Shown: positions 1 to 53,837, counted from the stretch's first letter. The stretch: 53,837 bases of DNA from Nitrospirota bacterium (GCA_029261195.1 JAJDBU010000011.1:1-53837), one strand, 5' to 3'. Numbers and translations are program-made. The notes: generated by a model not told the origin, from the sequence alone.

Positions 1-36
1 GATTTCTTCAATGGTTTTTAATTGTGTGTCGTTCAT
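1..36 (-). CDS. N-terminal fragment, possible integrase/transposase
   Basis: A leftward reading frame starts at 36 (an in-frame ATG at 48 is the alternative) and runs open off the left edge. Only 12 residues are visible, beginning MNDTQLKTIEEI. This opening resembles the start of a group of integrase-core transposases as I remember them, but 12 residues cannot prove it. A GGAGGG lies just upstream on the minus strand (about 49-54). It sits 12 bases before the ATG at 36 and abuts the ATG at 48, so the start is ambiguous. The 15-bp direct repeats upstream could be transposase binding sites, which would fit a mobile element cut by the window edge. Confidence 0.35.
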   Translation of the reverse strand, partial: MNDTQLKTIEEI

Positions 37-76
37 AATGGTCTTCATCCCTCCATTATGAACAGGATCAGACTAC

Positions 77-126
77 TTCAGACTCATCTTGCGTTAGAAA
101 CAACTCCTCAGTTCAGACTCATCTTG
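77..126. repeat. 15-bp direct repeat pair
   Basis: The sequence TTCAGACTCATCTTG occurs perfectly at 77-91 and again at 112-126, with starts 35 bases apart. Both copies lie upstream of the leftward partial gene. Paired short direct repeats beside a transposase-like start are common as subterminal binding sites of insertion sequences; that role is inferred here. Confidence 0.6.
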
Positions 127-145
127 TATTGGAAGAGGCTCTATT

Positions 146-174
146 TTTTCAAATTATCCACAGTCTGATATACT
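146..174 (+). promoter_or_regulatory. Possible sigma70-type promoter of the ABC cassette
   Basis: TTTTCA (146-151) and TATACT (169-174) are separated by 17 bases. The expected transcription start near 181 would leave almost no leader before the ATG at 185, so either the mRNA is nearly leaderless or translation starts at the in-frame ATG at 206. Confidence 0.35.
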
Positions 175-184
175 AAAAAAATAT

Positions 185-1150
185 ATGAATGTCCTAACTC
201 AATCCATGACATCGAACAAACGACAGGAAACGAAGCGTGGACCTTTTAAAAGAGGGTGGCCCTGGGTTCAGGGCCTACTTATCCTTAGCGTTATCGTCTA
301 TTTCGGCCAAAAACTATCCGACGGCTGGGCAGAAAATCAGGCCGTTCTCAGTCACTTTGATGGGATAGTATTCCTCTTTGCAATGCTGATTCTGGCACTG
401 ACTTTCCCCCTGCTTCCGGTCGCTTCAAAATTGACTGCCGAACTCTTTCATGTCGATCTTTCGATGAAAAAGAGTTTTCAAAGCTATTTTTATTCACAAG
501 CCGGGAAATACCTGCCGGGAGGGATTTGGGCCTATGTCGGTCGAGTCTACCTTTTTCATAAGGCAGGGATTAACAAAAGAAGCGCTTTCGCAATTACCTT
601 GATGGAAACGCTATTTTTATGCCTCAGCGCTTCTTTCTGCTTTTTGATTTCAGCCTATTTTTGGAGGCAGCTCCCCGGTTTTGTTTGGATGCTTGGTTTG
701 GCGGCTTTCTTCTCATTTGCCCTCTGCGCCATGTTTCCCTTTTTCAAGAATCTCAGTTCGCCGGTTTTAAGTCGCCTCGGCCTGCATTTTGATTTGGCAT
801 TCAAGCCTAAAAAATTAGGTCTTATCCTGATGATTTATGTCTGCTTCTGGGAGGGTTTGGGTCTTGGATTTTATTATTTGACGACGGCAATGACGCAGGT
901 CTCCCCGAACATGGCGCTGATTCTTTCCGGGATTTATCCGCTCGCGTGGATGATGGGAAAACTGGTTTTTTTTATGCCGGCCGGTATCGGCGTGAGAGAG
1001 GGCGCACTGGTCTACTTGCTTGGGTTTTTTTTAAGTACAAATCAGGCCATATGGATTTCTGTGGTTTCAAGATTTTGGTGGATCGCCGCTGAGGCTCTTT
1101 GCCTTGTGAGCGTACTGGTTTGGAGTTTTTTTTCTCAGAGTAAAGCATGA
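185..1150 (+). CDS. Lysylphosphatidylglycerol synthase TM-region (flippase-like) family membrane protein
   Basis: A 321-residue polytopic inner-membrane protein with about eight hydrophobic segments. The motif KYLPGGIWAYVGRV, near residue 108, is the hallmark of the UPF0104/LPG-synthase transmembrane family (AglD/MprF N-terminal-like), whose members move or modify lipid-linked substrates. The soluble synthase domain of MprF is absent. No ribosome binding site precedes the ATG at 185; an in-frame ATG at 206 is an alternative. It overlaps the next gene by 4 bases (ATGA), so it heads an operon with a TPR protein and an ABC transporter. The substrate is unknown. Confidence 0.7.
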   Translation: MNVLTQSMTSNKRQETKRGPFKRGWPWVQGLLILSVIVYFGQKLSDGWAENQAVLSHFDGIVFLFAMLILALTFPLLPVASKLTAELFHVDLSMKKSFQSYFYSQAGKYLPGGIWAYVGRVYLFHKAGINKRSAFAITLMETLFLCLSASFCFLISAYFWRQLPGFVWMLGLAAFFSFALCAMFPFFKNLSSPVLSRLGLHFDLAFKPKKLGLILMIYVCFWEGLGLGFYYLTTAMTQVSPNMALILSGIYPLAWMMGKLVFFMPAGIGVREGALVYLLGFFLSTNQAIWISVVSRFWWIAAEALCLVSVLVWSFFSQSKA

Positions 1151-1815
1151 AAAAAAGGACGGTCATTCTCCTGCTCATCCTCCTCAGCGCTGCTCTGTGG
1201 GGCATACAAAAAAAGCTGGATCAGTATAAAAGCGTAGAGGTCGAATCCCTGCTTTACCTGCCTTCCGGAGAATATCTTCAGCCCCTTTCTTTAGGCTATC
1301 AACTCATGCTTTCCGACATGCTCTGGATCAAGACCATCACTTATTTTGGAAGTCATTTTATGGGCGATGGTGAATATCCCTGGCTTTATCACATCTTGAG
1401 CCTCATCATCGACCTCGATCCCCGATTTGATTTTCCATACTATTTCGGTGGCGTGGTCTTGTCCTTAGAAGCCGCTCAGGCTGAAAATGCCAACAAAATT
1501 CTGGCAAGAGGCATTGAAGCCTATCCGGAAAAATGGGAATACCCTTTCTACATCGGCTTCAATCACTATTATCATCGTGGCGATGCGGCAAGGGCAGCGC
1601 CCTATATTGAAAGGGCCGCGAAGCTCCCCGGATCTCCTGAGTTTGTCAAGTCTCTTGTCGGTACCCTCTATATGAAAGTGGGAGCCGACGAGACGGCCTT
1701 GAAATTCTTCCGAGAGGCTCATCAAAATACAAGTGATGCTTTGATTAAAAAGAAGATTGAAATCAAAATAGAAGAAATTTTGTCGAGAAGAGAGCAGCAT
1801 GACACCGGCCATTGA
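1147..1815 (+). CDS. Membrane-anchored TPR-like protein
   Basis: A 222-residue protein with an N-terminal signal anchor (about residues 4-20) followed by helical, TPR-like sequence: LDPRFDFPYYFGG near 90 and GFNHYYHRGDAARAA near 137. Such proteins occur beside ABC-2 transporters in several Gram-negative phyla, as far as I recall, without an assigned function. The start overlaps the previous stop as ATGA, and its 3' end overlaps the ABC ATPase gene by 17 bases, so the three are probably translationally coupled. A role as a periplasm-facing scaffold for the transporter is inference. Confidence 0.6.
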   Translation: MKKRTVILLLILLSAALWGIQKKLDQYKSVEVESLLYLPSGEYLQPLSLGYQLMLSDMLWIKTITYFGSHFMGDGEYPWLYHILSLIIDLDPRFDFPYYFGGVVLSLEAAQAENANKILARGIEAYPEKWEYPFYIGFNHYYHRGDAARAAPYIERAAKLPGSPEFVKSLVGTLYMKVGADETALKFFREAHQNTSDALIKKKIEIKIEEILSRREQHDTGH

Positions 1816-2731
1816 AATCAAACATCTGACAAAAAAAATTCGCTCAGGTTTTTTGATGAAAGAAGTGATGGCGTTGTCCGATTTAAACCTCAGCATTCCA
1901 CCGGGAACGGCTTTTGGATTTCTCGGGCCGAACGGGGCAGGAAAAACAACAACCATTAAACTCTTGACTGGATTAAGCTTTCCCACATCGGGAGAAGCGC
2001 TTATTTTCGGGAGGCCGGTTTCTGATATTTCTGTGAGGATGAAAATTGGATTTCTCCCGGAGCGGCCTTATTTTTACGACTATCTCAGTGGTACGGAATA
2101 CCTGCATTTCTGCGGCGAGTTGTTCGGGATGACACGAGCGGCACGCAATAAAAAAATTACAAAACTGATCGAACTTGTCGGACTCAAAGAGAAAGCGGGA
2201 GAGCAACTTCGTAAATATTCAAAAGGCATGCTTCAACGGATTGGACTGGCTCAGGCCCTCATCAATGACCCGGAGCTGATCATTCTGGATGAACCCATGT
2301 CGGGTCTGGACCCCATGGGTCGCAAGCAGGTACGGGACATCATTCTTCATTTAAAAGGTCAGGGGAAAACCGTCTTTTTCAGTACGCATGTTTTGTCCGA
2401 TGCCGAGATGATTTGCGATCAAGTCGGTATCATTGTTCAGGGAAGCTTGCAAAGTGTCGGAGACCTGGAAACGCTTTTAAGCCCGAAGACCTGCTCAATT
2501 GAGGTTTCAATTAAAGGCGTTTCCGAATCGGCGCTTTCTTTGTTTAAGCCAATGGCCTCCTCCACAAAAATTGCAGACGAGGGCTATGTCCTGAGGATCG
2601 ATGACGCAGGCATATTGCCAAAACTTTTGGCTTTGCTCCAGGCTGAGAAGGTGCAGATTGTATCAATCATTCCTCACAGAGAGACCCTGGAAGATATTTT
2701 CATGGAAGAAATCCGGGGGCGGCAATCATGA
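1799..2731 (+). CDS. ABC transporter ATP-binding protein
   Basis: A 310-residue ABC-2-type nucleotide-binding subunit. Walker A is GPNGAGKTT (about residue 43), the signature region is YSKGMLQRIGLAQAL, Walker B is LIILDEPMSGLDP and the H-loop is STHVL. About 80 C-terminal residues follow the ATPase core, as in CcmA/NatA-like proteins. It powers the permease encoded next (4-base overlap). The signature serine is present (YSKGM), as in other exporters of this class. The exported substrate cannot be read from sequence. Confidence 0.9.
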   Translation: MTPAIEIKHLTKKIRSGFLMKEVMALSDLNLSIPPGTAFGFLGPNGAGKTTTIKLLTGLSFPTSGEALIFGRPVSDISVRMKIGFLPERPYFYDYLSGTEYLHFCGELFGMTRAARNKKITKLIELVGLKEKAGEQLRKYSKGMLQRIGLAQALINDPELIILDEPMSGLDPMGRKQVRDIILHLKGQGKTVFFSTHVLSDAEMICDQVGIIVQGSLQSVGDLETLLSPKTCSIEVSIKGVSESALSLFKPMASSTKIADEGYVLRIDDAGILPKLLALLQAEKVQIVSIIPHRETLEDIFMEEIRGRQS

Positions 2732-3519
2732 TGAGGGGCATGAATGCCGGGGTGAGCGCTATAAAGGCAATCGCTATCAATACCTTCAAGGAAGCCGTTC
2801 GCAATAAAATCTTATACAACCTGATCTTTTTTGCTGTTTTGATGATGGCCGTATCTCTCGTGCTTGATCAGGCGACCATCGGCCAGCGAAATAAAATCAT
2901 CAAAGACTTCGGGCTGGCGAGCATTAACCTCTTCGGGGTCATCATTGCCATTGTCGTTGGTATCAGTCTGGTCTACAAAGAAATCGAGAAGAGAACCATC
3001 CACCCTCTACTGGCAAAACCGGTTAGACGCTCGTCCTTCCTGTTTGGAAAATATCTTGGCATTCTCCTGACCCTCGTTATTGAAATCCTTTTGATGTCAT
3101 TTTTCTTTTTTTTACTCGTCTGGCTTTACGAAGGCGGTTTTGATTCCTACCTCTTGATCGCCATCCTGATGATCTTTGTGGAACTCTCTGTCATTGCAGC
3201 CGTCGCTATTTTTTTCTCGTCCTTTTCGACGCCCGTTTTAAGCGGGATGTTTACTTTTTCGGTCTACGTCATCGGGCACTTAACAAGCTTTTTGAAAGAC
3301 TTCGGAGCCAGTTCTGGCAGCGCCATCATCAAACAATTCACCCATTTTTTATACTACGTGCTTCCCAATCTGGAGCGATTCAACTTAAAGACACATGCCG
3401 TTTACCATCTCCCCATTGAAATCGGTCAGCTTCTGTTCAGCATACTTTATGGGCTGCTCTACATTATGATCGTCATGTTATTTGCTGTGCTGTGTTTTGA
3501 AAGAAGGGATTTTAAATAA
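2728..3519 (+). CDS. ABC-2 family transporter permease
   Basis: A 263-residue inner-membrane protein with about six hydrophobic segments and the N-terminal pattern AINTFKEAVRNKILYNL, typical of ABC-2 permeases (NosY/CcmB-like fold). It overlaps the ATPase gene upstream by 4 bases and shares one base with the next gene. The loop KEIEKRTIHPLLAKPVRR after the second membrane segment is the expected coupling element contacting the ATPase. The two genes together make an ABC exporter or membrane-remodelling machine of unknown substrate. Confidence 0.8.
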   Translation: MMRGMNAGVSAIKAIAINTFKEAVRNKILYNLIFFAVLMMAVSLVLDQATIGQRNKIIKDFGLASINLFGVIIAIVVGISLVYKEIEKRTIHPLLAKPVRRSSFLFGKYLGILLTLVIEILLMSFFFFLLVWLYEGGFDSYLLIAILMIFVELSVIAAVAIFFSSFSTPVLSGMFTFSVYVIGHLTSFLKDFGASSGSAIIKQFTHFLYYVLPNLERFNLKTHAVYHLPIEIGQLLFSILYGLLYIMIVMLFAVLCFERRDFK

Positions 3520-4190
3520 TGGGTCCCACAATGAAGATTGCCGAACAATCAAAAATAATAAAGACCGTTACGCTATGTACGCTCCTTTTTTTTTCTCTCG
3601 TTGTTCTAAAAGTCTTTATTTCATCAAGGAGTGAATTTCATGTTGCGGAGGAGGCTTCCGCAAATGGCGACTTAAGCGGCGCAGTGATCCATTACGAACG
3701 GGCCATCCTCTGGTACCTGCCTATCGGAGGCTATGCCGAAGCATCCGCCGAAGCCCTCTGGAAAATCGCAGGGCATTTAGAAACTGAGGATAAAAAGGCT
3801 GCCCTGAACGCCTATCGTGCCCTGCGTAGCGCCTTCATTGCAGCGAGAAGTTTTTATACGCCGGGCCGGGTCTGGATTGCCCGGGCCGAAGAAAAAATCG
3901 CTGTCCTGATGGCGGAGCAGACCGTTTATTCCGAAGCAGACCGACAAAAGAGCCTGGAACAAAAAACGGAGGAGGCCCTGGCGATTTTAAGACGACCCAT
4001 GAAACCGGACACCTCCTGGTCCATCGTTGTTGTCATCGGATTTCTAGGATGGGTTTCGGCTGTACTGATTTTTATTTGGCGGGCTTTTTATGAGGGCAGC
4101 GTGAAAATCAAACTGAAGCCGGGGCTTTTCTGGGGAAGCGTCGTGATCTTATTTTACGCACTATGGATCATCGGCATGATGAGGGCATGA
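3519..4190 (+). CDS. Membrane protein with TPR-like periplasmic domain, function unknown
   Basis: A 223-residue protein. It has one N-terminal membrane segment (about 18-36) and an alanine-rich helical middle that looks TPR-like (EASANGDLSGAVIHYERAI). Two C-terminal membrane segments follow (about 165-185 and 203-221). The first ATG is at 3519, but a second in-frame ATG at 3531 is equally plausible. It sits between the permease and a 59-residue membrane protein in the same run of genes, so it is likely an accessory of the transporter. I do not recognise a named family. Confidence 0.55.
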   Translation: MGPTMKIAEQSKIIKTVTLCTLLFFSLVVLKVFISSRSEFHVAEEASANGDLSGAVIHYERAILWYLPIGGYAEASAEALWKIAGHLETEDKKAALNAYRALRSAFIAARSFYTPGRVWIARAEEKIAVLMAEQTVYSEADRQKSLEQKTEEALAILRRPMKPDTSWSIVVVIGFLGWVSAVLIFIWRAFYEGSVKIKLKPGLFWGSVVILFYALWIIGMMRA

Positions 4191-4199
4191 GGAACTAAA

Positions 4200-4379
4200 A
4201 TGGTCATCATCTATACCCTGATGCTTGTAGGCGGAATTGGAGGCATCTGTTACGGCTTTTGGGGACAAGACAGATTAAAACCGCCTTATGACACGGTCGC
4301 TGCCGTCACTCTCCCACTAAGCCTTATTCTGGCGCTGCTTGGCGTCCTTCTGCTCTGCGTGCCTCATTTCTTTGGCTAA
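4200..4379 (+). CDS. 59-residue two-helix membrane protein
   Basis: A small gene with a plausible ribosome binding site (GAGGAA, 9 bases before the ATG) directly after the previous stop codon. The 59-residue product has two hydrophobic helices (about 3-20 and 36-55) joined by a polar loop containing GQDRLKPPYD. It closes the ABC cassette and could be a small subunit of it. No family is recognised. Confidence 0.55.
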   Translation: MVIIYTLMLVGGIGGICYGFWGQDRLKPPYDTVAAVTLPLSLILALLGVLLLCVPHFFG

Positions 4380-4409
4380 GGCTTTTCCTGACTTGTCCTT
4401 GACTCACCT

Positions 4410-7250
4410 TTAGGCATGATCAAACAATTCATGCTGGATACGCTTGTCTTCGCCTGTTGAGTGGAGCAGTGCGGTAAATGCTTCTTTCGGGACCGGGCGG
4501 CTGAAAAGGTAGCCCTGTCCAAAGGCACAATGACGCGCTTGTAGGTAGCTCAATTGTTCTTTTGTTTCAATGCCTTCTGCGATGACATCAATCTGAAGTT
4601 GCTCGGCAAGCGCGATGATCATTCTTGTAATCGCGGCATCCTCTCGATCTTCGGGAAGATCTCTGACAAAACTCTGGTCGATCTTGAGTGTATGAATGGG
4701 AAAACGTTTCAGGTAGCTGAGTGAGGAAAAGCCTGTGCCGAAGTCGTCGATTGAAAACTTTACTCCGGACGCTTCTAATTGCTTGAGTTTTGAGACCACC
4801 ATTTCCTGATTTTTCATAAGGATGGATTCTGTCAATTCAAGTTTTAATTCACCGGGCTCGATTCCATGGTTGCGCATCATTTCTATGACGCTCCCGACAA
4901 AATGACCTTCTTGAAATTGGGGGGCTGCCACATTCACAGACATGACCAGACCGGAAAAACCCGCTTCCCGCCAGGATCGTGCTTGTGCCATGGCTGTTTC
5001 CAGAACCCATTCTCCAATGGGTAAAATCAAGCCGGTTTTTTCAGCCAGAGGAATAAAATCTGCGGGTGAAACCAGGTCCCCGTCTGCACGCCTCCAACGA
5101 ATCAGGGCCTCCATGCCCGTTATTTTTCCATTTTTCAGGTCTACAATGGGTTGGTAGTGCAGTTCAAGCTCTTCTCGTTCGACTGCATGATAGAGGGCTG
5201 ATGTCATAGACAGCCTTGTCGTTGGTGAAAAATCCTCGACAGGAGAGTAAAAGCTGAACATCCCCCGGCCATTCTCTTTGGCACGGTACATGGCGGTATC
5301 TGCATTTTTCATCAAGGTTTCGGGACTGATCCCATGATCCGGAAAGAGCGTTATTCCGATGCTGCAGGTGACAAACAGTTCTTCTCCGGCAATATCGATC
5401 GGTATTTTGAGCGCCTGGATTAACTTGCGCGCTACAAGAAAAACATCCTCTTTCTCCCCTATGGCGGGAAGGAAGATGGTAAACTCATCACCACTTAATC
5501 TGGAGACGATGTCTTCCTCCCGAAGGCATTCTTTCAAGCGCTTTGCGACTTCCTGCAGCACTTGATCTCCGGCGAGATGGCCCAGGGTATCGTTGATCAG
5601 TTTAAACTCATCCAGGTCTAGGAACATTAGCGCAAAAGGGCGTTTGTCCATACCTCTTATTTTGATGATCTTGTCAAGCCGGTCTTTAAAAAGAAGCCTG
5701 TTCGGAAGGCCCGTCAGATCGTCATAGTGGGCCAGATGAAAGACTTCTTCTTCAATTTTTTTCCTCCGGGTGATGTCGAAGCGGATCGCGAGATACTGAT
5801 AAGGCTTTCCCCCTTCATTCAAAACGGGCACAATCGTCGTGTCCACCCAGTAGATGCTGCCATCTTTTGCCTTGTTTTTTAAATTACCTCGCCAGACTTT
5901 CTTGTTTGCAATGGTGTGCCACATCTCTTTGATGTAGGCTTTTGAATGGCTTCCGGAGTTGACGATGCGATGATCCTGTCCGATGAGTTCCTCTCTGCGA
6001 TATTTTGAAATTTCACAGAACTTGTCATTCGCAACAAGAATGACCCCTTTTTGATCGGTAATGGCCACAATTGCGGCGGCATTGATCGCATGCTTAAAGG
6101 TATTTAGATCCTTGTTCCGAACCTTGATTTCAGCAATCATGTCATTAAAAAGGTGGACCAGAGGCGTGACTTCACCGCGGACATCGCTTGCAATCCGATG
6201 CTCCAATTGCCCTTGTTTCACCTTTACCATACCTTCCTGAATCTTATTGATGGGTTGGGTGATGGATTTGGAGATGACAATGGCAATCCCTCCTCCCAGG
6301 ATGAGGGACAAGAGAGCGACAAGCGTGATGAACATTTTTTCTTTTTCAATCTCTTGAAAGGCTTCTTCGCTGTCTATCTTCGCCACTAATCCCCAATTGA
6401 GAGAAGGAATGTAGCGCCATGCAGCGATGACTTCCTTCGAGCGATAATCCAGGGATAAACCCTGGCCACTCCTGCCTTGAACCGCTTTCTGTATCGGGAG
6501 AGCAGTGTCGCTGCCGAACTTCACCTTCATTTGTAAAATGGCCGTTTTATTGTGTCGAAGCGGGTTGAGGAAGCGTGCGCTGTCTCCCTCTTTTTTCGCG
6601 ATAAAGGTTTCACCGCTCTGACCTAGGCCGCTCCTATCCTGAATGAAGTCGTAGATGGGCGCCATATTCATCTCAAAGACAATGAGGCCGATCCACTCAC
6701 CGGAAGTTTCGTGAAGGGGCACCGTCAGTAGCATCGCAGGGATATCGTTTTCCCGGTCATCCATGAATGGATCGGAAAGGAAAATGCCTCGCCGTCCATT
6801 CTCAAAGGACTTGTTCCCCGGGTCCGGAAGGGGGTATTCCAAATCGACTTCCATATGTTCAGGGTTGCTGACATAAACAATTCGGCCCTCCGTATTGACG
6901 AGCATCACATCGATATAGCCATAGACTGTTTCTACGACGCCTAAGTGAGTGTCCAGACTCAGTTTTGCTGAACGATATTCAATGCTGTCCGGATTATTTT
7001 TGAATTGGAGGAGCGCCTGAAAATCTTCGATGATATGATCATCCTGCTGGATCGTTTGAATATTGTTTTTGCGCTCTTTAAAGAAGGTCTCAATCCTGGC
7101 GACCGCCACATCCGCAATGGTTCTTAATACTTCAATGCGATCCACTTGGAGGGCATTTTTAAATCTCTGAAAAGACCCCGTAGCGATGACAAGGATGGGC
7201 AGGAAGGTGGTCAGTATGAAACTGAGAAGTAGTTTGTTTCTAAGCCCCAT
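4410..7250 (-). CDS. Cache-HAMP-PAS-GGDEF-EAL c-di-GMP turnover protein
   Basis: A 946-residue inner-membrane signalling enzyme. Order: membrane helix (6-26), periplasmic Cache-like sensor (30-300), second helix (307-329), HAMP (330-382), PAS (386-497), GGDEF (500-665), EAL (690-935). The cyclase motif reads SGDEF (586-590) instead of GGDEF. An inhibitory-site RxxD (REED, 577-580) lies exactly five residues before it, so c-di-GMP binding is likely kept. The EAL domain looks intact: E714 in EALIRW, SVNV, LTES, IDDFGTG, LKIDQ and AEGIET. Net phosphodiesterase activity is therefore more certain than cyclase activity. It lies 3' of a J-domain/PilZ gene on the same strand. No clear ribosome binding site precedes the start. 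Confidence 0.9.
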   Translation of the reverse strand: MGLRNKLLLSFILTTFLPILVIATGSFQRFKNALQVDRIEVLRTIADVAVARIETFFKERKNNIQTIQQDDHIIEDFQALLQFKNNPDSIEYRSAKLSLDTHLGVVETVYGYIDVMLVNTEGRIVYVSNPEHMEVDLEYPLPDPGNKSFENGRRGIFLSDPFMDDRENDIPAMLLTVPLHETSGEWIGLIVFEMNMAPIYDFIQDRSGLGQSGETFIAKKEGDSARFLNPLRHNKTAILQMKVKFGSDTALPIQKAVQGRSGQGLSLDYRSKEVIAAWRYIPSLNWGLVAKIDSEEAFQEIEKEKMFITLVALLSLILGGGIAIVISKSITQPINKIQEGMVKVKQGQLEHRIASDVRGEVTPLVHLFNDMIAEIKVRNKDLNTFKHAINAAAIVAITDQKGVILVANDKFCEISKYRREELIGQDHRIVNSGSHSKAYIKEMWHTIANKKVWRGNLKNKAKDGSIYWVDTTIVPVLNEGGKPYQYLAIRFDITRRKKIEEEVFHLAHYDDLTGLPNRLLFKDRLDKIIKIRGMDKRPFALMFLDLDEFKLINDTLGHLAGDQVLQEVAKRLKECLREEDIVSRLSGDEFTIFLPAIGEKEDVFLVARKLIQALKIPIDIAGEELFVTCSIGITLFPDHGISPETLMKNADTAMYRAKENGRGMFSFYSPVEDFSPTTRLSMTSALYHAVEREELELHYQPIVDLKNGKITGMEALIRWRRADGDLVSPADFIPLAEKTGLILPIGEWVLETAMAQARSWREAGFSGLVMSVNVAAPQFQEGHFVGSVIEMMRNHGIEPGELKLELTESILMKNQEMVVSKLKQLEASGVKFSIDDFGTGFSSLSYLKRFPIHTLKIDQSFVRDLPEDREDAAITRMIIALAEQLQIDVIAEGIETKEQLSYLQARHCAFGQGYLFSRPVPKEAFTALLHSTGEDKRIQHELFDHA

Positions 7251-7319
7251 AGAGTTGTCTCATAAGGTGTTATAAAGCTTACCTCAAAATACCTCAGAGC
7301 ACAATATGAGAATGGGAAA

Positions 7320-7997
7320 CTATCCTTTTACGGAGAGAAAAGCGCCGGATGAGTGATTGAATTCAACCTTCATAAAATTTAAACAAATCATGTAGGTCCG
7401 AGCTTTACCTTCCCGGATCTCACGGCAATTCGTGACCCTTGCAGAGCCGGATAGAAGCGGACATTTGACCTTGATACGACTTGCGGGATCAATCTTTTCT
7501 TTTGAAATGAATTGCATGCCTTGTGGAGAAAGATCGACCAATTCCCCCTGGTGATAATGCACTGAGCGGGGAAGAGTGAACGACATATTGCCCTGCTGTT
7601 TCATCCGATTGATATTTCTTTTCTCAAGATTAAAAGGCTTTGTGTGCTGTTTTTGATCATCGTCCTTTGATTTTGTTTGAGGAGGGGGCTTCGGGGCGCT
7701 CTTGTCTCCCGATTGATTCGATCGATTTTTTCTGGATGCAAATACTTTATGCGACTTTTTTTGCCTCAGAGATAATAGAAAATCATATTCGACGCGCTTT
7801 CTAGAATCACAGAGTGTTTGGTATGCCTCATTCAGTACGATTGCCTCGGAGTGAGTGCCCCCCATATCCGGGTGGGAGCCTAATTCCCCCATGATGGTTC
7901 GATAGCTGGCCTTGATCACCTCGATGGGAGCGTCCTGCTGGACATGCAGGATGCGATAATAGTTTCGTCGGTTTTTAAAATTTTTCGGCTGAAGCAT
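7320..7997 (-). CDS. J-domain/PilZ fusion protein
   Basis: A 225-residue cytoplasmic protein. Residues 10-75 form a DnaJ-type J domain with the essential HPD tripeptide (42-44). A basic, proline-rich low-complexity linker spans about 78-125. The C-terminal part fits a PilZ c-di-GMP receptor: RNINR (127-131) matches RxxxR, and DLSPQG (155-160) matches DxSxxG at the usual spacing. A J domain recruits DnaK, so the architecture suggests c-di-GMP-controlled chaperone recruitment; this is inference. It precedes the c-di-GMP enzyme gene by 69 bases on the same strand. The start is supported by AAAGG eight bases upstream. Confidence 0.7.
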   Translation of the reverse strand: MLQPKNFKNRRNYYRILHVQQDAPIEVIKASYRTIMGELGSHPDMGGTHSEAIVLNEAYQTLCDSRKRVEYDFLLSLRQKKSHKVFASRKNRSNQSGDKSAPKPPPQTKSKDDDQKQHTKPFNLEKRNINRMKQQGNMSFTLPRSVHYHQGELVDLSPQGMQFISKEKIDPASRIKVKCPLLSGSARVTNCREIREGKARTYMICLNFMKVEFNHSSGAFLSVKG

Positions 7998-8039
7998 ATA
8001 AAATACCTTTCATTTGAATCGTGTATGGCGACCCAACAA

Positions 8040-8067
8040 ATCTTATCCAATATTTGAAAGATGTCAA
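8040..8067 (-). promoter_or_regulatory. Possible promoter of the J-domain/PilZ gene
   Basis: On the minus strand TTGACA (8067-8062) is followed after 16 bases by TAAGAT (8045-8040). The -35 is perfect and the -10 matches four of six positions. Transcription would begin about 37 bases before the gene start. Confidence 0.4.
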
Positions 8068-8100
8068 CTTGTTAAATAGCTTAGACTTTCAACAGAAAAA

Positions 8101-8130
8101 TTGTGTTCATTCTGTCTGAGGGGTTATAAT
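8101..8130 (+). promoter_or_regulatory. Possible promoter of the MoxR/VWA pair
   Basis: A perfect TATAAT lies at 8125-8130, with a weak TTGTGT at 8101-8106 (18-base spacer). The predicted start is about 28 bases before the ATG, and GAAGGAG precedes the ATG at good spacing. Confidence 0.45.
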
Positions 8131-8164
8131 TCCGCCGGATCTTGCCTAATAGTGAAGGAGAACA

Positions 8165-8977
8165 ATGGATACCGAATCAGTGATGTCGTCATTCTATATT
8201 GAGAAAGAACCGTTCTATCAAGCGGTCGGGGAGGAAGTGGCCCTCTTTAAGGCGGCCTGCAATGCAAAGCGTCCTGTGCTTTTGAAGGGACCTACCGGCT
8301 GCGGCAAGAGCCGTTTTGTGGCGCACATGGCCTATCACCTGAAACGTCCGCTCATTACCGTTGCCTGCCATGAAGATTTGACGGCTTCCGACCTGGTTGG
8401 ACGCTACTTGCTGAAAGGCGATGAAACCCTCTGGTCGGACGGTCCGCTTGCGCTCGCCGTAAAACATGGCGCGATCTGCTACCTGGATGAAGTCGTTGAG
8501 GCCCGAAATGATACGACCGTGGTCATCCATCCCCTCACCGATGATCGGCGCATCCTCCCCATTGAAAAAAAGGCAGAAGTCATCCATGCCGCCGATGATT
8601 TTATGATCGTCATCTCCTACAACCCCGGCTATCAATCCCTGCTGAAAAACCTGAAGCAAAGCACGCGACAACGCTTTATTGCACTGAATTTTGATTATCC
8701 CCCGCGCGCAAGCGAAATCGCCATTATCATGCGTGAGGCGGGCATTTCTGAAGAAATCGCCGGGCAACTGGTGGCGATTGCCCAAAAAGTCCGCAACCTT
8801 AAAAATCATGGTCTTGAAGAGGGGGTCAGCACCCGTCTTCTGATTTACGCAGCGCAATTGATCGGACAGGGTGTCGCACCCCAACTGGCCTGCCAGGCCG
8901 CGATTGCCGACGCCATGACCGACGATGCCGATATGCGCCTGAGCCTGATCGAAATTATCCAGAGCTTCTTTGTATAA
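8165..8977 (+). CDS. MoxR-type AAA+ ATPase of the CbbQ/NirQ/NorQ family
   Basis: A 270-residue AAA+ chaperone-like ATPase. Walker A is GPTGCGKS (about residues 40-47), Walker B is [10 protein letters not shown] and the sensor region is ISYNPGYQS. The segments [20 protein letters not shown] and STRQRFIAL are typical of CbbQ/NorQ. Family members form hexamers that, with a VWA partner, remodel or activate metalloenzymes: RuBisCO for CbbQO, nitric oxide reductase for NorQD. The neighbour (one base overlap) is just such a VWA protein. Neither RuBisCO nor NOR genes occur in this window, so the client is unknown. Confidence 0.85.
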
Positions 8978-11958
8978 TGCATCCCTCCGCCCACATTGCA
9001 TCACTGCAAAGCTGTTTTGAGGCCTCTTGCGACAGCGACGAGATCGAGGAAATTCTTTCGGCGTTTGAAACGGTTCCTGCGCACGCGCAGGCGGCAGGCA
9101 TAAATATCGGTCTTCTGCTTTCCGACTATTCAATGAAGGCTGCAGCGAGCTATTTTAAGGTCCTGCCGGAGGTTCTCCCTTACTTAAGTCCGGATGAACT
9201 GGGCCCCTGGGTGGGTATGGGGATTAAGGTGGCTCAAAAATCTGCCGGAGCGGGTATCCGTTTTTTTAAAAAAGGTCCCTCCGTTTTTTCTCAAATCGAC
9301 TCAAAAACACTTCGCAAAGCATTTTTGAGTCAGGGTCTTTCACTTGCCGATGCCGATATCAATCTTGCGGTTGAATATTATCTTCACGCCCCGAAACTGC
9401 TTTCATCAGAACGGATGTCGGAAGCGTCTTTTTCTGAATGGCTTGCCGAAGGGCGTGTGCTCGGTCGAGCCGATTACGGTTTGGCCGTCGAATATTTCAG
9501 GGAAACTCCGAAGCTCCTGCCGCATCTTCCGATGTCCCTGATCCCGGCCTGGCTTGTCATCGCAAAAAAAATTGCCCTGGAAAAACTGCTGCCCGCGATC
9601 CACTTTGTCCGGATCAGTCCCGAAATCTTTTCAAAGCTGGTTTCAAATGACGAAAAAGACGCATTGCTCCGACTGGTTTCCGAAGTCGCAGAGCAACAGC
9701 CCTTGCTTGCCGGACAGCTCTTTGAGGAAGCACCTTCTGTTTTGGGCCTTTTTCGAGAAAAAAAAATGGATGCCGTTTTGATGGAAAAGGCAATGGAAAT
9801 CGCGCGTTTCGATGGGGATCTGGCCGCGACACTTTTTATGAATGCCCCAAAAGTCCTGGCCGAGATGGATGAGGTGGCCTTCCGTTTTCCGGAGTGGGTT
9901 GATGAAGGTATTGCACTTTTGAAAAAAGGTTCGCAAACAGCCAAGGGCTTTTTTCTCTTGCAGGGGAAAGTCGGCAAAGTGGCGATCGACCGTTTGCGCG
10001 GGGGAGTCTCACTTTCAAAGATCTCCCGCACCCTGAAACTGTTTGCCGAAGCGCTTTCCGGTAGACGGGTGTCAATTAAGCCGACGACGGATCTAAAAAA
10101 TGATCGACCGGAAGCAGAGACCGATTTCCCGACCTGCGATGGTGAAACCATCTACTTGCCTCCCCATGTCGGATATTTTGCAACAGATGCGCTTAACTAT
10201 GAATGGTATAAGGTGGCGACGGCCTATCAGGCAGGCTATCTTGAATTTGCCACTTTCTTTCCAAAAATCAATGAAACCGCCGATCTGATCGAAAGTCTCC
10301 AGCAACGCTATCATCGACGGGGAGGGCTAAGCAGCCTCAGCTCTTTTTTTAATCTTTTTCCAGAACCTGGCCTGATTCGTCAATTGTTTGAGATTTCAGA
10401 GGGAGCGCGGATTGAATTTTTTCTCCGTCGGGAATATCCCGGTTTGCGTCAGGCCATGCGACGGATGCGGGAATTCGACCTCGACCAGCGGCCCGGACTA
10501 AGCGGTCTGACACCTCGTGGGACCGTATTGGAACTTCTGCTGCAAATATCTCTGTCCGGCAAAACAAAAGAGCCGGTTCCTGCACAGCTGCAAAGCATCT
10601 TATTTGATGTCTGCCGCTTCTTAGGTGTGGTTCAGGAAGCGCCCGCAACGGTGGCGACCTCGATGAAGGCCGCAGCAAACGTCTATCAATACCTGGATGA
10701 AGGGGATGACAAGCCGGAAGCGACCGAAGGTCCGATGGAGGCCTTCGAGGAAGAGGGAACTAAAGTGAAAGGCTCGGGCGAGCAGAGTGGTGTATTGCAT
10801 CCTTCTCCAAGAGGGTCCATCGACCCCAAGCGGGTAGAAGAAGCTCAAAAAGTAAAACAGACCTATACCAACAGCCTGATCGAGAAATTAAAAGAGGCGG
10901 GTGTAGAAGTCTCAAGTGAAACGCTTGAGTCAGCGATTTCAAAATCCGTTGAACGGGGTGAAGTCTCGCTGGACAGTTTCCGGGAAGGAGATCCCGATGA
11001 GCAGCTCGATCGCATAGCCGAGCAATTGGAGGTGGCCGAAAAGGGGAGCAAGACCGGCACGGGTAAACGGATCTACTATTATGACGAATGGGATTGTACT
11101 GAGGAGGATTACCGTCGACTCTGGTGCAAGGTGGTCGAAAAAGACCTGTCCTCTGCGCTGACTTCAAATGTTTCATCCCTACTAGACGAATATCAGGGCC
11201 TGAGCCAAAGCATCACCTCGGCCTTTCAGATGCTCCGGCCGGTGGGCCTGAAGCGGATTAAAGGGGATCGGGAAGGGGATGAACTGGATCTGGATGCCCT
11301 CTTGGCGACCCGGGTTGAGATCAAGTCGGGGCAAAGTCCATCGGATCGCATCTACATCTCCCGACAAAAAAAAGAGCGTTCGGTGGCGGTCGCCTTTTTG
11401 GCTGATTTGAGCGGATCAACCCAGCAACAGCTTCCCGATCAAAACAAAAGCATTTTGCAAGTTGAGAAAGAAGCGCTTCTTCTGATGGCACGGGCAGTCG
11501 ATGCCATTGGCGACCGTTTCGCCCTCTACGGCTTCTCGGGACGAGGAAAAGATGCTGTCGATTTTTTTATACTCAAAGACTTTGATGAACCCTATAACGC
11601 GGCGATAGATCATCGTATTGCCCACATTGAATCTGCGATTCAAAACCGGGATGGGGCCGCAATTCGACATGCCACAAGCAAACTCGCTGCGCAATCTGAA
11701 AAAATCAAAACACTGGTCTTAATCAGCGACGGCAAACCGCTTGACGACGATTATCGCGGATCATACGCCACGGCGGATACGAAGATGGCGCTTAAGGAGG
11801 CGAAGCGGCGCGGCATCCATCCCTACTGCATCACAGTGGATCGGGAAGGGGCCAGCTATCTTAAAGGCATGTACGGTGATGTGGCCTACATGGTGATTGA
11901 TCACATCGAAAAACTCCCGATTCGACTGCCACAGATTTATAAACGTTTGACGATGTAG
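8977..11958 (+). CDS. Large VWA-domain protein, CbbO/NorD-like, with helical repeats
   Basis: A 993-residue protein, longer than the roughly 600-800 residues I expect for NorD/CbbO. Residues 56-300 carry seven copies, about 38 residues apart, of an A-x3-F/Y-x4-P-x-V/L-L unit (at 56, 93, 131, 170, 207, 245 and 283); a degenerate eighth may start near 321. The middle part (390-560) contains the DALNYEWYKVATAYQ-type region of the family, followed by an acidic low-complexity stretch (574-600). The C-terminal VWA domain has an intact MIDAS motif DLSGS (810-814) with downstream ISDGKPLDD. It is translationally coupled to the MoxR ATPase and should be its adaptor. The repeats may bind the client; that is inference. 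Confidence 0.75.
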   Translation: MHPSAHIASLQSCFEASCDSDEIEEILSAFETVPAHAQAAGINIGLLLSDYSMKAAASYFKVLPEVLPYLSPDELGPWVGMGIKVAQKSAGAGIRFFKKGPSVFSQIDSKTLRKAFLSQGLSLADADINLAVEYYLHAPKLLSSERMSEASFSEWLAEGRVLGRADYGLAVEYFRETPKLLPHLPMSLIPAWLVIAKKIALEKLLPAIHFVRISPEIFSKLVSNDEKDALLRLVSEVAEQQPLLAGQLFEEAPSVLGLFREKKMDAVLMEKAMEIARFDGDLAATLFMNAPKVLAEMDEVAFRFPEWVDEGIALLKKGSQTAKGFFLLQGKVGKVAIDRLRGGVSLSKISRTLKLFAEALSGRRVSIKPTTDLKNDRPEAETDFPTCDGETIYLPPHVGYFATDALNYEWYKVATAYQAGYLEFATFFPKINETADLIESLQQRYHRRGGLSSLSSFFNLFPEPGLIRQLFEISEGARIEFFLRREYPGLRQAMRRMREFDLDQRPGLSGLTPRGTVLELLLQISLSGKTKEPVPAQLQSILFDVCRFLGVVQEAPATVATSMKAAANVYQYLDEGDDKPEATEGPMEAFEEEGTKVKGSGEQSGVLHPSPRGSIDPKRVEEAQKVKQTYTNSLIEKLKEAGVEVSSETLESAISKSVERGEVSLDSFREGDPDEQLDRIAEQLEVAEKGSKTGTGKRIYYYDEWDCTEEDYRRLWCKVVEKDLSSALTSNVSSLLDEYQGLSQSITSAFQMLRPVGLKRIKGDREGDELDLDALLATRVEIKSGQSPSDRIYISRQKKERSVAVAFLADLSGSTQQQLPDQNKSILQVEKEALLLMARAVDAIGDRFALYGFSGRGKDAVDFFILKDFDEPYNAAIDHRIAHIESAIQNRDGAAIRHATSKLAAQSEKIKTLVLISDGKPLDDDYRGSYATADTKMALKEAKRRGIHPYCITVDREGASYLKGMYGDVAYMVIDHIEKLPIRLPQIYKRLTM

Positions 11959-11995
11959 AATTAGGCATAACCACGAAAAAACCAGGAGGCATAAA

Positions 11996-12199
11996 ATGGC
12001 AAGAACTGTCGAAGAAATTGAAGATGCCATCACGCAATTGCCAGAAGATCAACTGAGGCAATTTCGTGATTGGTACGGTAAATTTGATTCAGAAGCATGG
12101 GATGAACAAATAGAAAAAGATGTTGCGTCGGGTAAACTAGGTGCGCTTGCTAAAACAGCAATTGCTGACCATCATTTGGGAAAAACTAAAAAACTGTGA
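11996..12199 (+). CDS. Antitoxin of a RelE/ParE-type module
   Basis: A 67-residue acidic protein beginning MARTVEEIEDAI, with LPEDQLRQFRDWY and a C-terminal KLGALAKTAIADH segment. This matches the pattern of short antitoxins of RelE/ParE-type toxins (SGKLDALA-type tails). A strong AGGAGG lies seven bases before the ATG. Its stop overlaps the GTG start of the toxin gene. The antitoxin is expected to bind and neutralise the toxin and to autorepress, though no operator is evident. Confidence 0.75.
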   Translation: MARTVEEIEDAITQLPEDQLRQFRDWYGKFDSEAWDEQIEKDVASGKLGALAKTAIADHHLGKTKKL

Positions 12200-12450
12200 C
12201 TCACTTTACCAGTCCATCGTTTTGGTTAGCTTATGAGGCATTGCCATCGTCAGTGAAACAAGTTGCTGATCGCAATTATGAAACGCTTAAAATAGACCCA
12301 AAGCATCCATCCCTGCATTTCAAGAAAATAAAAAGGTATTGGTCTATACGCGTAGGAATTCACTACCGGGCCTTAGCAGTCGAGGTCAAGGAAGGTTTGC
12401 TTTGGTTTTGGATTGGAAGCCATGCAGAATATGACAAACTCCTCAAATAG
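12196..12450 (+). CDS. RelE/ParE-family toxin
   Basis: An 84-residue basic protein starting at a GTG that overlaps the antitoxin stop codon. The core HPSLHFKKIKRYWSIRVG and IHYRALAV followed by FWIGSHAEYDKLL is typical of the ParE/RelE toxin fold (HAEYDKLL is the common C-terminal end). Whether it cleaves ribosome-bound mRNA (RelE) or poisons gyrase (ParE) cannot be decided by eye. The pair sits as a self-contained insert between the VWA gene and an unknown gene upstream of der. Confidence 0.8.
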   Translation: MTHFTSPSFWLAYEALPSSVKQVADRNYETLKIDPKHPSLHFKKIKRYWSIRVGIHYRALAVEVKEGLLWFWIGSHAEYDKLLK

Positions 12451-12524
12451 CTTAGGTGTTTTGGGAAACATCGTGTCGTGTTTTGGTTTGAAATATCTGC
12501 ACCCTGTATTAGAAAGGTAAAACA

Positions 12525-12962
12525 ATGAGTGAAGAAATAAAATTCAAAGGTTGGCTATGGGAGATGTTCAAAGAGTACATCCGTAAGATTGAGCGAACGG
12601 CCTCGACGGGCGCCCCGGAGCTTTCAATGATTAAAGAGAAGTATCAGGCCATTTTTCCTAATGGATCGATTATGATTCTGGTCGAAGAAAAGGTCGGGAT
12701 GATCGTGGTTTTTAATGAGCTTGAAAGCCGCGAGACTTCGGAATTGACTGATCTGATGGAAGAAGAAAAACTCCTGGCCTATCTTGAAAAACACTACGGT
12801 CGTGGAAAATACAAGATCAATTTTTATAACGGTCTCACTTTTATTGCGACACACAATTTCAGAGTGAAGCTTGAAGAGGAATCCGTCCCCGAGATTTGGC
12901 GGGAGATTGTTGCAAAAAACAAGGCGGAAGAATCCGAGAAGGCGGGTAGTCGATGGGGATAA
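12525..12962 (+). CDS. Hypothetical protein overlapping der
   Basis: A 145-residue soluble protein with no recognised domain. It opens with an amphipathic segment (FKGWLWEMFKEYIRKIERTA) and contains alternating strand-like stretches (GSIMILVEEKVGMIVVF, YKINFYNGLTFIATHNF) and a charged C-terminal tail. AAAGG lies seven bases before the ATG. Its 3' end overlaps the start of der by 10 bases, so the two are probably co-translated. That suggests, without proof, a role linked to ribosome assembly or its control. Confidence 0.55.
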   Translation: MSEEIKFKGWLWEMFKEYIRKIERTASTGAPELSMIKEKYQAIFPNGSIMILVEEKVGMIVVFNELESRETSELTDLMEEEKLLAYLEKHYGRGKYKINFYNGLTFIATHNFRVKLEEESVPEIWREIVAKNKAEESEKAGSRWG

Positions 12963-14317
12963 GAAAGGGACCGGTGATTGCGATTATCGGTCGACCGAAT
13001 GTCGGAAAATCGACGCTGTTCAATAAGTTGACTGGCATGAGAAAAGCGATTGTTCAGGATCTGCCCGGGGTGACGCGAGACAGGAATGAAGGATTCTGCA
13101 CCTATCGGGACCGTCAGTTTACCTTGATTGATACGGGTGGCCTGCTCTCCGATACAAGCGCTTCTTTTTCGGAGGCGATCCACCGGCAATCGGAGTTGGC
13201 GATTGAAGAAGCAGACATTATCCTGTTTATGATGGATGCCCGTGAGGGGGTGACGGCGGAAGACCATGCGGTTCAAACGCTTTTGAGAAAGAGCGGAAAA
13301 CCGGTCTACACCGTCATCAACAAGACGGAAGGCAAGGGGGCTGACACGGTTGAGGAATTTTACGAATTGGGTGCCGACAAACTCTTTGCAATTTCCTCTG
13401 AACACAACCTCGGCCTCTCTGATTTACTCGACGCACTCTACCCCCATCTTGCGCCATTGGACGAAACGCCTGAGGAAACGCCACCGAAAATTGTGCTGAT
13501 CGGTCGTCCCAATGCTGGAAAATCAACCCTGATCAATACCATTCTCAAAGAAGAACGTTTGCTGACCAGTGATATTGCCGGAACAACGCGCGATACCATT
13601 GATACGCCTGTGGCACGTAACAATAAGAATTATATATTTATTGACACGGCCGGAATGCGGCGGCGGGGCAAGATTACATGGGGTGTCGAGCAGTACAGTA
13701 TTTCTCGTGCAAAGGGAGCATTGAAGCGATCAAATATCGCCCTGCTGTTGCTGGACTCCTCTGAGGGAATTACGGAGCAGGATACAAAAATTGCCGGCAT
13801 GGTGATTGAGCAGGGCAAAGGCTTAATCCTGGTCGTGAATAAATCAGACCTGCTGGAAGGGCAGGAGGAACGGGATCAAATTGAGCAACAATACAGCTTC
13901 CGTTTTTCCTTTGTACATGATATGCCCAAGATCTATGTTTCGGCCTTGACCGGAAAGGGCATGACCCGCCTTTTTAAAAAGATTGATGAGGTCTACGATG
14001 CCTATACAAAACGGGTCCCAACCGGCCAACTCAACCGATTTTTTGAACGGGTGATTCAAAAACATCCCCCTGCAAGCTACAAAGGAAAGGCGATCAACCT
14101 TTTTTATATTACACAGGTTGGCACTGCGCCTCCGAGTTTTGTCATCTTTTGCAACATTTCAGCCGGTGTGACTGATCAATATTTGCGTTTTGTCCAGAAT
14201 CAATTGCAGGAAGCATTCAGTTTCTGGGGCGTGCCGGTCCGCGTAAAAGTGCGGGCCCGGAAGCGGGTGCAGTTGCAACAGGTACTGGAGAGGTCAGGAA
14301 AGGCAAACAAATCGTAA
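12953..14317 (+). CDS. der: Ribosome-associated double GTPase Der (EngA)
   Basis: A 454-residue Era-family protein with two tandem G domains and a C-terminal KH-like domain, the usual Der length. G1 of domain 1 is GRPNVGKST with DTGG and NKTE; domain 2 has GRPNAGKST, DTAGMRRRGKI and NKSD. It acts in maturation of the 50S subunit. The ATG at 12953 has GGCGGG upstream and overlaps the previous gene by 10 bases. The sequence ends with the basic KVRARKR-type tail expected of the KH domain. Confidence 0.95.
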   Translation: MGIRKGPVIAIIGRPNVGKSTLFNKLTGMRKAIVQDLPGVTRDRNEGFCTYRDRQFTLIDTGGLLSDTSASFSEAIHRQSELAIEEADIILFMMDAREGVTAEDHAVQTLLRKSGKPVYTVINKTEGKGADTVEEFYELGADKLFAISSEHNLGLSDLLDALYPHLAPLDETPEETPPKIVLIGRPNAGKSTLINTILKEERLLTSDIAGTTRDTIDTPVARNNKNYIFIDTAGMRRRGKITWGVEQYSISRAKGALKRSNIALLLLDSSEGITEQDTKIAGMVIEQGKGLILVVNKSDLLEGQEERDQIEQQYSFRFSFVHDMPKIYVSALTGKGMTRLFKKIDEVYDAYTKRVPTGQLNRFFERVIQKHPPASYKGKAINLFYITQVGTAPPSFVIFCNISAGVTDQYLRFVQNQLQEAFSFWGVPVRVKVRARKRVQLQQVLERSGKANKS

Positions 14318-14341
14318 CAAAATTGCTGAGGACTCTAAATA

Positions 14342-15808
14342 ATGCCCTATAACGATTTACGACAATTTATCTCCTTTCTTGAACAAAAAGGTGATCTTGT
14401 TCGGATAAAACAGGAGGTGGATCCCTATCTGGAAATGACTGAAATTTATGAGCGTCTCATCAAAAAAGGCGGCCCTGCCGTCCTTTTTGAAAATCCAAAA
14501 GGCGCAGAGATGCCGGTTTTGGTGAATCTCTTTGGAACGGTGGAACGGGTGGCCCTGGGACTGGATACAGATGAAAAAGGCCTACAGGAGATCGGGGCCT
14601 TTCTTGCTTTTCTCCAGCATCCGGAGCCCCCGAAGGGTTTTGTGGATGCCGTAAAACATTTGCCTTTTTATGCCAGGATTCTACATCTTTCGCCCAAAAA
14701 GACTAAGAATGCCCCCTGTCAGGAAGTTGTTTTAACCGGGGATGATGCCGACCTGGATGCAATACCGATTCAGCATTGTTGGCCCGACGACGCCGCAGCC
14801 CTGATCACCTGGCCCCTAGTCATTACCAAACCGGCACCTGGTCATGAAGGTAAAAATAATGTCGGTATCTATCGAATGCAGAAGCTCGACAAAAAACGGA
14901 CGATCATGCGCTGGCTGAGTCATCGCGGTGGCGCCGATCACTATAGGCAGTGGATGGCGCAGGACAAACCCATGCCCGTGGCTGTCGCTATAGGATGCGA
15001 CCCGGCCATGACGATTGCAGCCGTCACACCCGTGCCGGAGCAGATTGGGGAATTTCATTTTGCAGGTTTGCTTCGTAAAAAACAGGTTGAGCTGGTGAAG
15101 TGTAAGACGGTTGATCTGGAAGTCCCTGCCACGAGTGAGTTGATTATTGAAGGGGAAATCCATCCTGGAGAGATGGCCGACGAAGGGCCTCACGGCGATC
15201 ATACCGGATATTACAACTCGGTTGAGCCTTTCCCGATTTTTCGCGTCACTTGCATTACGCATCGTAAAAATCCAATCTACCAGTCAACGACCACGGGCCG
15301 ACCGCCGAGAGAAGATGCCATCATCGGTCTGGCCTTAAACCAGATTTTTCTGCCACTTTTAAAACAGCACTTCCCTGAAATCATAGATTTTCATCTTCCG
15401 ATGGAGGCCTGTTCTTACCGCTTTGCCGTTATTTCAATGAAGAAGCAATATCCGGGTCATGCCAAACGGGTGATGATGGGGATCTGGGGTTTTCTCAAAC
15501 AGTTTCTCTATGTTAAATTTATTATCGTGGTTGATCCGGACATTGATATCCGGAATTGGGACGATGTGATCTGGGCCATTTCGACACAGGTTGATCCTGC
15601 GAGAGACACTTTTATCCTGGAGCGGACACCGATCGATTATCTTGACTTTGCCTCTCCGGAACCGCGTTTGGGTTCAAAAATGGGCATTGATGCAACAGCA
15701 AAAATACCGCCTGAGACCCATAGAGAGTGGGGAAAGTCGATGTCAATGGATCCCGATGTAGTCAAAAGAGTCGATGAAATGTGGCATGAATTGGGTCTCG
15801 ACTCATGA
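14342..15808 (+). CDS. ubiD: UbiD-family prenyl-FMN decarboxylase
   Basis: A 488-residue protein, close to E. coli UbiD (497). The prFMN/Mn-binding and catalytic region IEGEIHPGEMADEGPHGDHTG (residues 269-289) keeps the glutamate pair around 272/277 and the downstream acidic and histidine residues. NNVGIYRMQ (172-180) and WLSHRGGADH (191-200) are the other signature stretches. Family members decarboxylate 4-hydroxy-3-polyprenylbenzoate in ubiquinone synthesis, menaquinone precursors, or aromatic acids. The UbiX prenyltransferase that supplies the cofactor is not in this window. The substrate is unsettled; quinone synthesis is the default. The stop overlaps the next start as ATGA. Confidence 0.85.
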   Translation: MPYNDLRQFISFLEQKGDLVRIKQEVDPYLEMTEIYERLIKKGGPAVLFENPKGAEMPVLVNLFGTVERVALGLDTDEKGLQEIGAFLAFLQHPEPPKGFVDAVKHLPFYARILHLSPKKTKNAPCQEVVLTGDDADLDAIPIQHCWPDDAAALITWPLVITKPAPGHEGKNNVGIYRMQKLDKKRTIMRWLSHRGGADHYRQWMAQDKPMPVAVAIGCDPAMTIAAVTPVPEQIGEFHFAGLLRKKQVELVKCKTVDLEVPATSELIIEGEIHPGEMADEGPHGDHTGYYNSVEPFPIFRVTCITHRKNPIYQSTTTGRPPREDAIIGLALNQIFLPLLKQHFPEIIDFHLPMEACSYRFAVISMKKQYPGHAKRVMMGIWGFLKQFLYVKFIIVVDPDIDIRNWDDVIWAISTQVDPARDTFILERTPIDYLDFASPEPRLGSKMGIDATAKIPPETHREWGKSMSMDPDVVKRVDEMWHELGLDS

Positions 15809-16911
15809 AATTGCCATTCAGATTGATCCTTGGAATCAGCATCATCTCTACAATCTCCTTGGGCCTCGTATTCAGGGGCGCTTATGCGTCCGTGATCGCC
15901 AATACTCATTCACATCAAGAAAAAATAGTGAGCCATTCCCGCAAAGAATCCAATGCGAATGTGACGGCCAAAGCCAGGATTGAAGGAAGCTGTCTGCATT
16001 GCCACGCCGAGACATCAACATTAGATCAAGATCTTTCCAAACCCGAATGTCAGGAATGTCATGGAGAGCCTTCTCTACCGCTTGAGGTTTTGCCGGTTGA
16101 ACTTTTGCCGCTTGAAGCCCCTGTTGAGATCGAAGTCATCGAACAGAAACAGGTACTGATTTCGGCGGGTTCCTATGTCATGGGGAGTCCGGGGCGTCCG
16201 GCGGCCGAAGGAAAAGGCAATGAAGATGAGGGGCCACCGCATGAGGTCTTTGTTACGGATTTCTATATGGATCTCTACGAAACGACGAACGCGCATTATC
16301 AGGCCTATATTGAATCGACTGGGAAAAAGGCGCCACTCCTGTGGAGAGAAGGGGTTTATCCGCCCGCATTGACAAACCATCCGGTTGTTTATGTCAGTTG
16401 GTATGACGCAGCGGGCTACTGCAATTGGGCTGGAAAGCGTCTCCCGAATGAAGAGGAGTGGGAAAAAGCAGCTCGAGGCGATGACCAGAGAAACTTCCCC
16501 TGGGGCGTAAAATTTTCACATGAAAAGGCCAACACCCCTCAGCATTGGATTGCGAAAGGGATAGATGTTTGGCAGGGAAGTACCCTGCCCGTCGGAAGTT
16601 TTGAAAATGGAAAAAGCCCCTACGGACTCTATGACATGGCGGGTAATGTCTATGAGTGGGTTAGCAATTGGTATCTTCCCTACACTGGGAACCAGTGGCC
16701 GAATGTGCATTATGGGAAAAGAAATAAGGTTTTGCGGGGGGGCTCTTGGTATGACTGCATGTCATACGGCTGCGGGCTTTCGGCACCTGTTTATAATCGA
16801 AGCCGGTTTACACCGGAGATTAAAAACAAAGGCTTCGGATTTCGCTGTGCGAGCGATGACCTCGTGTCGAAAATTAAACACCAGGATGAACACCAACAAC
16901 AAAAGTCTTGA
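15805..16911 (+). CDS. Exported diheme c / formylglycine-generating-enzyme-like protein
   Basis: A 368-residue protein. It starts with a signal peptide (1-28, ending GAYA). Two CxxCH heme c motifs follow (C63-H67 and C82-H86). Residues 115-352 form an FGE/SUMF1-type domain (GSYVMGSP, VSWYDAAGYC, KRLPNEEEWEKAARG, DMAGNVYEW, LRGGSW, GFRCA). Cys318 and Cys323 sit as C-x4-C just after RGGSW, one residue later than the copper-binding active-site pair of true FGEs, as I recall them. Many bacterial SUMF1-domain proteins lack such cysteines. It is coupled to ubiD by an ATGA overlap. A periplasmic redox or oxygen-dependent modification role is inference. Confidence 0.7.
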   Translation: MKLPFRLILGISIISTISLGLVFRGAYASVIANTHSHQEKIVSHSRKESNANVTAKARIEGSCLHCHAETSTLDQDLSKPECQECHGEPSLPLEVLPVELLPLEAPVEIEVIEQKQVLISAGSYVMGSPGRPAAEGKGNEDEGPPHEVFVTDFYMDLYETTNAHYQAYIESTGKKAPLLWREGVYPPALTNHPVVYVSWYDAAGYCNWAGKRLPNEEEWEKAARGDDQRNFPWGVKFSHEKANTPQHWIAKGIDVWQGSTLPVGSFENGKSPYGLYDMAGNVYEWVSNWYLPYTGNQWPNVHYGKRNKVLRGGSWYDCMSYGCGLSAPVYNRSRFTPEIKNKGFGFRCASDDLVSKIKHQDEHQQQKS

Positions 16912-16956
16912 AGCAAGGACGCCGGGAAAGCCCGCGTATATTGCGTAATGAGGGGC

Positions 16957-17139
16957 TTAAGAAATGTCGCGAGCCTTGACTGTTTTACGCTTTTCCGCTT
17001 TTGCTTGTTCAATTGCATTGAGGCAGACCGTCTCGACTTGTTTACTTAAGGCCTCAAGAAATTCAGCTGAAGTGTTGAACTCTGCTTTTTCTGATATAAA
17101 CTTCCGAACTTTGGAACTGACGATCAATACATCTGCCAT
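16957..17139 (-). CDS. Bacterial histone-fold protein
   Basis: A 60-residue protein that is a minimal histone fold: helix 1 SSKVRKFISE, long helix 2 spanning about residues 23-48 (TSAEFLEALSKQVETVCLNA and onward), and the loop/helix 3 signature RKTVKARDI at the end. These match NF-YB/archaeal-type histone folds and the short bacterial histones described for Bdellovibrio and others. A dimeric DNA-binding nucleoid protein is expected. AAAGGAG lies seven bases before the ATG. It stands alone, convergent with the FGE-like gene and divergent from the GNAT gene. Confidence 0.75.
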   Translation of the reverse strand: MADVLIVSSKVRKFISEKAEFNTSAEFLEALSKQVETVCLNAIEQAKAEKRKTVKARDIS

Positions 17140-17196
17140 GAATATCTCCTTTGAGAGTAAATCTTCTTATGGGTAAAGAAAAACAGGAGGCATTTT

Positions 17197-17727
17197 ATGT
17201 CAAGCGATTCTCTAAAGGCAAGTAAAATACGGTCAGTACAAAGAATGTCACTGCCTGAGTTCTGGACGCCACCGCGACTTTCCACGGATAGACTGGAACT
17301 CTATGCTCCGGTCGATAGCCTTCGACCAGAACTTCAAATCGATCAAAATGATCTCCCTCCCGGTCTGCCAAGTAATTGGTCGCTTTTTTTGAAGGGGTCT
17401 GAGGCGGCCCAGGCCATTGGCAGTATTGGTTATATCCGTTGGGAGCATTCAATTCAACTTGCGGAGATCGGCTTTATTCTGTCCCATATCCATAGAGGAA
17501 AGGGATACATGGCTGAGGCCGCCAAGGTAGTCATCGAATTTGGATGGCTCAAACTTCAACTGAAAATTATTGAAGGCAGATCCCTGCCAAATAATCGTGC
17601 GTCTATTAGATTGCTGAAACGGATGGGGATGAAAAAGGAAGAAAGTGTTCAGACGCGACTTTTTTCAAAGGGCGACCTGGTTGATCTTGATATCTATCGA
17701 CTTCGGAAAGACACGGGCATTACTTGA
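17197..17727 (+). CDS. GNAT-family N-acetyltransferase (RimJ/RimL-like)
   Basis: A 176-residue acetyltransferase. The acetyl-CoA pyrophosphate loop is HRGKGYMAEAAK (about residues 98-109) and the later motif RSLPNNRASIRLLKRMGM is typical of the RimJ/RimL group, which acetylate protein N-termini or small molecules. AGGAGG six bases before the ATG supports the start. Its final 8 bases overlap the 3' end of thiD on the opposite strand. The substrate is unknown. Confidence 0.8.
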   Translation: MSSDSLKASKIRSVQRMSLPEFWTPPRLSTDRLELYAPVDSLRPELQIDQNDLPPGLPSNWSLFLKGSEAAQAIGSIGYIRWEHSIQLAEIGFILSHIHRGKGYMAEAAKVVIEFGWLKLQLKIIEGRSLPNNRASIRLLKRMGMKKEESVQTRLFSKGDLVDLDIYRLRKDTGIT

Positions 17728-18541
17728 AAGGCTTCATGAAATAAAAATGGTTTGTCGGCCCTTGGCCCTGACCGATGTCGAGCCCGTATCGGATGGCCTC
17801 CGTCACATAGTGTTTCGCGTCCGCCACCGCCTGCGGCAACGGCTTATTCTGCGCCAAATGTGCTGCGATTGCGGCTGCGTAGGTGCAGCCCGTGCCATGC
17901 GTAGTGGGTGTTTCAATCAATTCCCCCTCAAACCAGGCCAAAGTCTGTCCGTCATAAAGTAGATCGCAGCCGGGTGTTTCGACAAGATGCCCCCCTTTAA
18001 GCAGTACGGCCCCGCAAGCGAATTGATAGATTTTTTTTACCGCAGACTCAGCTGCTGCTCGGCTTGTGATCCTCATGCCCGACAGGATTTCTGCCTCTGA
18101 GATATTGGGTGTTAAGAGGGCTGCCAGGGGGATGAGATCCTTTTTTAAGGCCTCAAGGGCATCCGGCTTAAGCAGGGGATAGCCATTCGTGGACACCATG
18201 ACAGGATCGACGACGAGCGGAGTAAAGGTTTGTTTGAGTGCTGCTTGTCTCAAATAACCGGCGACACATTGCACGATTTCTTTTGATGCCAGCATGCCTG
18301 TTTTGATTGCCGAGACCTTAAAGTCATCAAAAATGGCTTTGAGTTGTGCCTGGATAAGTGAAAGGGGAAGCTCAAAAGAATCGGTCAGTTCAAACGTATT
18401 TTGAGCGGTGACGGCGCTCAAGACCGATAAGGCATAAGCCCCGTTGGCATGAATCGCCTTGATGTCCCCCTGAATACCGGCTCCACCTCCCGGGTCGGAA
18501 CCTGCAATGGAAAGGACTAGGGGGGGGCTTAGCTGTTTCAT
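17720..18541 (-). CDS. thiD: Hydroxymethylpyrimidine/phosphomethylpyrimidine kinase ThiD
   Basis: A 273-residue ribokinase-fold kinase of thiamine synthesis that phosphorylates HMP and HMP-P. Characteristic motifs are SIAGSDPGGGAGIQGD at the N-terminus, DPVMVSTNG, LLKGGH and the anion-hole/catalytic THGTGCTYAAAI near residue 212. It is the last gene of the minus-strand operon; only the base pair boundary separates it from the ribonuclease gene upstream. No TPP riboswitch is visible, in keeping with its position inside a cell-shape operon. Confidence 0.93.
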   Translation of the reverse strand: MKQLSPPLVLSIAGSDPGGGAGIQGDIKAIHANGAYALSVLSAVTAQNTFELTDSFELPLSLIQAQLKAIFDDFKVSAIKTGMLASKEIVQCVAGYLRQAALKQTFTPLVVDPVMVSTNGYPLLKPDALEALKKDLIPLAALLTPNISEAEILSGMRITSRAAAESAVKKIYQFACGAVLLKGGHLVETPGCDLLYDGQTLAWFEGELIETPTTHGTGCTYAAAIAAHLAQNKPLPQAVADAKHYVTEAIRYGLDIGQGQGPTNHFYFMKPFK

Positions 18542-20185
18542 TTATAGAGTGACGATGTCAAACTTCTCAATATGAAGGTTGGAATCGGCCTTGATAATGA
18601 TTTTCTTCTTATACTTTTTTTCAAGGGCTTCCACGTCTTGCCGCAAGTCATCGTAGAGCAGGGAAGCAACTGAGGGGTGGACGCCGATGATGACCTTTTT
18701 ATCCCGAGGAGAGGAGGCGATCTGTCGGATCTCACGGAAGAGTTCGTGGCACATCGTCACGGGCGACTTGGTATGCCCTGTGCCGTCACAATAGGGACAG
18801 GGGTCGGAGAGGATTTTGAGCAGGTATTCCCGTGTCCGTTCTCGTGAGATCTGAACAAGGCCGAGTTCTGAAATTTTCAGCACCTGCATCTTTGCCTTAT
18901 CGTTTGAAACCGCTTCATTGAGTGCCTTCATGACTTTGTTCTGATTTTTTTCCTTGTCCATGTCGATGAGATCGATGATGATAATCCCCCCGATATTTCG
19001 AAGACGCATCTGACAGGCAATTTCCTTCACGGCTTCTAGATTCGTCTTAAAGATGGTTTCTTCAAGGTCTCGTTTTCCGACAAAACGTCCCGTATTGACA
19101 TCAATGACTGTCAGGGCCTCGGCATGATCGATGACGATATAACCTCCGGATTTCAACCAGACACGGCGGTTGGTTGCTTTGGAGATTTCGAGCTCTATGC
19201 CATAGGCATCGAAAATCGGCTCATCTTTCGCCCAGAGTTTAAGACGAGGGAGAAAAGTCGGAAGATAGGTGCCCACAAATTCTTTCATCCGCTCATACTC
19301 TTTTTTTGAGTCGATCGTGAGCTGGTTGATCTCCTTTGTAAAGAGATCACGAACCGTCCTGAAGATGAGGTCGAGGTCGTTATGGACCAAGGTCGGGGCG
19401 GGTCGACTTTCGCTGTTTTTTGAAATCGCTTCCCAGATTCCTTCCAGAAAATCGATATCCTGCTTAAATTCATCCTCTGTCGTGCCGTCACTCACGGTCC
19501 GAACGATAAAACCATGCCCTTTTTTTCGGAGACGCCGGATCATCTCTTTCAAACGTTGGCGTTCGTCTTCCTTCCCGATTCTACGGGAGACGCCCACATG
19601 GTTGACCATCGGCATGTAGACTAAGTAGCGTCCCGGAAGGGAAACATAGGTCGTCACTCGAGGGCCTTTTGTTCCGATCGGATCTTTTGTGACCTGAACG
19701 ACAATATCCTGCCCTTCTTTCAAGAGATTTTCAATCGCTTGATTCGAGCGTTTTTTAGAGCGTCTGGCAACGGGGGTCGGTTCTTCACTTTCTTCTACTT
19801 CTTCTTCATCTAAGTCCTCTTGGAGGTCGAAGCCATCTTCTTCAAGGTCGTCAGGTGCAGAAGTCTCCGGATTTTCTGACAGATCAGAAATCTCGCCGGT
19901 ATTTTTAGTCTCCGACTCCGAAGTTTGCTCGTTTGTGAGCTCCGGCGGTGGCTCTTTATTAATGAGGATATCGGCGACATAAAGAAAGGCCGCTTTTTCG
20001 GTGCCGATATCAACAAAGGCCGCCTGCATGCCGGGGAGGACTTTGACGACCTTTCCCTTGTAGACATTCCCGACAATGCCACGCTCTTTTTTACGATCGA
20101 GATAAATTTCTGTGACCACTCCGTTTTCAATCAAGGCAACACGCACTTCTTCACGTGATGAATTGATGATGATTTCAGTTTTCAT
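18542..20185 (-). CDS. rng: Ribonuclease E/G family endoribonuclease
   Basis: A 547-residue endoribonuclease without the long degradosome tail of RNase E, so closer to RNase G (CafA). The N-terminal S1-like domain (GNVYKGKVVKVLPGMQAAFVD) is interrupted by an acidic insert at about 85-140. The catalytic region has VIDVNTGRFVG and IIIIDLIDM with the metal-binding aspartates, and the zinc-link CPYCDGTG is present. The gene follows rodA after about 110 bases and abuts thiD. Placing rng next to mre/rod genes is common in bacteria. Confidence 0.92.
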   Translation of the reverse strand: MKTEIIINSSREEVRVALIENGVVTEIYLDRKKERGIVGNVYKGKVVKVLPGMQAAFVDIGTEKAAFLYVADILINKEPPPELTNEQTSESETKNTGEISDLSENPETSAPDDLEEDGFDLQEDLDEEEVEESEEPTPVARRSKKRSNQAIENLLKEGQDIVVQVTKDPIGTKGPRVTTYVSLPGRYLVYMPMVNHVGVSRRIGKEDERQRLKEMIRRLRKKGHGFIVRTVSDGTTEDEFKQDIDFLEGIWEAISKNSESRPAPTLVHNDLDLIFRTVRDLFTKEINQLTIDSKKEYERMKEFVGTYLPTFLPRLKLWAKDEPIFDAYGIELEISKATNRRVWLKSGGYIVIDHAEALTVIDVNTGRFVGKRDLEETIFKTNLEAVKEIACQMRLRNIGGIIIIDLIDMDKEKNQNKVMKALNEAVSNDKAKMQVLKISELGLVQISRERTREYLLKILSDPCPYCDGTGHTKSPVTMCHELFREIRQIASSPRDKKVIIGVHPSVASLLYDDLRQDVEALEKKYKKKIIIKADSNLHIEKFDIVTL

Positions 20186-20253
20186 TTAATCCTCATTTTT
20201 CAAATTGTCAGTCCGGTCATCCAAGAGCCGGAATTCATATTATTCAGGCGATA

Positions 20254-20280
20254 GATTCCCGCCAGGAACATGCGGGAATC
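20254..20280. repeat. Palindromic hairpin between rodA and rng
   Basis: GATTCCCGC (20254-20262) and GCGGGAATC (20272-20280) pair perfectly over nine bases around a nine-base loop. No U-tract follows on either strand, so it is not a classical terminator. It may be a dispersed REP-like element or an mRNA processing/stability hairpin. Confidence 0.55.
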
Positions 20281-20296
20281 ACGAGTAAGGTTATAT

Positions 20297-21409
20297 TTAG
20301 TGAATCATTCTTCTTACTTTAATATTAAACAAAAGCCCTAGCATTGCGAGTGTTGTGACCATTGCACTGCCGCCGTAACTGACGAGTGGCAGTGGAACAC
20401 CGACAACAGGCATGACTCCTAAGGTCATACCCACATTAACAAAAAAATAAAATGAAATAAGACCGATAATCCCGACGGCGATTAGAGATCCGAGTAAATC
20501 CTTCGAGTGGGTGGCGACTTCAATCCCCCAGAAAATGACAATAAAAAAGAGGATGAACAGGACAGAAACGCCGATAAAACCCCATTGCTCCGCGAATGCG
20601 GAAAAGATGAAGTCGGTATGTCTCTCCGGCAGAAATTTCAACTGGCTCTGTGTCGCACCAAAAAGGCCTTTTCCAAAAAAACCACCTGAGCCGATTGCAA
20701 TTTTCGACTGGATGACCTGATAGCCTGTGCCGGTCGGGTCTTCCATCGGATTCATGAAAGTGACTATCCGCTTTTTCTGATAATCTTTCAAGTTGTTCCA
20801 GAAAAATTGTCCGGCAAAAGGAGAGATCATACCGGAGATGAGGACAAAATAGATGAGGAAACGTGAACGCAAGCCCATCACAAAAACCATACTGAGTAAG
20901 ATTGTCGAAATCGACAAGGCCGTGCCGAGGTCGGGCTGCTTTAAGATAAAAAGGGAGGGGAGGAGGAGGATTGCTCCGGAGAAGAGTAGCCGTTTCAGGC
21001 CGAGCCCGGTCTTCGGGCTGTCCTCTGAAAAGAATTTTGCAAGCGCTAAAAGGATGCCGATTTTTGCCAACTCCGAAGGCTGAAATGAAAAAGACCCGAT
21101 CATCAGCCATCGTTTCGCGCCCATTCCGGTTCGTCCGATGAGGGATACAAGTACGAGAAAAAGTAGGGTGAGCAGGTAGATCGGATAGGCGAAGCGCGCG
21201 ATCTCTCTGTAGTCTATCCAGGCCATGATGAGGAAGGCGGCAAAACCTAAAATGATCCAGTAGATCTGCTTTAAATAGAGGGCTGTCCTGCCGGGAGAGG
21301 AGACGCCTCCGGTCATGCTATAGATCGAAAGGACACCAATGCCCAAAATAAAAAAAAGCACGACAAACAAAACCCGATCGAAACCGGAAATCATGCGATG
21401 GTCAACCAT
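20297..21409 (-). CDS. rodA: Peptidoglycan glycosyltransferase RodA (SEDS family)
   Basis: A 370-residue SEDS glycosyltransferase with about ten membrane helices. Recognisable stretches are GMGAKRWLMIG, FQPSELAKIG, KQPDLGTALS, LPERHTDFIFSAFAEQWGF and VPLPLVSYGGSAM. It polymerises lipid II with PBP2 during cell elongation. The open frame runs to 21625, but that extension only reads through mrdA in another frame. The ATG at 21409 has AGGAAGG eight bases upstream and overlaps the mrdA stop by a few bases. Confidence 0.93.
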   Translation of the reverse strand: MVDHRMISGFDRVLFVVLFFILGIGVLSIYSMTGGVSSPGRTALYLKQIYWIILGFAAFLIMAWIDYREIARFAYPIYLLTLLFLVLVSLIGRTGMGAKRWLMIGSFSFQPSELAKIGILLALAKFFSEDSPKTGLGLKRLLFSGAILLLPSLFILKQPDLGTALSISTILLSMVFVMGLRSRFLIYFVLISGMISPFAGQFFWNNLKDYQKKRIVTFMNPMEDPTGTGYQVIQSKIAIGSGGFFGKGLFGATQSQLKFLPERHTDFIFSAFAEQWGFIGVSVLFILFFIVIFWGIEVATHSKDLLGSLIAVGIIGLISFYFFVNVGMTLGVMPVVGVPLPLVSYGGSAMVTTLAMLGLLFNIKVRRMIH

Positions 21410-23279
21410 GGTCATTACCTTCCTGAGTCTCATTCCCTTGACCCGGCCGTCCATCTTTTTCAAAATAGCTTTCAATAACCGCCTTAGCCAAAGGGGCTGC
21501 TGCAGAGCCTCCATGCCCGCCATGCTCGAGGAGGACGACGATGGCGAGCCTGGGGGTTTCGACCGGCGCAAAGGCGACAAACCAGGCGTGATCACGAAAG
21601 GCCTCAGGAATTTCTTCTTCTCCACCCTCTATGATGTCCTCGTCTGCTTTCATTGCGATGACCTGGGCCGTTCCCGTTTTTCCGGCAATTGAAACAATGT
21701 TTGATCGGATACCTTTTGCTGTGCCTAAAGGGTCGGTGACCACTCCCGCCAAAGCAGTGCGAATGACTGCAAGTCGTTCTTTTGAGACCGGCAGGCGATG
21801 TCCTTTTTCCGCATTCATTGTCGTAAAATCTCCCGTGGCAATATCTCGTGTTTTTTTTAATAGATGTGGACGGTACCAATGCCCGTCTGCTGCAAGTGCC
21901 GCGACCATCGTGGCGAGCTGTAGAGGTGTTGCGGTGACGAAGCCCTGTCCAATCGAAACTGAAAGGGTTTCACCGGTATACCACGCTTCCTTCAAAGTCT
22001 TTTTCTTCCAGGCCTTGGTCGGGATCAACCCGCTATTTTCAAAGGCCAGATCAATGCCGGTTGTTCGGCCTAAGCCGAACAGTTTTGAATATTTTGCAAT
22101 CCGATCAACACCGAGCTTTTGGCCCATAATGTAATAATAAACATCGCAGGACTCAACAAGAGAACGGTATAGATCGACTGGACCATGCCCGCCTTGTTTC
22201 CAGTCTCTGAAATGCCGCTCTCCGGATTGAAGTGAACCGCGACAGTTAATTTCATCATCGGCTGTTGTGGACTGTGTCTCTAAGAGGGCAGAGGCCATTA
22301 CAATTTTAAAGGTTGATCCTGGAGGATATTGTCCCTGAATGGCACGATTGGTCAGGGGTCTTGCCTCATCATTGAGCAATGCTTGCCAGAGTGTTGATGA
22401 GGCTCCTTTTGAAATGAGGTTTGGATCGAATGCGGGATGGCTGACCATTGCCAAGACCTCCCCGTTATGTGGATCAAGGGCGATGATTACACCGGGACGG
22501 CCTGCAAGCGCAGCTTCGGCTGCTTTCTGAAGTTTGAGGTCCAGTGTCAAAAAGAGGTCATTTCCCTGCTGAGGAAAGACTTCTTTCACGACCTGCCGTT
22601 CGTGTCCTAAGGCATCGACCTCAATCCGTTTCGTGCCCGGTACACCTTGCAGTAAAGCATCATAATTCTGTTCAATTCCGAATTGGCCGATAATAGTACC
22701 TGACTTGATGTCACTGTACTGTTCTTTCTCAAGCTGTTTGCGGGTAATTTCACCGACATATCCAAGCAGGTGGGCCGCCAGAGATCCCGAAACAGCATGG
22801 CGTTTAAATTCCGCTTCGATCTTGACCCCCGGTAGTGAAAGGCTGTGCCCTTCGATTTGGGCGACTTCCTTCAGGCTAAGATCGCTCTTAATCTTGATGG
22901 GTCGGTAAGGATCCCCGATTTCATTTTTTAGGCTATCGAGAATCTCCTCTATTTTTATTTCAGTAAATTGACTCAGTCGTCCTATGACCGCTTCCTGATC
23001 CTGCATGTCTGCACGAACAAGGTAGAGACTGAACCCAGGCACATTGTTTACAAGCAAGGCCCCGTTACGGTCATAAATGCGTCCACGAGGCGCCGGGGTT
23101 TCAACCATCCGGAGGCGGTTGTTTTCCGAGAGTTTGAGGTAATAGGTCTCGTTTGTAACCTGTAGGTCCCATGCGCGGAGCAGGAGGAGAAAAAGGACTC
23201 CGGTAATGATTGCAAAAAACCAGTAGATCTTCCGCTCTAAGACCTTATTTTTTTCCTGGGGAAAAAATCGTTCCCCCAT
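21402..23279 (-). CDS. mrdA: Penicillin-binding protein 2 (elongasome transpeptidase)
   Basis: A 625-residue class B PBP. It has one N-terminal membrane helix (about 20-40), the dimerisation start PAPRGRIYDRNGALL and a transpeptidase domain with the active-site serine in PPGSTFKIV. The second motif is SCD (ESCDVYYY) and the third is AGKTGTAQ. It cross-links peptidoglycan with RodA as partner. The 5' end overlaps mreD by about 35 bases and the 3' end overlaps rodA, so all are translationally coupled. Confidence 0.94.
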   Translation of the reverse strand: MGERFFPQEKNKVLERKIYWFFAIITGVLFLLLLRAWDLQVTNETYYLKLSENNRLRMVETPAPRGRIYDRNGALLVNNVPGFSLYLVRADMQDQEAVIGRLSQFTEIKIEEILDSLKNEIGDPYRPIKIKSDLSLKEVAQIEGHSLSLPGVKIEAEFKRHAVSGSLAAHLLGYVGEITRKQLEKEQYSDIKSGTIIGQFGIEQNYDALLQGVPGTKRIEVDALGHERQVVKEVFPQQGNDLFLTLDLKLQKAAEAALAGRPGVIIALDPHNGEVLAMVSHPAFDPNLISKGASSTLWQALLNDEARPLTNRAIQGQYPPGSTFKIVMASALLETQSTTADDEINCRGSLQSGERHFRDWKQGGHGPVDLYRSLVESCDVYYYIMGQKLGVDRIAKYSKLFGLGRTTGIDLAFENSGLIPTKAWKKKTLKEAWYTGETLSVSIGQGFVTATPLQLATMVAALAADGHWYRPHLLKKTRDIATGDFTTMNAEKGHRLPVSKERLAVIRTALAGVVTDPLGTAKGIRSNIVSIAGKTGTAQVIAMKADEDIIEGGEEEIPEAFRDHAWFVAFAPVETPRLAIVVLLEHGGHGGSAAAPLAKAVIESYFEKDGRPGQGNETQEGNDHG

Positions 23280-23766
23280 AACTTTGGATCTCCTGTCTAT
23301 TCGCTCTGTTGTTGATCAAAAAAACGGCTGCGATGCTGAGTGCGCCATTGTAGAGCGCTCGAATGATTATATCTCCTGTCTGTATTGCATGAAAACCCTC
23401 TGAGCCAAAACCATGCAGAATGAGAGTGCCTGCGATATCGTGAAGGAGGGACATGATCAGGGAAATGGCAACATAGACCTGTGTAGAAAGATGGAGGAAA
23501 GATTTCCCGAAGAGTCCGGCAATCGCACCCGCAAGTGCTTTCAGAAGGAAACCCGGACCCAGGGTTCCAACTGAAAAGAGGTCAAGCAGGCCACCTAGTG
23601 CCACGCCCCATTGTAGTCCGCTGGGCGTTCCCCAAAACCAGCCTTGTACAAAAACGATGACCAGTGCTAGATCCGGCTTTACACCAAAAATCTGGAACCG
23701 CTCCAGCACAATCGTCTGTACGGGGATAATTGCAAGGCATATGAAAATTCGTAATAACCAGATCAA
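23245..23766 (-). CDS. mreD: Rod shape-determining protein MreD
   Basis: A 173-residue polytopic protein with about five membrane segments. The stretch FGVKPDLALVIVFVQGWFWGTPSGLQWG and the later GGLLDLFSVGTLG are typical of MreD. It links the MreB/MreC scaffold to the PBP2/RodA synthase. It lies after mreC, separated by about 100 bases that contain a palindromic repeat, and overlaps the start of mrdA. The long overlap leaves the mrdA start slightly uncertain. Confidence 0.88.
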   Translation of the reverse strand: MIWLLRIFICLAIIPVQTIVLERFQIFGVKPDLALVIVFVQGWFWGTPSGLQWGVALGGLLDLFSVGTLGPGFLLKALAGAIAGLFGKSFLHLSTQVYVAISLIMSLLHDIAGTLILHGFGSEGFHAIQTGDIIIRALYNGALSIAAVFLINNRANRQEIQSYGGTIFSPGKK

Positions 23767-23804
23767 ATCGTTTTAACCTTAATCGTTCAGCCTTTATGTT
23801 TATG

Positions 23805-23860
23805 TGTCATCTCGACCAAAGGGAGAGATCTTAAGATTTCTCTCTTCGTTCGAAATGACA
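23805..23860. repeat. Imperfect palindromic dispersed-type repeat between mreC and mreD
   Basis: An imperfect palindrome runs from TGTCATCTCGA (23805) to TCGAAATGACA (ending 23860), centred on ATCTTAAGAT. The TGTCATTTCGA...AGAAATCTT pattern resembles a palindromic repeat I recall from the intergenic regions of several bacteria. It lies inside an operon, so the transcript would carry a long hairpin there. Confidence 0.6.
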
Positions 23861-23868
23861 AAGCCGGA

Positions 23869-24693
23869 TTACAACTGATCTTCAATCGAGCGAATGATCA
23901 GAACCTCTTCAACCGCTTCCAAACTCAGACCGAAGCTCAACTCGATTCTGAGGAAGAGTTCTTTTTTTCGTCCTAGAATCTGTTCCACCCGTCCTATTTT
24001 GAGGCCCTTGGAAAAACTGCCTTCGAGGCCGGAAGTCAAGAGCAGGTCGCCGACTTCGATTTCTGCATCATGAGGAAAGTACTTTAGACGGGCCGACCCG
24101 CTATCGACTCCCTGTACGATGCCCTGTTCTCGTGTTCGCTGTACCCTTGCGCTGATAGCGCTGTTTCTGTCAGATGCCAAGAGTACCTGGGAAAAATGCG
24201 TGCTGGCATGAATGACTTTACCGACAACTCCCTGCGGCACAATGACGCCCATATCGATTTCGACACCGTCTGAGCGTCCCTTGTTGATGATGATGGTCTC
24301 AAACCACTGCGTCGGTTTTCGTCCAATAACGGTCGCGGTAATTGTGTCAAGGCGCGACTGTTCCTTGAAATCAAGAAGGCCTCTAAGGCGCTCAGCCAAT
24401 CTTCCCTTTTCTTGAAGCCGTGTATTTTCTCCTTCCAACCCTGCGACACGTTGTCGCAGGATGTCATTCTCCTTTTGAACGTCAATGAGGTTGATATAGC
24501 TTTGCCAGATATTTCCGATACCGTCAAAAAGGGAAAAACTCCCAAGCTGTATCGTGTAAACGGCGGCATCAATGGGAAGTCGAAGTAATGCAAGTGGTTT
24601 CTTTTGACGCCCGGAGACAAGAAGGAGAATGACAAGGGTAAGGAGTACAAAGAATGCAATGGGTTTTTTATAGAACTGAAGTCCGGCTGGCAT
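23869..24693 (-). CDS. mreC: Rod shape-determining protein MreC
   Basis: A 274-residue bitopic protein. One N-terminal membrane helix (about 10-28) is followed by a coiled coil (QKENDILRQRVAGLEGENTR region) and the beta-rich periplasmic domain with GRKPTQWFETIIINKG, GVIVPQGVVGKVIH, LLASDRNSAISA and LLTSGLEGSFSKGL, all typical of MreC. The open frame extends to 24723, but the ATG at 24693 lies just after the mreB stop and gives the usual N-terminus. It bridges MreB to the periplasmic synthases. Confidence 0.92.
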   Translation of the reverse strand: MPAGLQFYKKPIAFFVLLTLVILLLVSGRQKKPLALLRLPIDAAVYTIQLGSFSLFDGIGNIWQSYINLIDVQKENDILRQRVAGLEGENTRLQEKGRLAERLRGLLDFKEQSRLDTITATVIGRKPTQWFETIIINKGRSDGVEIDMGVIVPQGVVGKVIHASTHFSQVLLASDRNSAISARVQRTREQGIVQGVDSGSARLKYFPHDAEIEVGDLLLTSGLEGSFSKGLKIGRVEQILGRKKELFLRIELSFGLSLEAVEEVLIIRSIEDQL

Positions 24694-24694
24694 T

Positions 24695-25738
24695 TCACCG
24701 GCTCGATTGGGAGGCGATCGCAATTTTTTTGAGAAGACTCAATTGATCCAGGGCCTGTCCAGCTCCGAGTACAACCGTAGTCAGGGGGTTATCCACCGTG
24801 ATAATCGGCAGGTTGGTCTCTTCTCGCACGAGGATGTCTAGCCCTTGCACCAGTGCGCCTCCTCCAGCCAGGACGATTCCTCTGTCAATAATATCTCCCG
24901 CTAATTCCGGAGGGGTGTTTTCAAGGGCGATTTTGATTGCATTGATGATGATGGAAATGGGGGCTGCTAAGGCCTCCCGTATTTCACTATCGTCAATCAC
25001 CAGGGTTTTCGGGATCCCGGAAATCAGATCTCTACCCTTGATCATAAAGGTGCGTTTTTCCGGGAGCGGGTAGGCCGATCCAATTTCGACTTTGATCGAT
25101 TCCGCCATGTGCTCACCAATCAGGAGGTTGTATTTCCGCTTGATGTAGCTGAGGATGGCCTCGTCTAATTTATCGCCCGCAGTCTTGACCGATTCGGAAT
25201 AGACGATTCCCGCAAGTGAAATGACGGCGATGTCGGTGGTGCCGCCGCCGATATCGACAACCATATTTCCAAACGGTTCCGCAATGGGCAGGCCCGCACC
25301 AATGGCCGCAGCGACGGGTTGCTCAATGAGGTAGACCTCCCGCGCCCCGGCTAAGTCGGCAGAATCGCGGACGGCACGTTGCTCGACCTGCGTAATCTTG
25401 GCTGGGATGCCGATAATGACCCTCGGTCGGACGAAAGTCGTCCGGTTATGTGCCTTTCGGATAAAATAGCTCAACATTTTTTCTGCGACTTCGAAATCGG
25501 CGATGACCCCGTTTTTCATGGGCCGGATGGCGACGATATTTCCCGGTGTCCGACCCAGCATGCGTTTCGCTTCTTTTCCGATGGCGACAACATTTCCGGA
25601 TTTTCGCTCAATGGCAACGACCGAGGGTTCATCAATCACGATCCCTTTGCCTCTGGCATAGACCAGGGTGTTGGCCGTACCGAGATCAATTGCCAGGTCA
25701 TTTGAAAACCACCCTAAGATCGTACTTGTAATGCCCAT
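24695..25738 (-). CDS. mreB: Actin-like cell shape protein MreB
   Basis: A 347-residue actin-family ATPase of normal MreB length. Phosphate and adenosine motifs are visible: [30 protein letters not shown] and [13 protein letters not shown]. It forms short membrane-bound filaments that steer elongation. GGAAGGG upstream of the ATG supports the start. It lies 41 bases after the RDD gene and is followed directly by mreC. Confidence 0.97.
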
Positions 25739-25779
25739 TTATTCTTTATATCCCTTCCGCGACTTACTTTGTTTTTGAG

Positions 25780-26247
25780 TTAAGCATTCGATTGATTAAA
25801 ATTTTGGTCAACCACTTGTGTCTCGGCAAGCTCGTCTCCAATCCGTCTTCCCCTTGTATTACCCAGCAAGAGGAGGGATTCGAATCCGATAAGGCCTAAG
25901 GCTAAGAGCCAGCCTACGAAAGGGATTTGCGACAGGAGATAGGCAATGCCGAGAGAAATATTACGTATGATGGACTCCCTGAAAGAGATTTCCTGCTCCG
26001 GTTTAGAGCTGACGGTTTGAAGGCCGATCAGTTGTTTCCCGATACTTTTGCCTTCGGCAAAGCCGTCCGATAATAGAAGGTAGGAAAGCGCGGCGAGAAA
26101 ACTGATTTTAAGCGGGATCTGGCCAATTGCCGAGACAATCAGGAGATCCAGAAACTTCGCGATAAACCTGTTAAGACTATTTGCTTTGGGGTGGACCGAG
26201 GAAAGTAGGGCTTCCTCTTCCTGCCCTTCCTCCCGGGCAACCAGCAC
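25780..26247 (-). CDS. RDD-family membrane protein
   Basis: A 155-residue protein with an RDD-type membrane domain. The stretches NRFIAKFLDLLIV, GKSIGKQLIGLQTV and NTRGRRIGDELAETQVV are characteristic. Family members are small membrane proteins of mostly unknown role, some linked to ion or osmotic balance. It starts at a GTG with AAAGG five bases upstream and is the first gene of the minus-strand mre operon. The divergent glycosyltransferase gene shares its promoter region. Confidence 0.8.
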   Translation of the reverse strand: MLVAREEGQEEEALLSSVHPKANSLNRFIAKFLDLLIVSAIGQIPLKISFLAALSYLLLSDGFAEGKSIGKQLIGLQTVSSKPEQEISFRESIIRNISLGIAYLLSQIPFVGWLLALGLIGFESLLLLGNTRGRRIGDELAETQVVDQNFNQSNA

Positions 26248-26287
26248 AAAAACCTTTCATTAAAGAAAGCAAAATGAATGAGCTTCC

Positions 26288-26339
26288 TTTACAGATAAAA
26301 AAAAAGGATATTATAATCAGAAGTGTCAAATTGTTTCAA
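26288..26339. promoter_or_regulatory. Overlapping bidirectional promoter (mre operon / glycosyltransferase)
   Basis: On the plus strand TTTACA (26288-26293), 18 bases and TATAAT (26312-26317) point to the glycosyltransferase gene. On the minus strand TTGAAA (26339-26334), 18 bases and TATAAT (26315-26310) point to the RDD-mre operon. The two -10 boxes share the symmetric core TTATAA, so RNA polymerase could load in either direction but not both at once. Confidence 0.6.
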
Positions 26340-26370
26340 CGAAAATCAAACTTTATGTGGCAGGTGTCGA

Positions 26371-27096
26371 TTGCAAAAGATTTCTATTATTAGTCCCGTT
26401 CACAATGAAGAGAAACATCTTCCCGCGTTCTTTTCTCATCTGGAAAAACTCGGGATCGAAGAGCTTGTTTGTATTGATGGAGGAAGCAGAGACCAGAGCC
26501 TGAAACAGCTCAAACAGTGGTCGAATGACGCTAGCTCTGCACAGAGTAGGATCGTTACTTCCTCCGGGAGAGGGAGAGGCCGCCAGATGAATGAGGGGGC
26601 GCTTTGGGCGAAGGGGGAGATTTTTGTTTTTCTCCATGTCGATTCTGCGCTTCCAAACGACGGGATTGCTCTCATTCTAGAAGCCATGAAGTCCTCGGAT
26701 GTCGTGGGCGGGGCCTTCCGCCTACAGATTGACAGTGGACACTGGTTTTTAAAATGGATCACTTTGACGGCGAACCTCCGTTCAAAATATTGGGGGCTTC
26801 CCTATGGAGATCAGGCATATTTCGTGCGGAGAGATGTTTTTGAACGCATGGGCAGGTACCGGATTATCCCCTTAATGGAAGACGTTGATTTTTTCAGAAG
26901 ACTAAAAAAAGAGGGGGAAACGGTCTTATTAAAAGAGGCCGTGCTGACTTCGGCCCGACGTTGGAAGGAAAAAGGGATCTATTTAAATAGTGCTTGGAAT
27001 GCCCTTTTTCTTTGTCTCTACTTTATAGGCATTTCTCCAAACCGCCTTGCTAAGTGGTATTATCCCTCGGAATTTCTTTTTCGAAGGAAGAATTGA
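26371..27096 (+). CDS. Family 2 glycosyltransferase (TIGR04283-like)
   Basis: A 241-residue GT-A glycosyltransferase beginning [15 protein letters not shown]. It has the nucleotide-sugar motif [18 protein letters not shown] in place of a Dx[13 protein letters not shown] and [10 protein letters not shown]. This pattern fits the group called rSAM/selenodomain-associated transferase 2. An open frame reaches back to a GTG at 26323, but that is next to the predicted transcription start. The TTG at 26371, just before the conserved N-terminus, is preferred. The stop overlaps the copA start. Confidence 0.8.
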
Positions 27097-29597
27097 TGAC
27101 ACAGCCTTACATGAGAATCGACCTCCCGGTCACGGGGATGACTTGCGGGGCCTGTTCGGCGAGAGTCGAAAAGGGACTCAAGTCCCTGCCCTTTGTTATT
27201 GATGCGACTGTTAATTTTGCCACAGGGAAAGCCACCATTCAGATCGTCCCGGAAGCGCAATGGTCTGAGCCGATTGAAGCCCTGGTTAAGCAGGTTCAGA
27301 AAATCGGATACGGGGTGAAGCGCGAAGAGTTAAGGTTTGAAATTGAGGGGATGTCCTGCGCCTCCTGTGTCTCTAAGATCGAAAAATATTTGCAAGCAAC
27401 AATCGGGGTACTTCAGGCCTCGGTCAACCTGGCGACTGAAAAGGCATCGATTTCATACATCCCCACTTTGACCGATCCGGCTGCCTTAAGCGCTGTGATT
27501 CGATCGGCCGGATATCAGGGCCGGACCGAAATAGAGGCATCCGGACTTCAGCAGAAACAGGAAGAAAGTCCTGAAAAAGCATTAAAACAGAAGTTAGTCG
27601 GTGCGGGGGTACTGACACTCGTAATCTTCGCCATCATGCATGGTGGCGATTTTCTTGGCTTGAGCGCATCCACCATCAAACTGCTTCAATGCCTTCTGGC
27701 AACGCCGGTTCAATTCTGGGCCGGTCTGCAATTTTATAGAGGGGCCTGGCGTGCGGCCTTACATCGCAGTTCAGACATGAATACCCTAATTGCCATCGGA
27801 ACCTCTGCCGCCTATTTTTATAGTCTTGCGGCAACCTTCGTCCCCGGATTTTTTGCATCGGGCGGGATCGCGCCCGACGTTTACTATGACACCGCTTCCG
27901 CCATCATCACCCTGATCCTGCTCGGCAGACTGCTGGAAAGTCGGGCGAAGCGGAAGACCTCTGATGCCATTCAGAAATTGATGGGCATTCAGGCAAAAAC
28001 AGCACGTCTGCTCGGAGAAAATGGAGAAGAACGGTCCATTCCACTTTCAGACGTTGTGGTTGGCAATCATATGGTTGTTCGACCGGGAGAAAAGGTGCCC
28101 GTTGATGGGGAAATTCTTGAGGGTTATTCATCAATTGACGAGTCGATGCTGACAGGCGAAAGTCTTCCTGTTGAAAAGGGGACAGGAGATCGGGTTGTCG
28201 GCGGCACACTGAATCAAACAGGCCGCTTTGTTTTTGAGGCGAAACAAGTCGGGTCTGAGATGGCCCTCTCTCAAATCATTCGACTCGTTGAAGAGGCGCA
28301 GGGCAGCAAACCGGCGATTGCAAAGCTGGCGGACAAAATTGCCGGCATTTTTGTTCCCGCCGTGATCGGTATCGCGGTGTTTTCCTTCTTGATCTGGTTT
28401 TTGCTCGGGCCGGAGCCGGCGCTGACGCATGCCCTCTTCACTGCGATTTCTGTCCTGATTGTGGCCTGCCCCTGCGCCCTGGGTTTGGCAACGCCGACCT
28501 CAGTCATGATTGGAATCAGCCGGGGAGCCGAAACCGGTATCCTGATTCGAAGTGGCGAGGTGTTGCAGGAGGCCCGCCGAATCGATGTCATTATATTTGA
28601 CAAAACCGGCACCTTGACCCATGGGAAACCCGTTGTGACCGATCTGATTTGTCAGACAGACGATGCCATGCGAACAAGCGATTCCAAAGAAGAACAACAA
28701 GAAGGACAACAAGAGGAACAGAAGAGGCTTCTCTATTATGCCGCAAGTGCCGAACGGGGTTCGGAACATCCTCTTGCCGGGGCGATTGTCGGGGCAGCGG
28801 AGTTGGAGGGCCTTCACTTGGCCGACCCTGAAAAGTTTCGTGCCTTGCCTGGAAGAGGGATTCGTGCGCAGGTTGCAGGCAAGTCGGTTAAGCTTGGAAC
28901 GGCCAGGTGGTTTGGAGAACAGGGCATTGTACTCGAAGGATTCAAACTGTCGGCTGATCGGCTGTCGGAAGAAGGGAAAACCCCGATGTTTGTTGCGATC
29001 GACAAAAGCTGTATCGGTGTCATTGCCGTCGCCGATACCGTAAAAGCAGAGGCTAAAGAAGTCGTCTCTGCCTTGCATCGCTTAGGAATGAAGGTCATCC
29101 TCCTGACAGGGGATCAGAAAAAAACGGCTGAGGCCATTGCACGTTCGGTCGGGATTGAAAAAGTCCTCTCAGGGGTGCTTCCAAACGAAAAAGCGGGAGA
29201 AGTTGTTCGACTTCAAAAGGAAGGGTGTCGCGTGGCCATGATCGGCGACGGGATCAACGATGCCCCTGCCCTTGCTCAAGCCGACATCGGCATGGCAATC
29301 GGAACGGGAACCGACATTGCCCTTGCGGCCGCCGACATGACCCTGGTGGGGGGCAAACTGTGGGGGGTGATCACGGCCCTAAGGCTTTCAAAGGCGACCA
29401 TACGGAACATTAAACAGAATCTCTTTTTCGCCTTTATCTATAATATCATCCTGATTCCGGTTGCGGCAGGCGTACTCTATCCCTTTTGGGGAATTCAGCT
29501 GTCACCCATCTTTGGAGCCGCCGCTATGGGGCTTTCCTCTGTCAGTGTTTTAACGAATGCTCTCAGGCTGAGATCGTTTCGGGCTGAAGAGGGGTGA
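27096..29597 (+). CDS. copA: Copper-translocating P1B-type ATPase
   Basis: An 833-residue heavy-metal pump. It has two N-terminal HMA domains (GMTCGAC, C17/C20; GMSCASC, C88/C91) and the actuator motif [11 protein letters not shown]. The ion site is CPC ([12 protein letters not shown]), the phosphorylation site [10 protein letters not shown], the HP motif SEHPLAG and the hinge [10 protein letters not shown]. Tyr-Asn in helix 7 and MGLSSVSVL in helix 8 mark the P1B-1 Cu(I) subgroup. A Glu/Gln-rich insert follows the phosphorylation loop ([11 protein letters not shown]). The ATG at 27096 overlaps the previous stop. It exports copper or loads periplasmic cuproproteins. Confidence 0.94.
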
Positions 29598-29669
29598 CAA
29601 ATGATCTTCACTTGACCGAATCTAAACTTTTAAGGCATAGTCGGAACTTGAATTTCGTCGTAGAAAAAA

Positions 29670-29963
29670 ATGAATGCAGACTGCCGAGTACAGCTTTATA
29701 AAAAGATAATGCGGCTACGCGTCGTGACGGCCTTTGTCTGGGCAATCGGGGCGATTGTTTATACGGCAATGATTTGGCATACATCGGAAAAAGGTGCTGT
29801 TTTCCCCCTTTTTTTGATGCTAGTCCCATCCTCAATAATGCTTGGCTTCGCTGTGATTGCCTTTGAGAGAAGGTGTCCCGAATGTAATGAAAAATTTTAC
29901 GGAAACATTCTCCGCTTCTTTTCAGCAAAATCGTGTAGATATTGTGATTATCATGGGACCTAA
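29670..29963 (+). CDS. Two-helix membrane protein with C-terminal zinc ribbon
   Basis: A 97-residue protein with two membrane segments (about 17-36 and 43-65). A cytoplasmic tail carries RRCPECNEKFY and a later SCRYCDYHG, two CxxC pairs about 19 residues apart that would bind one zinc. No good ribosome binding site precedes the ATG at 29670; an in-frame ATG at 29709 is an alternative. No function can be assigned. Confidence 0.5.
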   Translation: MNADCRVQLYKKIMRLRVVTAFVWAIGAIVYTAMIWHTSEKGAVFPLFLMLVPSSIMLGFAVIAFERRCPECNEKFYGNILRFFSAKSCRYCDYHGT

Positions 29964-29985
29964 ACCTCGACAATAAGGAGACATT

Positions 29986-30570
29986 ATGTTTAAAAAGATT
30001 TTCATCGCAATCGTTATGCTCACTATTTTTCCCCGGCTGAGTTTTGCTGATATTTATTCAATTGACGCCTCCCATACCCATATCGGGTTTTCAATAAGAC
30101 ATATGGTGATTTCAAATGTCTTAGGGCGTTTTAATGAGTTTGCTGGCACCATTGAAACAGATAAAGCAGGTAATATTAAGCATGTTGCTGTCGAGATCAA
30201 GGCCGCAAGTATCGATACGGAACATCAAAAGCGAGACAAGCATCTACGCGGACCGGACTTTCTTGATGTCGAAAAATATCCCTTCATGACCTTTAATTAT
30301 AAGCGGACCCTGTCTAGAAAGGGAGACCGTTACACCTTGGCTGGGGACTTAAATCTTCACGGCGTCACCAAGGAAGTTGTTCTGGATATGACACTGCTGG
30401 GAAAGGTCAAAGATCCCTGGGGAAATCAAAGAGCAGGATTGACCGGGACTACTGAAATCAGTCGGAAGGATTTCGGGATTGTCTGGAACAAATTGCTTGA
30501 AACCGGAGGCCTTGTTGTTGGGGACACCGTAAAGATTGCTTTGGAAGTCGAAGGGATTTTAGAGAAGTAG
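29986..30570 (+). CDS. yceI: YceI-family periplasmic lipocalin-like protein
   Basis: A 194-residue protein with a cleavable signal peptide (1-21, ending RLSFA) and the YceI pattern: IDASHTHIGFSIRHMV, GRFNEFAGTIE, HLRGPDFLDVEKYPFMTF and GNQRAGLTGTTEISRKDFGI. Family members form a beta-barrel that binds polyisoprenoid chains in the periplasm. AAGGAG six bases before the ATG supports the start. The UDG-family gene follows after 2 bases and is likely co-transcribed. Confidence 0.92.
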   Translation: MFKKIFIAIVMLTIFPRLSFADIYSIDASHTHIGFSIRHMVISNVLGRFNEFAGTIETDKAGNIKHVAVEIKAASIDTEHQKRDKHLRGPDFLDVEKYPFMTFNYKRTLSRKGDRYTLAGDLNLHGVTKEVVLDMTLLGKVKDPWGNQRAGLTGTTEISRKDFGIVWNKLLETGGLVVGDTVKIALEVEGILEK

Positions 30571-30572
30571 CG

Positions 30573-31229
30573 ATGGTAAGCATCCCGACTGAAGAAGAAA
30601 TTGATGCCTTTATTCAGTTGATTTCAGAACCTCGATTTTCAGGCATGTTTAATCCCTGGTCCGAGAATTCTGATACAGAGCTGAATCCGGAGGGATTCTT
30701 GGCCCGGAGAAAGCGCTTGCGCCTCCATTTGTCTTGTCCTGACCCGAAGATTCTATTGATTGGAGAGGCTGCAGGGTATCAGGGATGCCGATTTAGCGGC
30801 ATCCCGTTTACCTCGGAGAGACTCCTCTTAGAGGGAGGTATTCCAAGGATGCCCTTGTTGAGCACCCGGATTTCAGTCCGGAATCGACCCTGGAGTGAGC
30901 CTTCAGCAACAATTGTCTGGAAAACCCTTGATGCCCTTAATTTGTCAGAACATGCCGTTCTAAGCAATGCAGTTCCCTGGCATCCAAGCGGGGAGAGAGG
31001 GCCACTCTCAAACCGTACACCCAGGTCTAACGAAATAGAAACAGGGCGACCCTACCTGAAACATTTTCTGAGTCTTTTTTCCAATGTACAGGTCGTAGCG
31101 CTTGGAAAAACAGCCAGCGCCTCTTTAGAGGCTTTGGGAATACATCATACCCGAGTTCGACACCCGGCTTACGGCGGCGCGCTTAAATTTCGAGAAGGCG
31201 TGAGCCGCTTAGTAAACTGTCAAACCTAA
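30573..31229 (+). CDS. Uracil-DNA glycosylase superfamily protein
   Basis: A 218-residue UDG-fold protein. The substrate loop region reads ILLIGEAAGYQGCRFSGIPFTSE (about residues 63-85, split by a short strand), with SNAVPWHPSG in the middle and VRHPAYGG near the end, where UDGs have their HPS/HPA motif. It belongs to a bacterial UDG-like group related to family 4/5 enzymes. Whether it removes uracil or another base is not clear. It follows yceI by two bases. Confidence 0.7.
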   Translation: MVSIPTEEEIDAFIQLISEPRFSGMFNPWSENSDTELNPEGFLARRKRLRLHLSCPDPKILLIGEAAGYQGCRFSGIPFTSERLLLEGGIPRMPLLSTRISVRNRPWSEPSATIVWKTLDALNLSEHAVLSNAVPWHPSGERGPLSNRTPRSNEIETGRPYLKHFLSLFSNVQVVALGKTASASLEALGIHHTRVRHPAYGGALKFREGVSRLVNCQT

Positions 31230-31314
31230 GTTTTTAATGTTTATTTCCTCTGTGTCCTGTCTTCAAAAAGACTTTACACTTTTTGAAACAGATTTTCTGT
31301 CGTTTTAATGCAGA

Positions 31315-31328
31315 AAAAGTATACTTTT
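31315..31328. promoter_or_regulatory. 14-bp perfect palindrome upstream of the PEP-CTERM gene
   Basis: AAAAGTATACTTTT is a perfect palindrome, about 60 bases upstream of the predicted promoter in an AT-rich gap (31230-31478). It could be an activator or repressor site. Nothing else is recognised in that gap apart from a nine-bp stem at 31262-31287. Confidence 0.35.
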
Positions 31329-31378
31329 CAAGGGCTTAATAAAAAATATTATTTTTTGAATTATCTGGAATTATTGCC

Positions 31379-31408
31379 TTGCATTTGGGTATTTGTATTG
31401 CGTATAAG
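31379..31408 (+). promoter_or_regulatory. Putative promoter of the PEP-CTERM gene
   Basis: TTGCAT (31379-31384), an 18-base spacer and TATAAG (31403-31408) form a sigma70-like promoter. The same stretch also contains GG-N10-GC with TTGC at 31398-31401, the spacing of a sigma54 -24/-12 element. Either reading would give a leader of about 65 bases. PEP-CTERM genes in other bacteria are often sigma54-dependent, which makes the second reading worth testing. Confidence 0.35.
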
Positions 31409-31478
31409 TAGAAAGTGTTGATATTTACTCATTCATTTTTACGACATTTTTAATGAAATCGGTAGCTAGGGGGCGATA

Positions 31479-31988
31479 ATGAATCGAATTATTGTAGTTA
31501 TATCCTGGATTTTTATTTTGGTGAGTCCCGCAGTGGCGTCGGCAGTCCCATTTACTCCTTGTCTTGCCGACATCTGCGAGTCCGGCCCAGGTGGAGATAT
31601 TGATCATTTGGGTGGGCCGGACTTGGTTTCGCGGATATTGACTATTGGGGATCATGGTTTTATTACTGATTTAGACCTGTCTTTTGAAGTGACAGGCCCG
31701 TTCTCTAGTGATATTAGTTTTTCAATCACGCACGAGTCATTTACGGTGGATTTAGGCAATCCTCTTTCGGTGTTTTATGGAATGGATATCTTTGGCGACT
31801 GGACCTTGCTTGCTGAGGATAGGCTATGGCCACAGGGTAATGAGGGCAATCACTTTGAGTGGCGTATCGCCGCAACTCTGGATACACCTGCTACAATTCC
31901 TAACCCTGAACCGGGAACATTCCTTCTTATGATGACAGGCTTGCTTGGTCTTGTCGCTTACAATCAGTGGCGAAAATATAGCGCTTAG
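31479..31988 (+). CDS. PEP-CTERM surface protein
   Basis: A 169-residue exported protein with a signal peptide (1-22, ending AVASA). The middle is beta-rich (ITDLDLSFEVTGPFSSDISF, DWTLLAEDR) and resembles a proprotein-convertase P domain. The C-terminal sorting tail is NPEPGTFLLMMTGLLGLVAY followed by a basic end. The PEP-CTERM tail is recognised by exosortase, so the genome should encode an exosortase and probably an exopolysaccharide locus. AGGGGG upstream of the ATG is a good binding site. The gene stands alone, bounded by an AT-rich gap and a long hairpin. Confidence 0.85.
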   Translation: MNRIIVVISWIFILVSPAVASAVPFTPCLADICESGPGGDIDHLGGPDLVSRILTIGDHGFITDLDLSFEVTGPFSSDISFSITHESFTVDLGNPLSVFYGMDIFGDWTLLAEDRLWPQGNEGNHFEWRIAATLDTPATIPNPEPGTFLLMMTGLLGLVAYNQWRKYSA

Positions 31989-32022
31989 CACTCAGCGCCA
32001 CTTGATTTTTCATCCGAATTGC

Positions 32023-32073
32023 AGGAATGAAGAGGGGACTGTAGGGAGTATCTATAGTCCTCTCTTCATTCCT
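32023..32073. terminator. Long hairpin after the PEP-CTERM gene
   Basis: AGGAATGAAGAGGGGACT (from 32023) pairs with AGTCCTCTCTTCATTCCT (ending 32073) over about 21 bases with two or three mismatches and a nine-base loop. No U-tract follows, so it is either a factor-dependent terminator or an mRNA-stabilising or dispersed repeat hairpin. Confidence 0.5.
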
Positions 32074-32154
32074 ATGCCTTCCTAATTCCTGAATTAATCT
32101 TGTTCCTGTTTGTGATAAGGTGCCTACTTATGTGGAATATGGAGAATTAACTTA

Positions 32155-32313
32155 GTGATTCGATTCGTGGGCTTTCTTGCCCTTGTCATGGTCATCCTTT
32201 CGCTGCTTGATTATTTCGGTACGATTGAGATTGTTTTTGTCCCACTGAAGATGTTTACCGATGCGCTTATTCGGCTCGTAAATGCTGTTAAGGAAGGTGT
32301 GAGTGCTTCCTAA
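32155..32313 (+). CDS. 52-residue small membrane protein
   Basis: A short GTG-started frame with GGAGA ten bases upstream encodes 52 residues. One hydrophobic helix (about 4-20) is followed by LDYFGTIEIVFVPLKMF and an amphipathic end. It fills most of the gap between the PEP-CTERM hairpin and purC. No family is recognised; it could be a real small gene or chance coding. Confidence 0.4.
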   Translation: MIRFVGFLALVMVILSLLDYFGTIEIVFVPLKMFTDALIRLVNAVKEGVSAS

Positions 32314-32354
32314 AATCATTTTGACTTTAGGGAGGCCGCTTTAGCGATATATTA

Positions 32355-33281
32355 ATGGATGATAACAGGATGAATACGAAGTCCAAAGCATTGATCAACA
32401 GTGATTTTTCTAATTTGCGGCTGGTGAATCAAGGTAAGGTCAGAGACATTTACGATCTTGGTGAAACCCTGCTTTTTGTCGCAAGTGACAGAATTTCCGC
32501 CTTCGATGTGATTCTACCGGAAGGCATCCCCGGGAAAGGCGCTGTTCTGACAGCGCTGTCCTCTTATTGGTTTACCTGGCTTGCAAGGCTGGACGGGATG
32601 CCGGGACATCATCTGATCAGCTCTGAATTTAACGAATTCCCGGAAGTCTGCCATCCCTATCGCAATATTTTGGAAGGACGCAGCATGGTGGTTCGAAAAG
32701 CCAGGCCGCTTCCAGTGGAATGTATTGTACGAGGTTATCTTGCGGGCTCCGGATGGAAAGATTATAAAAAAAACGGCGCAATATCTGGAGAACGGCTTCC
32801 CACAGGATTGCTTGAGTCAGACCGTCTGCCGGAAGTCATCTTCACTCCCTCGACCAAGGCTGGCGAAGGTGAGCACGATATGAATATCAGTTTTAAGCGG
32901 ATGTGCTCTGAAATCGGTTCTGAACTGGCTGAAAAAGTTCGGAAGGCCAGCATTTCCATCTACAAAAAAGCCAGTCTCATGGCGGAAAAACGCGGTATTA
33001 TCATTGCGGACACTAAGATGGAGTTCGGACTGGATGAAGCCTCAGGCGAGCTACTGTTAATTGATGAACTCCTGACCCCGGATTCTTCCCGCTTCTGGCC
33101 TGCTTCGGCCTATTCGCCCGGACGTGCCCAGCCGAGCTTTGATAAGCAGTTTGTCCGTGATTACCTGCTCTCAGTAAAATGGGAGGGCTCGTCTCCGCCA
33201 CCCCATTTACCGGAGGCAATTATTCTACAAACTCAGGAGCGATATGTAGAGGCCATGAAGCGACTAACAGCGACAACTTAA
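32355..33281 (+). CDS. purC: SAICAR synthase PurC
   Basis: A 308-residue phosphoribosylaminoimidazole-succinocarboxamide synthase, the longer form of the family (E. coli PurC has 237). Motifs are GKVRDIYDLG, SDRISAFDVILPEGIPGKG, RGYLAGSGWKDY and DELLTPDSSRFWPA. It joins aspartate to CAIR in purine synthesis. An in-frame ATG at 32370 may be the true start; neither has a strong ribosome binding site. A perfect terminator follows about 100 bases downstream. Confidence 0.95.
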   Translation: MDDNRMNTKSKALINSDFSNLRLVNQGKVRDIYDLGETLLFVASDRISAFDVILPEGIPGKGAVLTALSSYWFTWLARLDGMPGHHLISSEFNEFPEVCHPYRNILEGRSMVVRKARPLPVECIVRGYLAGSGWKDYKKNGAISGERLPTGLLESDRLPEVIFTPSTKAGEGEHDMNISFKRMCSEIGSELAEKVRKASISIYKKASLMAEKRGIIIADTKMEFGLDEASGELLLIDELLTPDSSRFWPASAYSPGRAQPSFDKQFVRDYLLSVKWEGSSPPPHLPEAIILQTQERYVEAMKRLTATT

Positions 33282-33386
33282 TTTCAATTCTTCCCTGTCT
33301 CCCATCCCCGATTTTTTCTTGACAAGTATTAATTGGATATGAGAAAAATGTCCCAACATTTATTGATCGTGATCTTATAAGAAGAC

Positions 33387-33425
33387 AATGGCGTCTTCTC
33401 CATTGGGGGAAGACGCCATTTTTTT
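33387..33425 (+). terminator. Rho-independent terminator after purC
   Basis: AATGGCGTCTTC (33387-33398) and GAAGACGCCATT (33409-33420) form a perfect 12-bp stem with a 10-base loop, followed by a U-run beginning TTTTT at 33421. Confidence 0.9.
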
Positions 33426-33448
33426 ATTAGTGACTAAAACTTAAGGTG

Positions 33449-35239
33449 ATGGCCCCATTGCCCACACTTCGGATCGCATTGGCCCAGCTTAATCCTGCGG
33501 TAGGTGATCTTTCCGGAAACACAGAAAAGATCGTTGCCGCGATGAAGTCTGCGAGGCATCGGGAGGCCGATCTGGTCGCTTTCCCGGAAATGGCCATTAG
33601 CGGCTATCCCCCTGAAGACCTTCTGCACAAACCCCAATTCATCGAAGAGAATCGCAGAGCGCTAGCTCAGGTCATCAGGGAAAGCACAGATTTGGCTGTT
33701 GTTGTCGGTTGTATCGAGCAGGAGCAAGACCGTCTATATAATGCTGCTGCACTGATTCACAAGGGACGACAGGTCCTCAGCTACCATAAGTGGCGTTTGC
33801 CGAATTACGGTGTTTTTGATGAAAATCGTTATTTTTCTCCCGGTGTAGTTGCCCCCGTTTTTCAGTTAAATGGAGTGATGCTCGGCATCAATATTTGCGA
33901 AGACATCTGGAGCAAAGACGGCCCGATACAGTCTCAGGTGGCCTGCGGGGCACAGCTCATTATCAATATTAACGCCTCTCCTTTTCAGGCGAATAAAGGC
34001 AAACAACGCGAAGCCTTGCTCAGGAAACGTGCACGGGAGAACGGCACCTGCATCGCCTATGTCAACATGGTCGGAGGGCAAGACGAACTGGTTTTTGATG
34101 GTGGCAGTCTTGCCTTTGATCAACAAGGCTCACTTCTAGCGCGTGCCGAACATTTTGAAGAGACGCTAATGGTCTTTGATTTGAGGATGAATCAAAGGGC
34201 TGGAAAGCATCGTCCAGCAGCAGATCCACTGAACCGGGCTAATCCGGAAGTCACGACAATCCAACTGGAGAGTAGCAAAGAGGCACGAAACCGACCCCCT
34301 TGTCTCCCGGTGATAGCAAAAAAAAGATCGGATGATGAAGAGATCTATGATGCCCTGAGGCTCGGACTTGCTGATTATGTTTCAAAAAACCGATTTAAAA
34401 AAGGAGTGATCGGCCTTTCGGGTGGCATCGACTCGGCACTGACTGCCGCCCTAGCGGTGGATGCAATAGGCAAAGAAAATGTTACCGGTGTTTTCATGCC
34501 GTCCTGCTACACATCGAATGAGAGTCGTGAAGATGCCATCCTGCTCGCGAAAAATTTAGACATTCAGCTCCTGACTTTTCCCATTACCGCGCCCCTTGAA
34601 TCTTTTCTCTCGCTTCTTTCGGAAACCTTTGCAGGGAGAGCATCGGATCAAACAGAAGAAAATCTACAGGCCAGGATTCGAGGCAATCTCATGATGGCCC
34701 TTTCCAATAAATTCAACTGGCTGGCTTTGACCACTGGGAATAAGAGCGAGATGAGTGTGGGCTACGCGACGCTTTATGGTGACATGGCGGGTGGTTTTGC
34801 CGTGATTAAAGACCTCTGGAAAACAGCGGTCTACCGTTTATCCCGTCTGCGCAACATGTGTCCAGACGCACCGATTCCGCAACGCATTATTGAAAAAGCG
34901 CCATCAGCAGAGCTTCGTCCCGATCAGAAAGATCAAGACAGCCTTCCTCCCTATGATGTTCTAGACCCGATTTTAGAGGCCTATGTGGAGGAAGATCGGT
35001 CTTTTGAAGAAATTGTTGCCTTAGGATTTGACCCGGCAACCGTTTCAAGTACCATCGCCCTCGTGGACGCATCTGAGTTTAAACGAAGGCAGGCGCCCAT
35101 CGGCATCAAAATCACCGCCCGGGCGCTCGGTAAAGATCGCAGAATGCCGATTACCAATCGGTACCGCAGTTTTCATCGTTATGATCCGGAAACAAACACA
35201 AGTCAGAAACAACAACAAAAGAGGAGAAAAACAGGATGA
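33449..35239 (+). CDS. nadE: Glutamine-hydrolysing NAD+ synthase NadE
   Basis: A 596-residue two-domain enzyme. The N-terminal nitrilase-like glutaminase (about 1-265) has [29 protein letters not shown] and the catalytic cysteine in [10 protein letters not shown]. The C-terminal synthetase (about 290-590) has the PP-loop [13 protein letters not shown] and [14 protein letters not shown]. It makes NAD+ from deamido-NAD+ with glutamine as nitrogen donor. The start is the ATG at 33449; a GTG sits directly before it. The stop overlaps the glnA start as ATGA, coupling a glutamine user to glutamine synthetase. Confidence 0.95.
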
Positions 35240-36645
35240 CACCACAAGAAGTCTTAGAGTTTGCGAAGGCAAATAAAACAGAAATGGTTGATTTTAAGTT
35301 TGTTGATTTTCTCGGTTCGTGGCAGCATTTTGCCACGCCGATCTCGGAATTTACCGAGGATATTTTTACGGAAGGCTCCGGTTTTGACGGCTCAAGCATT
35401 CGAGGATGGAAGGCCATTAATGATAGTGACATGCTGGCGATTCCCGACCCCGACACCGCCATTATGGATCCCTTTACAAAAGCGCAGACCCTCTCAGTCA
35501 TTTGTAATATCAAGGATCCGATTCTAAACAAGAATTATGATAAAGATCCGCGCTATGTCGCCCAGAAAGCGGAAGCCTATCTGAAGGCCTCTGGAATCGG
35601 AGACACCGCCTACGTCGGCCCGGAAGCGGAATTTTTTATTTTCGACCATGTTCGCTTTGATCAAACCGCCCAGTCCGCCTATTACTTTGTCGACTCGGAA
35701 GAGGGGGCCTGGAACACTGGAAGCACGGGTGACAACCTAGGTCACAAACCCCGTCACAAAGAGGGATATTTCCCCGTGCCTCCTGTTGATAGCCTTGTGG
35801 ACCTCAGAACAGAAATGGTCTTGGAGATGCAAAAAGCGGGGATTATCATTGAGAAGGAGCATCACGAAGTCGCCACCTCAGGGCAGGCCGAAATCGACAT
35901 GCGTTTTTGCTCCTTGCTCAAAATGGCCGATCAACTGGTCCTCTACAAATACATCGTCAAGAATGTCGCCAAACGGAATGGCAAAACAGTCACTTTTATG
36001 CCGAAACCCATTTTTAATGACAACGGTTCCGGAATGCACGTCCACCAGTCCATCTGGAAAGACGGTAAACCCCTCTTTGCGGGGGATGAATACGCCGGTA
36101 TCAGTCAGACGGCTCTATATTACATTGGAGGGATTTTGAAGCATTCCAGGGCGCTAGCGGCCTTGACCAACCCGACAACCAATTCCTACAAACGCCTGAC
36201 GCCCGGATTCGAAGCGCCGGTCAGTCTGGCTTACTCAAGCCGGAACCGGAGTGCGTCGATCCGAATCCCGATGTACTCCAACAATCCGAAGGCGAAACGC
36301 ATTGAAGTCCGTTTCCCTGATGCGACCTGTAATCCATACTTAGCCTTCAGCGCCATGTTAATGGCCGGTCTGGACGGCATTGAAAACAAGATTGACCCGG
36401 GCGACGCCATGGACAAAAACCTCTATGATCTGGCTCCGGAAGAGTCCGCCGGCATCAAGACCATGCCGGCAACTCTTGAAGAAGCCTTGGATGCCCTGGA
36501 GGCAGATCATGCATTCCTTCTGAAAGGAGATGTTTTTTCAAAGGACATCGTTGATACCTGGATCGCTTACAAACGTGAAAAGGAGGTCGATGCCATCCGT
36601 GTCCGACCCCACCCTTACGAGTTTGCCATGTATTACGATATCTAA
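35236..36645 (+). CDS. glnA: Type I glutamine synthetase GlnA
   Basis: A 469-residue dodecameric GS, the size of GSI-beta enzymes. Key motifs are [44 protein letters not shown] and NRSASIRIP. Tyr397 in NLYDLAPEE matches the adenylylation site of E. coli GlnA, so control by GlnE/PII is likely. It condenses ammonia and glutamate. GAGGAG lies upstream of the ATG inside the end of nadE. No NtrC site was found in this coupled arrangement. A strong terminator follows. Confidence 0.97.
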
Positions 36646-36665
36646 AGAAAGCATGAAATTACAAT

Positions 36666-36695
36666 AAAAAGGGCTGCCACTTGGCAGCCCTTTTT
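36666..36695. terminator. Bidirectional rho-independent terminator after glnA
   Basis: AAAAAGGGCTGCCA (36666-36679) and TGGCAGCCCTTTTT (36682-36695) form a perfect 14-bp stem with a two-base loop. The A-run on the left and T-run on the right make it work on both strands, so it can also end transcripts of the minus-strand gene at 36694-36874. Confidence 0.92.
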
Positions 36696-36874
36696 ATTTG
36701 GTGCATTTCAGTCCTGGCATGGGATTTCTGGAAAAATAGTCGACCGAATGCAGCGCTTCCGGACCCTTGACTAGAGAGAACGCCAAGTCACTTTTTGTCG
36801 ATGAAGCCTTGACGAGGTAATAGATAGAGTGCTCGCTTTCCTGAACCAACTTTTTTGACCGTGAGGGTCATCAT
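36694..36874 (-). pseudogene. Small gene with apparent single-base frameshift
   Basis: The ATG frame from 36874 (or the next ATG at 36871) gives 28 residues before a stop. Another frame, entered right after a run of six A (minus strand; 36856-36851), stays open to a TAA at 36696-36694. Removing one A joins them into 59 residues starting MMTLTVKKLVQESEHSIYYL and ending in a plausible tail. The stretch is 181 bases, exactly 60 codons plus one. The TAA abuts the bidirectional hairpin. It may be a decayed gene, a sequencing slip or programmed slippage. The family is unknown. Confidence 0.4.
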
Positions 36875-36996
36875 CCGAATGGGAAACAAAATGTATTATC
36901 AAAGGTGATTATCTTTTATATTTTAGTCATTTAGCTTAGACAAACCTCCCTGTTTTTCCCTTGTTTTTATTGCCCTGAATCCTTTAATTTCTCAAC

Positions 36997-37025
36997 TTGA
37001 CATTCTTTTTTTTATACATTATCAT
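36997..37025 (+). promoter_or_regulatory. Sigma70-type promoter of the nuo operon
   Basis: TTGACA (36997-37002), exactly 17 bases, then TATCAT (37020-37025): eleven of twelve consensus positions. Transcription should start near 37032, about 30 bases before the GTG of nuoA. The rest of the gap (36875-36996) shows nothing recognisable. Confidence 0.8.
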
Positions 37026-37060
37026 GTGCGCTCTTTGGGCTTATGGAAGGGAATTTTTAG

Positions 37061-37432
37061 GTGTCAGCAGTCAATTTACCTTCTAATTATTTGCCCATCC
37101 TGGTCTTCTTTTTTATTGCCTTGGCCTTCGGAGTCGTGACGATTTTGATGGGCTATCTGGTCCGTCCGAAGCGACCCTATCTCGAAAAACTCCACGCCTA
37201 TGAAAGCGGAATCCTTCCTGACACCGATGCACGGATGCAGTTTCCCTTTCGTTATTACCTCATCGCAATGCTCTTTGTCCTCTTCGATATTGAGATGGTC
37301 TTTTTGTATCCCTGGGCCGTCAGCTTTAACAAGCTCGGGCTTTTCGGCCTGATCGAAATGGTTTTGTTCTTATTGATCTTGTTTGTCGGGTATTTTTATG
37401 CCTGGAGGAAAGGGGCGCTCGAATGGGACTGA
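37061..37432 (+). CDS. nuoA: Complex I subunit NuoA
   Basis: A 123-residue membrane subunit with three helices. [15 protein letters not shown] and [20 protein letters not shown], with the conserved acidic residues in the second helix, are typical. It helps form the quinone channel at the arm junction. It starts at a GTG with GGAAGGG nine bases upstream and overlaps nuoB by 10 bases. Confidence 0.95.
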
Positions 37433-37902
37433 TTGATCGGCAGTTTGAAGAAAATGTCATCACGACGACGGTGGATTCTGCGGTGAATTGGGCGCGTAAA
37501 TCGGCCTTGTGGCCGATGACCTTCGGGCTGGCCTGTTGCGCGATCGAGATGATCTCCGTTGTCGCAGGCCGCTATGATCTGGATCGTTTTGGTGCAGGGG
37601 TTTTTCGAGCTTCTCCCCGACAGGCTGATTTGATGATTGTGGCCGGGACAGTCTGCCGCAAGATGGCACCGGTCATTCGCCGGATTTATGACCAGATGCC
37701 GGAACCGAGGTATGTGATCTCTATGGGTTCCTGTGCGACCTCCGGCAACATCTACAATAGCTATAGCGTTGTGCAGGGGGTTGATCGTTTTCTTCCGGTT
37801 GATGTTTATATTCCCGGCTGTCCTCCCCGCCCCGAAGCCTTGTTGGCTGGCATCATTCGCTTGCAGGAGAAAATTATGACACAGAAGGTATTCAGGAAAT
37901 AA
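37423..37902 (+). CDS. nuoB: Complex I subunit NuoB (cluster N2)
   Basis: A 159-residue iron-sulfur subunit. The N2 ligands are visible: adjacent cysteines in ACCAIEM, one in GTVCRKMAP, one in SMGSCATSG and one in IPGCPPRPE. It passes electrons to quinone at the interface with NuoD. Starts inside the end of nuoA; nuoC follows after about 20 bases. Confidence 0.97.
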
Positions 37903-37923
37903 GGCGAGAGTAAAGCGGTCAGA

Positions 37924-38415
37924 ATGAATCAGATAGCCCTTAATATTAAAGAAGCGCTTCCCGATGCCGTTGAATCTTATTTCGAAGCATTCGGTGAGCT
38001 GACCGTCGTCATTGCGCGGAACAAGATCTTCGAAGTCTGCCGCTATGTGCATGACGAACCAGAGCTCGATTTTGATTTCATTACCGATATTTGTTCGGTC
38101 GATTATCCGAACGAGTCACCTCGTTTTGAAATGATTTATCAATTTTATTCGATTAAGCTTAACCATCGTATCCGCTTGAAGGCCCGTGTTCCCGAAGAAG
38201 ATTGCGTGATTGACTCAGTCGTCGCCATCTGGCAGGGTGCCAACTTTATGGAGCGGGAGGTCTATGACATGATGGGCATTCGCTTTAACAATCATCCGGA
38301 TTTGAGAAGAATTTTGATGTCGGATGATTATGAAGAAGGCTACCCTCTCCGCAAGGATTTTCCTGTTGAAGGTCGTGGCTGGCGGGATCAATTTGAAACC
38401 CTGGAGACCGAATAA
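37924..38415 (+). CDS. nuoC: Complex I subunit NuoC
   Basis: A 163-residue peripheral-arm subunit, separate from NuoD (not fused as in E. coli). The 30-kDa-subunit signature appears as EREVYDMMGIRFNNHPDLRR followed by GYPLRKDFP. It lies between nuoB and nuoD, five bases before the latter. Confidence 0.95.
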   Translation: MNQIALNIKEALPDAVESYFEAFGELTVVIARNKIFEVCRYVHDEPELDFDFITDICSVDYPNESPRFEMIYQFYSIKLNHRIRLKARVPEEDCVIDSVVAIWQGANFMEREVYDMMGIRFNNHPDLRRILMSDDYEEGYPLRKDFPVEGRGWRDQFETLETE

Positions 38416-38420
38416 GCCTT

Positions 38421-39677
38421 ATGAGCGATTTTCAGGAAAAGGCCGGTGCTTACGACCATTACGGTGAAGATGAACTCGAAAGCGGTATCGCAACCGAAGG
38501 GACTCAGAAGCGGGTTGAAGACCTCCTTCTGAACATGGGACCTCAGCACCCGTCCACCCACGGTGTACTCCGGATTGTGCTTGAGCTTGAAGGAGAGACG
38601 GTCGTCTCAGCGACGCCTTATCTCGGCTATCTTCATCGGGGGGTTGAAAAACTTGCTGAAAACTCGACGTATAATCAGATTATCCCGTTGACGGACCGTC
38701 TCGACTATACTTCCTCAATGACCAATAATTACGCCTTTGTCCGGGCAGTTGAAAAGTTGCTTCAGATTGAAATTCCGGAACGGGCCGAATATGTGCGCAC
38801 GATTGTTGCCGAGATGCAGCGGCTTGCGGGTCATCTTTTCTGGCTTGGAACACAGGCCCTCGACATCGGTGCGATGACTGTTTTCTTCTATACCTTCCGT
38901 GAAAGGGAGGTGCTGCTGGATCTCTTTGAATTGCTCTGCGGGGCTCGTCTGACCATGAGTTATTACCGGGTTGGCGGAGTAGATCGTGATCTCACGCAGG
39001 AAATCATTGACAAACTTTACGCTTTTTTAGAGACCTTCCCTGAAAAGATTGATGAGTATAATACTCTACTTGAAACAAACCGGATCTGGATTGGCCGAAC
39101 CCGTGATGTCGCGGTGATTTCGGCGGAAGATGCAATCAACTTCGGCTTGAGCGGTCCGACGCTCCGGGGATCAGGGGTGAATTATGATATTCGCAAGGCG
39201 GAGCCTTACGGTGCCTATGACAAGGTGGAGTGGGAGGTGCCGCTGGGTAAAAACTGTGACACCTATGATCGATACTGGATTCGCGTTGAAGAAATGCGAC
39301 AGAGCGCGAAGATCATCAAGCAGTGTCTTGATCAGCTTCCAGAAGGGCGTATTATTACGGATCTGCCGCAGATTGCCTATCCGCCGCGAGACAAAATTCA
39401 AACTGAAATGGAAAGTTTAATCCACCATTTTATGATCGCCACGGATGGTTTTGATGTGCCGGAAGGGGAGATTTACTGTGGTACTGAAAGTCCGAAGGGC
39501 GAGCTTGGGTTTTACATCAAGAGTCAAGGGGGGAACCGGCCTTATCGCCTTAGAATACGCCCGCCTTCGTTTATCCATATGGGGGCTTTTGAGCATATGG
39601 CAAAGGGATATATGATCTCCGACATTGTGACGATTTTCGGGACCTACGATGTTGTCATGGGAGAGTGCGACCGCTAA
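38421..39677 (+). CDS. nuoD: Complex I subunit NuoD (49-kDa)
   Basis: A 418-residue subunit related to NiFe hydrogenase large subunits, lining the quinone pocket. GPQHPSTHGVLR carries the conserved histidine. GYLHRGVEKLAE, TDRLDYTSSM (with the tyrosine that hydrogen-bonds quinone) and RRIRPPSF-like RLRIRPPSFIH are present. About 35 extra acidic residues precede the core. Hydrogenase cysteines are absent, as expected. Confidence 0.96.
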   Translation: MSDFQEKAGAYDHYGEDELESGIATEGTQKRVEDLLLNMGPQHPSTHGVLRIVLELEGETVVSATPYLGYLHRGVEKLAENSTYNQIIPLTDRLDYTSSMTNNYAFVRAVEKLLQIEIPERAEYVRTIVAEMQRLAGHLFWLGTQALDIGAMTVFFYTFREREVLLDLFELLCGARLTMSYYRVGGVDRDLTQEIIDKLYAFLETFPEKIDEYNTLLETNRIWIGRTRDVAVISAEDAINFGLSGPTLRGSGVNYDIRKAEPYGAYDKVEWEVPLGKNCDTYDRYWIRVEEMRQSAKIIKQCLDQLPEGRIITDLPQIAYPPRDKIQTEMESLIHHFMIATDGFDVPEGEIYCGTESPKGELGFYIKSQGGNRPYRLRIRPPSFIHMGAFEHMAKGYMISDIVTIFGTYDVVMGECDR

Positions 39678-39710
39678 TCAGTTTTTGATTTGGAAAGACA
39701 AGGAAAAGAT

Positions 39711-40244
39711 TTGAAATTAAAAACCCTTTCAGAGAAAACCGTCAAACGCATTGAGGCGGAGTATACGAAATATCCGGACAAGCGCTCTGTTACGCTGCCG
39801 GCGCTTCGGATCGTTCAGGAAGATAATGCCCATATTTCGGAGTCGGCGATGGCAGATATCGCGACCCTGCTCGGCTTGACGCCGATCCAGGTCTATGAGG
39901 TTGCGACTTTCTACAGTCAGTACAATTTGAAACCGGTTGGCAAATATTTTATCCAGGTCTGCAAAACCCTCGCCTGCTCGCTTGTGGGTGCGGGTTCGAT
40001 TGTGGACTACCTTCAAGAAAAATTAGGGATTGCCGTCGGCGAGACCACGCAGGACGGACTCTTTACTTTGAAACTGGTTGAATGTCTGGCGGCCTGCGGT
40101 GGTGCGCCGATGATGCAGATTAATGATCGCTATTATGAGGGCTTAAACCCCGAAAGGGTGGATCGCATTCTCAGTGATCTCAAAAAATACGGTACGAGCG
40201 ATTTAGCAACCGGGCCGTTTATGTTGCCGGTGATGCAGGGATAG
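39711..40244 (+). CDS. nuoE: Complex I subunit NuoE (24-kDa)
   Basis: A 177-residue thioredoxin-fold subunit binding the N1a [2Fe-2S] cluster: CKTLAC and CLAACGGAP supply the four cysteines (C-x4-C and C-x3-C). The frame opens at a TTG at 39690, but the TTG at 39711 has AAGGAAAAG just upstream and starts LKLKTLSEKT. I prefer the latter; both are non-ATG. Partner of NuoF in NADH oxidation. Confidence 0.92.
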   Translation: MKLKTLSEKTVKRIEAEYTKYPDKRSVTLPALRIVQEDNAHISESAMADIATLLGLTPIQVYEVATFYSQYNLKPVGKYFIQVCKTLACSLVGAGSIVDYLQEKLGIAVGETTQDGLFTLKLVECLAACGGAPMMQINDRYYEGLNPERVDRILSDLKKYGTSDLATGPFMLPVMQG

Positions 40245-40249
40245 AAGCG

Positions 40250-41551
40250 ATGGCTGATTACGAATTGATCCTTTTTAAAAATATGGCAAAAACGGGCTAT
40301 GATGGTTCGCTGAAGGCCTATCAGCAAGAAGGTGGCTACGCTGCACTTAAGAGGGTGCTGAGTGATTTTTCTCCGGCCGATGTGATTGACGAGGTGAAAA
40401 AGTCCGGTTTGCGTGGTCGGGGTGGGGCAGGATTTCCTGCGGGTCTGAAGTGGAGCTTTATTCCGAAAGATTATAAGGGGCCTCGCTACCTCTGCTGTAA
40501 TGCTGACGAAAGTGAGCCGGGTACCTATAAAGACCGCCAACTCATGGAGCGTGATCCGCACCAGATGCTGGAAGGGATGGCAATTTGCTGTTACGCCATC
40601 GGTGCCCAAAAAGCGTATATCTATATTCGCGGCGAGTTTGATCTCGGTGCAGAAATCCTGAATGACGCGATTGATGAGGCTTGCACTGCAAAGGTACTCG
40701 GAAAGGATATTTTTGGCTCCGGTTTTAACCTGGAAATTGTTGTTCATCGAGGGGCAGGTGCCTACATCTGTGGAGAAGAGACCGCTCTTTTGGAGTCGAT
40801 TGAAGGTAAACGGGGGAAACCGAGGATTAAACCGCCCTTTCCCGCGATTCATGGGCTTTACCAGGAACCCACTGTCATTAACAATGTGGAGACTTTGGCG
40901 AATATACCGCACATCATCAATAAGGGGGCGAGTTGGTTTGCCGGCATCGGAACTGAAAAGAGTACAGGCACCAAGATTTATTCGGTCTCCGGCCATGTGA
41001 AACGGCCCGGCAATTTTGAAGCCCCGATGGGCGTGACGCTACGAGAAATTATTTATGATTTTGCCGGAGGTATCAAAGGCGACAAGCAACTTAAGGCCGT
41101 GATTCCCGGCGGCGCGTCGGCCCCCTTTATGACGCCGGAGCAGATCGATACGCCGATGGATTTTGATTCCATCAAGGCCATTGGTTCGATGCTGGGTTCT
41201 GCGGCGATCACTGTGATGGATGAAACGACCTGCATCGTCTGGGCTGCCATGAACCTGATGGAATTTTTTCATCATGAGTCTTGCGGGCAATGTACCCCGT
41301 GCAGAGAAGGCAGCGCCTGGATTCTCCAGATCCTGCGTCGGATTGAAAACGGTCTTGGCGAAGAGACCGATCTGGCCTTGCTTGAAGAGCTTTGCGGACG
41401 GATCGGGGGAAATACAGTTTGTGCCTTTGGAGACGCTGAAATCGGTCCGATCCTGTCCACGATTAAACATTTCAGGGCGGAGTACGAAAACCATATTAGA
41501 GAGAAGTGTTGTCCTTTGCGTCCGAAAGCACGCTTGGCGATGGCCCACTAA
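40250..41551 (+). CDS. nuoF: Complex I subunit NuoF (NADH/FMN-binding)
   Basis: A 433-residue flavoprotein that takes the hydride from NADH. The NADH site is GRGGAGFPAGLKW, the FMN site CNADESEPGTYKDR, and the N3 [4Fe-4S] ligands ESCGQCTPCREGS plus a later cysteine in GNTVCAFGD. The full-length NADH module (E, F, G) shows this is an NADH dehydrogenase rather than a ferredoxin- or F420-linked variant. Confidence 0.97.
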   Translation: MADYELILFKNMAKTGYDGSLKAYQQEGGYAALKRVLSDFSPADVIDEVKKSGLRGRGGAGFPAGLKWSFIPKDYKGPRYLCCNADESEPGTYKDRQLMERDPHQMLEGMAICCYAIGAQKAYIYIRGEFDLGAEILNDAIDEACTAKVLGKDIFGSGFNLEIVVHRGAGAYICGEETALLESIEGKRGKPRIKPPFPAIHGLYQEPTVINNVETLANIPHIINKGASWFAGIGTEKSTGTKIYSVSGHVKRPGNFEAPMGVTLREIIYDFAGGIKGDKQLKAVIPGGASAPFMTPEQIDTPMDFDSIKAIGSMLGSAAITVMDETTCIVWAAMNLMEFFHHESCGQCTPCREGSAWILQILRRIENGLGEETDLALLEELCGRIGGNTVCAFGDAEIGPILSTIKHFRAEYENHIREKCCPLRPKARLAMAH

Positions 41552-41556
41552 AAACG

Positions 41557-44169
41557 ATGAGCGAATTGGTTACATTTAAAGTCAATGACATTGAGGTGAG
41601 CGCTCCAAAGGGCATGCTACTGATTGAGGCCGTCAAAAAGGCAGGTGTGGAGATTCCGCATTTCTGTTATCACCCCCGCTTAAAACCGGATGCGAACTGC
41701 CGCATGTGTCTTGTCGAAATTGAAAAAATGCCAAAGCTGCAGACAGCCTGTACGATGCCTGTGGCCGAAGGTATGGTGGTTCAAACCACCTCAGACTCCG
41801 TTGTTGCTTCCCAAAATGGTGTCATGGAGTATCTGCTGGGTAATCATCCGCTCGACTGTCCTGAATGTGATCAGGGCGGGGAGTGCCAGCTTCAGGATTT
41901 TGGTCACCAGCATTCTAAATTAGGCAGCCGCTTCCTTGAACAAAAACGGGTTTTTCCAAAAGAATATTTCGGGCCTTTGGTCGAAAAAGAAATGAACCGT
42001 TGCGTCAGTTGTCTGCGCTGTGTCCGCTACTGTGACGAGGTGATGGGTGTCACGGCTTTGGGTTCTTTTGACCGGGGTAACGGAACGCAGATTGGCACCT
42101 TCGCTCATGGGGAGTTGGACTGCGAATATTGCGGAGGCTGTATTCAGATCTGTCCGGTGGGCGCCCTGACCTCTCGTCTCTCAATGTATGAAAACCGAAC
42201 CTGGCAGTTAAAGAAAACTGACACTATCTGCAACTATTGCGGGGACGGCTGTTCCTTAATCCTGGAAGGCGTCAAGGACGACATTACGCGGGTCAGTTCC
42301 GAAACAGGGGCAGGCAGGAATCGGGGAGATCTCTGTGCCCGTGGATTTTTTGGATACGGCGCAATCAATCACAAAGACCGTCTTTCGCGCCCTCGTTTGA
42401 ATACGAAGGGTAGAACTCTGGAAGTCACTTGGGATTGGGCCTTCAACAAGGCAGCGGAAGATCTGAAAAAAATTGTGGCACAGCACGGACCGGATGCAGT
42501 TGGCGGTGTAATCTCGACGCATTGCAGCAATGAAGAGGCTTATCTTTTTCAGAAGTTAATGCGGGAGGTGATCGGGACACCTCACGTCGACAGCACGGCG
42601 CGCTACGGTTATATCAATGCCTTAAGCGCGCTGAATGAGGTCTTCGGAACGGCCCGACTGAGTCACTATGAAGACATCCGCTCGGCGGACGTACTCCTTG
42701 TTGTCGGTGCGGACATGGCTGAAAGCAACCCGATTGCAGGAATACAGGTTAAGGATGCTGTCCGGGCCGGGGCGCAGTTGATTACACTGGATGCTTCCTC
42801 CCCTGAGAGAGATACCTATTACAGCCATCTGCCCAGTTTGGCCACACAACATCTTAATATTCGTTTTGGAACAGAACAGAGCGCCATCATCGGTCTGGTC
42901 AAGGCCCTGTTTGACAAGGGTATCGCATCTTCCGCCCCAAGGAAGCTGGTGAACCAGATTAAAAAGAAGGTCGCGGTCATCTCTTTTGCTGAAATCGAGG
43001 CGACCACAGGTCTAACGGAAAATAGCTATCGCCGGGCGGCGCAGACCTACGCAGGTGCCGAGCATGCCGTGATGATTGTGGGTCGAGGTGTTATACAGAG
43101 CGAGGGCGGCTATCAAAACATGCTGAGACTTGAGGAGCTTTCGATTCTCGCCGGGCAGGTGGGTCGTGAGGGTGCCGGTATCCTTCCCCTCGCAAGCGAG
43201 AATAATGCCTTTGGTGTTGTCGAGTCGGGTGCCTCCTCTGAGTACTTGCCTGGCTTGAAACGGCAAGAGGCGAAACCGAAAGCTTTGACCCTGCTTGAGA
43301 TGATTGATGCGGCGGCAGAAGGGAAGCTTAAGGCGCTTTATTTAGTGGGGGCAGATCCGCTCCGGAACTTGCCCCAGAAAAAGGTTGCAGACGCCTTGAG
43401 CAATCTGGATTTGCTGATCTGCCAGGATCTTTTTCCGACGGAAACGAATGCACACGCTCATATTCTGCTTCCGGCGGCAAGTTTTGCCGAAAAATCCGGA
43501 CACTATACGAATCATGAGGGTGTCGTTCAGAAGGGACACCAGGCGATCGAACCGGTCGGGGGAGCCAAGCCGGACTGGATGATCTTTTCCATCCTCTCAA
43601 ATAAAATAAAAGAAGAAACAACGCTTCCCTATTTCAAGTTGGTGGGGTATCGTTCTGCCGATGAGGTCTGGAAAGAAGCTGTGATGGCGATGCCGAATGA
43701 CTGGCAGCAGAATTCCAAGGAAGCCATTTCAAGGCATGTCGCTGCCTATGCGGAGCACGCGGAGATTCAATATGCTCTGCAGACGCCTCGGGCTTCAAAT
43801 GGTGTGATGGACTTGCAACTCGGGCAGAACCGTTACCATGCGGGTACGACCTCACGTTATGCCGAGGGCTTAAATCGACTTCTTGATTGCGAGTGCGTTG
43901 TGATTCATCCCGATGATGCAGAGGCTTTGCAATTAGAGGAGGGTGAGCGGGTGCGCCTTTCGAGTCACTTGTCCGGCGCTTCTGTCGAACTTCCGATTCA
44001 ATTGAGCCAAAAGCAAGGGAGAGGGGCCTTGTTCGTCCCGGAACATTTCGGATTGTCTGTCAAAGGTCTCTTGCCCCTGACCATAGATCGTGAAAGCAAA
44101 GTCCCTTATGGGGACCGGGGTCCTGTGAAACTTTCAAAGGTTGCGGCCTCTACGCAAGTAAAGGGATAA
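41557..44169 (+). CDS. nuoG: Complex I subunit NuoG
   Basis: An 870-residue iron-sulfur and molybdopterin-oxidoreductase-like subunit. Ligands: N1b at C37, C48, C51, C65; N5 as H97-x3-C-x2-C-x5-C; N4-type clusters at C149-C159 and C189-C199; N7 as C225-x2-C228-x3-C232-x27-C260. The extra N7 cluster is therefore retained. The frame reaches back to a GTG at 41506 inside nuoF, but the ATG at 41557 gives the normal N-terminus. The C-terminal half is a degenerate formate-dehydrogenase-like domain. Confidence 0.96.
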
Positions 44170-44170
44170 G

Positions 44171-45202
44171 ATGGAACTGGGAATTACGATATTGGTCACC
44201 GTTCTACAAATTGCAGCCGTTCTGGGTGTTGTTTTGACTCATGTCGCCTATCTTACCTATGCAGAACGGAAGATTTTAAGTGACATGCAGGACAGGCTCG
44301 GCCCGATGGAAGTGGGACCGCACGGTCTGCTCCAGCCTCTTGCCGACGGGCTGAAGCTCTTTTTCAAAGAAGATATCATTCCGGCGGGAGCGAACAAAAT
44401 CATCTTTTCCGCCGCACCGATTCTGGTTCTTGTTCCGGCCCTGATCGGTTTCGCCGTCGTTCCCTTTGGTCGTGATTCCCTTCAGATCGGGGCGATTGAG
44501 ATCACACCTTATATTACTGATATCAATATCGGGCTTTTGTATATCCTGGCCTTTTCTTCTCTCGGGGCCTATGGCATTTTACTGGGCGGCTGGGCCTCGA
44601 ACAGCAAATATTCCCTCCTCGGGGGACTCCGTTCTGCTGCTCAGGTGATCAGCTATGAACTGCCGCTGGGCCTGGCCCTGGTGGGTCCCATTCTACTTTC
44701 AGAATCGTTATCACTGACCGATATGACGGTAGCGCAGGGGGGTGGCATCTGGCGATGGTTTATCGTGTCGCAGCCCGTAGCCTTTGTCATCTATATGATC
44801 TGCGCAATTGCCGAAACGAACCGTCTGCCTTTCGATTTGCCAGAGGCGGAATCCGAACTGGTGGCCGGGTTTTTTACTGAATATTCAGGCATGCGCTTCT
44901 CCTTCTTCTTCCTCGCTGAATATGCCAACATGATTCTGGTCTCCTGTATCGCTGTCGTCGCTTTTCTGGGTGGATGGCAGGCCCCACTGCCTGCTCTTGA
45001 GTTTATTCCTCCGATTGTCTGGTTTTTGGCGAAGGTTTACTTCCTGCTCTTTTTCTATATCTGGCTTCGTGCGACGGTTCCGAGACTGCGTTTTGACCAG
45101 TTGATGGCCTTCGGATGGAAGGTGATGCTGCCGATTGCGCTTGTGAATGTATTGCTGACATCAATCGTGAAATATTTTTTGAACCAGTGGGCAGAGAAAT
45201 GA
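44171..45202 (+). CDS. nuoH: Complex I subunit NuoH
   Basis: A 343-residue membrane subunit with about eight helices that forms the quinone entry. [37 protein letters not shown] and [20 protein letters not shown] are the conserved loops. It starts one base after the nuoG stop. Confidence 0.97.
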
Positions 45203-45209
45203 GACCGTG

Positions 45210-45791
45210 ATGACGGGTAAAGAATTATTTAAAAAGGCTGTTTTTTATGAGATCCTGCAAGGTCTGGGCTTGACCTTCAAACACATGCTGTTTGGAAAGA
45301 CCATGACCGAGCAGTATCCTCGGGAAAAGCCGAGCTTGCCCGATGGCTGGCGCGGGGCGATCGTTCAGCTTCGCTACGACGACGGCTCGGAAAAATGCGT
45401 CGGCTGCGCTCTTTGCGAAGCGGCTTGTCCTTCTCACTGCATTACGGTTGAAAGTGCCGAAAGAGAAGATATGCCCCAAAAAAGATATTCCAAGCGATAT
45501 ACGCTGGATATGACACGATGCGTTTTTTGCGGATTTTGTGTTCAGGCCTGCCCGGTGACTGCCCTTGCCTCCAGCAAGGAATATGAATTAGCGACAACCG
45601 ACAAGCGGGAACTCATAATGGAAATGGATGACTTGCTGAAACTCGGTGACAAATATTTTCCAATTCGAGAGAAACGACCGCAATACACCGAAGATCGATT
45701 TAATTTTTTTAAGCAGAACAAAGCATCTGGATTTCCAGTAGCCCATGTTCCGGTGGTCAATGTTCCGATAGCAAAGAAAGGAGCCGCCTGA
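45210..45791 (+). CDS. nuoI: Complex I subunit NuoI
   Basis: A 193-residue subunit with two [4Fe-4S] clusters (N6a, N6b) in a ferredoxin fold: CVGCALCEAACPSHCI and CVFCGFCVQACPVTAL. A GTG directly precedes the ATG used here. The N-terminal amphipathic helix (LFKKAVFYEILQGLGLTF) lies on the membrane. The stop overlaps the nuoJ start. Confidence 0.95.
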   Translation: MTGKELFKKAVFYEILQGLGLTFKHMLFGKTMTEQYPREKPSLPDGWRGAIVQLRYDDGSEKCVGCALCEAACPSHCITVESAEREDMPQKRYSKRYTLDMTRCVFCGFCVQACPVTALASSKEYELATTDKRELIMEMDDLLKLGDKYFPIREKRPQYTEDRFNFFKQNKASGFPVAHVPVVNVPIAKKGAA

Positions 45792-46393
45792 TGGCCGCGC
45801 AGCTTCTTTTCTTCTACTTCGGAGGGGTGACCATCGCCGGCGCAATCGTTGCGGTGACTTCCCGCAACATCGTCTACAGTGCCCTCTCTCTGCTGGTCGC
45901 CTTCATCCATATCGCGGGAATTTATGTCTTATTAAACGCCGAGTTCATCGCAGCTGTGCAAATCCTTGTCTATGCCGGGGCCATCCTTGTCTTGTATCTC
46001 TTTGTTTTAATGCTCTTTAATCCGAGCGAAGAGAAACTTTACCTGCATAAGCAAGCAAAGGTCGGGATCTTTCTCGGAGTGGTTGTTTTGTTTATGATGC
46101 TTTTTGCCGGTTATAAGACGGAGATCATTGGAAAGGGAGGTCCGCTGACCGCTCAAGCTGTAAAAGAGATGGGCCATACCCGTGTAATCGGAAACGCCCT
46201 TTTTACTGACTATCTCTTTCCCTTTGAGGTGGCCTCCTTGATCCTTCTCGTGGCGATGTTCGGAGCGATTGTACTGGCGGGTCGCGGCGTCCATCGCAAA
46301 AAAGGACCTGCAGGGCGGATTGACCTCTCATACAGAGACAAACTTCCAAAGAAATCATCAGAAACACCAGAGGAGGTGATAGTCGGAAGATGA
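45791..46393 (+). CDS. nuoJ: Complex I subunit NuoJ
   Basis: A 200-residue membrane subunit with five helices. VYAGAILVLYLFVLMLF, with the pi-bulge region important for coupling, identifies it. The polar C-terminal tail (about 165-200) is cytoplasmic. ATGA overlap with nuoK. Confidence 0.95.
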   Translation: MAAQLLFFYFGGVTIAGAIVAVTSRNIVYSALSLLVAFIHIAGIYVLLNAEFIAAVQILVYAGAILVLYLFVLMLFNPSEEKLYLHKQAKVGIFLGVVVLFMMLFAGYKTEIIGKGGPLTAQAVKEMGHTRVIGNALFTDYLFPFEVASLILLVAMFGAIVLAGRGVHRKKGPAGRIDLSYRDKLPKKSSETPEEVIVGR

Positions 46394-46692
46394 TCCCTTT
46401 AGATTGGTATCTCACATTGGGTTTTTTTCTCTTCGCGATTGGTGTTGCGGGCGTTTTGGTCCGTCGAAATATTATCATGGTGCTGCTTTCAATCGAGTTG
46501 ATCTTGAATTCGGCCAATATTACCTTTGTGGCCTATTCAAACTATCACCAGTCGATCAACGGTCAGATGATGGTCTTTTTTATCATGACAATGGCGGCCG
46601 CAGAGGTCGCGCTGGGTCTTGCTTTAGTGATTGCGCTCTTCCGTACGCGATCAACATTGAATGTCGATCAAATTAACCTGATGAAATGGTAG
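46390..46692 (+). CDS. nuoK: Complex I subunit NuoK
   Basis: A 100-residue, three-helix, MrpC-like subunit. The two proton-path glutamates are present in LLSIELILNS and AAAEVALGLALV. It is the last canonical gene before the MrpD-like cassette; 51 bases separate them. In standard operons nuoL would follow here. Confidence 0.95.
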   Translation: MIPLDWYLTLGFFLFAIGVAGVLVRRNIIMVLLSIELILNSANITFVAYSNYHQSINGQMMVFFIMTMAAAEVALGLALVIALFRTRSTLNVDQINLMKW

Positions 46693-46743
46693 CCGGATAG
46701 CTTGTGCCAATTCATTCGGATTTGCAGGAACAGGGAAGCATAA

Positions 46744-48252
46744 ATGGAAATTGAGTCAATTCGACCTGCTTTAGTCATGCTGGTTGCCCTAATCGGCGCG
46801 GGCTTGATTGTTGCCAATCGGAACAATCCGAATAAGCGAGAGGCCTGTTCGATTGCAACGGCTTTAACGATGTTTTCCCTGGTCATGTCCATGATCCCGG
46901 GCGTGCTTGAGGGCAATACCTATCACTTTACCCTTTTTACCTTTTTGGAGGAAGTCTCTTTTACTCTAAAAGTCGATGCTCTGGGCATGACCTTCGCCTC
47001 GGTCGCCTCGACCCTGTGGGTGATCACTTCTTTCTACTCCATCGGCTATATGCGTCCGACGAAGGAACATGCGCAAACCCGGTTTTATGCCTGCTTCGCT
47101 GTGACCCTTTCCATGACGATGGGGGTTGCCTTTTCGGGTAACCTGCTCACGCTGTATCTCTTCTATGAACTCTTGTCCATGATCACCTATCCGCTGGTTG
47201 CCCATAAAGGAACGGATGTCGCCTATGCCGGGGCGAATAAATATTTTTTCTACCTGCTCGGGACGTCCAAGGCCTTTATGTTGTCGGGCATGTTGCTTAC
47301 TTATGCGATTGCCGGCAATCTTGATTTTCAGTATGGCGGTCTTTTCCCCGCAGGTGCCGATTCTACCGTCTTAGTCATCATTTTCATTCTATTGGTTGCC
47401 GGTGTCGGCAAAGCGGCGATTATGCCTTTTCACGCCTGGTTGCCTGCTGCGATGGTGGCGCCGACGCCTGTGAGTGCCTTACTTCACGCCGTGGCTGTCG
47501 TAAACACAGGGGTTTTTTCAGTTCTTCGCATCATCTTCCACGTTTTTGGTGTGGATTTGATGAAGTCCCTGCACCTGGGGACGGGACTCATTGTGTTTAC
47601 CTCCATTACGATTTTGATGGCCTCCCTTTTTGCAATGACTCGAGATAACCTGAAGGCACGACTTGCCTATTCCACTGTCAGCCAACTTTCCTATATTACG
47701 CTCGGCGGTGCCCTCCTGACGGTCTCGGGGATGACCGGAGGCATTATTCATATTGCCAACCATGCCTTCTCTAAAATCACCCTCTTTTTTGCCGCAGGAT
47801 CGATTTATGTTATTACGCACAAAACGGATATTTCTCAGATGAAAGGCATCGGTAGACAGCTTCCTTTTACGATGCTTGCCTTTTCCATCGGTGCGCTCAG
47901 CATGATTGGTGTTCCGCCGGTTTCGGGTTTTACCTCGAAGTGGTTCCTGGCTTTGGGGTCAATTGAAGCTGATCAAATTCCTGTTTTAATTGTGCTTCTG
48001 ACGAGTACGCTCTTGAATGCCGGATATTTTTTGCCAATTATCTATAATGCTTTTTTCAAGGCCCCAGATGAGGAGCCAGCACACGCGATTGCGGGCGACA
48101 AGGACGGTGGCAGCCATGATGAGCATCATGAGATCAATGAGGCAGATCACAAATTTCTTGTTGCGCCGCTCTGTGTGACCGCTGTCATTGCGATCCTCTT
48201 GGGTATTTTCCCCAACCTTTTTATTAACCTTGCAAAATTGGTGATTGGGTAA
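46744..48252 (+). CDS. MrpD-like antiporter subunit (first), in the nuoL position
   Basis: A 502-residue polytopic protein of the NuoL/M/N-MrpA/D superfamily. The pattern AAMVAPTPVSALLHAVAVV (235-253) is closest to MrpD rather than NuoL. Channel residues: Glu142 in the fifth helix (FYELLS), Lys223 in the seventh (GKAAIMPFH), His248 in the eighth and Lys344 (HAFSK). Asn254 stands where many MrpD proteins, as I recall, have lysine. A His/Asp/Glu-rich loop spans 442-470. The protein ends with a membrane helix and lacks a lateral-helix arm. It is probably an extra proton or sodium pump unit of complex I. Its stop overlaps the next start. Confidence 0.85.
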   Translation: MEIESIRPALVMLVALIGAGLIVANRNNPNKREACSIATALTMFSLVMSMIPGVLEGNTYHFTLFTFLEEVSFTLKVDALGMTFASVASTLWVITSFYSIGYMRPTKEHAQTRFYACFAVTLSMTMGVAFSGNLLTLYLFYELLSMITYPLVAHKGTDVAYAGANKYFFYLLGTSKAFMLSGMLLTYAIAGNLDFQYGGLFPAGADSTVLVIIFILLVAGVGKAAIMPFHAWLPAAMVAPTPVSALLHAVAVVNTGVFSVLRIIFHVFGVDLMKSLHLGTGLIVFTSITILMASLFAMTRDNLKARLAYSTVSQLSYITLGGALLTVSGMTGGIIHIANHAFSKITLFFAAGSIYVITHKTDISQMKGIGRQLPFTMLAFSIGALSMIGVPPVSGFTSKWFLALGSIEADQIPVLIVLLTSTLLNAGYFLPIIYNAFFKAPDEEPAHAIAGDKDGGSHDEHHEINEADHKFLVAPLCVTAVIAILLGIFPNLFINLAKLVIG

Positions 48253-48527
48253 TGTGGATTATTAACTACCTCGAAAAGATTATTGAACATCCGGAAGAAA
48301 TGAAAAAGACCAAGAAATACTTCCTCTACTTCGGGATTGCATTGGTCGTTGTGGATATCATTATCCATATCCCGCAGTTACATTTGGTGCATATCTATTT
48401 CTTCTGGGATTGGATTCCAGGGTTCTCATCGTTTTATGGCATTCTTTCAACCTACCTGATTATTGTGATTTCAAAATGGCTCGGCCATGAGTTATTGATG
48501 AAACCAGAGGATTTTTATAATGATTGA
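48252..48527 (+). CDS. 91-residue two-helix membrane protein between MrpD-like subunits
   Basis: A small protein with a charged N-terminus (LEKIIEHPEEMKKTKK) and two hydrophobic helices (about 23-42 and 57-77) joined by an aromatic loop (YFFWDWIPGF). Its start overlaps the upstream stop and its end overlaps the next gene by 8 bases. Such tight coupling makes it very likely a dedicated subunit or assembly factor of the two antiporter-like proteins. It does not look like NuoK/MrpC (three helices) or another named Mrp subunit. Confidence 0.7.
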   Translation: MWIINYLEKIIEHPEEMKKTKKYFLYFGIALVVVDIIIHIPQLHLVHIYFFWDWIPGFSSFYGILSTYLIIVISKWLGHELLMKPEDFYND

Positions 48528-50367
48528 TCTCTGGATTCATCCGGGCTTTCTCTTCTTTTTGGCTGCTGCTGCACTGCCCTTTGTCAAGACGCAGTGGAAG
48601 AGCATCTTTAAGCTGACTGTCCCTGTTGTAGGCTTTCTATCCCTGCTCCTCGTGTCCCACGGGAGCCACGGCGTTCTTTCCCTGATGGGCCAAACCGAGA
48701 TGATCTTCGGACGGGTGGATAAGCTGTCCCTCGTCTTTGGATATGTCATCACGATTGCAACCCTGGTTGGCATGGTCTTTTCCCTCCATGTGAAGGAAGA
48801 CAAAGAGCATATGGCGGGGCTGGTTTATGCCGGTTCGGCGCTCGGAACTGTTTTCGCCGGTGATCTGCTAACGGTCTTCCTTTTTTGGGAAATCATGGCC
48901 TTCTCTTCCGCGCTGCTGGTTTTTTACGCGCCATGGAAAGACGCTGCCGTAAAGGGTATGCGCTATCTCTATGTCCATATCTTCGGGGGGCTACTGCTCC
49001 TGGCCGGTATCTTCATCCACGTCGGTGAAACAGGGACGACAGTATTTGATGCCCTGCCCCATGAAGGAGTCGGCCCGATGTTGATTCTCTGCGGTTTCCT
49101 TCTCAATGCCGCAGTCCCGCCCTTTTCCGCCTGGTTGCCGGATGCTTATCCCGAATCAACGATTACCGGCGTCGTTTTTATGAGCGCGCTCACAACGAAG
49201 ACGGCTGTCTACGTCTTGCTCAGAGGATTTGCCGGGGCAGAAATCCTGGTGCCTCTGGGTGTTTTCATGGCCCTCTACGGGGTCGTCTATGCCGTGATTG
49301 AAAACGATATTCGCCGCTTGCTTGCCTATCACATCATCTCTCAGGTCGGTTACATGGTTGCGGGTGCGGGTATGGGTTCGGAAATGGCAGTGAATGGTGC
49401 CACTTCCCACGCCTTCGCCCATATCCTGTATAAAGGGCTTTTGATGATGGGTATGAGTTCGGTGATGCTCATGACCGGCTTGAGAAAGCTCACTGACCTA
49501 GGCGGACTTTATAAATATATGCCCTGGACCTTTATGTTGTACATGATCGGCGGTTTTGCTATTTCGGGTTTCCCCTTCTTTTCCGGTTTCGTCAGTAAAT
49601 CGATGGTCATCTCTGCCGCTCAAGAGTTGCACCGGCCCTGGGTGGCGATGTTGTTAACCCTTGCATCCGCCGGGACTTTCCTTCATACAGGCCTGAAGCT
49701 GCCCTACTACGTTTTTTTCTGGAAAGACTGGGATCAGAAAAAAATTGAGGCAAAAGATCCGCCGAAAAATATGATTTGGGGAATGGCCTTAGCCGCTTTT
49801 GCCTGCACCTTTATCGGGCTCTTCCCGGGTGCCCTTTATCAAGCCTTGCCATTTGATAGCGACTACCATCCCTATACCTGGGGGCATGTCATCGGGGCCT
49901 ATCAGATTCTGCTTTTGACCGGAGTCGGTTTCTTCATGCTCTTGAAAATGCTTGATCCCGACGAGACAATCAGTATGGATACAGATTGGACGTATCGAAA
50001 GGCCATCCACGGATTTACCTGGTTTGTTAAAAAGCCAGTGGTCTGGTGGGAAACCCGAGCAGTAGAAGTCTATAAAAGCCATCTGATTGAGCCGGTGAAA
50101 AAGTTCTCTCGCATCGGTTGGACTATTGATACCTGGGTCTTTGACGGTGTAGTGAACTTTGCAGGATGGTCGACCCGGATTGAAAGCAAAATTCTTGAGA
50201 TGTTCGACATGCACCTGATCGACGGGGCCGTGACGAGTGCGCCGACCATTATTGAGGCAAGCGCAAAACGGCTGCGTAAGCTTCAAACCGGATTTATCCA
50301 GAACTACACACTGGCTATGATCGTCGGGGTTGTGGTACTGGGCATTGTTGCACTGATTGTAATTTGA
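48520..50367 (+). CDS. MrpD-like antiporter subunit (second) with NuoL-type lateral-helix arm
   Basis: A 615-residue antiporter-like subunit. Glu124 (FLFWEIM), Lys227 (ALTTKTAVY) and Lys305 (HILYKG) are present, but Asn196 (FLLNAAVPP) stands where NuoM/NuoL have the central lysine of helix 7. The AWLPDAYPESTITG loop marks the Na+/H+ antiporter subunit D group. After the core, about residue 478, a long polar arm (479-593) leads to a last membrane helix (594-615). Its end, RLRKLQTGFIQNY, matches the C-terminus of NuoL. The arm holds two related elements, VFDGVVN (540-546) and LIDGAVT (566-572). It probably does the job of NuoL at the distal end of the membrane arm. Confidence 0.8.
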   Translation: MIDLWIHPGFLFFLAAAALPFVKTQWKSIFKLTVPVVGFLSLLLVSHGSHGVLSLMGQTEMIFGRVDKLSLVFGYVITIATLVGMVFSLHVKEDKEHMAGLVYAGSALGTVFAGDLLTVFLFWEIMAFSSALLVFYAPWKDAAVKGMRYLYVHIFGGLLLLAGIFIHVGETGTTVFDALPHEGVGPMLILCGFLLNAAVPPFSAWLPDAYPESTITGVVFMSALTTKTAVYVLLRGFAGAEILVPLGVFMALYGVVYAVIENDIRRLLAYHIISQVGYMVAGAGMGSEMAVNGATSHAFAHILYKGLLMMGMSSVMLMTGLRKLTDLGGLYKYMPWTFMLYMIGGFAISGFPFFSGFVSKSMVISAAQELHRPWVAMLLTLASAGTFLHTGLKLPYYVFFWKDWDQKKIEAKDPPKNMIWGMALAAFACTFIGLFPGALYQALPFDSDYHPYTWGHVIGAYQILLLTGVGFFMLLKMLDPDETISMDTDWTYRKAIHGFTWFVKKPVVWWETRAVEVYKSHLIEPVKKFSRIGWTIDTWVFDGVVNFAGWSTRIESKILEMFDMHLIDGAVTSAPTIIEASAKRLRKLQTGFIQNYTLAMIVGVVVLGIVALIVI

Positions 50368-50373
50368 CAGTTG

Positions 50374-50405
50374 TTGTAGTGGCAGAGTTCGACCTGTCTC
50401 TACAA
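50374..50405. repeat. Imperfect hairpin between the MrpD-like cassette and nuoM
   Basis: TTGTAGTGGCAG (from 50374) pairs with CTGTCTCTACAA (ending 50405), ten of twelve positions matching, around an eight-base loop. No U-run follows. The TTGTAGAGACAGG-type arm resembles a dispersed palindrome known from other genomes, in my memory. It marks the right boundary of the cassette. Confidence 0.5.
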
Positions 50406-50422
50406 ATTGACTAGGAGGCTTC

Positions 50423-52060
50423 ATGGATTCAAACGTTTACGGATTTCCGATCCTATCACTGCTGGCCTATCTTCCGCTGATCGGGGCGATCGGGATCCTC
50501 TTTTTAAATAAAGACGATAAAAAGATGATCATGCAATCGGCCTTCGGAGTCTCGATTGTCACGATGCTGGTCTCTTTTATGTTGATACCGGGTTTTGATT
50601 CGACAAAAGCCGAGATGCAGTTTACTGAAAGCCATGAATGGATCCCGAGCTTGGGCGTGCAATATCTTTTTGGCATTGACGGGATCAGCCTGCTCCTGAT
50701 TGTATTAACCACGATTATTACTGCCATCGCGATTGTCAGTTCTTACACAGCAATACAAGAGCGCATCAAGGAATATTATGTCTCGATTCTCTTTTTAGAA
50801 ATGGGCATGCTCGCCGTCTTTATGTGCGGTGATTTCTTCCTCTTTTACATCTTCTGGGAGGTCATGCTGGTTCCGATGTATTTTCTGATCGGGATCTGGG
50901 GTGGTGGAAGGCGACTCTACTCCGCAATTAAGTTTTTCCTCTACACCCTTTTCGGCTCCCTTTTTATGTTGTTGGGCATCCTGGCTCTCTACTTCCTGAA
51001 TGCCGACCCCAAGTATGGTAATGGGCAATATACCTTCGCCATTGATACCCTTCAGAATATCAACCTGCCGCTGCATCCCTACCAATACTGGATCTTCATT
51101 TGCTTTTTCTTAGGTTTCGCCATCAAGGTGCCGATGTTTCCCTTTCACACCTGGCTACCAGACGCACACACTGACGCCCCGACAGCGGGGAGTGTCATTC
51201 TAGCGGGTGTTTTGTTGAAGATGGGCACCTACGGTTTTGTTCGTTTCTGTCTACCGATTGTTCCTGCAGCAAGTGTGTATTTTGTGCCATTAATGTCGGG
51301 GCTTGCCTTAGTAGGCATTGTCTACGGCGCATTAGTCGCCCTGGCGCAGAAAGATGTCAAACGGCTGGTCGCCTACTCTTCGGTCAGCCATTTGGGTTTT
51401 GTGATGCTCGGCATCTTTGCTCTGAATACCCACGGCATTAGCGGCAGCATTCTTCAAATGATCAATCACGGGGTCTCAACCGGCGCTCTCTTTTTGATTG
51501 TCGGGATGATCTACGAGCGTCGCCACACCCGATTGATTGCAGACTTTGGTGGGCTTTCCTACCGTATGCCTGTTTACACCGCATTCTTTGCGGTCTCCAT
51601 GTTTTCTTCAATGGGACTTCCGGGCTTGAACGGTTTTGTCGGGGAATTTTTGATTCTTGTTGGAGTATTTGAAGCCAATACAGTGTTTGCCGGAATCGCC
51701 GTTGTGGGTGTTGTTCTGGGCGCAGCATACAGCCTTTGGCTTTTCCAGAGGATGATGTTTGGGAAGCTTGATAAACCTGAAAATCAGAAGCTGAATGATA
51801 TGAATGGACGGGAAATTGCCTATATGGCGCCACTTGTTTTATTTATGTTTTGGATCGGACTCTACCCGAGACCCTTTATTCAGGTGATTGAGCCAGCAGT
51901 TGCGAAAATATTGCAACGGGTGGAGGCCGGAAGGAAGCTCGTCAATGTCACCTTTCCTCAGTCAATTCAGACCGTCGAATTAGAAAAAGAGCCTGGATCA
52001 GAAGACAAGGCTTTAATGATGGCATCACAGATTGATTCAAAAAGAGGCATCAGCGAATAA
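50423..52060 (+). CDS. nuoM: Complex I subunit NuoM
   Basis: A 545-residue antiporter-like subunit with canonical NuoM features: the glutamate in FYIFWEVMLVPMYF, lysine in GFAIKVPMFPFHTWLPDAH, lysine in AGVLLKMGTYG and NHGVSTGALFLIVGM in helix 12. AGGAGG seven bases before the ATG gives it the strongest ribosome binding site of the operon. An unusually long polar C-terminal tail (about 505-545) ends the protein. nuoN starts at the next base. Confidence 0.96.
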   Translation: MDSNVYGFPILSLLAYLPLIGAIGILFLNKDDKKMIMQSAFGVSIVTMLVSFMLIPGFDSTKAEMQFTESHEWIPSLGVQYLFGIDGISLLLIVLTTIITAIAIVSSYTAIQERIKEYYVSILFLEMGMLAVFMCGDFFLFYIFWEVMLVPMYFLIGIWGGGRRLYSAIKFFLYTLFGSLFMLLGILALYFLNADPKYGNGQYTFAIDTLQNINLPLHPYQYWIFICFFLGFAIKVPMFPFHTWLPDAHTDAPTAGSVILAGVLLKMGTYGFVRFCLPIVPAASVYFVPLMSGLALVGIVYGALVALAQKDVKRLVAYSSVSHLGFVMLGIFALNTHGISGSILQMINHGVSTGALFLIVGMIYERRHTRLIADFGGLSYRMPVYTAFFAVSMFSSMGLPGLNGFVGEFLILVGVFEANTVFAGIAVVGVVLGAAYSLWLFQRMMFGKLDKPENQKLNDMNGREIAYMAPLVLFMFWIGLYPRPFIQVIEPAVAKILQRVEAGRKLVNVTFPQSIQTVELEKEPGSEDKALMMASQIDSKRGISE

Positions 52061-53512
52061 ATGGATCCGATTTTACCCGATATCCAACTGATTGCGATTC
52101 TCCCCGAAATCATTCTGGCCCTTTTGGCCTGTGGACTCTTTGTTGCTGAGTCTTTTATTCAGAGAGAAAAAAAAGAACAGCTCGGCTATTATGCCATCGG
52201 CGCTTTGGCCCTGACCCTTTTGTCGACCATTCCGCTTTGGGGGAAAGAAATCTCGACATTTAGCGGGATGGTTGTCCTTGACAGCTACGCCCTGTTTTTT
52301 AAGACCGCTCTGATTTTAATTTCCGCTATTATCATTTTGATGTCGTTTGAGTACGTCAAAATAGAGCGCATCAACCTCGGAGAATATTACGGGGTAATTC
52401 TCTTCGCCACGGTGGGGATGATGCTGATGCCTTCCGCAAATGATTTGCTCTCCTTCTACCTTTCTCTTGAATTGATGTCGATGTCTCTCTATGTTCTGGT
52501 TGCATTTATGCGGAAAGATCCTAAGTCGGTCGAGTCGGGCATCAAGTATTTTTTAACCGGGGTTCTGGCCTCAGGAATCATCCTTTATGGGATTGCCTTC
52601 CTCTATGGGACATCCGGAACAACCAATCTAGGTGAAATTTCGGTCTTTATTAAAACGCAGGAGATCGGATCCAGTCCATCCCTCATCATGGCTTTTATCC
52701 TGATGATCACCGGCTTCGGATTTAAGATTGCTGCGGTGCCCTTCCATATGTGGGCACCCGATGTCTACGAAGGCGCGCCGACCCCGGTCACTGCCTTCCT
52801 TTCTTCGGGTTCAAAGGTGGCGGCTTTTTCAGTGATGCTCCGTGTTTTTATTAATAGTTTTGACTTAAACAGCGGTAGCTGGTGGCAGATCCTGTGGATT
52901 ATTGCCGTCATGACCATGACCCTCGGTAATCTGGTTGCTTTGACTCAGACTAAGTTGAAACGGATGCTCGCCTATTCCTCAATTGCTCATGCGGGATATC
53001 TTTTAATGGGCCTGATCGCAGCCTCACAGATAGGCTACGCAGGCATCATGATCTATTTGGTCGGATATGCCTTTATGACCCTCGGAGCCTTCACCGTAAT
53101 TGTCCTTCTCTGCCGAAAAAATCATCGCGGAGATCAGATCAGCGATCTGGCCGGGGTGGCACGAACCAATCCTTTTGTCGGCTTAACCTTCATCCTTTTT
53201 GCCCTGTCTTTGATTGGTATCCCGCCGACAGCGGGATTTGTCGGCAAGCTTTTCCTGTTTAATGCTGCGATTCAAGGCGGCTTCTACTGGTTGGCCATCA
53301 TCGGTGTTCTCAACAGCACCGTATCGCTCTATTATTATTTCAGGGTGGTGAGGGTGATGTACATGGATGAGCCAGCTGAAGATTTGGCTCTATCCTTTTC
53401 TCCAGGAATGAAAATAGCCTTGGGTTTTACGGCTGGGATGACGCTTCTATTAGGTCTCTACCCAGAGCCCATCATCCGGGCCGCAATCGATTCCGTTAAG
53501 ATCTTTCTTTAG
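52061..53512 (+). CDS. nuoN: Complex I subunit NuoN
   Basis: A 483-residue antiporter-like subunit next to NuoK in the membrane arm. FYLSLELMSMSLYVLVAFMRKD, GFGFKIAAVPFHMWAPDVYEGAPTPVTAFLS (in two parts around the lysine) and KLKRMLAYSSIAHAGYLLMG are typical NuoN stretches. It begins immediately after the nuoM stop and is the last gene of the operon. No clear terminator follows in 53513-53753. Confidence 0.96.
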   Translation: MDPILPDIQLIAILPEIILALLACGLFVAESFIQREKKEQLGYYAIGALALTLLSTIPLWGKEISTFSGMVVLDSYALFFKTALILISAIIILMSFEYVKIERINLGEYYGVILFATVGMMLMPSANDLLSFYLSLELMSMSLYVLVAFMRKDPKSVESGIKYFLTGVLASGIILYGIAFLYGTSGTTNLGEISVFIKTQEIGSSPSLIMAFILMITGFGFKIAAVPFHMWAPDVYEGAPTPVTAFLSSGSKVAAFSVMLRVFINSFDLNSGSWWQILWIIAVMTMTLGNLVALTQTKLKRMLAYSSIAHAGYLLMGLIAASQIGYAGIMIYLVGYAFMTLGAFTVIVLLCRKNHRGDQISDLAGVARTNPFVGLTFILFALSLIGIPPTAGFVGKLFLFNAAIQGGFYWLAIIGVLNSTVSLYYYFRVVRVMYMDEPAEDLALSFSPGMKIALGFTAGMTLLLGLYPEPIIRAAIDSVKIFL

Positions 53513-53753
53513 ATTTTAACTTCAGACTTCAAAAAAGCGACAGAATTTACTCCCCTCAAAGACATCTCTGCCCTTTGCGACCTCGCATCTAAGTGACACA
53601 GGGTAAAGCTCTCACGGTCTTAGCTGAAGTGATTACGAGGCAGTTTCCACTGGTATGCATTAGCGGATCATTCGGCTGAAGTTGGTTACCATTCAGCCTA
53701 AAAAAATCAGTTAAAAGTTGGCCAGAGTCTGTAAGGTATTGATATTATGAGGG
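53513..53753. other. Intergenic stretch after nuoN
   Basis: No gene is recognised here. GGCTGAA (53674-53680) and TTCAGCC (53692-53698) form a seven-bp stem, followed by an A-run rather than a U-run, so it is not a classical terminator for nuo. It may be the end region of a mobile element whose gene begins at 53754. Confidence 0.4.
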
Positions 53754-53837
53754 ATGAAGACAAAAAACTCTCTGAAAATGACTCACCCAAAAGGTGAAGA
53801 CAAATTAGCAGAAAAAAGAGCACTTTTAGCCCCCTTG
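53754..53837 (+). CDS. N-terminal fragment of an unidentified, possibly transposase gene
   Basis: A frame opens at 53754 (MKTKNSLKMTHPKGEDKLAE) and runs to the right edge for 28 codons without a stop. An in-frame ATG at 53778 is an alternative start. GAGGG touches the first ATG. The KRALLAPL end reminds me of helix-turn-helix transposase N-termini, but the fragment is too short to call. A mobile gene here would match the one suspected at the left edge. Confidence 0.35.
   Translation, partial: MKTKNSLKMTHPKGEDKLAEKRALLAPL

Follow-up and report, generated by a model that had tools for sequence, protein, structure and literature searches.

In the operon analysed here, the complex I subunit NuoL is replaced by two MrpD-like subunits, MrpD1 (D1) and MrpD2 (D2), which are encoded between nuoK and nuoM together with a small hydrophobic protein. 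Judged by sequence identities and topology tests, D2 is a chimera, in which an MrpD2 head is joined to a lateral-helix tail (the last ~97 residues) resembling that of NuoL of Complex_I_1. The best explanation, to which we give slightly better than even chances, is that NuoL has been functionally split over D1 and D2 in an NADH:quinone oxidoreductase orthologous to Complex_I_1.

Two MrpD-like subunits stand in the place of NuoL

The DNA analysed (53,837 nucleotides, hereafter the window) is the entire contig C3 of a 3.04 Mb Nitrospirota genome that is 99% complete and probably belongs to the class of the Nitrospira-type genomes and to the order of the Manganitrophus-like ones. The operon runs on the plus strand in the order nuoA-K (spanning 37061-46692, upstream of mrpD1), mrpD1, a 91-aa gene, mrpD2, nuoM and nuoN (Table 1). 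The small gene overlaps mrpD1 by 1 nt and mrpD2 by 8 nt, and gaps of 51 nt (nuoK-mrpD1) and 55 nt (mrpD2-nuoM) flank the three genes. The ORF coordinates agree with the initial annotation of this DNA in gene order, gene lengths, overlaps and gaps. The two gaps had been taken there as a sign of exchange; they vary among relatives, being shorter in those compared and in Ensifer, and carry no weight.

Table 1. Complex I genes of the window and features within mrpD2.
Feature	Position	Strand	Remark
nuoA	37061..37432	+	ORF, homology
nuoB	37423..37902	+	87% identical to Complex_I_1 of freshwater Manganitrophus-like G174
nuoC	37924..38415	+	
nuoD	38421..39677	+	TIGR01962 above cut-off; 86% identical to G174 Complex_I_1 copy
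nuoE	39690..40244	+	TIGR01958 above cut-off
nuoF, NADH-binding subunit	40250..41551	+	TIGR01959 above cut-off
nuoG	41560..44169	+	TIGR01973 above cut-off
nuoH	44171..45202	+	sole NuoH found in genome
nuoI	45207..45791	+	TIGR01971 above cut-off
nuoJ	45791..46393	+	
nuoK	46390..46692	+	NF004320 above cut-off
mrpD1 (502 aa)	46744..48252	+	TM5 Glu, TM7 Lys, NuoL-type TM8 His kept
hydrophobic small subunit (91 aa)	48252..48527	+	no Pfam/NCBIfam family
mrpD2 (615 aa)	48520..50367	+	MrpD2 head with, by sequence, Complex_I_1 NuoL-type lateral-helix tail
MrpD2 Asn196 codon	49105..49107	+	site of otherwise invariant TM7 lysine
MrpD2 residues 520-615, swapped tail	50077..50364	+	lateral helix HL and last TM helix
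MrpD2 HL insert, 26 residues (~543-568)	50146..50223	+	apparent tandem duplication
nuoM, Complex_I_1 type	50423..52060	+	
nuoN, Complex_I_1 type	52061..53512	+	

The replacement of NuoL, already proposed in the initial annotation, is upheld by profile searches, phylogeny and a genome inventory. Among the NCBIfam models, D1 exceeds the cut-off of NF006236 (a monovalent cation/H+ antiporter subunit D model, 679 bits) and D2 that of NF009310 (another antiporter subunit D model, 675 bits), whereas their scores on the NuoL model, 208 and 133 bits, fall far below its cut-off of 407.5. In a tree of 146 antiporter-like subunits, the 615-residue D2 lies in an MrpD2 clade (support 100) and D1 in an MrpD1 clade (support 100) that adjoins the NuoL clade (94), both outside NuoL itself. 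Neither in the operon nor elsewhere in the genome does a protein reach the TIGR01974 cut-off for NuoL, and all 17 PF00361 matches are assigned: contig C71 holds five and the window four, an Mrp cluster on C15 has two, each of the bd-like oxidase clusters (C64 and C55) another two, and ORFs next to DabA on C55 the remaining two. The further statement that the operon holds no NuoL-type core is correct as regards a NuoL above cut-off, but D1 does contain SALLHAVAVV, a motif that resembles that of NuoL and includes the NuoL-type histidine.

The same absence extends to relatives, as far as can be read from comparison genomes that are mostly draft assemblies and include several MAGs. The other seven genomes of the host family gave no NuoL-model match better than E 1e-108; the remaining genomes of the class sample that had a match all reached E 1e-176 or better. 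Every member of the Manganitrophaceae analysed previously has a Complex_I_1 with NuoL (PMC9040806), unlike the family-f1 genomes of the present sample, which have no NuoL.

Outside the cassette, identities and phylogeny make the window operon an orthologue of Complex_I_1 of freshwater Manganitrophus. Its nuoB, D, K, M and N are 87, 86, 79, 74 and 67% identical to those of a freshwater cluster that contains NuoL (L117), and the 146-subunit tree places its NuoM and NuoN within the clades of Complex_I_1 (support 100). Orthologues of the whole cluster, with D2 83-85% identical, occur in five MAGs, including 'Candidatus Manganitrophaceae bacterium M_MetaBat.18'. Since the host genome has two NuoD, it has two complex I clusters, that of the window and one on C71. 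The latter encodes D1, D2, two NuoM and NuoN, lacks NuoE, F and H as well as the small gene, and matches the five-pump Complex_I_3 of Manganitrophaceae (PMC9040806). The mention in the initial annotation of MrpD-bearing complex I in manganese-oxidising Nitrospirota is borne out by that paper. The window operon has only one NuoM, as against the two on C71. The small gene is also missing from five other clusters of the family.

The block nuoK-D1-small gene-D2-nuoM-nuoN recurs on plasmid pT173d of Ensifer canadensis (with an 84-aa small gene), D2 relatives being found on other rhizobial plasmids, and in at least four other Nitrospirota family groups (f7, f13, f15 and f20), so it is not a rhizobial speciality. 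The three genes are also found beside bd-like oxidases and in clusters without Nuo genes, and the family models name both D1 and D2 'cation/H+ antiporter subunit D', as might be expected if D1, the small protein and D2 formed a cation/proton antiporter outside complex I that is only encoded in its operon. We regard such an arrangement as very improbable: the genome would be left without a NuoL to complete the membrane arm, the cassette sits exactly at the place of nuoL in unrelated lineages, and the tail of D2 is of the Complex_I_1 NuoL type.

MrpD2 joins an MrpD2 head to a NuoL-type tail

The heads of D2 make up a single clade, and that of the window D2 groups with those of rhizobial and other green MrpD2. 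Between window-type D2 and the D2 of Complex_I_3, heads are 47-71% identical and tails 22-38%; the window-type tails are instead 40-55% identical to Complex_I_1 NuoL tails, and 22-29% to the 2M-type NuoL tail. Topology tests separate the two parts in the same way. For the heads, a grouping of Complex_I_1 D2 with NuoL is rejected (p about 1e-43), while for the tails this grouping is tolerated (p 0.39) and a single D2 clade is rejected (p 0.004). In the unconstrained tree of the tails, which are short, Complex_I_1 D2 and NuoL do not form one clade.

The junction can be located in a relative, G168. Identity between its two D2 genes stays at 92% or more in every 40-nt segment as far as ~nt 440-460, the first codons of the helix, and then drops to ~45%. 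This pattern suggests a recent conversion of the head that stopped at the lateral helix. In the two oxidase clusters of the host genome, D2 has 511 aa and ends near the point where the helix would begin; together with the break in G168, this marks the head/tail junction as a recurrent boundary. AlphaFold predicted D2 alone with a pLDDT of 40, and with 18 sequences the head was acceptable and the tail stayed below 50, so that the model is uninformative about helix length and arm geometry. Its PDB matches were antiporter-like subunits in general.

MrpD2 lacks the TM7 lysine

Compared with E. coli NuoL, NuoM and NuoN, D1 has the TM5 Glu/TM7 Lys pair of an antiporter-like channel, as well as the NuoL-type TM8 His and lysines in TM11 and TM12. 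D2 does not have the pair: its TM5 Glu is kept, along with the TM8 Lys and TM12 Lys, but Asn196 occupies the TM7 Lys site. Across 132 sequences this site is Asn in 29 of 30 D2 and Cys in the other one, and Lys in all 102 D1, NuoL, NuoM and NuoN. D2 has in addition an invariant histidine of its own in TM6 (His153), which is specific to D2.

These residues bear directly on how many ions the complex may move. The initial annotation derived more ions per NADH from four antiporter-like channels, and with D1, D2, NuoM and NuoN all fully active the complex would move ~5 ions per NADH or have a stronger drive for NAD+ reduction. Each MrpD has been counted as a pump before (PMC9040806); D2 retains three of the pump residues, one of which, the TM8 Lys, is also that of nearly all NuoM; and the D2 gene, conserved at 83-85% in five relatives, is not decaying. 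However, the lysine missing from all D2 is one whose mutation abolishes the function of E. coli NuoL, NuoM and NuoN (PMC3046159), and in Mrp structures the Lys/Glu pair is termed strictly conserved (PMC9568556). We consider four fully active channels unlikely, if still a serious contender, and a higher ion yield does not follow from the subunit count. Without the TM7 Lys, the supposed extra pump may act in part as a structural adapter; with the remaining pump residues and its own histidine, D2 may also translocate ions by another route. The safer working count would be three ordinary antiporter channels (D1, NuoM and NuoN) plus an atypical one, D2, of uncertain activity.

MrpD1 and MrpD2 apparently arrived separately

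In two other families of the order, D1 stands beside an intact NuoL, in the arrangement D1-small gene-NuoL-NuoM-NuoN in G177 (L122) and D1-NuoL in G162 (L124), and the D1 of these clusters groups with that of the window (support 99). D1 therefore probably entered the complex before NuoL was lost, and D1 and D2 apparently reached the operon separately. The earlier suggestion that the cassette was 'exchanged as a unit' is correct insofar as the cassette is found elsewhere as a unit, but D1 next to NuoL in relatives and the NuoL-like tail of D2 speak against it here. The 91-aa protein itself had no family match in Pfam or NCBIfam, and homologues of 84-94 aa are encoded between D1 and D2 in rhizobia as well as in other Nitrospirota.

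The lateral helix carries a single 26-residue insert

In an alignment of C-termini, one and the same insert of 26 residues is present in the lateral helix (HL) of 2M NuoL, Complex_I_1 NuoL, Complex_I_3 D2 and the D2 of families f1 and f29, and is absent from rhizobial and other green D2 and from ordinary NuoL. In 15 of the 16 carriers, the sequence matches itself best when shifted by 26 residues, always in the same register and with the motif FDxxVxDGxVNG repeated. A tandem duplication is the likely origin of the insert, the self-match being clear against shuffles mainly in Complex_I_1 sequences. An apparent series of HL lengths in steps of ~26 residues (52, 77 and 103) that tracked 3, 4 and 5 pumps was an artefact of unlike start anchors. 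Properly aligned, there is one insertion site with two states, and HL length does not follow pump number.

The insert accompanies a second NuoM in 2M complexes and Complex_I_3, D1 in the G177 and G162 clusters, and nothing extra in the freshwater Complex_I_1. Since this freshwater complex has the same insert and no D1, room for D1 is too simple an explanation of the insert. Relatives with D1 beside NuoL might account for the Complex_I_1 insert, which the authors of PMC9040806 found puzzling. The insert could also mean that the window complex recruits a fifth antiporter-like subunit in trans, for example the second NuoM from C71. The four-subunit complexes of rhizobia and other Nitrospirota do without the extension, which otherwise goes with a second NuoM (2M, Complex_I_3), and a single NuoH in the genome makes the sharing of subunits between the two clusters plausible. 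We consider recruitment improbable all the same, as the freshwater three-subunit Complex_I_1 demonstrates that the extension can persist without an extra subunit. The window contig stops 325 bases past nuoN, and three relatives with sequence there have no antiporter gene 3' of nuoN.

Proposed division of labour and direction of electron flow

If NuoL has been split as proposed, D1 would take over its proton channel, D2 would hold the lateral helix, the clamp of the membrane arm, and provide at most an atypical ion path, and the small protein would be a spacer associated with D1. Such a complex could have arisen from an ancestor within the order that had D1 next to NuoL, in which NuoL then exchanged its head for an MrpD2 head akin to the one in the five-pump complex of the genome and kept the complex-specific tail; the freshwater Manganitrophus lineage would have lost D1 or never had it. 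A more general form of the proposal, which we put forward tentatively and rate somewhat below an even chance, is that D2 is a modular subunit, whose head without the pumping lysine has been swapped among complex I types and bd-like oxidases and, in the complex I of this order, joined in each instance to the lateral-helix tail of its host complex, with the channel and clamp of NuoL divided between D1 and D2.

NuoE, NuoF and NuoG are all encoded in the window operon, which makes an NADH-linked complex most likely, with NADH oxidation or NAD+ reduction as the favoured reactions. For Nitrospira, forward operation has been proposed for the canonical complex and ferredoxin reduction for the modified one (PMC7784846). 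The initial annotation also raised ion-driven reverse electron flow, which is possible, yet nothing favours the window operon for this role over the C71 cluster; the latter, without NuoE and NuoF, would be the likelier candidate. By simple arithmetic, moving two electrons across 430 mV takes a pmf of ~215 mV at 4 H+ and 172 mV at 5 H+, so the real count matters. We infer the arm order, the ion (H+ or Na+), the stoichiometry and the direction of the window complex.

Green-type and five-pump complexes I are cited as moving extra ions per electron pair, enabling extreme chemolithotrophy. The missing TM7 Lys in every MrpD2 examined makes this extra-ion count directly testable, and if D2 is indeed non-canonical, the published counts of four or five pumps for green-type complexes would be one too high. 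Natural head-tail chimeras also point to the lateral helix as a part that is specific to each complex and can be exchanged, which bears on the long debate about its function.

Comparison with known complexes

We found no earlier account of an MrpD-bearing orthologue of Complex_I_1, of relatives with D1 beside NuoL, of a chimeric D2, of the absence of its TM7 Lys or of the mismatch between HL length and pump number, in a literature where the original descriptions of the green and 2M complexes were known to us through citing papers. The rhizobial green complex I shares with the window the order nuoK, D1, small gene, D2, nuoM, nuoN, with D1 55% and D2 52% identical. Its D2, however, lacks the 26-residue helix extension and has a different tail, the order of its other nuo genes differs, and the NuoM, NuoN and remaining subunits of the window are instead of the Manganitrophus Complex_I_1 type. 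Complex_I_3 of Ca. Manganitrophaceae (PMC9040806), of which the host genome has a copy on C71, likewise has MrpD1 and MrpD2 for NuoL, with related D2 heads and an HL insert of the same length, but it has two NuoM, and the tail of the C71 D2 is closer to the 2M NuoL type. Complex_I_1 of Ca. Manganitrophus (PMC9040806) has orthologous NuoA-K, M and N and the tail type with the 26-residue insert; unlike the window, it has a true NuoL and no MrpD in the cluster. The 2M complex I of Nitrospira (Chadwick et al. 2018, as described in PMC9040806 and PMC7784846) also has four antiporter-like subunits and a lengthened lateral helix, but there NuoM is present twice and NuoL has been kept. With MrpA/MrpD of the Mrp Na+/H+ antiporter, D1 and D2 share their best-scoring models, those of cation/H+ antiporter subunit D; unlike Mrp, they are encoded within a complex I operon, and D2 lacks the conserved lysine and has a lateral helix of the complex I type.

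Complex I variants in the window genome and its relatives

A single NuoH was found in this genome, encoded within the window. Contig C71 (L018/L019) carries the five-pump cluster, a Complex_I_3-like locus with the MrpD-like subunits D1 and D2, two NuoM and NuoN; this cluster contains no NuoE, NuoF or NuoH, and no NuoH was seen in the 2M complex I cluster (L125). NuoH may thus be common to two complexes.

Among the relatives, G170 has the window-type complex I twice; in the second copy (contig C72, L129), the head of D2 is nearer to the Complex_I_3 D2 and the tail is of the Complex_I_1 type. The two mrpD2 paralogues of G168 (L130, L133) are near-identical as far as the lateral helix and diverge completely beyond it, and contig breaks fall within the part that they share; the head looks like the product of recent gene conversion. 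D1 is absent between nuoK and D2 in the Complex_I_3 clusters of G166 (L143) and G168 (L144), and the G166 cluster retains the small gene. G166 showed neither a NuoM nor a NuoN of the Complex_I_1 type. On its contig C89 (L145), a D1-small-D2 cassette with a D2 open frame of ~750 aa adjoins genes with weak similarity to NuoJ and NuoN; the locus may encode an Mrp-like antiporter.

Carbon uptake and oxidase clusters

The window genome's DabA/DabB-like genes fit an autotroph. Two further clusters pair D1 and D2 with an oxidase-like fusion protein, and in the one on contig C64 a homologue of the 91-aa protein sits between D1 and D2. Both resemble TO_2 of Manganitrophaceae.

Coordinates of the features discussed
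Feature	Location	Strand
NuoH	window, 44171-45202	+
DabA/DabB-like inorganic carbon uptake genes	L021:6770-12742	
D1 and tail-less D2 (511 aa) with bd-oxidase-like/cytochrome c fusion protein	L020:8826-14651	
D1 and tail-less D2 (511 aa) with bd-oxidase-like/cytochrome c fusion protein	L022:3545-8961
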